A program made the position numbers and the translations under genes. A stretch of DNA of 64,000 nt. It comes from Desulfohalobiaceae bacterium S24. Its GTDB lineage: Bacteria; Desulfobacterota; Desulfovibrionia; Desulfovibrionales; Desulfothermaceae. Below, in pieces: positions 1 to 64,000 of the stretch (the first letter of the stretch is position 1; each line of letters begins with the position of its first letter). The notes below the pieces were generated by a model. That model searched no databases. It worked only from the letters and a program-made list of their open reading frames with translations, and was not told the origin of the DNA. The DNA lies in assembly GCA_011389765.1 (NCBI GenBank), contig JAABTT010000005.1, positions 1-64,000 of the forward strand, in the 5' to 3' direction.

Positions 1-30
1 GTCATCGATCACAAGAATCTGCGAACTCAT
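1..30 (-). CDS. Response regulator, N-terminus only (gene runs off the left edge)
   Basis: The ten codons visible on the minus strand read MSSQILVIDD. This is the typical first beta strand of a CheY-like receiver domain with its acidic pair. The gene lies downstream of, and in the same direction as, the histidine kinase at 259-2190, so it is probably that kinase's partner. The 228 bases between them hold no convincing gene. The output domain cannot be seen. Confidence 0.6.
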   Translation of the reverse strand, partial: MSSQILVIDD

Positions 31-258
31 GCTTGTATCCTGTCTCTGCTCAATCTAAGTGCTCTGGTTCGTAAGTTCGGTGACGTATTCTCTCTCAGAC
101 TGATCGAACCAAGGAGGAGGGCTCTTAATTTGTAAATCCGAAATCCGAATATCGGATTTTTCAGCGTCGCTTCCTTCACAAGAGTGAACATTCTTTTGGC
201 ATTGCAACGTCACTGTATTTACGGCTGCGTATACCAAGGTTTCCAGGCGAGAGCAGGT

Positions 259-2190
259 TCAGCCCGCCGTCTGGAGGCACCCGGGTTCCAGGGGCTCTCT
301 CCCGGGGGCCTTGGTTTTCCCGGAGCCTCCACCCTCCACCGGGAGCAGGATCACGGCCCGGGCATAGCTTCGGGTGGCACTTTCAAAGACAAGTGTTCCG
401 CCGTGTCGCTTGATGATGCCGTGGCTGATGCTCAATCCGAGTCCGGTTCCCTCCCCCCTGGGTTTGGTAGAGAAAAACGGAGTGAGGATCTTGTCCATGA
501 TCTCTGGGGGGATACCCGGACCGTTGTCCTGGATGGTGATCCTGACCCGGGATTGTCCGTTTTCAGAGAGGGTTTCGGCGCTGATGTGGAGCCGTTTGAC
601 CTCCCCGGAGGCCGGCTCCTTTTGCCTGAGCGCGTATCTGGCGTTGCTGAACAGGTTCAAAAAGACCTGCTGCAGCTCCTGGGCCTGGGCCCTGATATAC
701 GGCAGCTCCCCGGGGATATCAACCCGCAGTTCAATGCCTTCTTTGTCCAGTTGCCGCTTCACGAGTTCCAGGGCGTCGGAGAGGACCTCCTGTACGGAGA
801 GCAGACTATGATGCTCGTCGTCTTTCCTGGCGAAAGAGAGCAGGTTGCTGACAATTCGGGCGATACGTTCGCTTTCGGTGATGATCCGTTCGGAGAACTC
901 TCCAGTCCTGGCGCATCGCGGTTCAATATTTAGGAGCCGCTCGGCATAGTTGATGATCCCGTTGATCGGATTGTTGATCTCGTGGGCCACGCCTGCTGCG
1001 AGTTCGCCGATGGAAGCCAGGTGGGCATTGTGCATGGCTTCGGCCTCGATGCGCTTCTTTTCCGTGATGTCGCACCAGAGCACGATGACCATCTTACGGC
1101 CGTCCACATCGACAAACGGAGAAAATATCAGTTCGTAGTTGTTGCCGTCCTCCAGCACGGTTTCGGACTGGTGAATGGCCTTTCCGGCAATGGTGGCCTG
1201 AACCCGGCAGAAGCTGCAGGGCTGTTCAGAGCCCATGTAGGCCTTGAAGCATTTTCTGCCTATGCACTCGGTTTCGTAATAGCTGGTCACGAAGGCGTTC
1301 TGGTACCTGACGATCTGCTCGCCGTCGACGATATACATCCCGTGACCCATGGCATTGAGGACTTCCCGCAGCTTCTCGCTCTCGGACTGGATCATTTCCT
1401 CGGCCCGCTTTCTGGTCTCGATCTCCCTGGCCAGCTTGAGGGCGTGCCGCTGGGAGGCCCGCCGGCTTCGGGCCAGCTCCAGCATGTGGTAGAGGATGAA
1501 GATCCCGGCGATCCCGATGAGCAGGGCCGGAAGAAGAACGGCGTTCAAACGCAGACTTCGGGTCTGCTCCTGGATGTGGTTCTTCATCTGCCGGCTGATG
1601 GCGGAAAGTTCGTTGGCGAACAGGGTGTTGGACATGGAGGTGCTGCGCCTGAGGGCGCTGATCGCGTCCACCAGGCCTTCCTGATAATGACCGGTAGCCC
1701 AGTTCTCCCCGAAGTTGACCAGCAGGTTCCCGGAATCGTTCTCCGGTTTTTCCGCTGCCAGGTAGGTCTTCAGCTCGGCGCTGCAGGTCTGGAACTGGTC
1801 CCTGATGACGTTCATATGTATCCGGGCCCGCTCCACCTCGATCTGAAAGTCGAGGTCCTGCCGGATGAGGTCCCGGGTGAATCTGGAATCGAGAAAGGAT
1901 TGGAATTCGGTCTCGAAGAGCGCTTTGGCCTGGTTCCATTGTTTCCGGGTCGTATTCAGGGTGTAGGTGCTGAAGAGCTCCAGGGTCAAGGCCTCGCATT
2001 TCCTCCAGGCCAGGGGAAGCCGATGGGCTTTGTCTTGGATCTCATGGAGCGTTTGCAGCCTGAAGTGGGAGTAGATGGCGGCGCCAAGGGCCCCGCCAAA
2101 ACAGATTAGGACAATCAGGCCGAAAAAAAAGATGGACTTGGGATCGATCCCCTGCTTCGACCAGCCCTGTCCGTGCTGAGTGGCCTTCAT
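259..2190 (-). CDS. Membrane-bound PAS sensor histidine kinase
   Basis: This 643-residue protein has a membrane segment near residues 19-42, a helical periplasmic sensor region and a second membrane segment near 215-240. A coiled linker, a PAS domain (about 265-375), a HisKA helix and a HATPase_c domain follow. The phosphoacceptor is in HEINNP at about residue 403; the ATP lid shows DNGPGIP and GTGLGLS. It should autophosphorylate on His and pass phosphate to the response regulator starting at position 30. Its ATG overlaps the stop of the sigma-54 activator by four bases (ATGA), so the two are translationally coupled. The PAS domain contains CRKCFKAY and CSFCR cysteine pairs, which might bind a metal or sense redox; that is only a suggestion. 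The ligand is unknown. Confidence 0.9.
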   Translation of the reverse strand: MKATQHGQGWSKQGIDPKSIFFFGLIVLICFGGALGAAIYSHFRLQTLHEIQDKAHRLPLAWRKCEALTLELFSTYTLNTTRKQWNQAKALFETEFQSFLDSRFTRDLIRQDLDFQIEVERARIHMNVIRDQFQTCSAELKTYLAAEKPENDSGNLLVNFGENWATGHYQEGLVDAISALRRSTSMSNTLFANELSAISRQMKNHIQEQTRSLRLNAVLLPALLIGIAGIFILYHMLELARSRRASQRHALKLAREIETRKRAEEMIQSESEKLREVLNAMGHGMYIVDGEQIVRYQNAFVTSYYETECIGRKCFKAYMGSEQPCSFCRVQATIAGKAIHQSETVLEDGNNYELIFSPFVDVDGRKMVIVLWCDITEKKRIEAEAMHNAHLASIGELAAGVAHEINNPINGIINYAERLLNIEPRCARTGEFSERIITESERIARIVSNLLSFARKDDEHHSLLSVQEVLSDALELVKRQLDKEGIELRVDIPGELPYIRAQAQELQQVFLNLFSNARYALRQKEPASGEVKRLHISAETLSENGQSRVRITIQDNGPGIPPEIMDKILTPFFSTKPRGEGTGLGLSISHGIIKRHGGTLVFESATRSYARAVILLPVEGGGSGKTKAPGREPLEPGCLQTAG

Positions 2191-3971
2191 AGCCCGTCCT
2201 CCGAGCCGGGGCCGGATGTTCCGGAGGCGTTTTCCAAACCCTTCCGGCGCTGCAGTTTGCGGTACAGGGTGGCCGGGTTGACCCGGAGGTGCTCGGCAGC
2301 TTTCTGCAGGGTCCCCAGCCTGCTGATGGTCCTGGTGATGAGCTGATTTTCAAAAACGGCAACGGCCTGCTTCAGGGACTGCTGTCCCTGTGCACTCACA
2401 GCAAAAGATGCTTTGAGAAACTGGGGCGGGAGCTCATTCGGACTGACTTCCTCATCCTGGCCGAGAACCACCAGCCGTTCGATGAGGTGCTTGAGCTCCC
2501 GGACATTGCCGGGCCAGTGGTAGTCGCAGAGATGGTCCATGACGGAAGGAGACAGGCGGACCGAGCGTTTGTACTTGCTGTTGAAGTGTTCCAAAAAATG
2601 TGTCAGCAGGCCGGGGATGTCCTCCTGGCGCTCTTTAAGAGCCGGCAGCTGCAGGGGGACCACATTCAAACGGTAGTAGAGATCCTCCCGGAAGGCGCCC
2701 TTTTGCACCATGTCTTCCAGGTTCTTGTTGGTGATGAAGATGAAGCGGACATTGATTTTCTTTTTTCTCACTCCTCCGACCCGGGTCAGTTCATAGTCCT
2801 GAAGTACGGTCAATAGTTTGCTCTGCAAAGACAGGGATAACTCCCCGATTTCGTCAAGAACCAGGGTTCCGCCTTCGGCCGCTTCAAACAATCCGGCCTT
2901 TCCCCTGGGACTGGCGCCGGTAAAGGCCCCGGGTTCATAGCCGAAGAGCTCTGCTTCCAGCAAATTGTCCGGTATGGCGCCGCAGTTGATCTTCAAAAAA
3001 GGGCCCCGGGCAAAGTCCAGACTGCGCTGGTGGATGAACTTGGCCACCACCTCCTTGCCTACTCCGGTCTCTCCGGTGATTAAAATCGGGGTGGACACCG
3101 GTGCGATATGCCCGGCCAGATCCAGGACTTTGTGCATCGCCCCGGATTCGGCAATGATGGATTCGTCTTTGAAAAATTGACGGTTGAGCCGGTCGAGCTT
3201 TTCTTGATACCTGGCTGTTAATTTTTTGGCTTGCTCAAGCTGCCGGGACAGGGACCGGATCTCGGTCAGATCCCGGACTGTGGTCACGACCATGCTCACC
3301 TCGCCCTGATCGTCGAAAACCGGGTTTCCGGAGACCAGCACATCCCGCCTGCTGTGTGTCTTGGCCTGGAGGGAAATGGGCCTTTTTTCTTTGAGGATCA
3401 TGGGGGTTACAAATCTGGATACATAGCCTTCTTTTTCCAGGTCAAGCGTGCTTTTGCCCAGAACATCCTCGGGCTTGAGTCCGGTGATCCGCTCCCAGGC
3501 CGGATTGACCCGGGTGGTGATCCCCTGGCCGTCGGTGATGTACAGGCCGTCATAGGTGGACTGGATGATGGTGTTCAGCTCCTTGACCGTGCGCTTGTAG
3601 GCCTCCATCTCGAAGACCACCTTTTCCAGGTCGGTGTATTTCTGGAAGACGCTGACCACCCCGAGAACCTGCCCGTCTTCGAGGATCGGGGATCTGTTGA
3701 CATACAGGGCCTGCTTGTTGATTTGATAGCGGATGCCGATCTGGGGACGGCCGGAGTGCATGATGTTTTGAAAATCCTTCCAGGCCTTTGTGCTGATGTC
3801 CGCAAGATGAGCCCCGTCCAGGCGAGAGTCGTCAAAATTCAGGATATGCCGGGCCGCGCGGTTTGAAAAAATCACTTTTCCACTGCGATCCACAATAAAG
3901 ACCCCGTTTTCAAAGTTATTGAGCACCAGTTCAAAAAAACGAGCGGGTTCTTCTTTGAAAAACATCTCCAT
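2187..3971 (-). CDS. Sigma-54-dependent transcriptional activator with two PAS domains
   Basis: This 594-residue enhancer-binding protein has PAS domains at about 8-110 and 125-240. An AAA+ ATPase follows, with Walker A GETGVGKE near 299, the sigma-54 contact loop GAFTGA near 348 and Walker [10 protein letters not shown] Fis-type helix-turn-helix is at about 555-590. No receiver domain is present, so control is by ligand or redox sensing through PAS rather than phosphorylation. The start is supported by AAAGGAG about 9 bases upstream, although the gene then overlaps the end of the EamA transporter by 41 bases. The histidine kinase gene follows with a 4-base overlap, so one operon carries two separate PAS sensors. 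Its target promoters are not evident here. Confidence 0.92.
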
Positions 3972-4920
3972 CCGGCGTGTCTCCTTTGCTGTGCCGCGAA
4001 TTTTTGCGTTTCAGGGCTGAGAGGGACTCCAGAAAACCTGCCGCGATGATCAAAATGGCTCCAAACCCCATTGGGAGCGTGAAGGCTTCGTCCGCCAGAA
4101 GGGCTGCGGAAGCAGCGCCGACAATTACCTCGCTCATCAGGAGAATACCGATTCTGGCTGGGTCCAGGTTTTGGATGGCCCACATGAAAACAGTCAGGGA
4201 CAGGGCCCACCACAAGATGCCGAGAAGCAGGGCCCAGCCTGCGACGGGCAGGATGTTTACATATGAAACGGCCTGGGGCAAGGGGGCCAGGATGACGGCC
4301 AGAACCGCGGCCATGATCACCCCGCCGAGACAGAAGATAAAATTGGTTTCCGCGGCATTGGTTCTGGAATGGACATACATGCCGGTGGAGGCCACGGACC
4401 AGAGCAGACCCGAGGCCAGTCCGAACAGGTCGCCCAGGCTCTTGGGGAGGGGCAACCCCCCGGGGTGACTGTCTTTCAGGACCAGGGCGATTCCCAGGAG
4501 TCCGCTGCCGATGGCCGCGTATCTCCATCTGCTGACCGGCCACTTCATCCAGAAGCGCGCTATCAGAGTGCTCCAGACCGGGGTCAGGTAAAAAAACAGG
4601 ATGACCACAGCAACCTGGCCGTAAAGCAGGCCGTTTGAATAGAGGACAAAAGACGCCCCGCCCAGGGCGATGCTGACCAGTGCCCGGTTGCTGGAAGCCT
4701 TCAGACGGACTCGGCCCTTCCAGGCAAAGGGGGCAAGGCACAGACAGCCGATCAGCACAATGCACAGACTTGTCCAGGGTCCTGCCCCGGCCAGAGCCTC
4801 GAGTTTTCTGAGAGGGATCCAGTACACACCCCAGAGGCTACCGAGACAGACCACAACGAGAGGGGAAAACGGGGCGGCCGGCAAAGGCTCTCTGTTTCCG
4901 GGTTTTGGGTTAAGAGGCAT
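3931..4920 (-). CDS. EamA/DMT-family membrane transporter
   Basis: The 329-residue protein has about ten hydrophobic segments arranged as two EamA repeats, the usual drug/metabolite transporter topology and length. These proteins export or import small metabolites across the inner membrane; the substrate cannot be read from sequence. It is the first gene of the minus-strand operon that continues into the sigma-54 activator and the kinase, with a 41-base overlap at its 3' end. The charged C-terminal tail produced by that overlap is not part of the usual family fold. The 284-base region upstream separates it from the divergent DHH phosphoesterase; no clear promoter could be picked out there. 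Confidence 0.85.
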   Translation of the reverse strand: MPLNPKPGNREPLPAAPFSPLVVVCLGSLWGVYWIPLRKLEALAGAGPWTSLCIVLIGCLCLAPFAWKGRVRLKASSNRALVSIALGGASFVLYSNGLLYGQVAVVILFFYLTPVWSTLIARFWMKWPVSRWRYAAIGSGLLGIALVLKDSHPGGLPLPKSLGDLFGLASGLLWSVASTGMYVHSRTNAAETNFIFCLGGVIMAAVLAVILAPLPQAVSYVNILPVAGWALLLGILWWALSLTVFMWAIQNLDPARIGILLMSEVIVGAASAALLADEAFTLPMGFGAILIIAAGFLESLSALKRKNSRHSKGDTPDGDVFQRRTRSFF

Positions 4921-5204
4921 GAAAACGCAATCTCGCTGTCAGGGGTTGTTGTGAAGCATGCCAAGATTAGCAAAACCCAAGGAGCTTGGCAATCAGCCCG
5001 ATTCTTTCGACTTTACTCGCGGCTCAGAGCATTGTACAACAATATAGCTCAGCAAAGCAGAGCCGGCGGTTCTGCCTGATCGCGGACAGAAGGCCGGTGG
5101 ACGCCGGAACACTTCGGCAGGCGATCGGATAGTTCAAGCGGCAGGCAGGTTTGGAAAAGGCCGCACAATGAACATGAACGGATAAACTTTCAGGAGCAAA
5201 GGAT

Positions 5205-6347
5205 ATGGCCACTCAAAAAAATGCCTCCCCAGAGAAATCGCAGAAAAATGACACTGACCGGGCTGCCGCCTTCAAAGCTTTTCTCGAGGCCCATCAACAG
5301 GAGCGCCATGCGGTGATCCTGCAGGAGTATCCGGATCCTGACGCTATTGCTTCGGCTTTTGTGCATCAGATCATAGCTCTCAAATATGAAATCACTGTGG
5401 ATATCCTGTATTCCGGAACCATCAGCCACCAGCAGAACCGTGCCCTGGTCAATCTGCTCAAGATCGAGCTGATACCGTTTTCAAAAGACCACGATTTTTC
5501 GCAGTATGACGGAGCGATCTTCGTGGACAATCAGGGCGGCACGGCCCGGGAGCTGGTCAAGGTCCTCCAGAAACACAAAATTCCGATGCTGATGGTCGTG
5601 GACCACCACGAACCCCAGGACATTCTCCGGCCGGAAGTGTCCGATATCCGGAGGATCGGGGCCACGGCCACGATGTATACCCAGTATATCCGGGCCGGTC
5701 TGCTGGAGATGCAGTCCGGCAACGAGGACCATGTGAAGTTGGCCACGGCCTTGATGCACGGCATCCTGACCGACACCAGCGGATTCCTCCTGGCCGGTCC
5801 CGAAGATTTTGAGGCGGCCGGATTCTTATGCCAGTATCAGGATGTGGAAATTCTGGAGCACGTCATGAGCCAGGAACGTTCGAAAAAGACCATGGAGGTC
5901 ATTTCCAAATCCTTGACCCACCGCATGCTGGCCGAGAGTTTTTCTATCTCCGGCATCGGCTATCTCAAAACCGGGGATCGGGATGCCATTCCCCAGGCTG
6001 CGGATTTTCTGGTGACGGAAGAGAACGTGCACACGGCCATTGTCTACGGGATCGTTACCGGGCAGGAGCAAGAGGATTTTCTGGTGGGATCGCTGCGGAC
6101 CACCAAGATCACCCTGGACCCTGATGACTTCATCAAGGATGTCTTCGGCAAGGACAGTCAGGGCCAGTATTTCGGAGGCGGGAAGCATACTGCCGGCGGA
6201 TTTCAGATGTCCCTGGGATTTTTGTCCGGCGGTCACGGCACGGATTACCAGAAAGTCAAATGGCAGGCCTATGACACGAAAATCAAGGAGAGGATCTTCA
6301 CGAAGATCGGGTATGATCAAGGATCGGAAACAGACTCGGAGTCCTGA
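5205..6347 (+). CDS. DHH/DHHA1-family phosphoesterase (NrnA-like)
   Basis: This 380-residue cytoplasmic protein shows the DHH-family metal motifs DPDAIAS (near residue 45) and VDHHEP (near 130), a middle section with GILTDTSG, and a DHHA1-like C-terminal half ending in a GGGKHTAGG substrate-binding loop. Relatives hydrolyse short oligoribonucleotides (nanoRNase) or pAp/c-di-AMP-type nucleotides with Mn2+. Which of these it prefers cannot be decided from sequence. The start has an AGGAGCAAAGG ribosome site. The charged first 20 residues form a small extension. Its 3' end overlaps the convergent lipid kinase gene by 31 bases. Confidence 0.85.
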   Translation: MATQKNASPEKSQKNDTDRAAAFKAFLEAHQQERHAVILQEYPDPDAIASAFVHQIIALKYEITVDILYSGTISHQQNRALVNLLKIELIPFSKDHDFSQYDGAIFVDNQGGTARELVKVLQKHKIPMLMVVDHHEPQDILRPEVSDIRRIGATATMYTQYIRAGLLEMQSGNEDHVKLATALMHGILTDTSGFLLAGPEDFEAAGFLCQYQDVEILEHVMSQERSKKTMEVISKSLTHRMLAESFSISGIGYLKTGDRDAIPQAADFLVTEENVHTAIVYGIVTGQEQEDFLVGSLRTTKITLDPDDFIKDVFGKDSQGQYFGGGKHTAGGFQMSLGFLSGGHGTDYQKVKWQAYDTKIKERIFTKIGYDQGSETDSES

Positions 6348-7315
6348 ACCGGCCGGCCCCGACCCTGCAGACCACCCGTGGGGTTCCCCGGGGTGGAAGG
6401 CACCATGAGGGTGACGGCGCGGGGAAGCATCTCGATGGATACCGGAAGTCTCCCGATCTGCTCACCGTCCACGTCCAGCAGGACGTCTTCCCGGGATTCG
6501 GCGGCAATGGACCGGGCTTCGGACACGATCACCCCCGGAACATCCAGTATCCTGCCGTTGTAGAGTTTGGGCAGATGCTGCAGGATCTGCAGCACATTCA
6601 GGTTGGGGATGATCACCACCACAAACAGGCCGTCGTTGAGTCGGGCCTGCGGAGCGATCCGCATCCCGCCGCCGTGATACTGGCCGTTGGCCACCGCGAG
6701 ATTCCAGACCGTCAGGGCCTGCTCCGGCCCCTGGTCCAGGCGCAGGCCTATCGCTTTGGGCTTCGAGAGCAGCAGGCTCAGGCAGCTCGCCCAGAGAAAG
6801 GCGCAGAGCGGACCGAGGTATTTCCGGCTGGTGTTGACCCGCTGAACGACATCCCCGCCCACTCCAAAGCTGGCGACATTATGGAAATAGCGTTGCTGGA
6901 AGCCCCCTGTTCCAGGGGGATAGGTGATGCGGCCGATATCGAGGCGTTCCTCCCGGCCTGAGACCAAAACCTCCAGGGCTTGCCCGACATCTCGCGGAAT
7001 GGGAAGGGTTTTGATCAGATCACAGCCGGTTCCGTTGGGAATGAAGCCGATGGGGATGTCGGCCGGGGATGAAGACAGGGTGCAGACCGCGTTGATCACC
7101 TCGTTCAGGGTTCCGTCGCCTCCCAGGCAGATCAGGCTCCTGGCTCCGTTGTCCAGGGCCTGCCGGGAAGCCTGCCAGGCCATTCCCGGACCCTTTGTGA
7201 TGTGTATGGGAATGTCTCCAAACCGACTCCTGATTCCGGGTGCGAGCCAGGTCCAGGTCTTGCGGGCCGAGCCCCGACCGGCCCGGGGATTGATTACAAC
7301 CGCCGGCTTGTCCAT
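6317..7315 (-). CDS. Diacylglycerol/lipid kinase family protein
   Basis: This 332-residue protein belongs to the DagK/YegS-like lipid kinase family. VVINPRAGRG at the N-terminus, the nucleotide-binding LGGDGTLNEV near residue 65 and PNGTGCD near 95 are the diagnostic motifs. Family members phosphorylate diacylglycerol, phosphatidylglycerol or related lipids at the membrane surface. The gene follows iorB after only 29 bases on the same strand and may be co-transcribed with it. Its tail overlaps the convergent DHH gene by 31 bases. The exact substrate is not known. Confidence 0.85.
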   Translation of the reverse strand: MDKPAVVINPRAGRGSARKTWTWLAPGIRSRFGDIPIHITKGPGMAWQASRQALDNGARSLICLGGDGTLNEVINAVCTLSSSPADIPIGFIPNGTGCDLIKTLPIPRDVGQALEVLVSGREERLDIGRITYPPGTGGFQQRYFHNVASFGVGGDVVQRVNTSRKYLGPLCAFLWASCLSLLLSKPKAIGLRLDQGPEQALTVWNLAVANGQYHGGGMRIAPQARLNDGLFVVVIIPNLNVLQILQHLPKLYNGRILDVPGVIVSEARSIAAESREDVLLDVDGEQIGRLPVSIEMLPRAVTLMVPSTPGNPTGGLQGRGRPVQDSESVSDP

Positions 7316-7344
7316 GGTTCCTGAACGCGGGGATCCATATTTTT

Positions 7345-7944
7345 TTATCCGGATTGGGCGCTACGGTTCTGAAACCCCATATCCAAGGCTTCGAGGTTGA
7401 GAGAAACGATTTTTTCCGGCAAGTGCCGTCGAACCGAGGTTTGAAGTGCTTCCAGGGAAAACGGTGATTTCGGGCTTGCAGCCAAAGCCCCCAGCAAGAC
7501 GATGTTTGCCGCCCGCACGGTTCCGGCTTCGGCGGCCAGGGTTTTGCAGGGCAAAAAATAGGTTTGTGACGAGCAGGCCAGGCATTGCTCCCGGATGTAA
7601 TCCAGCTCCGGATAGGTCTCCTGCCCCGTACTCACCCCTACGGGATAGGTCGGTTCGATGTTGCTGATGATCAAGCCCTCCGGGCGGAGGTAATGCAAAG
7701 CCCGGAGCGTTTCCAGAGGTTCGAAGCCCAAAAGGATGTCCGCTTCTCCGGAGGTGATCCTTGGACTGGCATAGCCCCCCAGGAGCAGGGTGGACTCGAC
7801 GATACCCCCTCTTTGGGCCATCCCGTGGATTTCTCCGGAACAGACCTCGATGCCCTGATCCAGGGCTGTCAGGGACAAGAGGTTGGTCGCGGTCAGGGTC
7901 CCTTGACCTCCGACACCGGCCAGGAAAAGACGCATCCTGCTCAT
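7345..7944 (-). CDS. iorB: Indolepyruvate:ferredoxin oxidoreductase, beta subunit
   Basis: The 199-residue gamma-type subunit of a 2-oxoacid:ferredoxin oxidoreductase pairs with IorA. Together they convert aryl pyruvates (from Trp, Phe, Tyr transamination) plus CoA to aryl acetyl-CoA, CO2 and reduced ferredoxin, or run in reverse for aromatic amino acid synthesis. The glycine-rich GVGGQGTLTAT start and the GMAQRGG motif are typical of the family. The ATG overlaps the iorA stop by four bases, showing translational coupling. Length is normal for bacterial IorB. Confidence 0.93.
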   Translation of the reverse strand: MSRMRLFLAGVGGQGTLTATNLLSLTALDQGIEVCSGEIHGMAQRGGIVESTLLLGGYASPRITSGEADILLGFEPLETLRALHYLRPEGLIISNIEPTYPVGVSTGQETYPELDYIREQCLACSSQTYFLPCKTLAAEAGTVRAANIVLLGALAASPKSPFSLEALQTSVRRHLPEKIVSLNLEALDMGFQNRSAQSG

Positions 7945-9788
7945 GAAGTGCTCCTTTTTCGAGTCTTGATGGAAGGACAGATCTGCACGCAGACCATGCA
8001 GCCGGTGCAGAGGTCGGCATCGATCTGGACGTTTTCGTCCTGGACAAAAAAGGCAGGACAGGCCAGTTCTTGGAGACAGGTCCTGACCTCAGGGGTTTGC
8101 TCCTCCACAACGGCCGTGACGGCCTTGTGGCTGCGCAGGGTGCGCTGGGCGAACAGAACGCAGGGCTCCTCGGCGATGATCACTCTGACCCCGGTCAGGT
8201 TCTTGAAGGTCTCCAGGGTCTCCAGGGTTTTTTTCAGATTCAGGGGCTTGATTTTTTGGACCTGTTCCACCCCGCAGCCTCTGACCACCTGTTCGATGTC
8301 CACCCGTTTGGGGTTGGGGCCGTGCCGGGAATGCTCCACCCCGGGATGGGGCTGGTGTCCGGTCATGGCCGTGGTTTTGTTGTCCAGAATGATCACCAGA
8401 ATGTCATGTTCGTTGTGCAGGGCGTTGATGAGGCCGGTGATGCCGGAATGGAAAAAGGTCGAGTCGCCGATGTAGGCGATGACCGGCTGGTCTGTGACTC
8501 TGGAGACCCCGCTGCCTCCGGAAATGGATGAGCCCATGCAAAACAGAAAATCAGCAGCCTGAAATGGGGGGAGAAAGCCGAGAGTATAGCAGCCGATATC
8601 TGAAGAGGCAACGGCCTGATCCCCGAAGACTTGACGAACGGCGTAGTAGACGGCCCGGTGGGAGCAGCCCGGACAGAGATTGGGCGGGCGGCCCGGCAGG
8701 TGTTCTTCCTGAGGGCAGGGAATCTTTTCTTTGGATGGCAGGTCCTTCAAAGCGCAGAGGGCCCGGCCGACTAAGGCGGTGGAATATTCTCCGATTCTGG
8801 TCAAGGTTTCGTCTTTGCCTATGATTGTGCAGTCCAGAGCGTTTCTCTGGCACAAGACCCGGACGGTGTCTTCCACAAAAGGTTCGAGCTCTTCTAAAAC
8901 CAGAACGCGTCTTACTCTCCGGAGAAAGTCCACAAGCATTTTCTCGGGAAAGGGGTAGCTGAAGCCGAGTTCGAGTACCTGAAAACTATCTTTAAGATCG
9001 AGGTCATACAGGGCATCCTGCAGATAGGAACGGGCCATTCCCGTGGCAATGATGCCGATTTCACCCTTTCCTGTGGAAAAATTCCAGGCAGATTTTTCGG
9101 TTTCTTTTTGAATAGCGGCCAGGTTTTCCAGCAGAATGGGATGTCTTTTCCTGGCAATAGCCGGCAAAGGAACGAAGCGGAAGGGATCTTTGTAAAACCG
9201 GCCTCTGGTCTTGGGAGGTTCTTTTTTTCCGAGGGTAACCGGTCCACGGAGATGGCTGACCCGGGTCGTAGTCCTGAGCAGGACCGGCTGCTGCCATCTG
9301 GCTGAAGAGAGGAGAGCCTCCTTCATCATGTCCTTGGTTTCCTGGGCGGTTGCCGGCTCAAAACAGGGCAGTCCGGCCATCCGGGCCAGGAGGCGGTTGT
9401 CCTGTTCGTTCTGGCTGGAGTGGCATCCAGGATCGTCGGCGCTCAGAATAACCAGTCCGCCTGGGGTTCCGATAGTGGCCAGGGTCATGAGGGGGTCGGC
9501 CGCAACATTGACCCCGACATGCTTCATGGTGACCAAAGTGGGCACCCCGGCCAGGGCTGCGCCGCCGGCGACTTCCATGGCCACCTTTTCATTGATGGAG
9601 TATTCAAAAGCATACTCGGCTTCAGGGGCCAGGGCATAAAAAGTGTCCGGGGCTTCAGATGACGGCGTCCCTGGATAGCAGGTCACACATCCCACGCCGG
9701 CCTCAAGTGCGCCGCGCACAAGGGCTTCGTTCCCGAGGAGCAGGACCCTTTGGCCCGGAGTGCCGTTCAAGATTTCAGGGAGGGTCAT
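7941..9788 (-). CDS. iorA: Indolepyruvate:ferredoxin oxidoreductase, alpha subunit
   Basis: This 615-residue subunit carries the pyrimidine domain, the TPP-binding domain (PGCSHRA near 375, then GDSTFFHSG) and a C-terminal ferredoxin-like end. Only one full 4Fe-4S motif, CTGCMVCVQIC, is present in the last 25 residues. The region where the other cluster of the family normally sits keeps just two cysteines (TCLQELACP). It acts in the cytoplasm with IorB on aryl-pyruvates. Its start overlaps the TPR gene by four bases and its stop overlaps iorB by four, so the order TPR-iorA-iorB is one operon. Confidence 0.93.
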   Translation of the reverse strand: MTLPEILNGTPGQRVLLLGNEALVRGALEAGVGCVTCYPGTPSSEAPDTFYALAPEAEYAFEYSINEKVAMEVAGGAALAGVPTLVTMKHVGVNVAADPLMTLATIGTPGGLVILSADDPGCHSSQNEQDNRLLARMAGLPCFEPATAQETKDMMKEALLSSARWQQPVLLRTTTRVSHLRGPVTLGKKEPPKTRGRFYKDPFRFVPLPAIARKRHPILLENLAAIQKETEKSAWNFSTGKGEIGIIATGMARSYLQDALYDLDLKDSFQVLELGFSYPFPEKMLVDFLRRVRRVLVLEELEPFVEDTVRVLCQRNALDCTIIGKDETLTRIGEYSTALVGRALCALKDLPSKEKIPCPQEEHLPGRPPNLCPGCSHRAVYYAVRQVFGDQAVASSDIGCYTLGFLPPFQAADFLFCMGSSISGGSGVSRVTDQPVIAYIGDSTFFHSGITGLINALHNEHDILVIILDNKTTAMTGHQPHPGVEHSRHGPNPKRVDIEQVVRGCGVEQVQKIKPLNLKKTLETLETFKNLTGVRVIIAEEPCVLFAQRTLRSHKAVTAVVEEQTPEVRTCLQELACPAFFVQDENVQIDADLCTGCMVCVQICPSIKTRKRSTS

Positions 9789-10468
9789 GATGGTTTGCCT
9801 TGTCTGATTTTTTGCTGTAATTGAGTGATCTTGTGGTCAATGTACTCGGAATTGGAACCGCTTAAATCCGATTCGGATTTGAGTTGTTCATAGGCCTTCA
9901 AAGATGTTGTCCAGTCTTGGCTCATTTCGGCCATGGAGGCCAGGGCGTAATGGATATTTTGCTTAAAGGCCTCCGGGGCTTCTTGTTGCAGTTTTTTCAA
10001 GATGCTGAGGGCTTCGCTCGTCTCCCCCTGAAGATGCAAGGCCTCGGCCAGCCCGATTTCGGCAATGGTTTCCAGTTCCTGATCTTGGTGATTGGCCGAG
10101 ATTTTTTTCCAGTAAGAGGCTGCGAGGGAATAGTCTTCGTTTTCCAGAGCCAGCGAGGCGATTTGAAGGCGGACCGCCGGCTGCAATTTTTTGGGAGATT
10201 CCGGTAAAAAAGCCTCCAGTTCTTTGAGCTGCTGCTGTGGATCGTCTTGAACCAGGATTTGGCCCATTTCGGCCTGAGCATTTTGAATGCTTTTCACCCG
10301 GTAGTATTGATACCCGGTGATCACAGCGGCCACGAGAATGATCGCTCCGAAAACCAGGCCGATTTGCTTGAGGTTTTCCGTTATTTTTTTTAATAACGGG
10401 CTGACCTGCTCGTTGATTTCAGAAGCAATCGGCGGAGCTTCCTGCTTTGGAGTCTTCTTGTGTTCCAT
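9785..10468 (-). CDS. Membrane-anchored tetratricopeptide-repeat protein
   Basis: The 227-residue protein has a charged cytoplasmic N-terminus, a single membrane helix at about 36-55, and an outside domain made of alpha-helical TPR-like repeats (about 65-215). The layout resembles the YfgM/TPR_21 family, which in E. coli works with periplasmic chaperones at the Sec translocon. The sequence is too diverged to assign that role. It is translationally coupled to iorA (4-base overlap), an unexpected partner for a periplasmic protein. Confidence 0.75.
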   Translation of the reverse strand: MEHKKTPKQEAPPIASEINEQVSPLLKKITENLKQIGLVFGAIILVAAVITGYQYYRVKSIQNAQAEMGQILVQDDPQQQLKELEAFLPESPKKLQPAVRLQIASLALENEDYSLAASYWKKISANHQDQELETIAEIGLAEALHLQGETSEALSILKKLQQEAPEAFKQNIHYALASMAEMSQDWTTSLKAYEQLKSESDLSGSNSEYIDHKITQLQQKIRQGKPS

Positions 10469-10781
10469 GCCTTTGAGTCTCCTGTAGTTGAAAATGATCG
10501 ACTTGAATTTGAGATGGGGTTGTTCTAGAATTTTGAATTTTCGACTTACGATTGTTAAGACAATGAATCAGAGCTGATTATCCAAGATAAAACCAATACC
10601 GGCTTTTTCTTAAAGGCTGGAGCCTGTCGAGGCCTTTTCCTCAGCAAGCTCACATCTTGTAAACACAATGCGGGAAAAGGTCAAGAATCAGGTCAATCCA
10701 GGTGAATGACCACAAGCGGCAAGTTTTCGAGTCTCTCTTTTGAATCATAATGATCTGGACGCAGCAGACGCGGGGTTGCTT
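10469..10781. other. Intergenic region of 313 bases with one reversed dispersed-repeat copy
   Basis: The divergent gap between the TPR gene and the metallo-hydrolase gene has no coding potential that I trust. Bases 10521-10568 are a reverse-complement copy of the repeat found at 52293-52373 and 54144-54224 (shared ACAATCGTAA and AAAATTC stretches). I see no clear promoter or RNA gene in the remainder. Confidence 0.5.
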
Positions 10782-11534
10782 ATGGAAGTCAGCTTTTTAG
10801 GGGTGGGAGAGGCCTGTGATGAACGATATCCCAACACATCCGTCCTGGTCCGGGGAGAGGACAAGACTGTTCTGCTCGACTGCGGCTTTTCAGTCCCTTG
10901 CCGATTTTTCAGTCATGTTCGCGATGCCGACTCTCTCGATGCAGTCTGGATTTCCCATTTTCATGGGGACCATTTTTTCGGCATTCCCCAGTTGCTGCTC
11001 AGACTGTTTGAGACAGGGCGGAAGAAACCTTTGTATTTCATCGGGCAGTCCGGTATAGAAGACCTCGTTCTTCGGGCCATGGATTTTGCCTATCCTTCCT
11101 TTTATAAGAAATTTGGCTATGAATGCCGCTTTGTCGCCCTTGAACCGGGACAGACTCTCAATGAGCTCGGGCTCTGCTGGCAGGGGGCCGTGAACAAGCA
11201 TTCACAGCCAGATCTGGCCCTCTGTCTGACTATGGATCACAAGCGGCTCTATTTCAGCGGTGACGGCTGTCCGACGCCTCAGGCCAAAGAAATGGCCCAG
11301 GGATGCGATTTGATGATTCATGAGGGATTCTTGCTGGAAGGCCGAATCCATGGGCACGGCAGTGTGCAGGGCTGTTTGGATTTTGCCCGGGAGGCCGCGG
11401 TGAAAAAGCTGGCTATTGTGCATCTGCAGCGGGATGAAAGACGACGGGAAGAGGCGGATCTGCAGCGCCGTCTGGAAAACGTTTCTTTCTGTCAGGCCTC
11501 TTTGCCGGTGCCGGATGATGTGATTGTTGTCTAA
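10782..11534 (+). CDS. Metallo-beta-lactamase-fold hydrolase, RNase Z-like
   Basis: The 250-residue protein carries the zinc-binding SHFHGDH motif near residue 63, a later FSGD (second metal Asp region) and a HGHGS/VHLQ tail, the pattern of the RNase Z/ElaC branch. That branch cleaves tRNA 3' trailers, but the fold is used for many reactions and no exosite arm of true RNase Z is evident. I prefer the ATG at 10782 because the family fold begins directly at MEVSFLGVG; an upstream TTG at 10740 would add 14 residues without a ribosome site. nadD follows after 31 bases. Confidence 0.78.
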   Translation: MEVSFLGVGEACDERYPNTSVLVRGEDKTVLLDCGFSVPCRFFSHVRDADSLDAVWISHFHGDHFFGIPQLLLRLFETGRKKPLYFIGQSGIEDLVLRAMDFAYPSFYKKFGYECRFVALEPGQTLNELGLCWQGAVNKHSQPDLALCLTMDHKRLYFSGDGCPTPQAKEMAQGCDLMIHEGFLLEGRIHGHGSVQGCLDFAREAAVKKLAIVHLQRDERRREEADLQRRLENVSFCQASLPVPDDVIVV

Positions 11535-11565
11535 AGGCGAGTCTTTGTGAAGGAGTGGTTCTATT

Positions 11566-12225
11566 TTGTCTCAAAAAATCGGGATTTTGGGGGGAACCTT
11601 CAACCCCGTCCATTTCGGTCATCTTCGTTTGGCGATTGAAGCTCTGGAACAGATCGAGCTGCACCGCGTGGAACTGGTCCCTGCGAGTATCCCTCCCCAT
11701 AAGCAGCATGCCTGGATGTATCCTTTTGCTTTTCGCTGTCAAATGCTTCAGGAAGCCGTATCCGGCTGTCCGGGGCTGGTGGTGAATGAGTTGGAAGGAG
11801 AGCGCTCAGGTCCGTCCTACACAGTGGACACCCTTTACGAATACCGGAAACGCTGCCCTGGAGCGCAGTTTTATTTCATTATGGGCAGCGAGGACTTCCT
11901 CAAACTGGAGCAGTGGGAACGCTGGCGGGAGCTTCCGCTTTTGACCAGTTTTATTCTTGTGGGGCGCAATGGAAAAGAGGAAGGGCAGCTGCAGAAATTT
12001 TTGGAGGAACATTGGCCTGGAGCCCAACAGCTGCAAAGCCGTCCTGGTCAATGGCAACTCAATCCTGAAAGCACCACCATCCATTATCTACACATTCCTC
12101 GATTTGAACTGAGCAGTTCCCTCATCAGGGAGAAGTTGGAGAAAGGATACAGCCTGCGCTTCCTCCTGCCGGAGCGGGTAGATGCCCTGCTGCAGCGTTA
12201 CCAGGGTTTAGAGCCCCGTTTCTGA
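11566..12225 (+). CDS. nadD: Nicotinate-nucleotide adenylyltransferase
   Basis: The 219-residue enzyme adenylylates nicotinate mononucleotide with ATP to make deamido-NAD in NAD biosynthesis. The nucleotidyltransferase motif GGTFNPVHFGHL is at residues 9-20 and the second ATP motif SSSLIREK lies near 185. The start codon is TTG, supported by AAGGAG about ten bases upstream. Length fits the family. The gene sits 31 bases behind the metallo-hydrolase gene, and its last 18 bases overlap the convergent hypothetical gene at 12208. Confidence 0.93.
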   Translation: MSQKIGILGGTFNPVHFGHLRLAIEALEQIELHRVELVPASIPPHKQHAWMYPFAFRCQMLQEAVSGCPGLVVNELEGERSGPSYTVDTLYEYRKRCPGAQFYFIMGSEDFLKLEQWERWRELPLLTSFILVGRNGKEEGQLQKFLEEHWPGAQQLQSRPGQWQLNPESTTIHYLHIPRFELSSSLIREKLEKGYSLRFLLPERVDALLQRYQGLEPRF

Positions 12226-13032
12226 TGTCGGGATATTCAGGCAATATTCCGCCATCTCCAGTTCCTTGATGGTTTGATCCCGGTTCAGGGCCAAAATGTT
12301 GGTTCTGCGCATGTGCAGGGTCTCCACGGCATGATGGCGGAGATCGTGCTCCAGCTGATCGGCTCTTTTCAAGGCTTTCTCCAGAGAGAATTGTTTGGCC
12401 TGCAATGCGCTTCGAGGGTCTTCTTCCGGGCTGATTTCCTGGAGCAAGCGATGCAGGAAATCAAAATATTCCCAAAAGGACTCCGTCCGGTCCTGAAAGT
12501 AGAGGAAGAAGCTCTGCAGAAACCTCGCGCCCTGCTGCCGGATTGCTCCCGGGGCGGCCCGCAATCGGACCAGAAGTCTCAGGGCGTCACTCTGGGAACA
12601 CGTAGCCTGGATGGTTTTCTTGAGCTGGGGGTCACAGTGTTTGTGGATGTTCAATCTGTTGACGAATGACGCGGCTGTTTCCGGAGTGAGAGTGATCTTG
12701 AGTCGCCGCTGGTCATGGACAAAGGTTACAGCCTGATTGGTGCGCATGATTTCGGAGACAATGAGCGTACGATCTTCCAGTTGATACCTGTGCTCTTGGA
12801 GAGTGGGTTCAAGCTCCAGCCGCTGCCTTATTTCCGGAAACAAGAGAAATTCTTGAATTTCTAGCGCCTCTGTGTTGGAGGGTTCCCGGAGGAGTTCTTC
12901 CAAATGCCTGATATCTACAATACCGAAAGAGGATTCCAGATAATCCATGGCGGCAGGGTCCAGGGGCAATTCCCGGCTGAAGATATCCAGGATCTTTTGG
13001 CCCAGAATTTGACAGCGTTTGTTTTGTTCCAT
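12208..13032 (-). CDS. Conserved-looking protein of unknown function
   Basis: This 274-residue, mostly alpha-helical soluble protein has no motif that I recognise. It has no signal peptide or membrane segment; a Glu/Leu-rich N-terminal third is followed by a basic middle (VNRLNIHKHCDP) and a helical C-terminal part with possible coiled coil (ALKRADQLEHDLRHH). I chose the ATG at 13032 (MEQNKRC); a TTG at 13056 would overlap the divergent glycosyltransferase start. The gene converges on nadD with an 18-base overlap. Codon use matches neighbouring genes, which argues that it is real. Confidence 0.65.
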   Translation of the reverse strand: MEQNKRCQILGQKILDIFSRELPLDPAAMDYLESSFGIVDIRHLEELLREPSNTEALEIQEFLLFPEIRQRLELEPTLQEHRYQLEDRTLIVSEIMRTNQAVTFVHDQRRLKITLTPETAASFVNRLNIHKHCDPQLKKTIQATCSQSDALRLLVRLRAAPGAIRQQGARFLQSFFLYFQDRTESFWEYFDFLHRLLQEISPEEDPRSALQAKQFSLEKALKRADQLEHDLRHHAVETLHMRRTNILALNRDQTIKELEMAEYCLNIPTSETGL

Positions 13033-13043
13033 ACTCAGCACTG

Positions 13044-13868
13044 ATGTTGATCTCAATTGTCATTCCCAGCTTTAACCGGGCGGAACAGCTGAGCCGGGCC
13101 GTTCATTCCGTCCTGGCCCAGACCCATTCCGATCTGGAGTTGATCGTGGTGGATGACGGCTCTACTGACGCAACGCAGGACCTCCTGCACCGGATCAAGG
13201 ATAGGAGACTCAGGATCATCAGTCAAGCCAATCTGGGGGTTTCCAGGGCCAGAAACCTTGGAATCGGCCGGGCCCGGGCTGACTTGATCGCCCTTTTGGA
13301 TTCGGACGACCTCTGGTTCTCCAGAAAACTGGAGGAGCAGCTCAGGTTCATGCGTGAAGGGGGCTGGGAAATCTGCCAGACCGATGAACAGTGGATCAGA
13401 CAGGGCCGTCGGGTCAATCCTATGCAGAAGCATGCCAAACAGGCGGGTTGGATATTCGAGCCTTCGCTTGAGTTGTGTCTGGTGAGTCCTTCCTGCGTGA
13501 TGTTTTCCAGATCGTGCTGGGAGGCCATCGGACCTTTTGATGAATCGCTGCTTGCTTGTGAGGATTATGATCTGTGGCTGCGATGCAGTCTTCAATTTCC
13601 GATAGGCTTCATGCCCCAGGCCCTGGTCCAGAAATTCGGGGGGCATCCGGACCAGCTCTCGAGAAAAATCATTGGCCTTGATCTCTTCCGCATTTACAGC
13701 CTCCTCACGATAGAGAGAACAGAAGTACTGCCCGCGGACAAAAGACAGGCCCTGCTCAATAATCTTCAGACACGGGTCAGGCGCTATGTCCAGGGATGCT
13801 TGAAACGGGATAAAGCAGAGGAGGCCCGGCGCATCATCGCTTTGACCTCGGGCTTGAGCTGGGAGTGA
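13044..13868 (+). CDS. Family 2 glycosyltransferase
   Basis: The 274-residue protein has a GT-A fold: SIVIPSFNRA at the N-terminus, VVDDGSTD near 35 and the metal-binding LLDSDDLW near 90, followed by EDYDLWLR. Such enzymes transfer a sugar from a nucleotide donor to a polysaccharide or lipid acceptor. There are no membrane helices, so it acts in the cytoplasm or at the inner face. It stands alone here with no other envelope genes, so its acceptor cannot be inferred. Its start is divergent from the hypothetical gene, with only 11 bases between the ATGs. Confidence 0.88.
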   Translation: MLISIVIPSFNRAEQLSRAVHSVLAQTHSDLELIVVDDGSTDATQDLLHRIKDRRLRIISQANLGVSRARNLGIGRARADLIALLDSDDLWFSRKLEEQLRFMREGGWEICQTDEQWIRQGRRVNPMQKHAKQAGWIFEPSLELCLVSPSCVMFSRSCWEAIGPFDESLLACEDYDLWLRCSLQFPIGFMPQALVQKFGGHPDQLSRKIIGLDLFRIYSLLTIERTEVLPADKRQALLNNLQTRVRRYVQGCLKRDKAEEARRIIALTSGLSWE

Positions 13869-13939
13869 AAAAAAAAAGGGGGGAGGCGGAGCGAAAGGCA
13901 CGGGGTGCGGGAATTGAGTCGGCAAGAGATGGAATAAGC

Positions 13940-14293
13940 CTATCTTTCTTCCTTATGCATGGCCCGGGTTTTGACTTCTTCCAATACCTCGGCAAGGACC
14001 GGCTTGACATTTTCCCTGAAATCCCCAGCAACAATAATGTGCAGGAGATCGTCCCCCGGGACGAAGGTCCCTTCCTGCGCCCGAATAAGTACCCGAAAAA
14101 TGCCGGGCTTTTGTTCGTAGCGGGCTTGAATGGCTTCAATAACAGCAGTGTCCGGTTTGACCTTCAAGGTGCCGACTTTTTTTCCGTCCCTGGTTCTGCC
14201 TCTGACCACTCCGTTATGGATGAGGATCATCCCAACATTCTCAGTAAATCCAGGGGTTTTTTTCAGATCAGTCAGACTGGTGTTAAGATCCAT
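13940..14293 (-). CDS. MoaE-like molybdopterin synthase catalytic subunit
   Basis: At 117 residues this resembles the MoaE family, whose members use the thiocarboxylate on MoaD to insert sulfur into precursor Z. VGMILIHNGVVRG..RDGK and the LLHIIVAGDFRENVKP segment followed by a Lys-rich tail match the family pattern. It is shorter than E. coli MoaE (about 150 residues), as in many deltaproteobacteria. A molybdenum/tungsten cofactor protein fits with the tungsten-type aldehyde oxidoreductase and its MoaD-like partner at 46-48 kb. It ends in TAG, one of few genes here to do so. The dsrC terminator separates it from dsrC. Confidence 0.65.
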   Translation of the reverse strand: MDLNTSLTDLKKTPGFTENVGMILIHNGVVRGRTRDGKKVGTLKVKPDTAVIEAIQARYEQKPGIFRVLIRAQEGTFVPGDDLLHIIVAGDFRENVKPVLAEVLEEVKTRAMHKEER

Positions 14294-14303
14294 AGTATTC
14301 CAG

Positions 14304-14332
14304 AAAAAAGGGCGGCTTGAAAAAAACCGCCC
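14304..14332 (-). terminator. Rho-independent terminator of dsrC
   Basis: On the minus strand a GGGCGG/CCGCCC stem with an 11-base loop is followed by TTTTTT. It begins 26 bases after the dsrC stop and ends 10 bases before the moaE start. Confidence 0.75.
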
Positions 14333-14358
14333 TCAAAGCGCATGCTTGAATGCCGGTT

Positions 14359-14676
14359 TTAGACACAACCTGTGGGTTTGGGCAGACCTGCCATTTTGCA
14401 GGCTCCTTTGCCCGGACCGGAAGGGAACAGTTCATAGATTTTTTTCAGTTTGAAACCGGTGACTTTGGACAGGATTCTGACCATGGGCGCGATGCCGTTT
14501 TTCTTGTAGTAATCCTGAAGAAAATCAATCACTTTTTTATGTTCATCAGTGAGCTCAGAAATCCCTTCGGAATCTTTTACATAATCAACCCATTCCGGGC
14601 TCCACTCGTCGAAACTCTGTAAGAAACCGTCCTCATCAACTTCGAAAGTTTTACCTTGAAATTCAACCGTTGCCAT
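14359..14676 (-). CDS. dsrC: DsrC, sulfur-carrier partner of dissimilatory sulfite reductase
   Basis: The 105-residue protein keeps the flexible C-terminal arm with both redox cysteines: one in GACKMAG and the penultimate one in TGCV, separated by ten residues. This is what distinguishes real DsrC from TusE-type relatives. In sulfate reducers DsrC forms a trisulfide with sulfite-derived sulfur from DsrAB, which is then reduced at the membrane DsrMKJOP complex. The start has a strong AAGGAGGG ribosome site. It is monocistronic, with its own terminator and a candidate promoter at 14753-14781, as is usual for this highly expressed gene. Confidence 0.95.
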   Translation of the reverse strand: MATVEFQGKTFEVDEDGFLQSFDEWSPEWVDYVKDSEGISELTDEHKKVIDFLQDYYKKNGIAPMVRILSKVTGFKLKKIYELFPSGPGKGACKMAGLPKPTGCV

Positions 14677-14752
14677 GTGTTACCCTCCTTAAAAAGTGCA
14701 TTTTCCAAAAAAATTGGTATGTTTCGAACCTGCCTTCCTGAAAAGTCCTTAT

Positions 14753-14781
14753 GAGCTACTTTATCTTTTTTGAATTGTCAA
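14753..14781 (-). promoter_or_regulatory. Candidate sigma-70 promoter for dsrC
   Basis: On the minus strand there is a perfect TTGACA (-35), a 17-base spacer and a poor TAGCTC (-10). The predicted transcript would have a leader of about 70 bases. The -10 match is weak, so this is tentative. Confidence 0.4.
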
Positions 14782-14877
14782 ACCCTGCAATAAAAAAGGT
14801 TCAGGAAGGGCAGTCGCTCCCGTCAATCTCTAATCATAAAAGCTTGTGAAGGAAAAGTCAAGATCTTGAATCCCGGT

Positions 14878-16602
14878 TCAGTGCAGGAGCTCGGCGAGCG
14901 TTTTTCTTGCGAAATCCAGTCCCGGATCAAGCTCCAGGCCCGCCTGCAGCAGCTCAATGGCCTTGAGCTTGTGGCCAAGATGTTTGTAACAGACTCCAAG
15001 ATTGGCAAGGTCTATGGCCGAACCTGTATCAATGTCGAGTGCCTGTTGAAAGTCCTGGACCGCCTTTGGATAATCCTTGAGTTTGAAATGCGCCGTGCCG
15101 CGTAAATTATGATAGGCATGGGTGTGGGGCGATAAACGTATGGCTCGATCCAGATGCCTGCAGGCGGAGGTCCAGTGCTGTCTCTGGGCCAGGGTGTAGG
15201 CGTGATAAAAGGCAACAAGGGCCTGTTCCTCCGGAGTTGGCTGGAGCGCTTCGGCCCGGGAAAAATGATTGCCCGCGCTTTCCAATTTCTGGTGCCGAAG
15301 ATCAAGCAGCCCTCTGAAAAAAGGCGTAAAGTGATTTCGAGGATAGATTTCATCCAGGAACTGAAAACCGTTTCGAGCCTCTTGGCAGGGAGCTTCTTCA
15401 GCCAAAATCCGGCCGACGAACAGTCCAAGGCTGGCGCTCGGGGTCCGCTCCCGAAATGAAAAACCCGGAATGAGTGTATAATTGGCGGGGATCTTCAATT
15501 CAGGATGGGTGGTATCCACTGTATACAGGGAAAATCCGCGTTCGCGGAACGTGTGCGTAAGAGTGTTCAATTCGCGATGCATATCCGGATGGCTGATATC
15601 CGGGAGGCTGTGCACAGGAACCAGAGGGCCTGACCACAACCATTCGCATTCATGGAGTTCCTGGTACTTACCGAGCCCTGAGGGTTCATACCGGCTGCCG
15701 GTCTCAAAATCTCCCGCCAGCTGAGCGATTTCAGTGAACGCCCTGATAGCGGCTTTTTCAGGGGATGTGGCCGCTCCGGCGGTGAAGACGATTTCACTGG
15801 CCTGGGGGAAGGTCGCGGGATCAAAAGCCAAAACGCCGACAGCGGGCAGGCCCATATCCAGACTGAAATCTTTGATCACAGTCCTGATTTTGTTGCGGGC
15901 AAAAGAGTCGTAAAGCTGCTTGAGCACTGGATCCTGAAACGTTTCCGGGTCTATGCTGGGAAGGACAGGCCTGGTCTGTTCGATCACAGCGCAGACATGC
16001 CGCTCAAGCACTTCACAAGCGCCCTGTAGAATGGACTCCTCAGCAGTGTTTCCTGCAGAAGATCCATTGTACTCATTCAATACTTTGAACCAATTCAACG
16101 GTAAGCGTACTTCATGCCCCGCTCCTGGCCTGAAGGCCGGACAGAATTGCCAGGTCGTCAGGTCCAGGACGGCTCTGGCATGTTCAGGTTTGAGCTCTTC
16201 CTGAGTAGAGTGCAGAATCTCAGAGACAGGGAGAAGTTCTTGTCCGAATTTTTGTTCAGCTTCAGACCAGGTCATCTCTTCGGCGGCCTGGATACTGTTG
16301 AAAAAAGCGAACAGGCTGAAGCGCTCCACCAGTTCCATGAGGGCGGAAGCTTCGGCCTGTTCAGGAGAGGCGCCTTTGCCCATCTGCTTTCGGGAGGGCA
16401 TAATGTCCGCGGCGTGAGGCCCGCACACGGAAAGGTAGACAGGGATGTCCAGCCGCCCGGTGTCGATGCGTCGCGTCTGTTTGAGGATGTCGGTCCCAAA
16501 GGGTTTCAAGGCCTGTTTGACTTTACGGATGGTCGCGATCGGCGGCAGGGCCTTGTCCAAATCGGCGGTATACTGTTTGGGGCATGCTTGAAGCTGCATC
16601 AC
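14878..16602 (-). CDS. YcaO-domain protein with C-terminal TPR repeats
   Basis: This 574-residue protein has an N-terminal YcaO domain (to about 400), with the nucleotide-binding segment MGKGASPEQAEASAL..ELVER near 75-95. TPR-like helical repeats cover about 430-570. YcaO enzymes use ATP to activate amide carbonyls, forming azolines, thioamides or amidines in peptides and proteins. The substrate of this TPR-bearing branch is unknown to me. The gene overlaps the preceding methyltransferase gene by four bases, and dsrC follows 201 bases downstream on the same strand. No precursor peptide or TfuA gene is visible nearby, which argues against a bacteriocin role. Confidence 0.85.
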   Translation of the reverse strand: MMQLQACPKQYTADLDKALPPIATIRKVKQALKPFGTDILKQTRRIDTGRLDIPVYLSVCGPHAADIMPSRKQMGKGASPEQAEASALMELVERFSLFAFFNSIQAAEEMTWSEAEQKFGQELLPVSEILHSTQEELKPEHARAVLDLTTWQFCPAFRPGAGHEVRLPLNWFKVLNEYNGSSAGNTAEESILQGACEVLERHVCAVIEQTRPVLPSIDPETFQDPVLKQLYDSFARNKIRTVIKDFSLDMGLPAVGVLAFDPATFPQASEIVFTAGAATSPEKAAIRAFTEIAQLAGDFETGSRYEPSGLGKYQELHECEWLWSGPLVPVHSLPDISHPDMHRELNTLTHTFRERGFSLYTVDTTHPELKIPANYTLIPGFSFRERTPSASLGLFVGRILAEEAPCQEARNGFQFLDEIYPRNHFTPFFRGLLDLRHQKLESAGNHFSRAEALQPTPEEQALVAFYHAYTLAQRQHWTSACRHLDRAIRLSPHTHAYHNLRGTAHFKLKDYPKAVQDFQQALDIDTGSAIDLANLGVCYKHLGHKLKAIELLQAGLELDPGLDFARKTLAELLH

Positions 16603-17363
16603 TCTTCCTGATTTGAAATTTTTTTGGGCCGCAAACGGTAGATTTGGCTCAAATGCCTTTCATTTTCCGGAGATGCCGATTCCTGCTGTTCTTTGTAGCC
16701 AAGGACCCGCTCCTGAATGATGAATTCTTTTTCCGCTTCTTTGAAAAACTGTTTGGCCTTCAAGTGATAGCTTTTGGCCAGAAGAATTTCAGAGTCTTTC
16801 CGGGAGCGGAGATGGCGCCTGAGAAATTTGCTCAAGGGGCGATAGGCCGCGTTCTGGTAGAGGACTTCAGAGCCAAGGATCATATCATAGCGCCTGGACA
16901 AACGGTCTCTTGTAAAATCGATTCGACTCACGTCAGCCAAGCCCTGAAGATCATTCTTCAGGATATTGATTTGAGTGAAGAGCAGGGCGTCTTCATTGAT
17001 ATCGGAGATTGTCGTCCGGAGCCCCTGCTTGGCCGCAAACAGGCCGCAGAGTCCGATACCGCCCCCGATTTCCAAAAGATGCAAGGCCTTGTCGGCTCGA
17101 ATTCTCTGCACAAAATAACTGAGCAGGATGGATGTCGGCCAAATTTTGGCCCAGAAGGGCAGTTCAAGTGTATTTGCCGCATCCAGTTCAGCTGCCATTT
17201 GTTCTAAGTAGGCATCCATATTGGCAATCTGCAAAATATCAAGGGCTGTTTCCCCGACTTTGACTGTTTCAAAGCGGACTTGATATTTGGATTCAGCCTG
17301 ATCGAGAAGCTCATTCAAAGCGATCCCTGCGAACAAGGGGCCGGAGGAGAGGTGTGATTTCAT
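16599..17363 (-). CDS. SAM-dependent methyltransferase of the protein-lysine/PrmA-like type
   Basis: The 254-residue protein contains a Rossmann methyltransferase core: LPFWAKIWPTSILLS before motif I LLEIGGGIGLCG (near 115), a motif II acidic residue in TISDIN, and a later MILGSEVLYQ. The WAKIWP and EVLYQ pattern resembles METTL/lysine-specific protein methyltransferases. I place the start at 17363 (MKSHLSSG); a longer reading would run into the tRNA genes. Its stop overlaps the YcaO start by four bases, so methylation and YcaO chemistry probably act on the same target. An intrinsic terminator sits only 23 bases upstream of the ATG. Confidence 0.8.
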   Translation of the reverse strand: MKSHLSSGPLFAGIALNELLDQAESKYQVRFETVKVGETALDILQIANMDAYLEQMAAELDAANTLELPFWAKIWPTSILLSYFVQRIRADKALHLLEIGGGIGLCGLFAAKQGLRTTISDINEDALLFTQINILKNDLQGLADVSRIDFTRDRLSRRYDMILGSEVLYQNAAYRPLSKFLRRHLRSRKDSEILLAKSYHLKAKQFFKEAEKEFIIQERVLGYKEQQESASPENERHLSQIYRLRPKKISNQEE

Positions 17364-17386
17364 GTGTGAGCACCCTGGGTATGAAT

Positions 17387-17414
17387 AAAAAAAGCCAAAC
17401 CGTGGTTTGGCTTT
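17387..17414 (-). terminator. Intrinsic terminator after the tRNA cluster
   Basis: On the minus strand AAAGCCAAACC pairs with GGTTTGGCTTT around a very short loop and runs into a T stretch. It lies between the last tRNA and the methyltransferase ATG. Confidence 0.75.
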
Positions 17415-17423
17415 GCACTCATC

Positions 17424-17498
<75 letters not shown>

Positions 17499-17504
17499 TC
17501 GGTT

Positions 17505-17579
<75 letters not shown>

Positions 17580-17588
17580 CTGATCGTC

Positions 17589-17663
<75 letters not shown>

Positions 17664-17677
17664 TCACTGGAATAAAA

Positions 17678-17706
17678 TTTTTAAGAAATTATTCTCCCCC
17701 TGTCAA
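17678..17706 (-). promoter_or_regulatory. Sigma-70 promoter for the Gly-Cys-Gly tRNA cluster
   Basis: On the minus strand: TTGACA, 17-base spacer, TAAAAA, about 15 bases before the first tRNA. The perfect -35 and correct spacing fit a strong stable-RNA promoter. Confidence 0.6.
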
Positions 17707-17877
17707 GTGTCTGGAAAAAAGGAAATGAGAGATCATATTTCCTGGCCTTGAGCCGTGGAACCAGCTTTTCAGGCCTTGGATTCCAAGATTTTACCCTTTA
17801 CTTTTCCCTGGGACTTACGCTAAAAATAGTTTCCCGCTAGATAAAAACGCTCCTCATGTTTTGCCGGAGGTTTGCTT

Positions 17878-18240
17878 ATGGAACGCGAAGACTTACACTA
17901 TTTCAGAGAGATGCTTGGACAGATGCTCGAGGAGATCCAGCAGAAAGGACAGAGCACCCTGGAAGATATGTCCGGATCAAACCAAGCCTATGCAGATCCT
18001 GCCGACCGGGCCTCCCAGGAGTCGGATCAATTTTTTACCCTTCGCCTGCGGGACCGGGATCGAAAATTGGTCTCAAAGGTGAAAGAGGCCTTGGAACGGA
18101 TAGAAGACGGGACCTATGGATTGTGTGATTCCTGTGGCGGAGAGATCAGCATCGCCAGGTTAAAGGCCAGGCCGGTCACGACCTTGTGCATTGCCTGCAA
18201 AAGCAAGCAGGAAGAAAATGAAAAAATCAATAAGCATTGA
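17878..18240 (+). CDS. DksA/TraR-family zinc-finger regulator
   Basis: The 120-residue protein has an N-terminal helical coiled-coil region and a C4 zinc finger, CDSCGG...CIACK (about residues 83-107). DksA-like proteins enter the secondary channel of RNA polymerase and modulate initiation, often together with ppGpp. The start is the ATG at 17878, eight bases after GGAGG; a TTG six bases earlier is less likely. The coiled-coil tip normally bears two Asp residues, and candidates lie in the LEDMSG and DPADRAS stretch. It stands as a single gene before the NFACT gene. Confidence 0.88.
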   Translation: MEREDLHYFREMLGQMLEEIQQKGQSTLEDMSGSNQAYADPADRASQESDQFFTLRLRDRDRKLVSKVKEALERIEDGTYGLCDSCGGEISIARLKARPVTTLCIACKSKQEENEKINKH

Positions 18241-18342
18241 GGGGAGGTGAGGTCCGGGATTTCAGTCCATCCTGGTTTCTTCTGCTGATTTTAGAGGAAT
18301 CTCAAACGTTCATACCCCAGTGTTTGCTTTGAGGAATGGATC

Positions 18343-19863
18343 ATGGAGGCGAATTTTTTTCGCTCTTTATTTTTGGAACTGGGCCCAAGGATCACAGGAA
18401 AACGGATTGAAAAAATCTATGAACCGTTTCCCGGTGTTTTGAATGTGAAATTCGGCTCCAATCTGTTTTTGTTACTCCTGCCTTCATCAAAACGGGGTGC
18501 TGTTTTTCTTGCCTCGTCAAAGCCGGAGAACCCTCAGGCCCCGTCCAATCGGGTGCGGTGGTTCAGGAAAAGACTGCAGAACAGAAAAGTTTTGAGTGTT
18601 CAAACCTGCTGGCCCAAACGGAAAGCCGCTTTCCAGCTTACTTCAGGTCCTGGAGAATGGCTGCTGCTTGACCTTCAAGAGGGCGTATTCCTGCGAGACG
18701 AATTGCCTGAAGCGTTTGACTGTGAACCTGTATGGCCCTCATTGGGAGAGGTTTTCTCGAGGGAGCACATCTATCGTGAATTTCCCCAGCTGACGCCTCC
18801 GCTGCGACAGACATTAAAAGCCCTGCCCGCTCTCGAGGCCGGGCGGCTCTTCTCAGAGTTGCAGCAGGGCCGCTCGGGGCCTTTTTCTGTTGTGTGGAAG
18901 TCGGGAAAAGTATGGACAGTCGTACCATGGAAATTGCCCCAAACCTTTCCCAAGGTCGATGCTTTGAAAGTTTTTTCCCGGGCCTGTGCCGCAGCCGAAG
19001 CCTATGGGCACAGTCTGTTGCAGGAAAAATTCGCAGAAAATAAGGCACAGGACCGCCAATACCGGCGGGCTGTGAAAAGGGTTGAAAAAAATCTGGAACG
19101 ATTGCGCGAAGATAAAGCCAGATTAGAGCGTTTCTGCGCAGAAAGAGAAACAGCTGAAGGACTCCAGGCGGCATTGTACGACCTGGATAGACATGCCAAA
19201 AAAGAGTGGGTGGACATCCGAAATTCTGAAGGGGAGCTGCAGCGAATCAGCCTGGATGCTCGATACAGTCTGCTTGAAAATATGGAGGGTATGTTTCAAC
19301 GGGCCAAAAAAGGGAAAAGAGGTCTGGAACAGATTCAACAAAGGCAGGCAACCCTGGAGCAGACCTTGGCCGCGCTCGAAAAGCAGGAGATCGATCCCGG
19401 ACGCTGGACGGTCCAGGCTCCGAAAAGAAAGTTTTCTCCGGCAAAGTCCGGTCCGCAGAGAGGACAGGGGGTGCCCCTGCATCGGTATCAAACCTCTGAA
19501 GGCTTTCCTGTTCTGCAGGGGAAGAACCAAAAAGCGAATCACAAGCTCTTGACTCAGGTGGCCAGACCCTATGATTACTGGTTTCACGCCCAGGATGGCC
19601 CGGGGGCTCATGTGATCCTGCAGCGCGAGCACAAGGAGCAGCCGGTCGCCCGGGAAAACCTGCTCGAAGCGGCGGCGGTTGCCGGAGCGGCCGGCTATCA
19701 ATCCCGGGAAGCCAAAGCAAAGGTCATGTGCGCCCAGGTCAAGCATGTGCATACGATGAAAGGCGCGCCACCCGGACAGGTTCGGGTGGAACGTATTGAG
19801 GACACCTTCCTCGTTCCCCTGGATTCAGAGATGATGGATCGTTTGAAAAAAATAAGCGATTGA
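18343..19863 (+). CDS. NFACT-family protein (RqcH/Rqc2-like, FbpA-like)
   Basis: This 506-residue protein has an NFACT-N domain (about 1-200), a long charged coiled coil (about 220-345) and a C-terminal NFACT-R/DUF814 domain with YDYWFHAQDGPGAHVIL near 405. In other bacteria such proteins bind stalled 50S subunits and tRNA and add C-terminal alanine tails to arrested chains (RqcH), marking them for ClpXP, which is encoded at 36-38 kb. An older name is fibronectin-binding protein. No signal peptide is seen, so a ribosome role is more likely. The TGA overlaps the possible TTG start of the following gene. Confidence 0.88.
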   Translation: MEANFFRSLFLELGPRITGKRIEKIYEPFPGVLNVKFGSNLFLLLLPSSKRGAVFLASSKPENPQAPSNRVRWFRKRLQNRKVLSVQTCWPKRKAAFQLTSGPGEWLLLDLQEGVFLRDELPEAFDCEPVWPSLGEVFSREHIYREFPQLTPPLRQTLKALPALEAGRLFSELQQGRSGPFSVVWKSGKVWTVVPWKLPQTFPKVDALKVFSRACAAAEAYGHSLLQEKFAENKAQDRQYRRAVKRVEKNLERLREDKARLERFCAERETAEGLQAALYDLDRHAKKEWVDIRNSEGELQRISLDARYSLLENMEGMFQRAKKGKRGLEQIQQRQATLEQTLAALEKQEIDPGRWTVQAPKRKFSPAKSGPQRGQGVPLHRYQTSEGFPVLQGKNQKANHKLLTQVARPYDYWFHAQDGPGAHVILQREHKEQPVARENLLEAAAVAGAAGYQSREAKAKVMCAQVKHVHTMKGAPPGQVRVERIEDTFLVPLDSEMMDRLKKISD

Positions 19864-19871
19864 ATGAGAAC

Positions 19872-20825
19872 ATGGAATCGATAGCAGATGAAAAAAAGCG
19901 GATTTTGATTATAGAGCTGTTCCAGGAGACGGCCCAAGAATATGCTTTGAAGCTCAGGGCCTGGGGCTATGATGTTGCTGTTGCGCACAATCATTTTCAG
20001 GGGTTGAGTCAGATAGAGGATGGTTCCTATGATCTGGCCCTGGTCGGCATGGAGTCCCAGGAGCTAACTGGCTGCGAATTTTGCCGCCTTGTCAGGAGCC
20101 GGGAGGAGACCCACGATCAGAAGTATACCGGATTGATTCTGCTTGGCGATCCCAGCCACTTTCAAGAGCTCAATGAGCAGTGCTTTGGTATCGATGATAT
20201 CCTGATCAGGCCGTTTTCGTCCTCTGAGTTGCGCTGGCGGATTGTGAAAGGCTGTGAACGGAGGGATCTTCTTGCTCAACAGAAGGATTTCTGGGCAGGA
20301 AGCCCGGATGCAAATGTTTTTGGCCGCCAGAGTCTTTCCTCCATCCTTCAAAAGACGATCAAGACCGCAACCCGGCTGCAGGATGAGTTTTCGATTCTGC
20401 TTCTATCCCTGCAGGGTCTGGAACTGGCTGAAATCGGATATGGGTCCTCGGCTTTTTCGGAGTTTGAAAAATCTTTTATTGCATGTACTTCCGGATTGCT
20501 GCGCTCCACGGATCAGCTTGGCAAGCTGGGCAAAGGCAAATACTGTGTGCTGGCCTCCCATCTCCAGTTTCCGGGGCTTGAAGGCATGCAGAGCAGGCTG
20601 GAACGGGAGCTTCTCAATGATGTCTTTGATAAATTTGCCTGTTTGCAGCTGGAACTGAATATGTCCGGTCTGACCTTGAGCGTGGAGCCGGATTGCTTTT
20701 TTTCAGTTCTGGAGACCTCGACCAACAGGCTTGAAGAATGGCTGGTGAAGTGGTCCGAAGGGGAGGCTGCAATCCAGGGCCTCCGGACGGCCGTCTTAAC
20801 AGCTGATGATGTTCATCTGAAGTGA
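19872..20825 (+). CDS. Degenerate receiver plus GGDEF-like protein
   Basis: The 317-residue protein begins with a CheY-like fold (RILIIE..., about 10-130), but the phosphoacceptor Asp position reads Gly (LALVGMES) and only part of the acidic pocket remains. The C-terminal 180 residues have the length and pattern of a GGDEF domain, but the signature is replaced by LGKGKYCVLAS. It is therefore probably neither phosphorylated nor a cyclase, and may bind another protein or nucleotide. An upstream TTG at 19860 is an alternative start. It sits directly behind the NFACT gene and 9 bases before rsmD. Confidence 0.7.
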   Translation: MESIADEKKRILIIELFQETAQEYALKLRAWGYDVAVAHNHFQGLSQIEDGSYDLALVGMESQELTGCEFCRLVRSREETHDQKYTGLILLGDPSHFQELNEQCFGIDDILIRPFSSSELRWRIVKGCERRDLLAQQKDFWAGSPDANVFGRQSLSSILQKTIKTATRLQDEFSILLLSLQGLELAEIGYGSSAFSEFEKSFIACTSGLLRSTDQLGKLGKGKYCVLASHLQFPGLEGMQSRLERELLNDVFDKFACLQLELNMSGLTLSVEPDCFFSVLETSTNRLEEWLVKWSEGEAAIQGLRTAVLTADDVHLK

Positions 20826-20834
20826 TGGGTCGTG

Positions 20835-21398
20835 ATGCGCATTATCGGAGGGGAATTTGGGGGGCGAAGCATTCAATCTATATCCGGGCCCGGATACAGG
20901 CCGGCCACCGGGAAAGTCCGGCAAGCCGTCTTTTCCATGCTGGAGTCCAGGGGTCTGATCTGGTCTGAGACTCGAGTCATTGATTGTTTTGCCGGCAGCG
21001 GCAGCCTCGGACTGGAGTCCTTGAGCCGGGGGGCCCGGCAGGCTTGGTTTGTTGAAAAAAATAAAAAAGCGGCGCACAGTATTCAGCAAAACTGCGTCAC
21101 ATTCAAAATCAATCCGGATCGGTTCAGAATATTGATCCGGGATGTTTTTTCCGTTCTAAAGCGCCCGGATTGGAGGCCCTTTCAATTAGCCTTTGTCGAT
21201 CCGCCTTATGGGAAGAAATATGCGTTTCCGGCTTTGAGCCGAATAGGGTCCCTGCTTGATCCCGGAGGTTATGTGGTCTCCGAGGTTGAATCGGATCTTG
21301 ATTTCCAGGAGGCGATGTTTCAGGATCTTGAATTGCTGCTGAATCGTACATATGGACAAACAAGGATAGGTTTATGGATGGTGAGAGACAGAAGATAG
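20835..21398 (+). CDS. rsmD: 16S rRNA (guanine-966-N2) methyltransferase
   Basis: The 187-residue enzyme transfers methyl from SAM to G966 of 16S rRNA in the 30S subunit. MRIIGGEFGGR at the start, RPATGKVRQAVF, motif I CFAGSGSLGLE and the catalytic DPPYGKKY are all diagnostic. A GTG immediately upstream (20832) could also be used. The gene ends in TAG and overlaps coaD by 25 bases; rsmD-coaD is a common bacterial pair. Nothing in the sequence departs from the family. Confidence 0.94.
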   Translation: MRIIGGEFGGRSIQSISGPGYRPATGKVRQAVFSMLESRGLIWSETRVIDCFAGSGSLGLESLSRGARQAWFVEKNKKAAHSIQQNCVTFKINPDRFRILIRDVFSVLKRPDWRPFQLAFVDPPYGKKYAFPALSRIGSLLDPGGYVVSEVESDLDFQEAMFQDLELLLNRTYGQTRIGLWMVRDRR

Positions 21399-21886
21399 CT
21401 GTGTATCCGGGCACATTTGATCCCCTGACCAACGGGCATTTGAGTATTGTTCGCAGAGGATTGGATGTTTTTGATACTATTGTGCTCGCAGTGGCCAGGG
21501 ATACTCCCAAGCAGCCAATGTTCAGCCTTGATGAACGGGTGGCAATGGCCGGGTCCGTTTTCGGGGAAAATGAGCGGGTCATTGTTGAACTTTTCAGCGG
21601 GCTTTTGGTGAACTATGTGGAAAAAAGAGGGGCCCGGGTGATTTTGCGCGGACTTCGGGCGATTTCAGATTTTGAATACGAATTTCAAATGTCGCTCATG
21701 AACAGAAGAATGAAACGAGACGTGCACACCATGTTTATGATGACCGATTACAAATGGCTGTTCACCAGTTCAACGATTATCAAGGAAACCGTGAGTGCCG
21801 GAGGCGATGTCCAAGGCCTTGTCCCGGATCTAGTCTGGGAGAAGCTGCGGGAGAAGATGGGGAGCGGGTTTCAGATTGAAGATTGA
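21374..21886 (+). CDS. coaD: Phosphopantetheine adenylyltransferase
   Basis: The 170-residue enzyme joins 4'-phosphopantetheine and ATP to make dephospho-CoA, the penultimate CoA step. It has the YPGTFDPLTNGH motif at residues 11-22, LRGLRAISDFEYE near 90 and the FTSSTIIKE ATP motif near 127. Its start overlaps rsmD by 25 bases. The last codons lie in a heptamer tandem repeat that runs through the stop codon, so unit gain or loss would alter the last few residues only. Confidence 0.95.
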   Translation: MDGERQKIAVYPGTFDPLTNGHLSIVRRGLDVFDTIVLAVARDTPKQPMFSLDERVAMAGSVFGENERVIVELFSGLLVNYVEKRGARVILRGLRAISDFEYEFQMSLMNRRMKRDVHTMFMMTDYKWLFTSSTIIKETVSAGGDVQGLVPDLVWEKLREKMGSGFQIED

Positions 21887-21900
21887 AGATTGAAGATTTA
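21874..21900. repeat. Heptamer tandem repeat GATTGAA x3 plus a partial unit
   Basis: Three perfect GATTGAA units (21874-21894) and a GATTTA remnant cover the coaD stop codon and the following bases. Similar low-complexity heptamer-like tracts occur at 41991-42011 and 58999-59162. Confidence 0.8.
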
Positions 21901-21935
21901 AGAGAAAAACGACGAGTTTGCATAAGGGCAGAGAT

Positions 21936-22895
21936 ATGGCAGATTCGGCCGGCCAGAGGATCATCTGCCTGCTTGGTCCGACCGGAACGGGCAAGAGCTC
22001 CCTGGCTATCGCCCTGGCCTGTGAGTGGAATGCCGAGTTGGTGAATTTTGACTCCAGGCAGGTATATCGATCCTTTCCCCTGATCACCGCTCAACCGGAA
22101 AGAAAGGATTATGCCGCCTGCCGGCATTGGCTCTACGGCTTTTTAGCAAGCAATGAAACTCTGGATGCCGGACAATTTGCCTCTCTGGCCCGGGACCGAG
22201 TCGCTGATATCAATCGCCGGGGCCGTATCCCCATGCTGGTTGGAGGAACAGGACTCTATCTCCGGTCTTTTTTGAGCGGATTGGCCCCGATTCCGGAAAT
22301 CCCGGCTGCTATTCGAAACCGGGTCCTGCAGCAGTGCCGGGACAAAGGCCCGGAGGCCCTGCACCTGCTCTTACAAAGCTGCGACCCGGAAACCGCCCGA
22401 AAGGTGCATCCCAGGGATCGGCAGCGCTTGACGAGAGCCCTTGAGGTGTGTCAAGCGACTGGACGGCCGATTTCCTGGTGGCATCAGCGGCAAACGCCTG
22501 ATGCATCCACCTATCGGGCTTTGAAAATCGGCATCTGGACGGAATTGGAAACCTTGAGACCGCGGCTCGAAAACCGTATTGCATCCATGATCGCCAAAGG
22601 CGCCCTGGACGAAGTCCGTCAAGCCTGGGAGGACTGTCCGGATGCACAAGCCCCGGGGTGGTCGGGCATCGGCTGCCGGGAAATTCTGGAGTATCATCTG
22701 GGACGCTGGTCCCTGGAGCAGGCCCGGCAGGAATGGCTGCGCAGAACCCGGGCCTATGCCAAAAGACAGTTGACCTGGTTTCAAAGAGATGAAGAGGTTC
22801 ACTGGCTCAGGTCAGGGGAACTAAAAAAAGCCCGGGATTGCGTCCATAAGTGGTTGTCTGCAGCGGGTGCAGGGGGTGAAGGTCAAGGATCATGA
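21936..22895 (+). CDS. miaA: tRNA dimethylallyltransferase
   Basis: The 319-residue enzyme transfers an isopentenyl group to N6 of A37 in tRNAs that read UNN codons. The P-loop GPTGTGKSS is at residues 13-21; DSRQVYR follows near 40, and TWFQRD near 285 is the family's C-terminal signature. I chose the ATG at 21936, since the family's first strand starts right after it; a TTG at 21918 would add six residues. The stop overlaps the following gene by four bases. Confidence 0.94.
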   Translation: MADSAGQRIICLLGPTGTGKSSLAIALACEWNAELVNFDSRQVYRSFPLITAQPERKDYAACRHWLYGFLASNETLDAGQFASLARDRVADINRRGRIPMLVGGTGLYLRSFLSGLAPIPEIPAAIRNRVLQQCRDKGPEALHLLLQSCDPETARKVHPRDRQRLTRALEVCQATGRPISWWHQRQTPDASTYRALKIGIWTELETLRPRLENRIASMIAKGALDEVRQAWEDCPDAQAPGWSGIGCREILEYHLGRWSLEQARQEWLRRTRAYAKRQLTWFQRDEEVHWLRSGELKKARDCVHKWLSAAGAGGEGQGS

Positions 22896-23866
22896 AAATG
22901 TGCAACTGTCCTGATCAGGATTTCAAAACGTCTCTCTCCTGGACGGCGGCACCCACTGCCTACCGTATCAGCGAGTCCCTTCTTGCCTGTTCCTGCATCG
23001 CCGTCCTCTCCTGTATGCTGTGTGCTTGCCTTGTTCTGATCTGCCCTGCCGCCGCTTCCGCGGATGAATATGTCCAGTATCTGGATCAGGGGCACATGAA
23101 CTGGTATACCGGAGAGATTGCAGCTGAAAGCGACCCTTTTGTACAGGATTCGAGTGCTGAAACATCCCTTCAGAAGACTGTTCAGGCCCGCCGAGCCAGG
23201 GTTGAAGCACGAAAACGTCTCTGGCAAACACTGCTTGAGATTCGCATCGACAAGGGACTGTCCGTCCGGGACGTCCTGTCCCGGGATCAGGAACTGGCGC
23301 AGACCATCCTGGGAGATATTCATAATTCACGGCTGCAGACAAGAAGGGCGGGCGGGGTTGAGACGCGGATTCAGGCTTTGGTCAATCTCTGGGGGAAGCT
23401 GTCCGGTCGCTTGATTCCCAGGTCTGTCTGGTTTGAACAGACTCAGTCCAAGGACCGGGAGGCTGCACAAGTTACAGTTCATGATGCGGCAAATGCCTAC
23501 ACAGAGCCAGCATCTGCTTATACCGGATTGATCGTCGATCTTCGCGGGCTTGACTTTCATCCGGCCCTGATCATCCGGATTTATGATGAGCAGGGACAAG
23601 AAATATACGGCCCTACAGTGGTTGATCCCCAAGCCGCCACTCAAAAGGGGATCTGTTTGTACACCACCAGGCTGCAGTCCGCCCTGAGTTCAGGCCGGGT
23701 CGGGGACAATCCTTTACTGGTCAGGGCCGGCGGAATCAGACAGGATGAAGCCTCTGAAATTCAATTTGCGCCTCAAACCGCCCAAGAATTTTTGAGTGCT
23801 TCGCAGTTGGAAGCAATCTATCAGGAATGCCGGGTGGTGCTTGTGATCAGGGAGGGACCTTCATGA
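22892..23866 (+). CDS. Exported protein of unknown function (first of a pair)
   Basis: This 324-residue protein has a cysteine-rich hydrophobic export signal at about 28-55 ending near AAASADE, so the mature part is periplasmic or outer-membrane. The mature region contains an Arg-rich helix (RRARVEARKRLW), and a C-terminal beta-rich domain (YTGLIVDLRGLDFHPAL..RIYDEQGQEIYG). This layout resembles LPP20-like proteins of deltaproteobacteria, but I cannot assign a function. It overlaps miaA by four bases and the next exported protein by four, so all three are translationally coupled. Confidence 0.7.
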   Translation: MKMCNCPDQDFKTSLSWTAAPTAYRISESLLACSCIAVLSCMLCACLVLICPAAASADEYVQYLDQGHMNWYTGEIAAESDPFVQDSSAETSLQKTVQARRARVEARKRLWQTLLEIRIDKGLSVRDVLSRDQELAQTILGDIHNSRLQTRRAGGVETRIQALVNLWGKLSGRLIPRSVWFEQTQSKDREAAQVTVHDAANAYTEPASAYTGLIVDLRGLDFHPALIIRIYDEQGQEIYGPTVVDPQAATQKGICLYTTRLQSALSSGRVGDNPLLVRAGGIRQDEASEIQFAPQTAQEFLSASQLEAIYQECRVVLVIREGPS

Positions 23867-24792
23867 AAAAAAATCCTTTTCCAGTCATGGTTTTTTTTTC
23901 CGCCGTCCTGATCATCACGGCTGCTTCTTCGCATCTTGAGGCAGGCGAGCAGATTGTTCATTTAGCGGTGTCTGTGGATCAGACCGGGGATACAAGCGGA
24001 GGCGACCCTGCACAGGGACTCCGGGAGGCTCGATCCCGGGCAGTTTTCCAGGAGGCTGTCGAGCTTTTGCCTGGTTCGCTCTCTGAAGCACGGGCCAAAA
24101 TTCTTGCTGCTGTTTTATCTGCCAGGGCCCGGGAATATGTCCTGAGCTATGCACAGGGCAAGACTGAAAAACGCGGCGCTTTGGCGACGACGACCTGGCG
24201 TATCGCCGTCAATGAGGACTTGCTCAAACAGTCTTTGCAAGACTGGGGCGTCTATTTTACCTTAGGCAGAGGCTGGGACTACTCTCTAAAATTGCAGGCG
24301 GGGGATCCTGTACAGTACCAGCAGACCCTGCACAGGCTGGAGAGGCTTTCGGGGCTGGAGCGGCTGGAGGGAGTCTCTCCGGAGCTTCGTTTGATCAGAA
24401 GCAAAGGTCAGACCGATGCCTGGCGGGGACTTTTGGAGTTCAAAGAAAATTCCTGGTCGGCGGCCGGATCGAGTTTGGAAGAGGTGTGGCTTGAGCTCTG
24501 GCCCAATTATTTTCAGGTGTCTGAAGTCCAGGCGCAGGCGATCAAAGAGGTGAGTCTGAATGTGCAGGGCTTCAGCAGCGTGACCGGAGTGAAAGGCTGT
24601 GATCGAACTCTGCGGGGAAATGCCGCTTTGGTCAACGATGCCCGGCTGCTCAGGGTCGATGCAGTGAGCGGTTCAATGGAAGCGCTCTGGAAGGTATGCA
24701 CCCCGGATTTACAGAGACTTGCCCGTTTTTTGGACGATTATCTCGCGCCCCGGGGCCTCAGGTATGATTTTCTGCACAGCAAAGAAGAATGA
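23863..24792 (+). CDS. Exported protein of unknown function (second of a pair)
   Basis: The 309-residue protein has a clear Sec signal peptide (KKN then a hydrophobic run, cleavage near LEAGEQ). It starts at the ATG at 23863, which has GGGAGGG just upstream and overlaps the previous stop by four bases. The mature N-terminus (GLREARSRAVFQEAVELL) resembles the repeat-activator-like helix of its upstream neighbour and of flagellar or LPP20-type periplasmic proteins. Coupling suggests that the two proteins work together in the envelope. No catalytic motif is seen. Confidence 0.72.
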   Translation: MKKNPFPVMVFFSAVLIITAASSHLEAGEQIVHLAVSVDQTGDTSGGDPAQGLREARSRAVFQEAVELLPGSLSEARAKILAAVLSARAREYVLSYAQGKTEKRGALATTTWRIAVNEDLLKQSLQDWGVYFTLGRGWDYSLKLQAGDPVQYQQTLHRLERLSGLERLEGVSPELRLIRSKGQTDAWRGLLEFKENSWSAAGSSLEEVWLELWPNYFQVSEVQAQAIKEVSLNVQGFSSVTGVKGCDRTLRGNAALVNDARLLRVDAVSGSMEALWKVCTPDLQRLARFLDDYLAPRGLRYDFLHSKEE

Positions 24793-24798
24793 ACCTCT

Positions 24799-25041
24799 TT
24801 ACTCCTGAGATGATTTCAAGGTTTCCTCTTCTGACTCAGACTTCGAATCGTTGGATTTTTTTTGATTTTTTTCGTCTTTTTCAGTGATGTCAATTTCGTC
24901 GGGCTCTTTACTTGCTTTTTTGAAATCCTTGATGGCCCTCCCCATCCCGGAACCGATTTCCGGTAGCTTGTTGGCCCCGAATATGACCAGGACAATAACG
25001 AGAATAATGAGTAACTCTGGAATGCCGATGCCGCCTATCAT
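24799..25041 (-). CDS. tatA: Sec-independent translocase protein TatA/TatB type
   Basis: At 80 residues it has a short N-terminal membrane helix ([15 protein letters not shown]), the conserved Gly hinge and the amphipathic helix [19 protein letters not shown], then a charged tail. TatA proteins multimerise to pass folded, cofactor-loaded proteins with twin-arginine signals. It stands alone with the ribosome site GGAGGTTG, converging on the exported-protein operon with six bases between stops. TatC is not in the window. Confidence 0.92.
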
Positions 25042-25178
25042 ACAACCTCCTTATACCGTTTGTGCCGTACACATACTGTGTTCGATCTGATGTAACCTTT
25101 TTGGCTTGATTGTGCAATATCTGTTTTTCAAGCTTCATTATTTGAAGGGCAGATTTTGTCCGTTGCGGAAATTTGATT

Positions 25179-25985
25179 ATGGCCGTACTCTTTTTCCCCT
25201 GCTTGCATCCCGAGCTTGTTCCAGGCACGCTTCCCAGGGCCGTGAAGTTTTTAGATCCGGGACTCAAGGTTTCTGCAAACAAAGCTCACTCTTGGCGCCC
25301 GCAGGGTTTTCCTCTGCAGGAGCGCGAGGCCCTTCGCTATGTTCATGAAAGTCTTGCCTTTGGCGAACAATTTCGTTCCTCCCAGGAACTGGCCTATTTT
25401 ACCGGAAGGAGGCTGGATGATTTTTACGCTCACACCTCCCAGTCCATTCGCTGGCAATTCAAGCGAAGACAGGCATCCTCCGAAGCCGGACCTGAACAGA
25501 TGCCTCCAGCCCTTCAGGCTCAGATGATGTTGTTGATGGTATGGACTTTGGAGGAAAAACTCATTGAATACACCAAACTGAACGAGCGTGTTCAGGACAT
25601 GGATCAGGCTATCCGGATGAATCTGGGGGTGGAGGATTCCGAGGAGGAAAGCGTTTTTTTTCTTCATGATGAAAGGACCGGCATGAAGCACGATGAACAG
25701 CCTCACTGGTCAAAGATTCTGCCCTGGTTTTTGTTTTGGATGGAAGATGGAGACGGGCTGTTTGTTTTAGATCGGGAAATCATTGCCCAATGGAAGGAAA
25801 AGGGTTTGTCTTTCACCCCTCACCGGTCCGGGAACGAGAAAGGGCTGGATGGGGCAAACTGCCTGCAGCAGCCCCTGGTTCTGCTGCAGGCCGAAGCAAG
25901 CGGGCATGAATTGGTTTCGGATCCAAAAGACCGGCAGTTTTTGATCCGTCCGGACTCTCGTTATTCAATTTTCTGTGCCGAATGA
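25179..25985 (+). CDS. Protein of unknown function
   Basis: This 268-residue soluble protein has no recognised motif. It is rich in aromatic and acidic residues (WFLFWMEDGDGLFV), and a central helical part (MPPALQAQMMLLMVWTLEEK) could mediate oligomerisation. The ATG at 25179 follows a weak GCGGAAA ribosome site. It is followed by a HAD hydrolase whose GTG lies 28 bases downstream, so the two are likely co-transcribed. The start region FFPCLHPELVPG contains the only cysteine near the N-terminus and no signal peptide. Confidence 0.6.
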   Translation: MAVLFFPCLHPELVPGTLPRAVKFLDPGLKVSANKAHSWRPQGFPLQEREALRYVHESLAFGEQFRSSQELAYFTGRRLDDFYAHTSQSIRWQFKRRQASSEAGPEQMPPALQAQMMLLMVWTLEEKLIEYTKLNERVQDMDQAIRMNLGVEDSEEESVFFLHDERTGMKHDEQPHWSKILPWFLFWMEDGDGLFVLDREIIAQWKEKGLSFTPHRSGNEKGLDGANCLQQPLVLLQAEASGHELVSDPKDRQFLIRPDSRYSIFCAE

Positions 25986-26013
25986 GACGCGGTACGGGGC
26001 AAAGGGGGGCGAT

Positions 26014-26670
26014 GTGAAGCAAGGTGGACAAAAGCCCTTGAGTCGACAGGAAATATCTTCGATCAAAGGCTTTGTGTTTGACTGCGACGGGGTCTTGATC
26101 GATTCCAAAGCAGCCAATGTCCGGTTTTATAATCTCATTTTGCAGAAGCTGGGGCTTCCTGCAATGTCCCTGGATTGTGAGGCCTTTGTCCACGCGCATA
26201 CCGTGCAGGAATCCATCGCCCACATTGTTCCGGATGCTTTGCTGCAGGAGGCCTTGACGGTCAAAAGATCCATTCCCTATTCTCAGGTGGTGGAGAGTAT
26301 TCGCCTGGAACCGGGTATCACGGAATGTCTGGCCTGCCTGTGCAGAATAGGTTTTTCCTGTGCGGTCAACACCAACCGTACGGACACCATGGGGATGATC
26401 CTGGACAGGTATGCCCTGAGCGAGTATTTCCATCCGGTTGTGACCTCGCAGGATGTGCTGCGGCCGAAACCGGATCCGGAAAGTCTGTTTTTGATTTTGA
26501 GTTCCTGGAGTATTTCGCCGCATGAGCTTGTTTTTATCGGGGATTCGCCGGTTGACGAGCAGACGGCCCGGTCGGCGGGCACGCCTTTTTGGGCTTACAG
26601 GAATAAAAGCCTTGGGGCCGATCGCCATCTCCAGAATCACAGGGAACTTGTTGCAGCACTGGATGCGTAA
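26014..26670 (+). CDS. HAD-superfamily phosphatase
   Basis: The 218-residue protein has the HAD motif I DCDGVLIDS near residue 30, motif II in NTNRTD near 120, motif III Lys in LRPKPDP, and motif IV GDSPVDE. It has a helical cap (C1 type), like phosphoglycolate phosphatase or beta-phosphoglucomutase. The substrate is unknown. I prefer the GTG at 26014, preceded by AAAGGGGGG, to an earlier GTG at 25975 that overlaps the upstream gene. Confidence 0.85.
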   Translation: MKQGGQKPLSRQEISSIKGFVFDCDGVLIDSKAANVRFYNLILQKLGLPAMSLDCEAFVHAHTVQESIAHIVPDALLQEALTVKRSIPYSQVVESIRLEPGITECLACLCRIGFSCAVNTNRTDTMGMILDRYALSEYFHPVVTSQDVLRPKPDPESLFLILSSWSISPHELVFIGDSPVDEQTARSAGTPFWAYRNKSLGADRHLQNHRELVAALDA

Positions 26671-26785
26671 GATTCCTGCCGTTCTTTGATCATGGATGCG
26701 GGCCTCTCGAATCTTACGGGCCGAGAGTTTGTTTGCGCGGTTAAGTTGTTTTTCATCAATCATCAAATGGGAAAGGGAGCTGTCG

Positions 26786-27088
26786 ATGTTTGTCCTTGGG
26801 AATTTTCTGCAGGCACTGGCCATGGTTTTGAATGGAGCTCTGACTTTGTATTTCTGGATCATTATCATCTCCGCGGTCCTGTCCTGGGTCAATCCGGATC
26901 CCTATAATCCCCTGGTGAGGATCATTTATTCCCTGACCGAACCGGTGCTGTATTGGATCAGAAGAACGCTGCCTTTTGTTTTTATAGGAGGCATTGACCT
27001 CTCTCCGATTGTGGTCTTGTTTGCGATCCAGTTTTTGAAAATTTTTCTGGTTCAAACCCTTTCTCAAATCGCAGTCGGTTTGGCCTGA
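26786..27088 (+). CDS. YggT-family membrane protein
   Basis: The 100-residue protein has two membrane helices flanking SWVNPDPYNPLVRIIYSLTEP, the hallmark of YggT proteins, which have been linked to osmotic or membrane stress tolerance and to cell division. The start at 26786 follows AAAGGGAG. It lies upstream of a YdcH-like gene and ilvBN, an order that I regard as typical of sulfate-reducing deltaproteobacteria. Confidence 0.88.
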   Translation: MFVLGNFLQALAMVLNGALTLYFWIIIISAVLSWVNPDPYNPLVRIIYSLTEPVLYWIRRTLPFVFIGGIDLSPIVVLFAIQFLKIFLVQTLSQIAVGLA

Positions 27089-27156
27089 ACGCTGGAGGGC
27101 AATTTCTAAGGTATGAGTTTCAATTTTCAATTATATTTAAATGCCGGAGGTGTCCT

Positions 27157-27390
27157 ATGGAGCAATACGAAATTGAAGCCATCAATCAACACAAGGACCA
27201 TGATTCTGAACTCAAAAAACTGTGGGAAGAACATCTTGAATTCGAAAAAAAGATCGAGGAATTGGAAAAAAGGCCTTTCTTGACGCCGAATGAGCAGAAC
27301 GAGATCAAGCGTCTGAAAAAATGCAAGTTGACAGGGAAGACAAAGATTCAGGAAATTTTGGACAAATACACCAAGCAAGAGGTGGCCTGA
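27157..27390 (+). CDS. Small coiled-coil protein, YdcH/DUF465-like
   Basis: The 77-residue, highly charged helical protein (HDSELKKLWEEHLEFEKKIEELE) matches the YdcH/DUF465 pattern. GGAGG precedes the ATG. Its function is unknown. ilvB starts 13 bases later, so they are probably co-transcribed. Confidence 0.8.
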   Translation: MEQYEIEAINQHKDHDSELKKLWEEHLEFEKKIEELEKRPFLTPNEQNEIKRLKKCKLTGKTKIQEILDKYTKQEVA

Positions 27391-27403
27391 TGAGGAGTTG
27401 GAA

Positions 27404-29095
27404 ATGAAATTGAACGGGGCGCAAATTTTACTTGAATCTTTGCTTCAGGAAGGCGTGGAAAAAGTGTTCGGGTATCCCGGCGGGGCGGTGTTGGATATTT
27501 ATCATGCCTTAAGGGATTACCCGCTGCAGCATTTTCTGTTCAGGCATGAACAGGGTGTGGTGCATGCGGCAGACGGTTTTGCCAGAGCCAGCGGGAAAGT
27601 CGGTGTGGCTCTGGTGACTTCGGGGCCCGGAGCCACGAATGCGGTGACCGGGATCGCTACGGCCTTTATGGATTCCATCCCGCTTGTTGTCTTGACCGGC
27701 CAGGTCCCGACTCAACTGATCGGGAACGACGCCTTTCAGGAGGTGGATATCGTCGGGATTTCCAGATCGTGCACCAAGCACAATTATTTGGTGAAGGATG
27801 TCAAGGAATTGGCCAAAACCATCAAAGAGGCTTTTTACCTGGCTCGCTCCGGGCGGCCGGGACCGGTTCTTGTGGATCTTCCCAAGGACGTCATCCAGTC
27901 CAAAGCGGAATTCTATTATCCCAAGCAAGTCTCCATGCGCAGCTATAACCCGAATTATACGGCCAATAAACGCCAGATCCAGAAAAGCGTGGGCATGATC
28001 AAAAAATCAAGACGTCCTTTGATTTTTGCCGGGGGAGGGGTGATTGCCTCAAATGCCCATGAAGAATTGTGCGCACTGGCCCGAAAACTCCAGGTCCCGG
28101 TGACCAGTTCCATGATGGGGCTCGGCGCTTTTCCCGGCAATGACCCCCTGCATCTGGGCATGCTTGGGATGCATGGAACCTATGTCGCCAATATGGCGGT
28201 CAATTATACGGATCTCTTGATTGCTGTCGGAGTACGGTTCGATGACCGGGTGACCGGCAAGCTCGAGACCTTTGCCCCGGATGCCAAGATCATTCATGTG
28301 GATATCGATCCGACATCCATCAGGAAGAATGTTTCAGTGGATGTTCCCATTGTTTCTGATTGCAGGCAGGCCTTAGCGGCCTTGAATGAAGGTTTTGAAC
28401 AAACCGGGTCCGAGGAGGATTTCCCCGGGCGTTTTGCTTCCTGGAGGGACAAGCTGCGCGCCTGGAATGAAGCCCATCCTTTGACCTATGATTCGAAGGG
28501 GAAGTCAATCAAGCCGCAAATGGTGATCGAGACATTGTACGAAATAACGCAGGGGGAGGCCATCATCAGTACTGAGGTCGGGCAAAACCAGATGTGGGCC
28601 GCGCAGCATTTTAAATACAATAAGCCGAGGACCTGGCTCACGTCCGGGGGCCTGGGGACCATGGGCTATGGCTTTCCGGCCGCCCTGGGAGCCCAGGTCG
28701 CCTTTCCGGACAGTCTGGTCATCGATATCGCGGGGGACGGTTCCATCCAGATGAATATTCAGGAACTGACCACCGCCGTCAGTCATCAGCTTCCGGTGAA
28801 GATCATTATTCTGAACAACAGCTGTCTGGGCATGGTCAGGCAGTGGCAGGAGCTTTTCTATGAAAAGAACTATTCCTGCACCTGTCTGGAAAGAATCCCG
28901 GATTTCGTGAAATTGGCCGAGGCATTCGGAGCCGAGGGCTATCGCATTACTGAACAGCAGGAGATTGAACCCGTCCTCCGGCAGGCATTAGCTTCAAAAA
29001 AGACCGCTGTCGTCGAGGTTGTGGTGGATCAGGGAGAGAACGTCTACCCCATGGTTCCCTCCGGGGCCGGCTTGAATGAAATGCTTTTGGTTTGA
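27404..29095 (+). CDS. ilvB: Acetolactate synthase, large catalytic subunit
   Basis: The 563-residue TPP enzyme condenses two pyruvates, or pyruvate with 2-oxobutyrate, in branched-chain amino acid synthesis. The catalytic Glu is in RHEQGVVHAADG (near 49), and the TPP-binding GDGSIQMNIQEL...NNSCLGMVRQW is near 445-485. I place the start at the ATG at 27404 behind GAGGAG; a TTG two codons earlier is an alternative. ilvN follows after 13 bases. Length is normal. Confidence 0.95.
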   Translation: MKLNGAQILLESLLQEGVEKVFGYPGGAVLDIYHALRDYPLQHFLFRHEQGVVHAADGFARASGKVGVALVTSGPGATNAVTGIATAFMDSIPLVVLTGQVPTQLIGNDAFQEVDIVGISRSCTKHNYLVKDVKELAKTIKEAFYLARSGRPGPVLVDLPKDVIQSKAEFYYPKQVSMRSYNPNYTANKRQIQKSVGMIKKSRRPLIFAGGGVIASNAHEELCALARKLQVPVTSSMMGLGAFPGNDPLHLGMLGMHGTYVANMAVNYTDLLIAVGVRFDDRVTGKLETFAPDAKIIHVDIDPTSIRKNVSVDVPIVSDCRQALAALNEGFEQTGSEEDFPGRFASWRDKLRAWNEAHPLTYDSKGKSIKPQMVIETLYEITQGEAIISTEVGQNQMWAAQHFKYNKPRTWLTSGGLGTMGYGFPAALGAQVAFPDSLVIDIAGDGSIQMNIQELTTAVSHQLPVKIIILNNSCLGMVRQWQELFYEKNYSCTCLERIPDFVKLAEAFGAEGYRITEQQEIEPVLRQALASKKTAVVEVVVDQGENVYPMVPSGAGLNEMLLV

Positions 29096-29108
29096 TAAGG
29101 AGTGAATC

Positions 29109-29597
29109 ATGCGACATACCTTGTCGGTTCTGGTTGAAAACGAACCTGGAGTACTTTCGCGGGTGGCCGGTTTGTTCAGTGGCCGGGGGTTTAATATTGA
29201 GTCCCTGAATGTGGCCCCGACCATGGAAAAAGGGGTCTCCTTGATGACCATTGTCACTGGTGGGGATGAATTGATCATCGAGCAGATCCAGAAGCAGCTT
29301 CGGAAGTTGATTACCGTGGTCAAGGTTGTGGACATGAATGAAGTCAAGCATGTGGATCGGGAAATGGTCCTTATCAAGGTCAATGCCACGGAGCATACCA
29401 GGGCTGAAGTTTTAAGAATCGTGGATATCTTTCGCTGTAAAGTCGTTGATGTCAGCCCTTCAGAGTTGACTCTGGAGGCAACCGGGGATCAGGGCAAGAT
29501 CAAGGCCTTGAGCAATCTCCTGCATCGCTTTGGGATCAAGGAGCTGGCCCGGACCGGGACGGTGGCCCTGCGCAGAAGCATGCAGATGAAGGATTGA
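29109..29597 (+). CDS. ilvN: Acetolactate synthase, small regulatory subunit
   Basis: The 162-residue protein has an N-terminal ACT domain (HTLSVLVENEPGVLSRVAGLFSGRG) and a C-terminal ALS_ss_C domain. It binds IlvB, raises its activity and gives feedback inhibition by valine. AAGGAG precedes the ATG. The gene is immediately downstream of ilvB in the same operon. Confidence 0.95.
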   Translation: MRHTLSVLVENEPGVLSRVAGLFSGRGFNIESLNVAPTMEKGVSLMTIVTGGDELIIEQIQKQLRKLITVVKVVDMNEVKHVDREMVLIKVNATEHTRAEVLRIVDIFRCKVVDVSPSELTLEATGDQGKIKALSNLLHRFGIKELARTGTVALRRSMQMKD

Positions 29598-29637
29598 ATC
29601 CAAAAAAAGCGCAGGAATCGGGTTCAGATAAGCGCCA

Positions 29638-31404
29638 ATGAGAAAAAAGTCGAAAAAACAAGTCGGGACAGGATCCCGCTACGGCCTGCTGCTGGATAAG
29701 GGCTTTATCAACAAAGAGAACCTGGATCATATATTTCGTGAAGCCAGGAGTGGAAAGTTGGGGCCTGATGAAATTCTCATGGAAAAATACAATATTTCCA
29801 AAGATGATCTCCGGCAGTCCCTGGAAGCCTTTTATCAAACAGAGTGCCTGGTCTTTGATCCCAACATCGAACCTCCATTTGAAATCTTCAACAAACACAA
29901 ACTGGATTCGGATTTTCTCAAGAAATACTGTTGGACGCCGTTTGCCCAGGACGAGCAGAACATGGTCATCTTGATCGATAATCCTTTTGATCTGAGCAAA
30001 GTGGATGAGATTCAGTTTATTCTGGGGACCAATCGGATCGATTTCAAAGTGGCCTTGAAGCAGGATATCGAGGCCTATATCGACCGTTTTTTTCAAGAAA
30101 TGTCCGGGGGAATGGATCTCGAAAAGTTTGATGAGACTGTTGATGAAGAGCGTGAAGAGGAGAAAAGCAGCGATGATGTAGAGTCCATCAGCGAGCAGGA
30201 CAGCGAGGTGGTTCGTCTGGTCAATGCCTTGTTGGTGGAGGCTTGGAAAAAAGGGGCATCGGATATCCACATCGAGCCCAATTCCCAATCCAAATACTGC
30301 GGGGTGCGTTTCCGGCTGGATGGAACCTGTCACGAATTTCGCAAACTTCGCTACAATCTCTCCAGGGTGATTGTGTCCCGGTTGAAGATCATGGCCCGCC
30401 TGGATATCGCGGAACGGCGGCTGCCCCAGGACGGGAAGATCAAATTGAGACTGCCCGGCGCGCGGCAGACCGTGGAATTTCGTGTCGCCACCATGCCGAC
30501 CATTGACAACCAGGAGGATGTGGTCCTCAGGGTGCTGGCCTCAAGCAAACCCCAGGCCCTGGAAAATCTCGGTCTGGCTGAAGAAAGCTTGAAAATCGCC
30601 AAGAAAATGATTTTTCAGCCCTATGGTCTGGTTCTGGTGGTTGGACCGACAGGATCGGGCAAGACCACGACCCTGCACTCCGCTCTGCATTACCTGAACA
30701 CCGGCGACAGGAAAATCTGGGCGGCCGAAGATCCGGTGGAAATCACTCAGGAAGGGGTGCGTCAGGTCCAGGTCAATTCAAAAATTGGTTTGACTTTTGC
30801 CTCCGCCCTGCGGTCCTTTCTGCGTGCGGATCCTGATGTGGTCATGATCGGTGAGATGCGGGACAAGGAAACCGCCCATATCGGCATTGAAGCCTCTCTG
30901 ACCGGCCATATGGTTTTTTCAACCCTGCACACCAACTCGGCTCCTGAAACCGTGACTCGTTTGCTGGATATGGATCTCGATCCTTTTAATTTTGCCGATT
31001 CCCTGCTCTTTGTTTTGGCTCAGCGCCTGATCAGGACATTATGCCCGAATTGTAGAGAGGCTTATACCCCGGATACGGAAGAAATCGAAGAGCTCAAAAT
31101 TGAATTCGGTTCAGACTGGGAGCGGCATTTTCCGGCAGGATTTTTGGAAAAGCCAGTTCTATTCAGGGCCAAAGGATGCAATCTCTGTTATGAAGGGTAT
31201 AAAGGCCGGACCGGGGTGCATGAATTGATGGTCAATTCCGGGGAACTCAAGAAGCTGATCAAATTTCGGAAATCAACCGAGGAATTGCGGGATTTGGCCA
31301 AAAAGCAAGGTATGCTCGCCCTGAAACAGGACGGCATCGTGAAAGTCCTCAAGGGCATGACCGATATCCATCAAGTCAGAAAAGTCTCCGGTACGATTGA
31401 ATAA
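29638..31404 (+). CDS. GspE/PilB-type secretion or pilus assembly ATPase
   Basis: The 588-residue cytoplasmic ATPase has an N-terminal GspE_N-type domain (about 15-150) and an acidic linker. The ATPase core shows Walker [10 protein letters not shown] near 337, an Asp box, Walker B VVMIGEMRD near 402 and a His box TLHTNSAPET. A four-cysteine zinc motif (CPNC...CNLC) is near 463-520. Such enzymes drive type II secretion or type IV pilus assembly. No other pilin or secretin gene is nearby, so it acts with components encoded elsewhere. It follows ilvN by 40 bases. Confidence 0.9.
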   Translation: MRKKSKKQVGTGSRYGLLLDKGFINKENLDHIFREARSGKLGPDEILMEKYNISKDDLRQSLEAFYQTECLVFDPNIEPPFEIFNKHKLDSDFLKKYCWTPFAQDEQNMVILIDNPFDLSKVDEIQFILGTNRIDFKVALKQDIEAYIDRFFQEMSGGMDLEKFDETVDEEREEEKSSDDVESISEQDSEVVRLVNALLVEAWKKGASDIHIEPNSQSKYCGVRFRLDGTCHEFRKLRYNLSRVIVSRLKIMARLDIAERRLPQDGKIKLRLPGARQTVEFRVATMPTIDNQEDVVLRVLASSKPQALENLGLAEESLKIAKKMIFQPYGLVLVVGPTGSGKTTTLHSALHYLNTGDRKIWAAEDPVEITQEGVRQVQVNSKIGLTFASALRSFLRADPDVVMIGEMRDKETAHIGIEASLTGHMVFSTLHTNSAPETVTRLLDMDLDPFNFADSLLFVLAQRLIRTLCPNCREAYTPDTEEIEELKIEFGSDWERHFPAGFLEKPVLFRAKGCNLCYEGYKGRTGVHELMVNSGELKKLIKFRKSTEELRDLAKKQGMLALKQDGIVKVLKGMTDIHQVRKVSGTIE

Positions 31405-31432
31405 TACTGCTCCAGCTCCCTTTTTCAGAATT

Positions 31433-31530
31433 CTGTCGTTGAACAATGAATAGCATAACAGCTCAGTTAAATATTGTGTTGAATATCAAATAATTATGTT
31501 TCAGCTTTGCCAGAGGCAAAGCTGAAACCT
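31433..31530. repeat. Half copy of the MITE-like repeat, ending in a perfect hairpin
   Basis: Bases 31440-31497 match the arm of the element at 43576-43920 and the copy at 57065-57110 (shared ATAGCATAACAG and ATATCAAATAATTAT). It ends in a perfect 14-bp stem with a 3-base loop (31498-31528, GTTTCAGCTTTGCC arm). Between the convergent gspE-like and adk genes the hairpin may act as a bidirectional terminator, though without a T-run. Confidence 0.75.
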
Positions 31531-31550
31531 GAGGACAGGGTTTCTGGGCC

Positions 31551-32222
31551 TCAGTCGAGCTGGGCCAGCAGGGTTTTCTTGATGCTCTGAATATCTCCGG
31601 AGCCGTCCAACTCGATGTATTTTGTCATGTCTTTGGCTGCCAGATCCTTGAAAAAGTAGGCGGCCGCCAGGGTCCCGGTTTCCGTATCGTAGTATATGTC
31701 GTGCCGTTTGTTGATGGCCTCCTCATCCTGATCGTCGGCCCGGGTTTTGAGATCACCGCCGCAGACCCGGCATTTGTCGCCGTCGGGCTTGATGGCCTCG
31801 ATGTAGATGTTGTTGGGGTGGTTCGGGTCGTTCACACAGAGCCTCCGGCCCATGATTCTTTTTTTGGCGGTTTCCCGGTCCAGCATGATCTCGATGACGA
31901 AATTCAGTTCCAGTCCTTCTGCCTGCAGGGCCTCCCATAATTTTTTGGCCTGGACGATATTCCGGGGGAAGCCGTCCAGCAGCCAGCCGTTTTTCCCTTT
32001 GTCCTTCAAGGTCTCGAGGACCATGGGAATGGTCACTTCATCCGGCACTAAGTCGCCGCGGTCGATATAGGCCTTGGCCTGCTTGCCCAGCTCCGTTCCC
32101 TGTCCGATGTGCTCCCTGAAAATGGCTCCGGATTCAATATGGGCCAGATTGTACTTGTCTTTGGCCAGCGATCCCTGGGTCCCTTTGCCGCTTCCATTGG
32201 GTCCGAAAATGAGTATGTTCAT
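31551..32222 (-). CDS. adk: Adenylate kinase
   Basis: The 223-residue enzyme interconverts ATP + AMP and 2 ADP. P-loop GPNGSGKGTQ is at residues 7-16; the AMP-binding DGFPRN is near 82 and a large LID carries CVND...CRVCGGD, probably a zinc site. The start at 32222 (MNILIFG) follows GGAGG; an upstream in-frame ATG at 32240 is less likely. The LID region is longer than in short-type kinases and the C-terminus (ELDGSGDIQSI) is unusual compared with E. coli Adk, but the core is complete. Confidence 0.92.
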   Translation of the reverse strand: MNILIFGPNGSGKGTQGSLAKDKYNLAHIESGAIFREHIGQGTELGKQAKAYIDRGDLVPDEVTIPMVLETLKDKGKNGWLLDGFPRNIVQAKKLWEALQAEGLELNFVIEIMLDRETAKKRIMGRRLCVNDPNHPNNIYIEAIKPDGDKCRVCGGDLKTRADDQDEEAINKRHDIYYDTETGTLAAAYFFKDLAAKDMTKYIELDGSGDIQSIKKTLLAQLD

Positions 32223-32311
32223 AAAACACAATACCTCCATATGAAAAATTTCACAAATTTGTATACGTGTAGGTCCGGCTTGTCAATTGAAAACATTTTT
32301 GATTTTTTGAA

Positions 32312-33052
32312 TCAGGACATTGATTCGGGTTGTTCGATCCAGATGATTCCGGCCTGCCGGCCCAGATCCCGGTCGCGCCGGTGGGAGTAAAAGAGTTCCG
32401 GCAGGGAATAGGTGCAGAGATCCAGGCCGAAGACATGCTCCTGGAGGAGGCCGGCCCGGAAAAGTTGATCCCGGGTCAGACGCCAGAGATCCATGGTCTG
32501 CTGTTTTGGATTGAAATAGGGCAGAAACTGCGTCCCCCATTCTTGAGCAAAATGGACAAATTCACTCCTGGCCGGACTCAGGCTCGGTCCCCGAACGGCC
32601 AGAAGCTCTTCGGGACGTACGCCGAAACTGCGACAGAAGGTTTGCACCCAGTGCAGCAGGGCTTCGGCGCGGTTGCCCCGCCAACCCACGTGCATGGCCG
32701 CGATGCAGCTGCCTGACAAATCGCTCATCAAAATCGGCTGGCAGTCGGCCGTCCGAATGACCAGGGCCAGGCCGCTTCGAGCAGTGGCCAGGGCGTCGGC
32801 CTCTTCCCGGCGGTTCTCATCCGGGCGATCAAGGAAGAGCAGGGTGCTGCCGTGAACCTGATGCACGCTTTGCCGGCCCAGAAGGCCATGTCGGTTCTGC
32901 AGGTTCTGCAGATCCACGTTCAGGGCCGTCTGAAGCGATTCCGGAGAATGCTGTCGGGAGGCCTGTGCTGAGACTGCCCGGGTGGTGAAGGCGCAACCGA
33001 TGTGCGGCAGTCCGGGAAACTTGAAGTCAATGTACCGGCAATGGCTGGGCAT
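32312..33052 (-). CDS. pgeF: YfiH/PgeF-family laccase-domain protein
   Basis: The 246-residue protein shows the zinc/copper ligands of the family: His in VHQVHG (near 75), Cys in RTADCQP (near 120) and His in MHVGWRGN (near 138). Family members have been described as polyphenol oxidases, purine nucleoside-cleaving enzymes, or a peptidoglycan editing factor (PgeF). I place the start at 33052 with GGAGG upstream, which gives the usual family length; a longer reading to 33175 adds 41 atypical residues. Confidence 0.87.
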   Translation of the reverse strand: MPSHCRYIDFKFPGLPHIGCAFTTRAVSAQASRQHSPESLQTALNVDLQNLQNRHGLLGRQSVHQVHGSTLLFLDRPDENRREEADALATARSGLALVIRTADCQPILMSDLSGSCIAAMHVGWRGNRAEALLHWVQTFCRSFGVRPEELLAVRGPSLSPARSEFVHFAQEWGTQFLPYFNPKQQTMDLWRLTRDQLFRAGLLQEHVFGLDLCTYSLPELFYSHRRDRDLGRQAGIIWIEQPESMS

Positions 33053-33215
33053 ACAGGAATGAGCCTCCAAGAGATCGGGAATGAAGATTGTGTTTTTATT
33101 TCGATATTTTGTCTCATATCCTCTCTGCAGCTTTCTTGTCAAGAGCCATACGGAGATTCGCGGAGATTTGCTCACAACATACCAAGGCGGAAATATACGA
33201 CTTCAAAAAAAGCAG

Positions 33216-33583
33216 AGACTTGATGTCCCGAGCATGCAGGCCATGCAGCTGGATCTGCATTCCATCCAGGCGGAACCTTACGGAAAAAAAAACGGCAGGT
33301 GATGCTGTCTGATTTGCTTTTCGGGGGAAAGTTGCCTAAATGGCTCGGATTTGATAAAAATCCCATTCCTCTGCCGGGCACTCGGCCCACGATCCTCCAG
33401 GGCCGGATTTTTCAAAGTCTGAATCGGACAAGGACCTTCAGTCCGTCCTATCGACTTGTGGTCGATTTGAGTAGAGCGACCTTTTTTTCCAATATACCGG
33501 GCGTGGTCTCTGACTGGCGCTTTTTTGATTTGTATGCAACCACCCTGTCCAATTGGATAAATGGGGTCTATCAGGAGTTCTGA
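33216..33583 (+). pseudogene. Remnant of a penicillin-acylase-family (Ntn hydrolase) gene
   Basis: Two fragments in different frames survive. The first, from 33216, reads LDVPSMQAMQLDLHS, like a mid-protein segment of penicillin acylases. After a frame change near 33300, a second fragment runs to the stop at 33583. It has LPGTRPTILQGRIFQS, then SPSYRLVVDLSR, then NIPGVVSDWRFFD and WINGVY, the typical C-terminal end of these periplasmic amidases. A full gene would be about 2.3 kb, so most of it, including the catalytic Ser region, is gone. The fragment overlaps the following transporter's possible first ATG. Recognition is by pattern memory only. Confidence 0.6.
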
Positions 33584-33590
33584 AAATACA

Positions 33591-34760
33591 GTGAAAACTC
33601 CCATTTTTTTGAACAGCGCCAATAAAAAGATGTATCTCTTTCTCCTGGTCCTGACCATAGCCGTCTTCACCGGTTTTCAGGGCTGGCGGACCCTGTTCAA
33701 CAATTTTGCCGTGGAAGTGGCCCTGATTCAGGGCCACGAAGTCGGTCTTATTCAGTCGGTCAGGGAAATTCCGGGATTTCTGGCCCTTCTGGTGATATAT
33801 CTTCTGTTTCTCTTTAAGGAGCACACCCTGGCCGCCCTGTCGGTTCTGGTCATGGGGCTGGGAGTCGGCTTGACCGGTTTTTTCCCCACATTTACCGGTC
33901 TGCTGATCACCACTCTGCTCATGTCCTTTGGTTTTCATTTTTTTGAAACGCTGAATCAGTCGCTGACCCTGCAGTATTTCAGCATTCACCAGGCCCCGTT
34001 GGTCTTCGGACGCCTGCGCTCCATAGCTGCCGTCACGAGTATTCTGGTTGGTCTCGGGATCTTGGGATTGTCGGCTTTCTTTGATTATCAAATGATATTT
34101 GTGGTCCTGACGGCAGTGACCCTGACCGGCGGGTTGTGGTGCCTGTTTCAGGATCCTGTGGACCATGCCCTTCCCCTGCAGAAAAAAGAGATGATCTTCC
34201 GGAAGAAATACTGGCTGTTTTACCTGCTGACTTTTTTTGCCGGGGCCAGGCGGCAGATTTTTATTGCCTTTGCGGTGTTCCTTCTGGTCAAACACTTCCA
34301 TTTTTCCATTCAGGCGGTGACCGTCCTGTTTGTCTTCAATCAGGCCGTGAATATATTTGTGGCCCCCATGGTAGGACGGGCCATCAACCGCTTTGGGGAG
34401 AGACCGGTGCTCAGCGTGGAATATGGGGCCTTGATCCTGGTTTTTTTGACCTATGCCTATTCGCAGAGCGCCGTTTTGGTGGTCATCATGTATATTTTTG
34501 ATCACATTGTCTTTAATTGCGCCATGGCCATTCGGACCTTTTTCCAAAAAATCGCCGCGCCTGAGGATATCGCTCCGAGCATGGCCATGGGCTTCACCAT
34601 CAATCATATAGCCGCTGTGGTACTGCCGGTATTGGGCGGTTTTCTCTGGCTCTTCAACTACCAACTGGTTTTTCTCTGCGGGGTTCTGCTCAGTGTGTGC
34701 TCCCTGATTCTGGTTCAGGCTATTCCCGCGCGGGTTAAGCTCGCAGGCAAAATGCCCTGA
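33591..34760 (+). CDS. Major facilitator superfamily transporter
   Basis: The protein has about twelve membrane helices in two halves joined by a short charged loop (DHALPLQKKEM). No substrate-specific motif is recognised. Start choice is uncertain. The GTG at 33591 has AGGAG 11-18 bases upstream and gives 389 residues. An ATG at 33561 lies inside the penicillin-acylase remnant. The transporter stands alone between that remnant and the tig promoter. Confidence 0.8.
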   Translation: MKTPIFLNSANKKMYLFLLVLTIAVFTGFQGWRTLFNNFAVEVALIQGHEVGLIQSVREIPGFLALLVIYLLFLFKEHTLAALSVLVMGLGVGLTGFFPTFTGLLITTLLMSFGFHFFETLNQSLTLQYFSIHQAPLVFGRLRSIAAVTSILVGLGILGLSAFFDYQMIFVVLTAVTLTGGLWCLFQDPVDHALPLQKKEMIFRKKYWLFYLLTFFAGARRQIFIAFAVFLLVKHFHFSIQAVTVLFVFNQAVNIFVAPMVGRAINRFGERPVLSVEYGALILVFLTYAYSQSAVLVVIMYIFDHIVFNCAMAIRTFFQKIAAPEDIAPSMAMGFTINHIAAVVLPVLGGFLWLFNYQLVFLCGVLLSVCSLILVQAIPARVKLAGKMP

Positions 34761-34834
34761 AGGCGCGATCAGAATTTATTGCCTTGAAAAGCCGACTTTG
34801 GGCCGAGCTGGGCCGTGCCTGGCGCCCAGTCGGG

Positions 34835-34862
34835 TTGACAACTGCAATTTGAAGTTTATAAC
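34835..34862 (+). promoter_or_regulatory. Sigma-70 promoter for tig-clpP-clpX
   Basis: TTGACA, 16-base spacer, TATAAC, about 105 bases before the tig ATG. The near-consensus match suits a highly expressed operon. Confidence 0.6.
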
Positions 34863-34972
34863 TTAGACAAGTCAAAAGGGGAGATGAATGGAGTGCTTGG
34901 GATCTTTGCCGTACGAGATCTTTTTGCATGTGCTAAGAAGAGACATTTTTATCAGTCAGGAGGAAAGACGAG

Positions 34973-36334
34973 ATGGAGTATCAGGTTGAGGATATAACCC
35001 CGGTCAAAAAGCAGGTTTCGGTTCAGGTTGGGGCCGAGGAAATCAATGCCGCTATTCAGGCGGCTGTGGCCATGCAGCGCAAGGACTTGAAACTGTCGGG
35101 ATTCCGAAAAGGCAAGGTCCCGGGGTCACTTGTCGAACAGAAATTCAAAAAAGAAATTTACAGCCAGGCTACCCAGGATTTGTTGAATGTTCAGTTTTCA
35201 CAGATTCTGGGCGAAATCGGCGTGCAGCCTCTGGGCGGCTTGGATGTGGACGCCGAACCCATCAGCCGGGACAGGGAATATAGCTATACGTTCAGTTTTG
35301 AGTTTTCCCCGGCTATCGATCTGCCGGAATATCACGGCCTTCAGGCCGAAAAACAAAAAAGGGACGTTCCGCAGCAGATGGTGGACATGAGCATAGAGCG
35401 GATACGTCGTGAAAAGAGCACCCTGGAAATCGTCAAAGAAGAGCGCTATCCCGGGGATGGCGATGTGGCGGTGATCGATTTTGCCGGTTTCAAGGACGGC
35501 CAGCCTTTAGAAGGAATCAAACAGGAAAAATTTGAACTGCCCTTGGGTGAAAATCAGACTTTGCCGGACTTTGAGGATCTTGTGAAAGGCTTGCTTCCCG
35601 GCCAAACCGGAGAAGGCGAGGTCAGGTTTCCGGATGACTTCATCAATCAGGATCTCGCCGGACAGACCGTGAATATGCAGGTCCAGTTGAATGTGATCAA
35701 AGAACGGATTCTCCCTGACGTGGATGCGGATTTGGCCCAAAAAGCGGGGGGTCACGACAGCATGGAAGCCATGCGTCAACAAATAGAAAACAATTTTAAG
35801 CGTTATTTCGAAGATCTGGAAAAATCCAAGGTGCAGAAAAAACTCCTGGACCAGCTGAGTGCCCAGACTGACTTTACCTTGCCCGAGACCATGGTCAAGA
35901 GTCAGTTGGAGAATATGATCGAAAATAAAACCAAGCGTCTGGAGCAGGAAGGGAAAAGACTTGAATCTGAGGGAAGTCCTGAAGAAATTCGGGAAAAGCT
36001 CCGGCCGGAAGCCGAAGAGTTGGTGAAAAACCATTTGATTCTTTTGGAGATCGCCAGAAAGGAGGATCTCAGCGTTTCCTCCCAGGAGGTTGAGCAGTAT
36101 TTGCATCAAACCGCTATCCAAAACGGACAGGATCCGGTTCAGATGAAGCAGTATTATGAAGAAAACAATCTGATGTTTGCGTTGCGTGACAGCCAGCTGG
36201 CTGATAAGGCGGCGGATGTTCTTTATGCAAAGGCTGAATTAACGGAAATCGAGGCACCTAGTCCGGATGCGTCCCGGGACGCGCCAAGCAATGAAGAGCA
36301 GAAAAACGATGAAGCCCAAGGGGGAAACAGCTGA
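34973..36334 (+). CDS. tig: Trigger factor (ribosome-associated chaperone)
   Basis: The 453-residue protein has the three domains of trigger factor. The N-terminal ribosome-binding part carries [16 protein letters not shown] (signature near 44). An FKBP-type prolyl isomerase domain (about 160-245) follows, then the helical substrate-binding arm with a charged tail. It meets nascent chains at the exit tunnel. AGGAGG precedes the ATG. It is the first gene of the tig-clpP-clpX(-lon) quality-control group, with clpP starting one base after its stop. Confidence 0.96.
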
Positions 36335-36335
36335 T

Positions 36336-36932
36336 ATGGCCACGATACCGATAGTCATAGAAAATACAGGACGAGGCGAACGGGCCTATGATATTTATTC
36401 CCGCTTGCTCAAAGACCGGATTATTCTCTTGGGGACTCCGATTGATGATTATGTTGCCAATTTGCTCTGCGCCCAGCTCCTTTTTCTGGAATCCGAGGAT
36501 CCCAGCAAAGAAATAAATTTTTATATCAACAGTCCCGGAGGATCTGTGACGGCGGGACTCGCGGTGTATGATACCATTCAATATATATCGGCTTCAGTGG
36601 CCACCCTCTGCTTGGGCCAGGCCGCGAGCATGGCCGCGGTGCTTTTGGCCGCAGGAACGCCGGGGATGCGCTATGCTCTGCCCCACAGCCGGATTCTCCT
36701 GCACCAGCCCATGGGCGGTTTTCAGGGACAGGCCTCGGATATTGATATTCAGGCCAGGGAGATCATTCGTTTGAAAGGTGCTTTGAATGATATCCTTGCA
36801 GCACACACCAAACAGCCCCTGGAAAAAGTGGAGCAGGACACGGATCGTGATTATTTTATGGGTGCCAAGGAAGCGCTGAAGTACGGAGTAATTGATGAGG
36901 TCTTGACCTCGCGGAAAAACAATTCAGGATAA
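36336..36932 (+). CDS. clpP: ATP-dependent Clp protease, proteolytic subunit
   Basis: The 198-residue serine protease forms the tetradecameric chamber. The catalytic triad is visible as Ser in GQAASMAAV (near 97), His in ILLHQPMGG (near 122) and Asp in QDTDRDYF (near 171). The ATG at 36336 follows AAGGGGG, one base after the tig stop. clpX is five bases downstream. It degrades proteins unfolded by ClpX. Confidence 0.97.
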
Positions 36933-36937
36933 TTCCC

Positions 36938-38185
36938 ATGACTGAAGAGAAAGATACCACCACGGAACTGTGTTGTTCCTTTTGTTCCAAGTCCCAGGAA
37001 GAGGTGCAGCGTTTAATCGCCGGTCCGGATGTCTATATTTGCGACGAGTGTATTTCGCTGTGCAACGAGATCTTGACGCACGACAAAATCACGGAAGAGT
37101 CCGAAGCCGGAGGACTGCTGCCCCCATCGGAACTGAAAAAAGCTCTGGACGATCATATCATCGGGCAGGAACAGGCCAAGCGTATTTTGTCGGTGGCTGT
37201 GTACAATCACTACAAGCGGGTCTACTATCACCAGACCGCTGTTCAGGATGTCACCCTGGACAAAAGCAATATCCTGCTCATCGGGCCGACCGGCTCCGGA
37301 AAAACCCTGCTGGCTCAGACTTTGGCCAGTATACTGAAAGTCCCTTTTGCGATTGCAGACGCGACCACCCTCACGGAGGCCGGATATGTGGGTGAAGATG
37401 TCGAAAATATATTGGTTCAGCTGCTGCAGAATGCGGACTACGATATTGATGCGGCTTCCAAGGGCATTGTGTATGTTGATGAAATCGATAAGATTTCCAA
37501 GAAGTCCGACAGCGCCTCGATTACCAGGGACGTCTCCGGAGAAGGGGTGCAGCAGGCTCTTTTGAAGATCATGGAAGGAACGGAAGCCTCCATCCCCCCA
37601 AAGGGGGGACGAAAGCACCCCCAGCAGGAGTACATCAAGCTGAACACCTCGAACATTCTCTTTATTATGGGCGGGGCTTTCATCAATCTGGACACGATCA
37701 TTCAGCAGCGGACCAAAGGCCGGGCCATGGGTTTTGGGGCTGAGCTTGGCGGAATCAATAAAGGAAAATTAGGGGATGTTCTACGGATGAGCCAGCCCGA
37801 GGATCTTATAAAATTTGGCTTGATTCCTGAATTTGTGGGACGCATTCCGGTTCTTGCCGCTTTGGATGAACTTGAAGAGGAAGATTTGGTCAGGATTTTG
37901 ACGGAGCCGGTGAATGCTCTGGTCAAGCAGTATCAGAAACTCTTTGAGCTGGATAAGGTCACCTTGCGTTTTTCTCGGAACGCCCTGAAGGCCATAGCCC
38001 GTTTGGCCATGGAACGTAAAACCGGGGCGCGGGGATTGCGGAGCGTGATGGAGGCCATGATGCTGGATATCATGTACCGGCTGCCATCCTTGAAAGGGGT
38101 GCAGGAGTGCGTGATCAATCGGGCCATGGTTGACAATGGAGCCGAACCCCTGCTCATTTATGAACAGGAGGCCAAAACCGCTTAA
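36938..38185 (+). CDS. clpX: ATP-dependent Clp protease, unfoldase subunit ClpX
   Basis: The 415-residue AAA+ unfoldase has the N-terminal C4 zinc-binding dimerisation domain (CSFC...CDEC), Walker A GPTGSGKT near 115, and Walker B YVDEIDKI near 178. The IGF-type loop for ClpP docking is less clear (near FGLIPEF). It recognises tagged substrates and feeds them to ClpP. It is directly behind clpP and 53 bases before lon. Confidence 0.97.
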
Positions 38186-38238
38186 AAAAAATATATATTT
38201 GCTGCCGCTTCGGCCGCAAATATCATCGGAGGAGATAT

Positions 38239-40689
38239 ATGACTGACAAAACACTCAGGATCGGAGATCCCGAAGGGAGCAATACGATCCCTTTGATGAC
38301 GCTTCGCGAAGTGGTTATGTTTCCCAAGACCATTGCTCCCCTGTACGTTGGTCGCAAAGCTTCCATCCAGGCTGTGGAGCAGGCCTTGGAACAGTACGAG
38401 AAAAAGATTTTTCTGGTGACTCAAAGAGATCCGGCCGACGAACAGCCGACCTGTGACAATCTCTTCGATGTCGGAGTGGTCTGTAAAATTCTCCAGATGC
38501 TGCGCATGCCCGACGGAACCATCAAGGTGCTGTTCGAAGGGTTGTACAGGGCCGGATGGAAAGGCGAGGATCCTCTGTTCCAAGAGGATCAATCCTTCCC
38601 CTTGGTGCGGGTTGAGAAGATTGCCGAAGCCAAGGCCGGCGGGACGGAGAGCACCGCATTGATCAATCTTGTGCAGAAGGCCGTGAAAAAGTTTTCGCAA
38701 ATCAATAAAAAAATGACCAAAGAGGTGGTCAAAACATTCAACAGCATTGAAGACCCGGGACGCCTGGCCGACATGATCATGTCCCATCTGAAGGTGGATT
38801 TCCAGAAGGCACAGAAAGTTCTGGAAACTTTGGACCCTATGTCCCGTCTGGAGGAGGCTTACGCTTTGCTGCTCAATCAGATTGAGTATTCAGAGACCGA
38901 GCAGAAGATCAACTCCAGAGTGAAGGAGCAGGTAGAATCCAATCAGAAGAACTACTATCTCAATGAGCAGCTCAAGGCTATTCAAAAAGAGATGGGAACA
39001 GAGATGGACGCCGGGGCAGAAGCCGATGAGCTGCTGGAACGTCTCGAAGCCAAAGAAATGCCTGAAGAGGCCAAAGAAAAAGGGCGCAAGGAGATCGCTA
39101 AAATCAAGCAGATTCCCCCGTCTTCTGCCGAATATACAGTGGTCAGAAATTATGTGGATTGCATCCTTGATCTGCCCTGGAATACACTCAAAGAGACGAG
39201 CCGGGATATTGATCAGGCCGCCAAAATCCTGGATGAAGACCATTTTGGTCTGGAAAAGCCGAAAGAGCGGATTCTGGAATATTTGGCGGTTCAGACCCTG
39301 GTGGAAAAGCTGCAGGGACAGATTCTCTGTTTTGTGGGCCCTCCAGGGGTCGGCAAGACCTCCCTGGCCCGTTCCATCTCCAGGGCCACGGATCGCGAGT
39401 TCGTCCGTCTGTCCCTGGGAGGGGTCCGGGATGAGGCTGAAATCAGGGGTCACAGGCGGACCTATATCGGAGCGCTGCCCGGGAAGATCCTGCAGTCCTT
39501 GAAAAGAAAAGAGTACAACAATCCGGTTGTATGTCTTGATGAAGTGGATAAGATGAGTACGGATTTTCGCGGCGATCCCTCCTCCGCTCTGCTGGAGGTT
39601 CTGGATCCGGAGCAGAATTATGCCTTCAGCGATCATTATCTTGACCTGGATTATGATCTTTCCAATGTGTTTTTTATCACTACGGCCAATACCCTGCAGA
39701 CCATTCCCTGGGCCCTTCGGGACAGAATGGAGATCATTCGTCTGCCCGGGTATCTGGAAACGGAAAAAATGAAAATCGCCCGTTCTTTCCTCCTGCCCAA
39801 ACAACTGGAACGGCACGGTTTGCAGGAAGACCAGGTCCATATCTCAGACGGAGCGGTTCAGGACGTGATTCAGCGCTACACCCGCGAGGCCGGAGTTCGC
39901 AACATGGAGCGCGAGCTGGCCTCTATCTATCGGAAGGTCGCTAAGAAGATCGTCCGGGACGATGCGGGCGGGTCCCGGGTTCTGGTGAATAAAAACAGCG
40001 TGCATACCTACCTTGGCGTGCCCAGATATCGCTTTGAGGAGCGGGAAGAAAAAGCCAGGGTCGGATTGAGCATCGGTCTGGCCTGGACGGAAATGGGCGG
40101 TGAACTCCTGATGATCGAGGCGGTAGTCATGTCCGGGACCGGCAAGATTGAAGTCACCGGAACCATAGGCGATGTCATGCAGGAATCAGCCAAAGCCGCC
40201 CTGAGTTATATTCGCTCCCGGGCCAATCTTTTCGGATTGCGGCCGGAGTTTTATAAGGAGGTGGATATCCATCTTCACATTCCGGAAGGGGCTACGCCCA
40301 AAGACGGACCTTCAGCCGGAATCACCATGAGCTCCGCCCTTGTTTCGGCCTTGTTGAATATCCCGGTGGACAATGATGTGGCCATGACCGGAGAGATCAC
40401 CCTTCGAGGCCGGGTGCTGCCCATCGGCGGCTTGCGGGAAAAATTGCTGGCGGCCCATCGAGGACGGGTTTCCAAAGTGATCATTCCCAAGGAAAACAAC
40501 AAGGATCTGAAGGAAGTTCCCCGGGAAATCCTGCGGGATCTGGAGATCATTCAGGTTGAGCATATGGATGAAGTCCTGCCCCAGGCGCTGATTGATGTCC
40601 AAGCAACGGAAATCTTCTGCGGACAGGGAGTCGATCTTGCTCTGCTCAACAGCCTGCGTATGGACGAGCATCGCCTGCAACGGCATTGA
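38239..40689 (+). CDS. lon: ATP-dependent protease Lon
   Basis: The 816-residue protein has the N-terminal LON substrate-binding domain (about 14-205), a coiled coil, the AAA+ domain with GPPGVGKTS near 370 and the protease domain with catalytic Ser in [11 protein letters not shown] (near 694) and Lys in GLREKLLAA (near 736). It degrades misfolded and regulatory proteins. GGAGGAG precedes the ATG. A strong terminator directly follows the stop. Confidence 0.97.
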
Positions 40690-40738
40690 GGCAAAATCTG
40701 CCTGATCTTTTCAGGCAGATTTTGCCTGGAATTTTTTT
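40689..40738 (+). terminator. Rho-independent terminator of lon
   Basis: A perfect 17-bp stem (AGGCAAAATCTGCCTGA arm, 5-base loop) begins at the lon stop and is followed five bases later by a run of seven T. Confidence 0.9.
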
Positions 40739-40789
40739 CTGAACTCGAGAGTCATAAGTTTTTCCGCCTGTGGAGGAGGGGAGAATCTG

Positions 40790-41977
40790 ATGTATGAACA
40801 CCTGCAGGACAAGTTGCGAAAGGAACTGGAGCAGATCAAATCAGGCGGACTGTACAAGGACGAGCGCGTCCTGACCACCCCCCAGAATGCCCGGGTTGGG
40901 GTGAGAGGAGGCCGAGAGGTCCTCAATATGTGCGCCAACAATTACCTGGGCCTCTCCGATCATCCGGAGGTCGTTGCCGCGGCCCGGGAAGCTCTGGATC
41001 AATGGGGCTACGGCCTGTCATCGGTCAGGTTTATCTGCGGGACCCAGGAGGTGCACAAAGCGCTGGAAAACGCGGTCAGCACCTTTTTACAGACCGAGGA
41101 TACCCTCCTGTATACTTCCTGTTTCGACGCCAACACCGGCTTGTTCGAGACCCTGCTCGGGCCGGAGGACGCCGTTCTCAGCGATGCACTCAATCACGCT
41201 TCGATTATCGACGGAATACGTCTGTGCAAGGCCAGGCGCTTCCGCTATACAAACAATGATCTGCGCGATCTCGAGGAAAAATTGCAGCAGGCCGGCGACT
41301 GTCGAATCAAAATGATCGCCACGGACGGGGTCTTTTCCATGGACGGCACGATCGCCGATTTAGAGGGCATTTGCGACCTGGCGGAGCAGCACGAAGCCCT
41401 GGTCATGGTGGATGATTCCCATGCCATTGGCTTCATGGGGGCTTCGGGCCGGGGGACCCCGGAACACTGTTCAGTGATGCAACGAGTGGATATTCTGACC
41501 GGGACCTTCGGCAAGGCCCTGGGCGGGGCCAGCGGCGGCTACACCAGCGGCCGGAAGGAAATTGTGGATTTTCTGCGGCAGCGCTCCAGGCCCTACCTCT
41601 TCTCCAATACCTTGGCCCCGATGATCGCCGGAGGCTCCCTCAAAGCCATCGAGCTTTTGAGGCGAAGCACCGATCTCCGGGACCGCTTGGAATCCAATAC
41701 CCGCTATTTCCGGCAGGGCATGACGGAGCTGGGTTTTGCAATCCGGCCGGGGACGCATCCCATCGTGCCCATTATGCTCGGGGACGCGGTTCTGGCCCAG
41801 CAGATGGCGGCCGGGCTCCTGGAGAACGGGGTGTATGTGGTCGGATTTTCCTATCCAGTGGTGCCCATGGGCCAGGCCCGGATCCGGGTGCAGATCAGCG
41901 CGGCTCATACCAGAGAAGATCTGGACTTTGCCATGCAGCAATTCAAAAAGGTGGACGAGGCATTGAAGAGCGGTTAA
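40790..41977 (+). CDS. kbl: Glycine C-acetyltransferase (2-amino-3-ketobutyrate CoA ligase)
   Basis: The 395-residue PLP enzyme of the alpha-oxoamine synthase family interconverts glycine + acetyl-CoA and 2-amino-3-ketobutyrate. [12 protein letters not shown] near 45, the pocket segment [11 protein letters not shown] near 206 and the PLP lysine in [12 protein letters not shown] (near 241) are typical of Kbl. Its usual partner threonine dehydrogenase is absent. It lies 122 bases before an MttB homologue on the same strand. Complete demethylation of glycine betaine yields glycine, so Kbl might handle that product, but kbl next to lon may also be ordinary gene order. GGAGGAGGGG precedes the ATG. 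Confidence 0.92.
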
Positions 41978-41990
41978 GGGGGGAAGGAAC

Positions 41991-42011
41991 GCGGAGTGCG
42001 GAGTGCGGAAG
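41991..42011. repeat. Heptamer tandem repeat GCGGAGT
   Basis: Two perfect GCGGAGT units and one diverged unit (GCGGAAG) follow the kbl stop, leading into a purine-rich spacer up to the MttB-like gene. Confidence 0.65.
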
Positions 42012-42099
42012 GGGGAAGGAGGAAAGAAGGCGAGAAAGGGACCGGCAGATAGGCAAACAGGCCCAGCAATAAACCGGAAAACCGACAAAAGGGAAGGGT

Positions 42100-43572
42100 A
42101 TGGGCAGCGAGCTCAAAAAAATTCATGCTGCTTCGGTTCGACTCCTGGAAGAGATCGGGATTAAGCTTCACCATCCTGAGGTCTTGGAGCGCATCGCCGG
42201 GTTCGGGATCAAAGTCGAAGGGCAGACCGCCTATTTTACGGAAAAACAGCTCAGGCACTGGGTGAATCTGGCGCCTGGCCGTTTCACCCTCTCGGCTCTT
42301 AATCCTGAACATGACATGTTTGTCGGCGGGGACAGCATTGAATATGCCGCGGGATACGGAGCTCCGACCATAGTGGATCCCGAAGGCAACCGCCGGGCCG
42401 CCTTGATGGAAGACTATATCCAGTTTCTCAAGCTGGTCAATCAAAGCCCTTATTTTCATCTGAACGGCGGCATACTGGTCCAGCCCATGGATCTTCTGGA
42501 TCTCCCCTGCTTTCCAACCATGCTCTATGCCTCAATCCTGTATTCAGACAAGTGCCTCATGGGTTTTCAAAGCAATCGCAGGACCATGGAACAGCTTATG
42601 GACATGGTGGCCATTTGCTTCGGCGGCAAGGACAAACTTCTGGAACAGCCCCGGCTGATCTCCATGATCAGCACTATGAGCCCCCTGCAGGTGGATTCCG
42701 AGGCCCTGGACACCCTCCTGGTCTGTGCCGGCTGCCGGCAGCCGGTGATCATCTCGCCGGGACCGGCCGCCGGGAGCACCGGTCCGGTTACCATGGCCGG
42801 CAATGTCTCCCTGGCCAATGCCGAGGCCCTGGCGGTCATCGCCATATCCCAGATGATCCAGCCTGGGACCCCTGTGGTCTATGGTCTGCAGTCCACGTCG
42901 GCCGATCTGAGAAGCGGGGGCATTTCCATCGGGTCTCCGGCCTATTCCATCCAGGCTGCCTATTGCGCCCGACTGGCCAGGATGTACGGCATCCCCAGCC
43001 GAACCGGGGGCACGAACAACGACGCCAAGGGCGTGTCCGTGCAAAGCGGGTATGAAAGCATGTTCTCCATGCTCAACGCCTGCCTGCACAACGTCAACCT
43101 TATTGTGCAAAGCGCGGGTATGCTGGACTCCTACGCAGCCACGTCCTATGAGCAGTTTATGGTTGATCTGGAGATCATCAGCATGATTGAATTCTATCTC
43201 CAGGGCCTGGAGACGGACCAGGACTCCTTTGCCTTTGATGTGATCAAAAGTGTGGGCTCCGGGGGGGAATTTCTCAGCTCGGAGCACACCCTGCTGCATT
43301 TCCGGACCGATACCTGGAATCCCCTGATCGGCCTGCGCGGCAACATCAAGGGCATGACCCCCAATGAAAAATTCCTGTTCAATATCAATAAGGCCATGAA
43401 CGGCATGCTGGAATCCTATGAGAAACCGCCCTATGACCCGGCGATGATCGCATCCCTGGAGAACTATCTCATTCAGGACGTAGGGCTGGATCAGGAAGTT
43501 CTGACCTCGATCCGGGGGGACAGGCCATCCCGAAATATCGATGACGGCGAGAATTCGCCGAGGGCGGCCTGA
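42100..43572 (+). CDS. MttB-superfamily methyltransferase without pyrrolysine (copy 1)
   Basis: The 490-residue protein is full length for the trimethylamine methyltransferase superfamily but has no in-frame amber. The segment matching the Pyl site reads GGTNNDAKG, with Asn where pyrrolysine would be. Characterised non-Pyl relatives demethylate quaternary amines such as glycine betaine (MtgB), proline betaine or carnitine and pass the methyl to a cognate corrinoid protein. The substrate here is not predictable. No corrinoid protein gene is adjacent, unlike most such operons. AAGGGAAGGG precedes the ATG. Upstream is kbl; downstream is the MITE-like element and a racemase-like gene. Confidence 0.85.
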   Translation: MGSELKKIHAASVRLLEEIGIKLHHPEVLERIAGFGIKVEGQTAYFTEKQLRHWVNLAPGRFTLSALNPEHDMFVGGDSIEYAAGYGAPTIVDPEGNRRAALMEDYIQFLKLVNQSPYFHLNGGILVQPMDLLDLPCFPTMLYASILYSDKCLMGFQSNRRTMEQLMDMVAICFGGKDKLLEQPRLISMISTMSPLQVDSEALDTLLVCAGCRQPVIISPGPAAGSTGPVTMAGNVSLANAEALAVIAISQMIQPGTPVVYGLQSTSADLRSGGISIGSPAYSIQAAYCARLARMYGIPSRTGGTNNDAKGVSVQSGYESMFSMLNACLHNVNLIVQSAGMLDSYAATSYEQFMVDLEIISMIEFYLQGLETDQDSFAFDVIKSVGSGGEFLSSEHTLLHFRTDTWNPLIGLRGNIKGMTPNEKFLFNINKAMNGMLESYEKPPYDPAMIASLENYLIQDVGLDQEVLTSIRGDRPSRNIDDGENSPRAA

Positions 43573-43575
43573 TTC

Positions 43576-43920
43576 AATAATTATGTCTCAGCCTTGCCAG
43601 CGGCAAGGCTGAGACATAATTATTTGATTTTTATTACAATACACGACCAAGCTTTTATGCTATTCATCTTAAATCCATGACTGCCAGTTTGATCAGTGAA
43701 GAAACTTGATTTTTCTTTCTCCGTCACCCCGGCGGAGGCCGGGGTCCAGCTTTTTCAGTCTGGATTCCGGCCTCCGCCGGAATGACGGAGGAGGTGACCA
43801 AAAGTTTCTTCATTGATCAAACTGGCAGTCGCTGTATTGAACATTTGCGACAGAGCTTTATCGTATATTATAAATTATTTCTAATAGTTATGTGTCAGCT
43901 TTGCCAGAGGCAAAGTTGAC
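43576..43920. mobile_element. 345-bp palindromic MITE-like element
   Basis: Left end: a perfect 23-bp stem with 3-base loop (43576-43624). Right end: a 12-bp hairpin with one mismatch (43894-43920). The two ~140-bp arms are imperfect inverted repeats, each ending inwards with ACTGCCAGTTTGATCA..GAAGAAACTT. The centre (43719-43790) is a separate palindrome with CCGTCACCCCGGCGGAGG and its inverted partner, a type of repeat widespread in proteobacteria. No ORF is present. Half copies lie at 31433-31530, 57023-57160 and 58811-58935. It fills most of the 403-base gap between two genes. Mobility is inferred from structure and copies; no target duplication was established. Confidence 0.7.
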
Positions 43921-43975
43921 ATCTGAAACAAGCCCCCCGTTTTTGCATTTTCTCAGCCCGTGAGAAGGATAACAC

Positions 43976-44764
43976 ATGATCTATCAGAATCGCGATTTCA
44001 ACATCAATCATATCCGGACCCGGAAAAAGCATACCTGCTACGGCATGGGGCTGGGAATCATGGTCCTGGACGATGCCTATCCCGGTTTTCCCGGGGACGT
44101 CCGCAACGCCAGCGCCTTTCCCTATCCGATCCAGTATGAGGTGGCTGTGGGCGTGGACAATTGGAACCTGGTCTGGGAGGAGGACAAGTCCCCCTGCCGG
44201 GAGCCGGTGCTCAGAGCGGCCAAAAAGCTGGAGCAGATGGGCTGCCGGGCCATTGCTGCGGAATGCGGCTATTTTGCCTATTTTCAAAAAGATGTGGCCG
44301 GTTCGGTGGATGTGCCGGTCTTCATGTCCAGCCTGCTTCAGGTTCCTTTTATCCAGCAGGTCATCGGTCCGAACAAGGACGTGGGCATTGTCTGCGCCCA
44401 GAAGAGGTTTTTATCCGAGGCGCACCTGAGCAATTCCGGGATCGATTTGAACAGCAGGTACATCGTGGCCGGGGCCGAGGACGAATACGGCTGTCCGGAG
44501 TTTGATAATCTCTGGAACCATGAAATACGGCCTGCGGTTCCGGAGATCTTCTATGATAAGGCGGAAAGGGATTTTGTCGGGGTCTGCCGGGAGGTCTGCC
44601 GGGCTCATCCCACAATCGGGGCACTGATGCTCGAGTGCACCGGTATGCAGCCTTTTGCCCGGGCCGTGCAGCAGGCCGTGGATCTGCCGGTCTTCAGCTG
44701 GGGCACCCTTCTGGACTACGCTTATTCAGTCGTGGTGCACCGGGATTACTACGGACATGTTTGA
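43976..44764 (+). CDS. Asp/Glu/hydantoin racemase-superfamily protein
   Basis: The 262-residue protein has the two-cysteine pattern of the aspartate/glutamate racemase fold: AIAAECGYF near 97 and GALMLECTGM near 220. The N-terminal GIMVLDDAYPGFPGDVRN segment, with KVG/GIVCAQKR in the middle, occurs in uncharacterised family members. Relatives racemise amino acids, hydantoins or isomerise maleate. Between two MttB homologues it could invert a chiral betaine or amino acid such as a proline- or carnitine-type substrate; that is inference. It has its own small leader after the MITE-like element. It ends in TGA at 44764. Confidence 0.7.
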   Translation: MIYQNRDFNINHIRTRKKHTCYGMGLGIMVLDDAYPGFPGDVRNASAFPYPIQYEVAVGVDNWNLVWEEDKSPCREPVLRAAKKLEQMGCRAIAAECGYFAYFQKDVAGSVDVPVFMSSLLQVPFIQQVIGPNKDVGIVCAQKRFLSEAHLSNSGIDLNSRYIVAGAEDEYGCPEFDNLWNHEIRPAVPEIFYDKAERDFVGVCREVCRAHPTIGALMLECTGMQPFARAVQQAVDLPVFSWGTLLDYAYSVVVHRDYYGHV

Positions 44765-44787
44765 GCGAGGACGCTCAAGCATGTCAT

Positions 44788-44919
44788 ATTGAAGTGCCTT
44801 CGCCCAGTGCTCCCAACCTGGCCTTTGGTCAGGATGAGGAAAAGATTTTTGTCATGGCTGTGGATGAAGTCAATGCAGCGCCCTATTGGGGGAAAGTCTA
44901 CCAGGTCGATCTGGATTGA
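44788..44919 (+). pseudogene. C-terminal remnant of an SMP-30/gluconolactonase-like gene
   Basis: The 43 codons before TGA at 44919 read SAPNLAFGQDEEKIFVMAVD then a YWGKVYQVDL end, the usual last beta-propeller blade of SMP-30/gluconolactonase proteins. No upstream part of such a gene is present; the same frame runs back into the racemase-like gene out of phase. I regard it as a deletion remnant. A lactonase would fit the sugar-acid-like enzymes nearby. Confidence 0.55.
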
Positions 44920-44963
44920 GTGGTTCAATTCAGAAAATGGAATCGAGGCTGCGAAGTCATATG

Positions 44964-45000
44964 AAAAAAAACCCGGTCTCTGCGGACCGGGTTTTTTTTT
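44964..45000. terminator. Bidirectional Rho-independent terminator
   Basis: AAAAAAAACCCGGTC pairs with GACCGGGTTTTTTTT around a 6-base loop. It serves the plus-strand genes to its left and the minus-strand MttB operon, whose stop overlaps its edge. Confidence 0.92.
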
Positions 45001-46426
45001 ATTCCAGCTTTCGACTCATATAAGCCTTCAGTTCCTCGTCCAGGGCGGGATCGATCATGGTCTCCGGACAGGCCTGCAGCAGCTGCTTGTACTTTTTATT
45101 GGCCATGCCCACGAGGTCTTCAGATCCGATTCCCTTGAGCATGTTTTTGTGCCGTCCTCTGGAGGAGACCGAGGGACGCCAGTAGTTCCGGCAGTAGCGG
45201 AAGGTGCTTTCATGGGTCAGAAAACTGCTGCTTCCGGAGGTGACTTCCCTGATGATATCCAGAGACAGGGATTCCTGGGTTACTTCCAGGCCGTCGGTGA
45301 TGCGGTGAAAGCGTTTAAACAGCTCTTCATCGATCATGAATTTTTCATAGGAGGTAACCATCAAGGCGTCCAGGGTGCCCAGACAGTTGCTCAGGATATT
45401 CGCGCCGGTAAGCATGCCCATCATCAGGTTCTGCTCGGTTTCATACCCGGCCTGGCAGTCGATCTCATCGGAATCGGTCATGCCGCACATGATGCGGGTG
45501 GGAACTTTGTACAGGTCGTTGGCCAGTTGCAGGTTTGCGGAATTGATCAAAAAGGGTTCCGGGGATCCGGTAATGTACTGGCCTTGATTCAGGTCTCCGA
45601 CAGTGGATGACGGGGAGTAGACCACGGGATTTTCCGGATTGATGAGCTGAATGAGGGTGGTCCCGGCAATGATCTCCGCGTTTTGCTGGACCACAGTGCC
45701 CACCAGATTGACCGGTCCGGAAATCCCGGCCAGGATGCAGGGCAGGATAAAAACCGGCTGCTTGTGCCTGGCGTAGACCATCATGGTTTCAATGGCGTCG
45801 GGCCCATAGGCCATGGGACTCAAGGGATTGACGCTCACTCCGACCACATGGCTGTTCTGGAGAACATTGCTGCGGCCGAAAGCGATGTCCACCATCTCCA
45901 GGACCTGAGCGGCCTGACGTCCGTCGAGACAGTAGCTGAGGAGCGGCTTGTCCGTGTGTTTGATGGTTTCATACATCAATCTTAGATGCATGTCCTGCAG
46001 GTCGATGTCCTGGGGCACCACAGGCAGGCCTCCGACAATATTGGCCACATCGCTGGCCTGACACATCTTTTGCAGGTTGATGTAATCCTGCAATCCTGCC
46101 GGCCGCCGGCCGTTATCCTGACATTGAATGTCTGTGGGGCCGGTGTTGGGCTGGACGGCAAAGCCTTTGCCGATGAGCAGATCGTGGTCAGGGTTTCTGG
46201 CTTGAAACCGGAATCTTGATGGGCAGCGCATCATGGCGTTTTCAGCCATCTTCTGGGGAATATACACGGTCTGCCCGTCCACTTTGGCCCCGCGCTCCCG
46301 GAAAACAGTCAGGGCTTCTTCCGACTTGAAGGCAATTCCGCAGGTTTCCAGGAGTTCGATGGAGGCGTCGTGGATGGTGTTGATCTCATCCTTGGAAAGG
46401 GGATCGATTTTACTCTTTAAGGCCAT
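44999..46426 (-). CDS. MttB-superfamily methyltransferase without pyrrolysine (copy 2)
   Basis: The 475-residue homologue of MttB has no amber codon; the Pyl-equivalent segment is CGMTDSDEIDCQAG, with Met at the Pyl site and Asp in place of the following conserved Lys. It should transfer a methyl group from an unknown methylated amine to a corrinoid protein not encoded here. It is the last gene of the minus-strand ADH-to-MttB operon, 33 bases after the ubiquitin-like carrier gene, and ends in the bidirectional terminator. The divergence at the Pyl region from both other MttB proteins suggests a third substrate. Confidence 0.85.
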   Translation of the reverse strand: MALKSKIDPLSKDEINTIHDASIELLETCGIAFKSEEALTVFRERGAKVDGQTVYIPQKMAENAMMRCPSRFRFQARNPDHDLLIGKGFAVQPNTGPTDIQCQDNGRRPAGLQDYINLQKMCQASDVANIVGGLPVVPQDIDLQDMHLRLMYETIKHTDKPLLSYCLDGRQAAQVLEMVDIAFGRSNVLQNSHVVGVSVNPLSPMAYGPDAIETMMVYARHKQPVFILPCILAGISGPVNLVGTVVQQNAEIIAGTTLIQLINPENPVVYSPSSTVGDLNQGQYITGSPEPFLINSANLQLANDLYKVPTRIMCGMTDSDEIDCQAGYETEQNLMMGMLTGANILSNCLGTLDALMVTSYEKFMIDEELFKRFHRITDGLEVTQESLSLDIIREVTSGSSSFLTHESTFRYCRNYWRPSVSSRGRHKNMLKGIGSEDLVGMANKKYKQLLQACPETMIDPALDEELKAYMSRKLE

Positions 46427-46459
46427 ACAAGCTCCACAATACAGGTTTCAGGTTCTGGC

Positions 46460-46657
46460 TCATCCACCGCCTACTGCGGAGATAAGGATGATTTCCACTC
46501 CATCCGGTATCCGGAAGGAATCGAACTCGCTCCGACCGACGTATTGCTCATTGATCAGGGCCGCGGCATACGGAAATGAGTCGTGTATTTTTTCAAGGAG
46601 TTCCGTGATGGTTATTCCCGCATGCCAGGCAATATCCCTGTTCTTGACCCGGATCAT
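46460..46657 (-). CDS. Ubiquitin-like sulfur carrier (MoaD/ThiS-type)
   Basis: This 65-residue protein has a beta-grasp pattern: an N-terminal strand, TITELLEKI helix, ALINEQYVG strand, IPDGVEIILISAVGGG end. The C-terminal Gly-Gly(-Gly) is where MoaD/ThiS proteins are adenylated and thiocarboxylated. Its ATG overlaps the stop of the aldehyde oxidoreductase gene by four bases. MoaD-like genes next to tungsten aldehyde oxidoreductases are known and fit pterin cofactor assembly. It could alternatively donate sulfur to another reaction in this operon. Confidence 0.8.
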   Translation of the reverse strand: MIRVKNRDIAWHAGITITELLEKIHDSFPYAAALINEQYVGRSEFDSFRIPDGVEIILISAVGGG

Positions 46658-48576
46658 TTTTCGATGCTCCAGGCCAGCCCCAGGCGTTTTAGTGTCTCCG
46701 GGGCGGGAATTCCGGTTGTTTCGTCCCAGCCGCACTGGCGGTAGTATTCGCTGCGGGCCGCCTCGAATTCCTGCTTGTCCACTTTCCAGCCCTCGGACAG
46801 TCCGCCCTTCAAGGGGGCATTGAAGAATTTTTCCGGCAGGGTGTCCTGGGCTGCGGCAATGCCTTCCCGGGCATTGAAGCGGCGCATCATGTTCAAGCGC
46901 CGCTCGCCGACCTGGAGCAGTTCTTCCATGCTCACCTCCCATCCGGTCACGGCCCGGACAAAGGCAAGGGTCTGCTCCGGACCGTAGAGCTGCCAGGTGG
47001 AGCCCCAGACAAACTGGCAGAGATTGAGACTGTCCATGAGGCTCATGAGCTGCTGGGTCTTGCGCGCGTAGCTGACTTTGGCCGCATTCAAGGCCGCCGC
47101 GGGCTGGGGATCGGCCAGTCCGAGAAAGGCCAGCCTTTCGGAAAAGTGTTCGAAGACCTCCTGCTCATATTCAGTATCGTGTTCACTGCTCTGATGATCG
47201 GCCCCAAAGGGATTGACCGCATAGATCAGAGCCATGCTTTTCTTGTGCTGGGGCATATGGGCCGGGGATTCCTGATTTTTGCAGGTGATCAGAAAGCGTT
47301 CGCCTTTGCCGAGCTGTCCGGCGGCCCGGGCAGATCCCTCGGCCAAAATCCGGCCAAAGCCTTCCCGCTTGGCGATCAGTTCCGTGAGATCAAGCATGGC
47401 CTGGGCATCCCCGAATCTGAGCTCCAGTCCCTCCGTCTCTTCCAGGGTCAACTCCCCCGCCTCGAAAGCCTCCATGGCCCAGGCAATGGTCGCACCGCAG
47501 GAGATGGTATCCAATCCGTATTTGTTGCAGAGTTCGTTGGCCTTGGCGATGGCCGGCAGATCGTCGATCCCGCAATAGGAGCCGAAAGTGGCCACCGTCT
47601 CGTATTCCGGACCGCCGTACACAGGATCCACCGGATAGGGGCCGTCTGTGATCTCCACCACCCGCTTGCACTTGACGACGCAACCGAAACAGGTGTCGAT
47701 TCCCAGACGGTTCTGTTCTCCTGTTCCGCAGCCTTTGAGGATGGTCTTGGTCATGGTGGTTCCGTCGATCTTCTGGGCTTGATCGAAAACCCCGGAACTG
47801 AAATTGTAGCTGGGCAGCCCCCCGGCGGCCTGCATCCCCAGAACCGCGCTGGCCGTGCCGTAGAGGTCCATTCCGGCCACCATGGAGTCCGGGTAGGTCT
47901 TGGCTCCCCATTTGGCCAGTTCATTGACTGTTGTTCTGTCCGCCGTCTGGGGCCTCTGCTTTCCCCTGACCACGACGGCTTTCAGGTTCTTACTGCCCAT
48001 GACCGCGCCCATGCCGGTCCGGCCGTTGGCCCGATTGCTCATACTGATCACCGCGGCGAATCTGACCTGATTTTCGCCGCCGGGTCCAATCTGAAGAATT
48101 TTGACTTTTTCGTCTCCAAGTTCTTCTTTGATCTGTTGTTCGGCATCTCCGGTGATTTGGCCCCAGAGGTGACCGGCGTCTTTGATTTCCGCTTCGCCGT
48201 CATGGATCCAGAGATAGACCGGGGCCGAAGCCCGACCCTTGATGATCACTGCGTCAAACCCGCTGAATTTCAGTTCCGCCGGCCAATAGCCGCCGGATTG
48301 AGAATCGCCGACTGCGCCTGTCAGCGGAGATTTGGCGCTGATGGTGATGCGGCTCTGGCCGGATACCGGCAGACCGGTGGTCACTCCGGCGCTGATGGCC
48401 AGGATGTTGCCCGGATCAAAGGCATCCAGCCCGGGGGCCATGTCCCGGAGCAGGTAGTAGAGGTTCAGGCCGCTGCCCCCCATGTATTTTCGATAAAAGG
48501 CTTCATCAGGGCTCTCCACTGTGGTGGTTCTGTCAAAGAGATTGACGTGCAAAATTTTTCCCATATAGCCGGCCAT
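46654..48576 (-). CDS. Tungsten-type aldehyde:ferredoxin oxidoreductase family protein
   Basis: The 640-residue protein is full length for the AOR family. The 4Fe-4S ligands appear as CFGCVVKC near 294-301 and a distant Cys in LCQFVWG near 519, and the N-terminal domain has GGSGLNLYYLL and SGQSRITISAKSPLTG. AORs oxidise aldehydes to carboxylates, reducing ferredoxin, with a W- or Mo-bis-pterin. Within this operon it could oxidise an aldehyde made by the Fe-alcohol dehydrogenase. It is coupled to the ubiquitin-like carrier by a 4-base overlap, and the hydroxyacid dehydrogenase gene lies 15 bases upstream. Confidence 0.9.
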   Translation of the reverse strand: MAGYMGKILHVNLFDRTTTVESPDEAFYRKYMGGSGLNLYYLLRDMAPGLDAFDPGNILAISAGVTTGLPVSGQSRITISAKSPLTGAVGDSQSGGYWPAELKFSGFDAVIIKGRASAPVYLWIHDGEAEIKDAGHLWGQITGDAEQQIKEELGDEKVKILQIGPGGENQVRFAAVISMSNRANGRTGMGAVMGSKNLKAVVVRGKQRPQTADRTTVNELAKWGAKTYPDSMVAGMDLYGTASAVLGMQAAGGLPSYNFSSGVFDQAQKIDGTTMTKTILKGCGTGEQNRLGIDTCFGCVVKCKRVVEITDGPYPVDPVYGGPEYETVATFGSYCGIDDLPAIAKANELCNKYGLDTISCGATIAWAMEAFEAGELTLEETEGLELRFGDAQAMLDLTELIAKREGFGRILAEGSARAAGQLGKGERFLITCKNQESPAHMPQHKKSMALIYAVNPFGADHQSSEHDTEYEQEVFEHFSERLAFLGLADPQPAAALNAAKVSYARKTQQLMSLMDSLNLCQFVWGSTWQLYGPEQTLAFVRAVTGWEVSMEELLQVGERRLNMMRRFNAREGIAAAQDTLPEKFFNAPLKGGLSEGWKVDKQEFEAARSEYYRQCGWDETTGIPAPETLKRLGLAWSIEK

Positions 48577-48591
48577 ACAGACTCCTTTGTT

Positions 48592-49572
48592 TCAGGTTTT
48601 GCTCGTGTCGACCGGACAGCGATCCGTCCATTTGACCTCATAGCCCGGTTCCTCAGGCTCCTCATCCACGAGTTCCGCCGGGAAGCCGGAGGCCAGGAGT
48701 TCGCAGCCGCAGGCCTGTTCAAGCCGTTTGACGATATTCGGGGAGAAGCAGCGCTCGCCGTAACAGGTCTGGCCGTCGGCAAAGATCCTCTGGACGAGCG
48801 GGCCGATTTCCAGGGGAACGGCCAGGGATTCGGCCAGGGCGTTGAACAGGCTCATGTCCTTGAGCACCAAGTCCATGGTAAAATTCACATCGCGGCTGCC
48901 GTTTAAGATGAGCTGACTTTCGGTCTCGTGCACAAAGGAATTGCCGGATGAGATCCGAATCGCTTCGTAGGTCGTGTTCATATCCATACCTGCTTTTTTG
49001 GCGGTCATCAAGGCCTCGCTGAGGCCCACCAGATGGACCGAGGCCAGGTAGTTGGTGACCACCTTCAGGATGGAGGCCGATCCAAGGTACCCGGTGTGCA
49101 AAATGCGCCGCCCCATGGACCTCAAGACCGGAAAGACAGCCTCAAAGGTTTCCCGGTCGCAGCCTGCGAAAATGGAAATATTCCCGGTAGCCGCCCGGTG
49201 GCAGCCGCCGGAAACAGGACAGTCAACCGGGTGTCCTCCGGCGGCTGTGATTAGAGACCCCAGTCTCCGGATTTCAGCGGCATCCGTGGTGCTCATTTCC
49301 AGCCAGTAGCTGCCGGTTCTCAGGCCGGCCAGGATGCCGTCCGGCGCTTCCAGGACCGCGGCCGAAACAGTGGGATTGGGCAGACAGGTGATGAGCAGGT
49401 CGCACTCTTGGGCCATGGCCCGGGGCGTTTCCGCCCATAAAGCCCCTCGATCCAGGAGCGGCTGAGCCGATGACTGATTCAGGTCCAGGATGGTGAGTGA
49501 AAAGCCATTCCGCAAAAGACTGCCGGCCAACTTGGCCCCGACATTCCCCAGTCCGATAAAGCCGATGTTCAT
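48592..49572 (-). CDS. NAD(P)-dependent beta-hydroxyacid dehydrogenase (3-hydroxyisobutyrate type)
   Basis: The 326-residue protein has an N-terminal GFIGLGNVGAKLA Rossmann motif, the substrate-binding PVSGGCHRAATGN near 121 and the catalytic Lys in SASILKVVTNYL near 172. Family members oxidise 3-hydroxyisobutyrate, tartronate semialdehyde and similar beta-hydroxyacids. The C-terminus is about 30 residues longer than usual (EEPEEPGYEVKW). It sits between the enolase-superfamily enzyme and the AOR in one operon, consistent with a multi-step oxidation of a hydroxylated acid. AAAAGGAGAAG precedes the ATG. Confidence 0.88.
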   Translation of the reverse strand: MNIGFIGLGNVGAKLAGSLLRNGFSLTILDLNQSSAQPLLDRGALWAETPRAMAQECDLLITCLPNPTVSAAVLEAPDGILAGLRTGSYWLEMSTTDAAEIRRLGSLITAAGGHPVDCPVSGGCHRAATGNISIFAGCDRETFEAVFPVLRSMGRRILHTGYLGSASILKVVTNYLASVHLVGLSEALMTAKKAGMDMNTTYEAIRISSGNSFVHETESQLILNGSRDVNFTMDLVLKDMSLFNALAESLAVPLEIGPLVQRIFADGQTCYGERCFSPNIVKRLEQACGCELLASGFPAELVDEEPEEPGYEVKWTDRCPVDTSKT

Positions 49573-49650
49573 GAGCTCTTCTCCTTTTCAAGGTATGAGA
49601 AGCTGAAGTTTGTGATGATCGAACATTCAATCCGGCTTGCTTATTTGAAA

Positions 49651-49730
49651 AAAAGTTGTTGGTTTTATTTCAGGTAAGCAGTTTGTATTATTTTTTTCAC
49701 ACGCATAAATCCAAAATCCAGAATTCTTTA
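49651..49730. repeat. ~80-bp dispersed leader repeat, copy A
   Basis: Shares AAAGTTGTTGGTTTT, a central CAGGTAAGCAGT..TATT and ATAAATCCAAAATCC with copies at 52293 and 54144. It overlaps the end of the enolase-superfamily gene by three bases. Confidence 0.6.
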
Positions 49731-50912
49731 GATCGGCTCTGGGTGCATCTCCAGATGAAGCTTCTCCCCGGTATAGGGATGCTCGGCAGCAACGGCTTCG
49801 TTGAGTTCAACTCCGAGTCCGGGTTCGCTCGGCGGAATAATATAGCCGTTTTCCCAGGTGATCGGTTTTTTGAGGAGGTCGGCCTGGAAACCCCGCCAGG
49901 TCTCGATACTCTCCTGGATCAGAAAATTGGGGGTGCAGGCGTCCAGCTGGATGCAGGCTGCCCCGGAGATGGGACCATTGTAAAGGTGCGGGGCGATCTG
50001 GCAGTAATGGGCTTCAGCCATGCCGGCGATTTTTTTGGCTTCCAGGATGCCGCCGACCCGGCCCAGGTTCATTTGGAGGATGGACGCGGCCTGCTCGCGC
50101 AAAAGTCCTGCAAACTGGTATTTTGAGGCCAGCCGCTCTCCGGTGGCAATGGGAATGGAGGACCCCCGGGCCACTTTGGCCATTTCCTGCACGTTTTCCG
50201 GGGGCACGGGTTCTTCGAACCAGAGGGGATCATAGGGAGCCAGGCGCCTGGAGAGGCGGAGGGCGCCGGAGGCAGTCATCTGGCCATGGGTGCCGAAGAG
50301 CAGGTCACAGCGGCTGCCCACGGCTTCCCGGATGGTTTTAATGAATTTTTCGGCGGTTTCCAGGGCTTCCAGCGAGAGCTGCCGGGGATCATATGCGGAA
50401 TAGGGCCCTGCCGGATCGAATTTCACGGCGGTGAAGCCCTGCTCAACATATTTCAGAGCCTTGGCTGCAGCCAGGTCCGGATTGGTGTATACATTGTCCG
50501 CCTGGTCGCCATCCGGATAGATATAGGTATAGCTGCGCAGCTTTTCATGCACCCGGCCGCCCAGGAGCTCATAAATCGGTTTGTTCAGCTCCTTGCCCAC
50601 GATATCCCAGCAGGCGGTTTCCAGGCCGCTGAGAATGGCCATGAGCGAGAGGTCGGATCGCTGGGTATAGCCCCTGGAATAGACCTGCCGCCAGAGATTT
50701 TCAATCTTGAAGGGGTCTTCCCCGATCACATGCCGTTCACAGACATCGGCGATCATAGACTCGACCACTGTGGGGTGAAACGGTGGGGCGTAGACTTCGC
50801 CGAAGCCGGTAACATTGGAATCAGTGTTCAGTTTGACGAAAATCCAGTAGGGCCCGCCGAAATGAGGCGGGGGGTTGCCGACGACATAGGTTTTAAATCC
50901 CTGAATTTTCAT
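49728..50912 (-). CDS. Enolase-superfamily (mandelate racemase/muconate lactonizing type) enzyme
   Basis: The 394-residue protein has the MR_MLE capping domain (about 1-125) and barrel. The metal-binding Glu residues are in WFEEPVP (near 224) and ATGERLA (near 250), and a catalytic His lies in IAPHLYNGP (near 300), as in acid-sugar dehydratases. The first metal ligand site, normally Asp in a DFHG-like motif, reads FGTHGQ, so Asp appears to be Gly. The family abstracts the alpha proton of carboxylates, giving dehydration or epimerisation; a betaine epimerase is also possible. GGAGG precedes the ATG at 50912; a longer start at 50945 is less likely. Confidence 0.85.
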   Translation of the reverse strand: MKIQGFKTYVVGNPPPHFGGPYWIFVKLNTDSNVTGFGEVYAPPFHPTVVESMIADVCERHVIGEDPFKIENLWRQVYSRGYTQRSDLSLMAILSGLETACWDIVGKELNKPIYELLGGRVHEKLRSYTYIYPDGDQADNVYTNPDLAAAKALKYVEQGFTAVKFDPAGPYSAYDPRQLSLEALETAEKFIKTIREAVGSRCDLLFGTHGQMTASGALRLSRRLAPYDPLWFEEPVPPENVQEMAKVARGSSIPIATGERLASKYQFAGLLREQAASILQMNLGRVGGILEAKKIAGMAEAHYCQIAPHLYNGPISGAACIQLDACTPNFLIQESIETWRGFQADLLKKPITWENGYIIPPSEPGLGVELNEAVAAEHPYTGEKLHLEMHPEPI

Positions 50913-51012
50913 GGCGTTCCTCCGTATCTGTTTTTTTGCAGACAAAAAAACAGATATGCTGCTAGAATTAATCTCCTGTTTGAACTTTTTCCAGGCCTCT
51001 ATAGTCCCGGCC

Positions 51013-52197
51013 TCAATAGGCCTGGAAAAAAAGTTCGGTCAGGATCTCTTCGCTGACCGGCCGGGGGTTGGACATCCAGTTCAGATCGGCATGGGCGGCC
51101 TTGCCCAGAGGGCCGATCTGCTCTTGTGTAACTCCGGCCTCGCTGAGGCGGGGCGGCAGACCGGTGTCCTGGGATAAGAGGCGAACCGCTTCCACAGCCC
51201 CAAGGGCTCGCTGCCGGAGGGTATCGGCCTGCTGATAGGGTCCGTCCAGGGCTTTGCCGATCCGGGCGTAGCGTTCCAGGGCGCCGGGGAGGCTGTATTC
51301 CATTTGATAGGGGAGCATCAGGGCATTGGCCAAGCCGTGCTGGACGTTCGCCAGGCTGGAAAGGGGATGGGCCAGGGAATGACAGGCGCCGAGTTGTTTG
51401 GCGGCGATGCCGATGCCCCCGATGAGGGAGGCAAGCATGAGGTCGGCCCTGGCCTGTTCATTGTCCCCCTGAGCCACGGCAATGCGCAGGCTCTTTCCGA
51501 TAAGCTCAATGCCGGAGAGGATCATGGGGTCGAGCATGGGGTGGTCATTGGTGGATACATAGGCTTCAATACAGTGGGACAGGGCGTCCATGCCGGTGGC
51601 CGCGGTCAGAAAGGGCGGCAGGGTCAGCGTCAGGGCCGGATCGGCCAGGGCCACAGTGGGAATGAGATCCTGGTTGCCGATGCCGGTTTTGACCTGGTTT
51701 TCCAAATCCGTGATCAGGCTCCAGGGCGTGGCTTCACTCCCGGTCCCGGCGGTGGTGGGAACGGCGATCATGGGGGGCATCTTCCTGGCCGCGGGCAAGG
51801 GTCGATTGCTCTTGCGGGAAGACAAATAGTCGCCGATCCGGACGCCGGCAGGTTCAGCAGTCAGAACACGGACGGCTTTGGCCGTATCCAGGGCGCTGCC
51901 GCCGCCGATGCCTACAATGCAATCGGCTCCGCTGTCTCGATAGGCCGCCCCGGCCGCGTCAATGGAATCCGTATCCGGGTTGGGCACCACCGTGTCGTAG
52001 CAGACATATTGCCGGGAAAAAGCCTCCAGAGATTCGGTGATGGGTTCTAAGAGGCCTGCGGCTTGAGTGCCGGGGTCGACAACAATAAAGGTCCGGGTGA
52101 CGCCCAGGTTTTGTGCTTCCTGCCCGACCAGACCGGCTGCCCCGTATCCGGAATGGATCCGATCGGGCCAGGAGGAGCTCGCTAAACATCCAGTCAT
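51013..52197 (-). CDS. Iron-containing (group III) alcohol dehydrogenase
   Basis: The 394-residue protein has the NAD-binding GIGGGSALDTAKAV near 90 and the metal-binding stretch: Asp/His in DALSHCIEAYVS (near 196) and His in CHSLAHPLSSLANVQHG (near 263-280). These enzymes oxidise or reduce primary alcohols and aldehydes with NAD. It heads the minus-strand operon that continues with the enolase-family enzyme, hydroxyacid dehydrogenase, AOR, sulfur carrier and MttB. AAAGGAAA precedes the ATG at 52197; an earlier ATG at 52242 is less well supported. A sigma-54 element lies about 205 bases upstream. Confidence 0.9.
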   Translation of the reverse strand: MTGCLASSSWPDRIHSGYGAAGLVGQEAQNLGVTRTFIVVDPGTQAAGLLEPITESLEAFSRQYVCYDTVVPNPDTDSIDAAGAAYRDSGADCIVGIGGGSALDTAKAVRVLTAEPAGVRIGDYLSSRKSNRPLPAARKMPPMIAVPTTAGTGSEATPWSLITDLENQVKTGIGNQDLIPTVALADPALTLTLPPFLTAATGMDALSHCIEAYVSTNDHPMLDPMILSGIELIGKSLRIAVAQGDNEQARADLMLASLIGGIGIAAKQLGACHSLAHPLSSLANVQHGLANALMLPYQMEYSLPGALERYARIGKALDGPYQQADTLRQRALGAVEAVRLLSQDTGLPPRLSEAGVTQEQIGPLGKAAHADLNWMSNPRPVSEEILTELFFQAY

Positions 52198-52292
52198 GAT
52201 TTTTCCTTTGGGTTTCTGTGAAAGAGGCAGGATGCTACACATTGGGTGAAAGGAATGTCAAATGTGTTTTAGCTCCATACCAGCCGGTAAGG

Positions 52293-52373
52293 GGAAATTA
52301 TTAGTTGTATATCGGCTAACCGGTTCGTATTCTTTGTCTCAACAATCGTAAATCCAAAATTTAAAATTCTAGA
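52293..52373. repeat. ~80-bp dispersed leader repeat, copy B
   Basis: Shares TATTCTTTGTCT.AACAATCGTAAATC with copy C (54144-54224), plus an upstream TTATTAGTT..CTAACC..TTCG section. It lies in the predicted 5' leader of the ADH operon, in the divergent gap of 317 bases (52198-52514) that otherwise holds the two promoters listed here. Confidence 0.7.
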
Positions 52374-52402
52374 GAAGATGCCTGTCCGACTGGAGAGCTT
52401 CT

Positions 52403-52418
52403 AGCAAATTTCATACCA
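52403..52418 (-). promoter_or_regulatory. Sigma-54 (-24/-12) promoter for the ADH-to-MttB operon
   Basis: On the minus strand the 16-mer TGGTATGAAATTTGCT matches TGGCACGNNNNTTGCW at all invariant positions (GG and GC 12 bases apart), with two T-for-C changes. The predicted start is near 52391, leaving a leader of about 195 bases. Confidence 0.55.
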
Positions 52419-52441
52419 GAACCGGCTGCGTTTAGACAGGC

Positions 52442-52470
52442 TTGACCTGTGGCAATTTCCAGGGTAGACT
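52442..52470 (+). promoter_or_regulatory. Candidate sigma-70 promoter for the sigma-54 activator gene
   Basis: TTGACC, 17-base spacer, TAGACT, about 45 bases before the activator's ATG. It overlaps an ACAGG..CCTGT inverted repeat (52435-52450 region) that could be an operator. Confidence 0.45.
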
Positions 52471-52514
52471 GATGCAAAAATGACTCATTATAACGAGGGT
52501 ATGAAGTAGCAATT

Positions 52515-53939
52515 ATGCACATGGAACAGAACATGCTCCAGAAACAATTCGATTCCATTTTTCATTTTACCAACTACGGGATCTGGATCATGGATGGGCA
52601 GGGCGTGGTCTTGCGGGTGAATGAAGCCGCAGAGCAGCTCATCGATGTGAAATCAAAAAATATTATCGGTAAAAATATCAAAGAATTAGAGCGAAAAGGC
52701 ATCATTGACCAGGCCCTGACGCCGCAAATTCTGTCGAGCCGGAGTCCGGCGACCCGACTCATCCACCTTTTAAAAACCAAAAAGCAGATCCTTTCGACGG
52801 GAATTCCGGTTTTTGACGAGCAGGGACGGATCGCTCTCGTGGTAGTCAATGAATATGACATCACCACCCTGAATTCCCTTAAGGAGCAGCTTGAACAATT
52901 GCAGAATGTGGCCCAGAAATACCAGGACGAATTGTCCAATATTCATCTGGCGGATCTCAAAGAGCACGGCATCGTCTCCGAGAGCATGGAGATGCGCCAA
53001 CTGCTCAATGCCTCCCTGAAGCTGGCCCGCCTGGATGTTTCCAATATCCTCATCACCGGGGAATCCGGAACCGGAAAAGGACTGGTGGCCCAGTTCGTCC
53101 ATGACAGCGGCAAACGCAAGGAAAAGCCTTTTGTTCAAGTCAATTGTGCGGCTTTGCCGGAAAGTCTTTTGGAAGCCGAGTTATTCGGATATGAAAAAGG
53201 GGCCTTTACCGGCGCCACCAGAGGGAAAATCGGGTTTTTTGAAATGGCCCAGGACGGAACGATCCTCCTTGATGAAATCGGAGAACTCCCGTTTTCAGTT
53301 CAGGCCAAGCTCTTGAAGTGCCTTGAAGATCACCAGGTCATGCATATTGGCGGCATCAAGCCCATACCCATCAACTGTACGATTATTGCCGCGACCAACA
53401 GAGACCTTCACGCGAGGGTTGAAGACAAGGCCTTCAGGCCGGATCTTTATCACCGGCTGAACGCCTTCAGCGTCAAGGTTCCGTCGCTCCGGGAACGTCC
53501 CGAGGATATCATCGCCCTGGTCAACGCCTATCTCTATAAATACAATACCGAATACAGCATGAATAAACGCATATCCCTGCGCGGCATGAATCTGCTCCTG
53601 GATTACGAATTCCCCGGCAATGTTCGGGAACTCAAGAATATTCTTCGCCAGCTCGTGGTCATGACCGAAGAGGACCTCTTAGACGGTGCCATCAGGGAGA
53701 AGGTACAAAAACAGAGCACAAAGCAGACAGCAGTGTCCGGTGTTGGAGGCTCCGAGGGTATGAATCTGACAAAGCAGATTGAATCATTTGAGAGATCGAT
53801 TTTGATTCGATCCATGAAAAAGTGCAAAAGCACTCGGAAGATCGCGGCGCATCTTAAGATAAGCCAATCCATGGTGGCCAGGAAACTCAAAAAACACGGA
53901 CTTTCAACCCATTCGAATCCGACCGGAAAAGAAAGGTGA
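52515..53939 (+). CDS. Sigma-54-dependent activator with PAS domain, central to the amine cluster
   Basis: The 474-residue activator has one PAS domain (about 10-120), a short coiled coil, an AAA+ domain with GESGTGKG near 182, the sigma-54 loop GAFTGAT near 230 and Walker B LLDEIGE. A C-terminal Fis/TyrR-like helix-turn-helix (STRKIAAHLKISQSMVARKL) is near 435-455. It lacks a receiver, so the PAS domain probably senses a ligand. Its place between the two divergent catabolic transcription units, each with a -24/-12 element, makes it the likely activator of both. The second Met (52521) is an alternative start. Confidence 0.92.
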   Translation: MHMEQNMLQKQFDSIFHFTNYGIWIMDGQGVVLRVNEAAEQLIDVKSKNIIGKNIKELERKGIIDQALTPQILSSRSPATRLIHLLKTKKQILSTGIPVFDEQGRIALVVVNEYDITTLNSLKEQLEQLQNVAQKYQDELSNIHLADLKEHGIVSESMEMRQLLNASLKLARLDVSNILITGESGTGKGLVAQFVHDSGKRKEKPFVQVNCAALPESLLEAELFGYEKGAFTGATRGKIGFFEMAQDGTILLDEIGELPFSVQAKLLKCLEDHQVMHIGGIKPIPINCTIIAATNRDLHARVEDKAFRPDLYHRLNAFSVKVPSLRERPEDIIALVNAYLYKYNTEYSMNKRISLRGMNLLLDYEFPGNVRELKNILRQLVVMTEEDLLDGAIREKVQKQSTKQTAVSGVGGSEGMNLTKQIESFERSILIRSMKKCKSTRKIAAHLKISQSMVARKLKKHGLSTHSNPTGKER

Positions 53940-53947
53940 AAATGTAG

Positions 53948-53973
53948 AAATGAGTTGAAAGCAACTCATTTTT
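53948..53973 (+). terminator. Hairpin with T-run after the activator gene
   Basis: AAATGAGTTG and CAACTCATTT form a perfect 10-bp stem with an AAAG loop, ending in TTTTT nine bases after the activator stop. It is A/T-rich for a terminator; it could also be a binding site for the activator. It opens the 349-base gap before the dehydrogenase gene. Confidence 0.55.
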
Positions 53974-54025
53974 CTGTAATAATATCAGATTATTTTCGTG
54001 ACAGATCCCTTCTTTTCAGATTTTT

Positions 54026-54051
54026 GATTCGAATTTGACTCGATTTGAATC
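54026..54051. promoter_or_regulatory. Imperfect inverted repeat, possible enhancer site
   Basis: GATTCGAAT and ATTTGAATC are inverted with one mismatch around an 8-base spacer, 65 bases upstream of the -24 element. Position and symmetry suit a sigma-54 activator binding site; no second copy was found at the ADH side. Confidence 0.35.
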
Positions 54052-54114
54052 TTTTTTTGGCGGTCCTACTTCCCAAGATTTCGGAATCATACTAAAAAAT
54101 AGAATGTTCTGTTC

Positions 54115-54130
54115 TGGCCCGGTATTTGCT
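54115..54130 (+). promoter_or_regulatory. Sigma-54 (-24/-12) promoter for the dehydrogenase/MttB unit
   Basis: TGGCCCGGTATTTGCT differs from TGGCACGNNNNTTGCW at one position, with GG and GC correctly 12 bases apart. The start should be near 54141, so copy C of the ~80-bp repeat forms most of the leader. Confidence 0.7.
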
Positions 54131-54143
54131 ATTTCCTTTAAAA

Positions 54144-54224
54144 TAAAGTTATTGGTTTTGTCTCAGATAACCAGCTCTTATTCTTTGTCTTAACAATCGT
54201 AAATCGCAAATCCAAAATCCTATA
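54144..54224. repeat. ~80-bp dispersed leader repeat, copy C
   Basis: Reads AAGTTATTGGTTTTGTCT, then ATTCTTTGTCTTAACAATCG, then short AAATCGCAAATCC units. It lies between the sigma-54 promoter and the dehydrogenase ATG. Confidence 0.7.
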
Positions 54225-54288
54225 TTTCCCGTATGCTTGCAGTGCTGAATTGCAGCAATCTTTAAATTTTTAGCTTTGGAGGGTTCTG

Positions 54289-56751
54289 ATGGCGAAGGAA
54301 ATTCCCACGCACGCTCAGGTTGTCATTATCGGCGGAGGCATTGTCGGCTGCAGCGTGGCCTATCATTTGGCCAAGCTGGGCTGGAAGGACGTCCTGCTTT
54401 TGGAGCGCAAGACCATTGCTTCGGGATCGACTTGGGCCGCGGCCGGACTGCTGGGGCAGTTATGGGCCAACGCTCCGCTGACCAAACTGGCTGTTTACGG
54501 GGCCGATTTGTATTCCCGCCTGGAGGAGGAAACCGGGCAGCCCACGGGATACCAGCGTCCGGGATCGATTCGGGTGGCCCAGACCGCGGCCCGCAAGGAG
54601 GAATTCGATCGTTCCATGCAGATGGCCAGGGCCTTTGGGGTGGAAATGGAAGAGATCAGTCTTTCCGAGGCCAAGCGGCTTTTCCCTTTATTGCACATCG
54701 AGGATTTGACGACGGCTTATCTCCAGCCCAACGACGGACACACTAATCCGGAGGACACCACCCAGGCTCTGGCCAGAGGGGCCCGGTCCGGGGGTGTTAC
54801 AATTCTGGAAAATGTGAAAGTGACCGGAATTCAGCTGGCCCACGCCAGTTCGAACCTGATCAACAGGGTCCGGAGCGTCCGGACCGATCTTGGCGACGTG
54901 AAATGCGAGTATCTGGTAAACTGCAGCGGGATGTGGTCCCGGGAACTGGGGAAAATGCTCGACGTCAGCTTTCCCTTGTTCGCGGCGGAACATATGCATA
55001 TGACCACCAATCCTCTGGAGGGGACCTACAAAGGCATGCCCTATATCCGGGATATGGACGGCTATATTTATATCAAGGAAGAGATGGGCGGATTGTTGAT
55101 GGGCGGTTTCGAACCGGTGGCCAAACCCTGGGGCATGGAGGGAATCCCTGAGAATTTCGCCCACACCCAGCTCCAGGAGGACTGGGACCAGTTTGAAGTT
55201 TTTATGAACAGCGCCATCCAACGGGTTCCGGCATTCAAGGAGGCCGAGATCAACAGCCTGACCACGGTGCCGGAGAGTTTTACGCCGGACACCGCCTATA
55301 TGCTCGGCGAGGTTCCGGGGATCAAAAACGTGTTTGTGGCCACGGGCATGAACTCCGTGGGCATTACCAGCGCCGGCGGAGCCGGCCGGGCCCTGGCCCA
55401 ATGGATCGATCAGGGCTATCCTGAAGATGATTTATCAGCTGTTGATGTGCGCCGCTTTTTCCCCTGGCAGCAAAATCGCTATTACCTGCAGGACCGGGTG
55501 GTGGAGGCCGTGGGCAATCTCTACGCAGACCATTGGCCTTTCAAGCAGCCGGTCACTTCCAGAAATGTCCGCCAAACCCCCTTTCACGACCGGCTTGCGG
55601 ACCGGGGCGCCTGCTTCGGCGTGGTCGCCGGCTGGGAGCGGGCCAACTGGTTTGCTCCGGAAGGGGTTCCAGCGGAGTATGCCTACAACTGGGGTCGCCA
55701 GAACTGGTTTTCCTATTCCGCTGCAGAACATATGGCCGTCCGGGAGAATGTCGGAGTCTACGATCTGTCCTCCATGGCCAAGCTTCTGGTCCAGGGCCGG
55801 GATGCCTGCAGGATTCTGCAGCAGGTCTGCGGCAATGATGTGGATGTGGCCCGGGGCAAAGTGGTCTACACCCAGTTGCTCAATGCCAGGGGGGGCATCG
55901 AAGGCGATATTACCGTGACCAGACTGGCCGAGGATCAGTTCTTTGTGGTCAGCCCCGGGGCCTGCGCCACCCGGGATATGGACACGATCAAGCGGCAGAT
56001 CGGCCCGGACGATTTTGTGACTCTGAGCGACATGACCTCGGGCTACACTATGCTCGCGGTTATGGGCCCCCGGTCCAGAGAGCTCTTATCCACGCTGACG
56101 GATGCGGACCTGTCCAATGCAGGTTTTCCCTTTGCCACAGCCAGGGAGATCGACCTGGCCTATGCGCGGCCCCTGGCCGTTAGGATGTCCTTTGTGGGGG
56201 AGTTGGGCTGGGAATTATACATTCCCACTGAATTTTCCAATAATGTCTTTGACGCCTTGATGGAAAAAGGGGAATCGTTCAACTTGAAGCTGGTGGGCCT
56301 GCACGCCCTGGATTCACTGCGTCTGGAAAAAGGCTTCAAGCATTGGGGTGCGGATATCACTCCGGAGGACACGCCCCTGGAGGCCGGCCTGGGCTTTTGC
56401 GTCAAGTTTGACAAAGGTGATTTTCAAGGCAGGGAGGCTTTGCTGCAGCAGAAGAAAAACGGTCTGAGCCGCAAGCTGGTCATGTTTTCCATTGATGATC
56501 CTGAGCCCTTGATTTATCATGATGAACCTCTCTATCGCAACGGGGAACTGGTGGCTGAAAATACCCACGGGGCGTATGCCCATGCCTTCGGCCGTTCCAT
56601 CGGCATGTGTTATCTGCAAAAAGAAGGCGGCATCAGCGATGACTGGATCAGGCAGGGCGAGTATGCGATCAATGTGGCCGGAACACTGTATCCCGTCACC
56701 ATTCACCTGGAGCCGCTCTATGACCCCAAAAGCACCAGGGTCAGGATGTAG
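54289..56751 (+). CDS. Dimethylglycine/sarcosine dehydrogenase-like flavoprotein with GcvT domain
   Basis: The 820-residue protein joins an N-terminal FAD amine oxidoreductase domain (VVIIGGGIVGCSVAYHLAKLG at 11-31; to about 420) to a folate-binding GcvT/aminomethyltransferase domain (about 430-815, with MGPRSRELL and GELGWELY). Mammalian and bacterial homologues oxidatively demethylate dimethylglycine or sarcosine, passing the one-carbon unit to tetrahydrofolate. The covalent-FAD His of the mammalian enzymes (GTTWH/GSTWH motif) is Ala here (GSTWAAAG). GGAGGG precedes the ATG. The stop is TAG; read-through would add 16 residues to TAA. Confidence 0.88.
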   Translation: MAKEIPTHAQVVIIGGGIVGCSVAYHLAKLGWKDVLLLERKTIASGSTWAAAGLLGQLWANAPLTKLAVYGADLYSRLEEETGQPTGYQRPGSIRVAQTAARKEEFDRSMQMARAFGVEMEEISLSEAKRLFPLLHIEDLTTAYLQPNDGHTNPEDTTQALARGARSGGVTILENVKVTGIQLAHASSNLINRVRSVRTDLGDVKCEYLVNCSGMWSRELGKMLDVSFPLFAAEHMHMTTNPLEGTYKGMPYIRDMDGYIYIKEEMGGLLMGGFEPVAKPWGMEGIPENFAHTQLQEDWDQFEVFMNSAIQRVPAFKEAEINSLTTVPESFTPDTAYMLGEVPGIKNVFVATGMNSVGITSAGGAGRALAQWIDQGYPEDDLSAVDVRRFFPWQQNRYYLQDRVVEAVGNLYADHWPFKQPVTSRNVRQTPFHDRLADRGACFGVVAGWERANWFAPEGVPAEYAYNWGRQNWFSYSAAEHMAVRENVGVYDLSSMAKLLVQGRDACRILQQVCGNDVDVARGKVVYTQLLNARGGIEGDITVTRLAEDQFFVVSPGACATRDMDTIKRQIGPDDFVTLSDMTSGYTMLAVMGPRSRELLSTLTDADLSNAGFPFATAREIDLAYARPLAVRMSFVGELGWELYIPTEFSNNVFDALMEKGESFNLKLVGLHALDSLRLEKGFKHWGADITPEDTPLEAGLGFCVKFDKGDFQGREALLQQKKNGLSRKLVMFSIDDPEPLIYHDEPLYRNGELVAENTHGAYAHAFGRSIGMCYLQKEGGISDDWIRQGEYAINVAGTLYPVTIHLEPLYDPKSTRVRM

Positions 56752-57256
56752 ATCAGACTTCGTACCGACATTACGGCTTTGAACCTTAAGACTATAAAAT
56801 AATTAGCAATATTTGAAATCTTGTTAAAATTGGACATTCCTTTGGTTTCTGGTTTCAGGTGTCGGGTGTCTGGAAAGGCAAAATCCGCAAACTCCTATGA
56901 AACTTCATTTTTCTTTCTCCGTCACCCCGGCGTAGGCCGGGGTCCAGCTCTTACAATTTCGGTCTGGATTCCGGCTCCCGGATCGGGGTCCGGGACAGGC
57001 CCCGCCGGAATGACGGAGGAGTGACCCAAAGTTACTTCACTGATCAAACTGGCAGTCGTTGTTTTTAAATGAACAGCATAACAGATCAGTCGTATATTAT
57101 TTTAAATATCAAATAATTATATGTCAGGGCTGCCAGCGGCTGGCGCTGAAACCTGAAACCAGACACATGAAACCACAAAATGAGGCAAAAAATAACACAA
57201 GATGTCCAATAAATCCTTATGATTTACGCGTCCTGTAAAGAACTCTGTATTTCCTG
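56752..57256. repeat. Dispersed repeat R1, split by a MITE-like half copy
   Basis: Bases 56752-56876 and about 57150-57256 match, in inverted order, the continuous repeat at 61780-62035: shared ACTTCGTAC, TTAAAATTGGACATTC, GGTTTCTGG; then ACAAGATGTCCAA and ACGCGTCCTGTAAAGA. Between them lie a CCGTCACCCCGGCG-type palindrome (56918-57020) and a right arm of the MITE-like element (57023-57160). The 593-base gap up to the Pyl-MttB gene holds only repeats and the gene's ribosome site. Confidence 0.75.
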
Positions 57257-57297
57257 TCTGAACAATCGGAAATCGCAATTCGAAAATCGAAAATACG
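57225..57297. repeat. ~80-bp dispersed leader repeat, copy D (diverged)
   Basis: The 3' half is clear: CTGTATTTCCTGTCTGAACA followed by ATCGGAAATCGCAATTCGAA resembles copy C. It ends 48 bases before the Pyl-MttB ATG. Confidence 0.55.
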
Positions 57298-57344
57298 CTT
57301 GAAATTCCAAAAACCGTGAAGAGTGAACCTCAAAAGGAGGTCCC

Positions 57345-58811
57345 ATGAAACGATTCATGAAATCCGGCATTCAACGCAGTTCAGGGTTCAGCTTAAACGT
57401 CATGAGCGATGACGAAGCCCATGAAATCCATTTGGGCACCCTGGAGATCCTCAAGGATGTCGGGGTCTATGTCCAAAGTGAAAAAGCCCGGGAGATATTT
57501 GCTTCCGGGGGCTGCAAAGTGGATCAGGCACAGGAAGTCGTGAAAATACCGAATTGGGTGGTGGAAGAGGCCATTCGTTCCGCTCCGGCCAGTTTCCAGG
57601 CCTGCGGTCGGCGGCCGGAAGACGATGTCATGCTGGAAGACGGCCGGGTGAGTTTCACCAACTTCGGGGAAGGCATCATGTTCGTGGATCCCTACAGCGG
57701 TGAACACCGGGAGACCACCAAGGCCGATATTGAAAAGGCGGCCCTGGTCATCGACTCCTTGGACTGCATCGCAACCTATGAACGCTGCATGTGCTCTCAT
57801 GACAAGCCGGCCCCGGTTCAGGCCCTGCATAATGCCGAGGCCTCCTTGACCAATACCACCAAGCATCACTGGCTGGGGCCGGTGGATCGCTACCAGTCCG
57901 GCAAGATCATCGACATGTGTTCGGCCATCGTGGGAGGAAAAGAGAAGCTCCGGGAGCGGCCCATCCTGACCTTTGTGACCTGTCCCATCAGTCCCTTGAA
58001 GCTGCCGGAGGATCATTGTGACATCACCATGGCCGCCGCGGAAAACGGAATCGGGGTCAATGTCATTGCCATGGCCATGTCCGGGGGGTCAGGCCCCATC
58101 CATCTGGCCGGCACCCTGGTGGTGCAGAACAGTGAAGTCCTGGCCACCTTGGTCCTCAATCAGTTGACCGAGAAGGGCTCGCCCTTTGTCTACGCCAGTT
58201 CCACCTGCCCCATGGATTTGAAGCGAGCCACAGCCTCTGTGGGATCGCCGGAAACCGCCATGATCAGCGCTGCGGTGGCCCGCCTGGCCAAGTACTATTC
58301 GCTGCCCTGTTTTGTGGCCGGCGGCTAGGGGGACAGCAAAGTTGTGGATGCCCAGTCCGGCCATGAAAAAACCATCACCGGCCTATTGCCCGCTTTGGCA
58401 GGCGCCAATGTGGTCTACGGCTGCGGGATGCTGGAAATGGGCATTACCTTTGATCTGGCTCAGCTGGTTCTGGACAATGAAATCGCCTCCATGATTCTGC
58501 ACACCCTGCAGGGCGTGCCGGTCAGCGACGCTACCCTGGCCGTGGACATGATCAAGGAAATGGGCATCGGCAAGGATTATCTGGCCCATGAATCCACCTA
58601 CAATTTCATGCGCACCCAGTCCCAGGCCAAGCTCATTGACCGCCAGATGCGGGCCAACTGGGAAGCGGCCGGGGGGAAGGACATCTACGCCCGGGCCCAT
58701 GAAAAAATGCTGGACATCCTCAAGACGCATGAGCCGGTGCCCCTGCCGGATACGATCCGGGAGGAGGTACGTTCCATCGTGGAAGAAGCGGAGAAGGAGA
58801 CCGGAATTTGA
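57345..58811 (+). CDS. mttB: Trimethylamine methyltransferase MttB with in-frame amber (pyrrolysine) codon
   Basis: Reading the TAG at 58326-58328 as an amino acid gives one 488-residue protein, the usual MttB length. The amber is codon 328, close to residue 334 in the Methanosarcina enzyme. The frame continues unchanged from FVAGG before the amber into GDSKVVDAQSGHEKT after it. Pyrrolysine is the catalytic residue that activates trimethylamine for methyl transfer to a corrinoid protein. AAGGAGG precedes the ATG, and the real stop is TGA. A conventional gene caller would split it at 58328. Flanks are repeats; the dehydrogenase lies upstream and the betaine-binding protein downstream. No MttC or pyl gene is visible. 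Confidence 0.93.
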
Positions 58812-58935
58812 TGTCAGCTTTGCCTCTGGCAAATCTGACATATAAGCATTTGATATTTAAAACAATATACGACTGAGCTGTTATGCTGTTCATTTTAAAC
58901 AACGACTGCCAGTTTGATCAGTGAAGAAACTTTGA
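58811..58935. repeat. Left half copy of the MITE-like element
   Basis: It starts at the MttB stop with a GTCAGCTTTGCC..GGCAAATCTGAC hairpin and runs through ACGACTGAGC.GTTATGCTGTTCAT to ACTGCCAGTTTGATCAGTGA, the same order as 43600-43705. The hairpin may serve as mttB terminator. It opens the 481-base gap before the ProX-like gene. Confidence 0.75.
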
Positions 58936-58998
58936 AGAAAAATCGAGTTTCATACCCGACGAGCGTTGGAAGTTCGATATTCATTCCTTCAGGCAGAA

Positions 58999-59162
58999 TT
59001 TGAACGTCCAACATCGAACGTCGAACATCGAACTTTGAATGAAGAAAAAAGAAAAACGAATGAAATACCAATTACTTGAAGAAAAAGCTGATTCGGGGAT
59101 ATGAGCATATCTTTTCTTTGATTCACCATTGGACGTTCGACGTTCGATGTTCGATGTTCATT
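58999..59162. repeat. Heptamer-like repeats in inverted arrangement
   Basis: Short units of AACATCG/AACGTCG type (near 59003-59034) reappear inverted as TTCGACG/TTCGATG units (59128-59160), about 90 bases apart. Such tracts are common between genes in deltaproteobacteria. No spacer array exists. The rest of the gap up to 59292 shows nothing else recognisable. Confidence 0.6.
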
Positions 59163-59292
59163 CTGTCACGCCCTTTGGTTCAAAAAAGTTCGAAGTTTCA
59201 TACGAGCCCGTCTGGGTTTCAGAAAATCTCCTTGATGCCGGAAGCATTGAGTAGTTGATTATATACCTTTCCTTAATCCCAGGAGGTTTTGT

Positions 59293-60333
59293 ATGCGGTA
59301 CTGTTTTTTTCGTCGAATGTTTAGTCTGGCCGCGGTCCTCATGATTCTGAGCTTTACCACCAGCCTGAATGCAGGAGATCTTCCAGGTAAAGGGGTGACG
59401 GTTCGACCCGCACGTGCAACCTGGACCACGGGATTTTTCCTGGAGGCCCTCTACAGCCGGGCCTTGGAGGAACTGGGGTATCAGGTTCAAAAAGCAAAAG
59501 ATTTAGCGGTCCCCATTTTCTATCAATCCGTGTGTCAGGGTGATGTCGATTTTTGGGCCAATAGCTGGTTCCCCTTGCAGAATGTTCAACTTCCGAAAGA
59601 TTTCGATGAAAAAGCCGAAATCGCCGGCTATGTGATCAAGGCCGGGGCCTTGCAGGGCTATCTGGCCTCGAAAAAAGATGTGGAAAAGTTTGGCATCACC
59701 TCTCTTGCTGATTTTAAACGGCCTGAAGTCAAAAAGGCCTTTGACTCTGACGGGGACGGCAAGGCCGAACTCGTTGGATGCCCGCCGGGATGGGGGTGCG
59801 AGCTGGCCAACAACTTTCACATGGAGATCTACGGCCTGGAAGATGATATCCATCTCATCAAGGCAGGGTATTCTGCAGGCATGGCCGATGCATTAGCCCG
59901 CTACCAGGCGGGGAAGCCCATTCTTTTTTATACCTGGACCCCGAACTGGACGATCTACAAACTCAAACCGGGCAAGGATGTTCTGTGGATCAACGTCCCG
60001 GAAATTATTGCCAGGGAGTCTGAAAAGCAGTTCAAAGACAAGATGACCATGAGCGGTGTGGACGGCGCTGTGAGCGATCCCATTAAAATGGGCTATCCCG
60101 CCAATGATATCTGTGTTGTTGCCAACAAGACCTTTTTGAAGGAAAACCCAGCGGCGGAAAAGATCTTTGAGATCATGTCCGTGCCTCTTCAGGATGTTGC
60201 GGCGCAGAACGTGAAAATGAATCAAGGAGAGAACAAGCAAAAAGACATCGAACGTCATGTTGACGAGTGGATCGCTGCGAACCAGGATTTATGGGATTCC
60301 TGGCTTGAACAAGGCCGAAATGCTGCGCAGTGA
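59293..60333 (+). CDS. ProX-like glycine betaine/quaternary amine-binding protein
   Basis: The 346-residue protein has a Sec signal peptide cut near LNAGD (26/27). The mature part closely follows E. coli ProX. The aromatic cage tryptophans are present in NSWFP (near 96), CPPGWGCEL (near 162) and YTWTPNW (near 216), which trap a trimethylammonium group. It should deliver glycine betaine, proline betaine or a similar compound to an ABC permease. No OpuA/ProU-type permease or ATPase is beside it; the next genes encode dipeptide-type permeases. AGGAGG precedes the ATG. Confidence 0.92.
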   Translation: MRYCFFRRMFSLAAVLMILSFTTSLNAGDLPGKGVTVRPARATWTTGFFLEALYSRALEELGYQVQKAKDLAVPIFYQSVCQGDVDFWANSWFPLQNVQLPKDFDEKAEIAGYVIKAGALQGYLASKKDVEKFGITSLADFKRPEVKKAFDSDGDGKAELVGCPPGWGCELANNFHMEIYGLEDDIHLIKAGYSAGMADALARYQAGKPILFYTWTPNWTIYKLKPGKDVLWINVPEIIARESEKQFKDKMTMSGVDGAVSDPIKMGYPANDICVVANKTFLKENPAAEKIFEIMSVPLQDVAAQNVKMNQGENKQKDIERHVDEWIAANQDLWDSWLEQGRNAAQ

Positions 60334-60425
60334 TTTTTTTTATGGGTTGCAAAAGGATGGCTATTCTGCTAATATAAATCATTGACTGCATATGATCATT
60401 GTAATCCCTGAACGAAGAGCGGGTT

Positions 60426-61724
60426 ATGGCAAAATTCATCATACGTCGGTTTTTCCTCATGATCTTGACCATGCTTTTGGTCTCTATGGCGGTTTTTCTC
60501 ATTACCGAAGCCTCACCCGGAAATGTGGCCCGGAATGTCCTGGGGGGATTCATCACTCCGGAACAGGAAAAGTCGTTCCTCAATCAAATGGGTCTGGATG
60601 AGCCGATTCTGGTCCGCTATCTGTACTGGCTGGTGGGCAGCGACTGGCGGGCGGAGCGCAAGATCGGCCTGGACTTGGAACGGGTGACCTCAAAGGAGGG
60701 GTTTCAGGAATGGTGGGCGGTCAAGGAAGACGGCAGTCTGGTGCGCTGGAAAATGCAGGGCGAGGACCTCATTGCCACGGAACGCGGCCCGCAGGGCAAA
60801 ATTTCCACCCACACAGACAATGAACGCTGGACGACCAATGAACAGGGGGAGTCTTTTTTTTGGGGGATCAATGATCAGAATCAGGCGGTGAAGTGGGAGA
60901 AAGGAAAAAAAAAGGAGGCCTGGCGCTTTGTCCAGGGGACCGGCTGGATGAAATCCAGCGGGGCCCCGACGGAATACATACCCATTAAAAAGGGCTTTGT
61001 CCGCGGAGATCCCGGAATTTCGCTGCGCACCGGCCGGCCGGTGAGCAAAAGCCTGGGGGTCCGTTTGCGCAATTCCCTGGTCCTGGCGGGCTCCGCTTTT
61101 GTGATCATCATGCCCATCGCCCTGTTCCTGGGCATTGTGGCCGGCTTGAAGGAAGGCTCCCTGCTTGATCGGGGCCTGTCCATCCCCGGGATGATGTTTT
61201 CGGTGATTCCGGAGTTCGTGACCGGTATCTTTCTTATTCTTATTCTGTCCCAATGGCTCGGCCTTGTGCCTGGCGCCACCGTCTTCGGGGAAAAGGCGCC
61301 CTGGACCCGCCCGGACATGTTGGTCCTCCCGGTATTGACTCTGGCCCTGATCGAACTGGGCTATATTCTGCGCATCACCCGGGCCAGCATGGCTGAAGTC
61401 ATGCAGCATTCCTTTGTAAGGACGGCCTTTTTAAAGGGACTGCCCTACTGGCAGGTGATTTTCAAGCACGCGGTGCGCAACGCCCTGATCGCCCCGATCA
61501 CGGTGATCATGCTGCACATCAACTGGATGATGAGCGGAATCGTCATCGTGGAGGTGGTCTTCGGCTATCCCGGTTTGGGCAAATACCTCCTGGATTCGGC
61601 CCTGTACAAGGATGTGGCCGCCCTGGAAGCCGGAGCGATGATCATGGTCCTGATCGCGGTGGGCACCCAGCTCATTGCGGATATCGTTTATACCTTCTTA
61701 AATCCGAGAATCAGGTACACTTGA
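60426..61724 (+). CDS. DppB-type ABC permease with a large periplasmic insertion
   Basis: The 432-residue protein has the DppB pattern: first helix FLMILTMLLVSMAVFLI, LNQMGLDEPILVRYLYWL, and the C-terminal core with RITRASMAEVMQHSFVRTA (EAA-type loop) and five helices. DppB is usually 305-340 residues; the extra ~105 residues (about 80-188) lie between helices 1 and 2, where the family has a short GDLG loop, seen here only at GDPGISLRTGRPVS. The insertion is Trp-rich (EWWAVKEDG, NERWTTNEQG, WRFVQGTGW) and faces the periplasm. It lies 92 bases behind the ProX-like gene. Ribosome site weak. Confidence 0.88.
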   Translation: MAKFIIRRFFLMILTMLLVSMAVFLITEASPGNVARNVLGGFITPEQEKSFLNQMGLDEPILVRYLYWLVGSDWRAERKIGLDLERVTSKEGFQEWWAVKEDGSLVRWKMQGEDLIATERGPQGKISTHTDNERWTTNEQGESFFWGINDQNQAVKWEKGKKKEAWRFVQGTGWMKSSGAPTEYIPIKKGFVRGDPGISLRTGRPVSKSLGVRLRNSLVLAGSAFVIIMPIALFLGIVAGLKEGSLLDRGLSIPGMMFSVIPEFVTGIFLILILSQWLGLVPGATVFGEKAPWTRPDMLVLPVLTLALIELGYILRITRASMAEVMQHSFVRTAFLKGLPYWQVIFKHAVRNALIAPITVIMLHINWMMSGIVIVEVVFGYPGLGKYLLDSALYKDVAALEAGAMIMVLIAVGTQLIADIVYTFLNPRIRYT

Positions 61725-61779
61725 TCCAGAAACGGCGCCGGGCTGTTTCTGGAGATCGTTTGCATGAAACTTCAATTGA

Positions 61780-62035
61780 ACGTCTAAGTACAGAGCTCTT
61801 TACAGGACGCGTATATTTGAAGGATTTTTTGGACATCTTGTGATATTTATTGTCTCTTTTTGAGGTTTCAGGTGTCAGAGTTTAAGACCTTGATATAGCA
61901 TTATCTTTCTTTGCCTGACACCAGAAACCTGATACCAGAAACCAAAAGAATGTCCAATTTTAAGAACATTAAAGACATTATAAATTATTTTAGAGCGTTA
62001 AGTTTCAACGGCGTAATGTCTGTACGAAGTATGAG
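61780..62035. repeat. Dispersed repeat R2, inverted relative to R1
   Basis: This is continuous here: the reverse complement carries, in order, ACTTCGTAC, TTAAAATTGGACATTC, GGTTTCTGG, ACAAGATGTCCAA, and ACGCGTCCTGTAAAGA, matching R1 without R1's inserted element. It occupies most of the 401-base gap between dppB-type and dppC-type genes, which are normally adjacent. Confidence 0.75.
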
Positions 62036-62072
62036 ATTGCGTCGGCGAAGACGCCTCGCAATGACGGGTGAG
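62030..62072. repeat. Short palindromic repeat of the GAGATTGC..GCAATGACGGG type
   Basis: GAGATTGCGTCGGCGAAGAC then GCCTCGCAATGACGGG forms a hairpin (GCGTC/GACGC inside ATTGCG/CGCAAT). Versions of this sequence are widespread between genes of many bacteria. Confidence 0.65.
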
Positions 62073-62125
62073 GTCGACACAGTCAGTGGGAAAAGTACAG
62101 TAGCTCCAAGGAAAAGGAAGCTCGC

Positions 62126-63091
62126 ATGACGGAACAGCAGACAGCGGAAGAAATGAGACCGGAGACCATTCCGGATCAGGGTGAGGGTTCGGTGCTGGAG
62201 TCCCAGAAGGGTTTCTGGAGGAAGATCAAAAGCGCGGTTCAGATCATTTTGACCTCCAAGACGGCTACCGTGGGATTCCTTCTGGTCTTTTTCTGGGTGG
62301 GGGTGGCGGTCCTGGCGCCGGCCCTGACGCCTTACACCCCGACAGAGCAGGACTGGATGCATCCCAATGAAGGGCCGTCGGCCAAGCATATCCTGGGCAC
62401 GGATGAACTGGGCCGGGACCTCTGGACCCGGATTATTTACGGGGCCAGGGTGGTGCTGGTCTACCTGCCGGTGTCCGAGCACGTGACTATTCCCGGAGGA
62501 ACCGCGATCTGGTCGGTCTTTGTGGCCCTGGTGGTCGGCTCCATCCTCGGACTGATCAGCGGATATATCGGCGGCTGGCCGGACGAGATCATCATGCGGC
62601 TTTTGGACGCCATGATTTCCATCCCGGTGCTGCTCTTGTATCTCTTGATCGTGGCCGCCCTGGGAGCTTCGGCCGTGAACGTGGTTATCGCCCTGGCCAT
62701 CATGGGTATTCCTGGGATTGCCAGGCTGGTGCGCAGCCTGACCCTGGACATCCGCACCCGGGATTATATCAAGGCCGCGGAGACCCGGGGGGAGAGCAAG
62801 CTGCATATCATGTTCGTGGAGATCATGCCCAACGCCAAAGGACCGGTGATCATCGACGCCATGCTCCGGGTGGGCTACGCGATTTTCGCCATGGGCACCC
62901 TGGGTTTTCTGGGCATGGGCATCCCGCCGCCATCGCCGGACTGGGGGAGCATGGTGGCCAAAGGCCGGGAATTCATCCTGCAGGGACATCCCTGGGCTTC
63001 ACTCTGGCCGGCCCTTGCCATCGCCACCCTGGTGGTGGGTTTGAACCTCATGGCCGACGGTCTGCGCGAGGAGATGACCCGCTACCAATAA
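62126..63091 (+). CDS. DppC-type ABC permease
   Basis: The 321-residue inner-membrane protein matches DppC/OppC: N-terminal helix after a charged leader, the HILGTDELGRDLWTRIIYGAR signature near 85-107, and the EAA loop AAETRGESKLHIMFVEIMPN near 215. About 15 extra residues (PVSEHVTIPGGTAI) sit just after the signature, before the next helix. It should form the channel with the DppB-type protein. AAAAGGAAG precedes the ATG. Repeat R2 separates it from the dppB-type gene; dppD follows after 102 bases. Confidence 0.9.
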   Translation: MTEQQTAEEMRPETIPDQGEGSVLESQKGFWRKIKSAVQIILTSKTATVGFLLVFFWVGVAVLAPALTPYTPTEQDWMHPNEGPSAKHILGTDELGRDLWTRIIYGARVVLVYLPVSEHVTIPGGTAIWSVFVALVVGSILGLISGYIGGWPDEIIMRLLDAMISIPVLLLYLLIVAALGASAVNVVIALAIMGIPGIARLVRSLTLDIRTRDYIKAAETRGESKLHIMFVEIMPNAKGPVIIDAMLRVGYAIFAMGTLGFLGMGIPPPSPDWGSMVAKGREFILQGHPWASLWPALAIATLVVGLNLMADGLREEMTRYQ

Positions 63092-63119
63092 TTTTTGATT
63101 TTTTAAATCAAAAATTATT
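63087..63119. repeat. AT-rich perfect inverted repeat between dppC and dppD
   Basis: AATAATTTTTGATTT and its exact inverse flank a 3-base TTT loop at the end of the dppC-type gene. It could be a weak terminator or an RNA-stability element. Confidence 0.6.
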
Positions 63120-63193
63120 CAATTTTTTCAATTGATATCTCTGTGAACATGTCTTTGGTGGAATCCAAAAATAATCTCAAGACTGGGTGAATC

Positions 63194-64000
63194 ATGAATG
63201 ACACACAATCCGGTCCGCCGCTGTTGGAAGTCAAGGACCTGAGCATTGCCTACAAGACCCGAAAAGGCCGGGTCCTGGCTGTGGAAGGCCTGAATTTTCA
63301 AGTCAGTTCCGGGGAGACCCTCGGCCTGGTCGGGGAATCCGGCTGCGGCAAGAGCACGGTGGCTTTTGCCATCGTGGGCTTTCTGGGGCAGAACGGCCGG
63401 ATTCCCAAAGGGCATATCTATTTCGACGGGGATGAAATCGTGGGCAAGCCCCAGCGGGAGCTGAACAAGATCCGGGGGGACCGGATCTCGGTGGTCTATC
63501 AGGATCCCATGGCCGCGCTCAATCCGGTGGTGCCGGTGGGCAAGCAGCTGGCCGAAGTCCTGACCGCCCATCGTTCCATATCGAATCACGAGGCCTGGGA
63601 CCGCTGCGTCCAGATGCTCAAAAAAGTCCACATGCCGGACGCGGAACAGGTCATGAGCCGCTACTCCTTCCAGCTTTCCGGCGGCCAGCAGCAGCGGGTA
63701 GTCATTGCCATGGCCATGCTGAACAGCCCGGCCCTCTTAATCATGGACGAGCCGACCACGGCCCTGGACGTCACCGTGGAGGCCGCGGTTCTGGATCTGG
63801 TGGAGGAATTGAAGGAGGAGTACAACACCGGGATTTTGTTCATCACCCATAACCTTGGGGTGGTGGCCCGGGTCTCGGACAAGATGTGCGTCATGTATGC
63901 CGGAATCGGGGTGGAACAGGGTTCGGCCCATGATATTTTCAAAAATCCGGTGCATCCCTACACTCAGGGGCTCATCCGCTGCGTGCCCAAGCTGGGCCGG
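63194..64000 (+). CDS. DppD-type ABC transporter ATPase (3' end outside the window)
   Basis: The open frame runs 269 codons from the ATG at 63194 to the window edge. Walker A GESGCGKST is near 48, the Q-loop in VVYQDPMAALNPV near 103, the signature LSGGQQQR near 160, Walker B LLIMDEPTTALD near 180 and the H-loop ITHNLGVV near 218. This is the first of the two ATPases (DppD, DppF) of dipeptide-type importers; dppF is expected next. GGTGAATC gives only a weak ribosome site. Confidence 0.92.
   Translation, partial: MNDTQSGPPLLEVKDLSIAYKTRKGRVLAVEGLNFQVSSGETLGLVGESGCGKSTVAFAIVGFLGQNGRIPKGHIYFDGDEIVGKPQRELNKIRGDRISVVYQDPMAALNPVVPVGKQLAEVLTAHRSISNHEAWDRCVQMLKKVHMPDAEQVMSRYSFQLSGGQQQRVVIAMAMLNSPALLIMDEPTTALDVTVEAAVLDLVEELKEEYNTGILFITHNLGVVARVSDKMCVMYAGIGVEQGSAHDIFKNPVHPYTQGLIRCVPKLGR

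Follow-up and report, generated by a model that had tools for sequence, protein, structure and literature searches.

Evidence for a pyrrolysine-containing trimethylamine methyltransferase, and for pyrrolysine decoding, in a genus of the Desulfohalobiaceae

The trimethylamine:corrinoid methyltransferase MttB of Methanosarcina barkeri has been solved in three structures (7xcm, 7xcl and 7xcn), in which chain residue 334 is pyrrolysine (Pyl334; PMC9842639). Pyrrolysine use has also been described in bacteria: the marine Deltaproteobacteria-bbl, assigned to the Desulfobacterales, carries a Pyl-MttB gene with its amber at codon 327 of 485 (PMC8318568), and Bilophila wadsworthia is a Pyl-using deltaproteobacterium with a Pyl-MttB and a non-Pyl homologue of MtmB and without mtbB (PMC7593587). 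The bacterial pyrrolysine genes form a cassette with a split synthetase, pylTScBCDSn (PMC3941956).

We analysed a 64,000-nucleotide stretch (the window) of Desulfohalobiaceae bacterium S24, whose genome is a 3.5-Mb draft in 137 contigs, 94% complete. The mttB gene of this window resembles that of M. barkeri in a continuous alignment and in the active-site context of its amber codon; unlike it, the gene is bacterial, lies beside genes for a dimethylglycine-dehydrogenase-like protein and a betaine-binding protein, and adjoins no corrinoid gene. As in Deltaproteobacteria-bbl, the lineage is one of sulfate reducers, the amber occupies almost the same place (codon 328 of 488), and the gene is accompanied in the genome by tRNA-Pyl, pyl genes and many non-Pyl MttB paralogues; in contrast to that organism, the present one belongs to the Desulfohalobiaceae and has six Pyl-MttB genes together with Pyl-MtbB. 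It shares with Bilophila a Pyl-MttB and a non-Pyl MtmB homologue, and differs from it in that this genus has several TAG-bearing mtbB genes. The split synthetase, pylT, pylB, pylC and pylD of the bacterial cassette recur in a sister genome, interspersed with other genes, whereas the pyl genes of the source genome are spread over at least two contigs, near alanine dehydrogenase, corrinoid and MttB genes.

The mttB frame (Table 1) opens with an ATG at 57345 behind the Shine-Dalgarno sequence AAGGAGG. The preliminary description of this DNA had pointed out an in-frame TAG at codon 328, between FVAGG and GDSK, followed by 160 further open codons; both are readily seen in the sequence, the frame closing with a TGA at 58809-58811. 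It had also held that the length and context of the protein are right only if the amber is read through, which agrees with our searches: the 488-residue read-through product scored 697.6 bits against TIGR02369, the model of pyrrolysine-type trimethylamine methyltransferases (cut-off 525 bits), over model positions 1-469 of 469, and 300 bits against PF06253. Among solved structures it matched MttB best (chains 7xcm and 7xcl, E about 1e-120), in an alignment that covers residues 7-484, almost the full length, and places the TAG-encoded residue opposite residue 334 of the chain. The gene thus combines a full-length match above the curated cut-off with an amber at the Pyl334 position.

Table 1. 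Features of the mttB region (window coordinates) and mtbB genes of the three genomes.
Feature	Position	Strand	Basis or remark
PAS and sigma-54 activator regulator	52515..53939	+	Pfam; link to mttB putative
FAD oxidoreductase fused to GcvT-type domain, dimethylglycine/sarcosine dehydrogenase-like	54289..56751	+	Pfam
Left copy of dispersed intergenic repeat, in inverse orientation to right copy	57027..57140	+	
Shine-Dalgarno sequence ahead of mttB start	57334..57340	+	direct sequence reading
mttB, trimethylamine:corrinoid methyltransferase, 488 aa with amber as pyrrolysine	57345..58811	+	translation, TIGR02369, PF06253, structure alignment
Amber codon 328 (TAG, in frame), decoded as pyrrolysine	58326..58328	+	column common to paralogues and sister copies; on Pyl334
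Right copy of dispersed intergenic repeat, 90% identity with left copy over 114 nt	58822..58934	-	
ProX-like glycine betaine binding protein	59293..60333	+	NF008334, 427.6 bits vs 215
ABC transporter permease	60426..61724	+	PF00528
ABC transporter permease	62126..63091	+	PF00528
mtbB genes with TAG, source genome	L096, L099, L102, G000:C69:1-417		
mtbB genes with one in-frame TAG, sister genomes	L095, L097, L098, L101		

No corrinoid gene adjoining mttB was found among the ORFs scanned; a B12-binding corrinoid protein gene is present in the stretch of contig C97 that carries the paralogue L014, 88% identical to the window mttB. The neighbours of mttB, together with this L014 stretch, suggest a role in the degradation of betaine, dimethylglycine and methylamine, and membership of the family makes trimethylamine the most likely substrate. 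The dispersed repeat that flanks the gene, about 115-125 nt long, has more copies in the source genome and diverged copies in the sister genomes, and another inverted repeat with GAACGTCGAACATCGAAC-like units lies 3' of mttB at 59001-59160.

We consider it very nearly certain that mttB encodes a pyrrolysine-containing MttB, in which the product of PylB, PylC and PylD is inserted at UAG 328 by tRNA-Pyl(CUA) and PylSc/PylSn. PylB, PylC and PylD would make pyrrolysine, PylSc (with PylSn) would charge the dedicated amber tRNA with it, and this tRNA would deliver it to codon 328, an insertion that we infer from the sequence; the pyrrolysine of MttB would then activate trimethylamine, and the methyl group would pass to a corrinoid protein. 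Against this reading stand the lack of pylC, pylD and pylSn in the draft, the use of TAG as an ordinary stop in about 16% of long ORFs, and the lack of a stimulatory RNA structure.

The preliminary description had proposed a search of the genome for pylT, pylS and pylBCD, and this search succeeded in part. We found pylSc on contig C23 (TIGR02367, 323 bits against a cut-off of 178), and on contig C75 the methylornithine synthase gene pylB (TIGR03910, 474 bits against 348) and the tRNA-Pyl gene pylT (C75 29024-29098, L029:15025-15099), so that a genome devoid of pyl genes, named in advance as evidence against pyrrolysine, is not what we have here. The tRNA has a CUA anticodon, a 6-bp anticodon stem, a single base between the acceptor and D stems and a three-base variable loop, all of them described features of tRNA-Pyl (PMC3941956), of which the long anticodon stem and the single acceptor/D-stem base are diagnostic; outside the D-loop region it is identical to the tRNA of the sister genomes. 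In contrast, pylC, pylD and pylSn were not found in the 94%-complete draft, yet all three occur near pylT in a sister genome (G001), where pylB, pylSc, alanine dehydrogenase, pylT, a corrinoid gene of the pyl type, a gene judged thioesterase-like by eye, pylC, pylD and pylSn share a single 7.9-kb contig, the last three all above their cut-offs (429, 204 and 123 bits, respectively; cut-off 51 for pylSn). Contig C75 of the source genome ends within the corrinoid gene directly after pylT, which in G001 precedes pylC. The contig breaks where G001 carries the missing genes. An assembly gap would most simply account for the absence of pylC, pylD and pylSn, and we infer that they belong to the unassembled part of the source genome; they may also have been truly lost. 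In the second sister genome, G002, about 0.9 kb of the contig remains past the corrinoid gene that adjoins pylT. Both pyl contigs of the draft (L028 on C23 and L029 on C75) end within corrinoid-protein genes, and repeated genes of this kind may break the assembly there.

The lack of pylC and pylD in the assembly would also fit a strain in which pyrrolysine synthesis is incomplete and the TAG is read as an ordinary amino acid, by near-cognate suppression or a mischarged tRNA. We regard this as very improbable: the assembly breaks exactly where the sister genome has pylC, pylD and pylSn, pylB and pylSc are intact, and the TAG is retained in all Pyl-type copies but one, although an ordinary residue would not need it.

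That the TAG is a true stop, and mttB a pseudogene created by a nonsense mutation or a product of sequencing error, would accord with the standard code and with the mechanical ORF list, which splits mttB at this codon. The presence of tRNA-Pyl, PylSc and PylB genes speaks against it, as does the distribution of the codon. The MttB family of this genome comprises 22 genes, a large expansion, and six of them carry one TAG each, all in an identical alignment column; the remaining genes have a sense codon there, and none of the 22 has any other internal stop. Since all six TAGs share a single column in genes otherwise free of internal stops, the TAG of mttB is not due to chance. TAA stops in two MttB matches (L002 and L017) were considered as internal stops and rejected, both lying at the 5' edge of the match. 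Two further MttB-family genes of the window, at 42100-43572 (+) and 44999-46426 (-), have no TAG and score 254 and 293 bits (Pyl-MttB cut-off 525).

In a TIGR02369 search of relatives (n=15), exactly one TAG was present in each of the eight homologues above the cut-off, all of which lay in two genomes of the same genus, and in none of the 27 weaker matches. The amber column is identical in 14 MttB genes from three genomes, and the TAG has never been exchanged for TAA or TGA despite synonymous-site differences of 23-65% between orthologues. Moreover, pairs of TAG-bearing MttB genes show a dN much lower than dS both 5' and 3' of the codon, with comparable dN in the two parts (L011/L014: dN 0.071 and dS 1.18 before, 0.086 and 0.73 after; L013/L064: 0.037 and 0.73 before, 0.072 and 1.24 after). 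Selection on both sides and the absence of exchange for other stops are as expected of a translated sense codon, and purifying selection downstream of the TAG that equals that upstream leaves a true stop with hardly any probability. A close relative with a sense codon at this position and disrupted downstream sequence, which the preliminary description had named as counter-evidence, was not found. Finally, a 155-residue ORF from the GTG at 58344, 16 bases past the TAG, would allow a stop, a restart and a split enzyme of two polypeptides, a possibility that we effectively discount, given that the residue at the GTG is not kept as a possible start in the paralogues (V, V, C, S, P and others), that the intervening [GV]D[SA]K shows conservation at the protein level, and that the catalytic residue would be absent.

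The pyrrolysine reading has to accommodate TAG as a normal stop. In a 0.58-Mb sample, 59 of 372 ORFs of at least 200 aa ended in TAG (15.9%; a mechanical count that takes in a few truncated Pyl genes), and the dehydrogenase directly 5' of mttB itself ends in TAG, read-through of which would lengthen it by only about 17 residues. The corresponding share in a Pyl-less member of the family was 29.5%; we do not claim from this difference that TAG is avoided as a stop, because G+C and trinucleotide content differ between the organisms and the ORF count is mechanical. No stimulatory structure was found in the 100 nt 3' of the mttB TAG, which folded into less structure than their shuffles (z = +1.44), and a downstream RNA insertion element was accordingly rejected. 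Given that TAG is a normal stop and that no structure follows the mttB TAG, tRNA-Pyl and release factor probably compete for the amber codon. Inspection by eye of long TAG read-throughs in the same sample yielded no further Pyl genes besides mttB and mtbB; the longest (L030) was rejected, as it only fuses two distinct genes, for a GGDEF protein and a sugar transferase.

The preliminary description recognised one Pyl-type mttB, and rightly so; it did not see the six Pyl-MttB genes of the genome, the Pyl-type MtbB genes, or a copy of the Pyl clade with a sense codon. The dimethylamine methyltransferase gene mtbB is present in the source genome as three genes and one partial copy, with one TAG each, and the amber context is conserved in the genes read (LO[V/I]G[V/T]GDP). 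On contig C80 an mttB is followed by two mtbB in tandem, with a TAG in all three. One mtbB of a sister genome (L095; G001 C120:492-1853, minus strand) carries TAG in two roles, at the Pyl site, where it is the presumed pyrrolysine codon, and as terminator at the usual length, with an additional TAG seven codons further on. The MtmB homologue (L094; G000 C76:4515-5870, minus strand) has no TAG, and an asparagine aligns with Pyl202 of M. barkeri MtmB; for an archaeal non-Pyl MtmB homologue, activity on tetramethylammonium and choline has recently been demonstrated (PMC13044021).

The sense-codon copy is the MttB gene adjoining pylB (L009; C75:25797-27278, minus strand; L029:11798-13279), which has CAC (His) at the Pyl site. 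Its product scores 573 bits against the Pyl-MttB model (cut-off 525) and, in a tree of 35 proteins from which the Pyl-site column had been removed, falls inside the Pyl clade, which has an ultrafast bootstrap support of 99, with 96 at the nested node. This score and nested position point to amber loss inside the Pyl lineage. We give an even chance to the possibility that pyrrolysine was here exchanged for histidine in a Pyl-decoding organism, probably with a change of substrate or chemistry.

The statement of the preliminary description that the organism decodes pyrrolysine finds support in the tRNA-Pyl, PylSc and PylB genes of the genome and in the full set of the sister. The two sister genomes are MAGs of the same genus from 'Tobar' samples; a contig search with a single PylS gave no match, and one with a three-sequence alignment recovered both. 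Of the 41 genomes searched, the three with PylSc above the cut-off are those of this genus; the 38 others, from the same family and order, gave no such match. A full-text search of one collection of papers found nothing linking Desulfohalobiaceae with pyrrolysine, the two words co-occurring in a single paper, in unrelated places. The phenomenon itself is known, since the Pyl-MttB of Bilophila and of a marine sulfate reducer had been described; what distinguishes this genus is an unusually heavy use of pyrrolysine, with about ten genes in two enzyme families.

Standard gene calling breaks genes of this kind in two at the TAG, and the enzymes are consequently missed or labelled as fragments. With pyrrolysine decoding placed in a genus of the Desulfohalobiaceae, the use of trimethylamine, and probably of dimethylamine, becomes assignable to these bacteria and would make them rivals of methanogens for methylamines. 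A genus with many Pyl genes, ordinary TAG stops, a gene with TAG in both roles and an apparent reversion to a sense codon also offers material on how an ambiguous amber codon is tolerated or lost.
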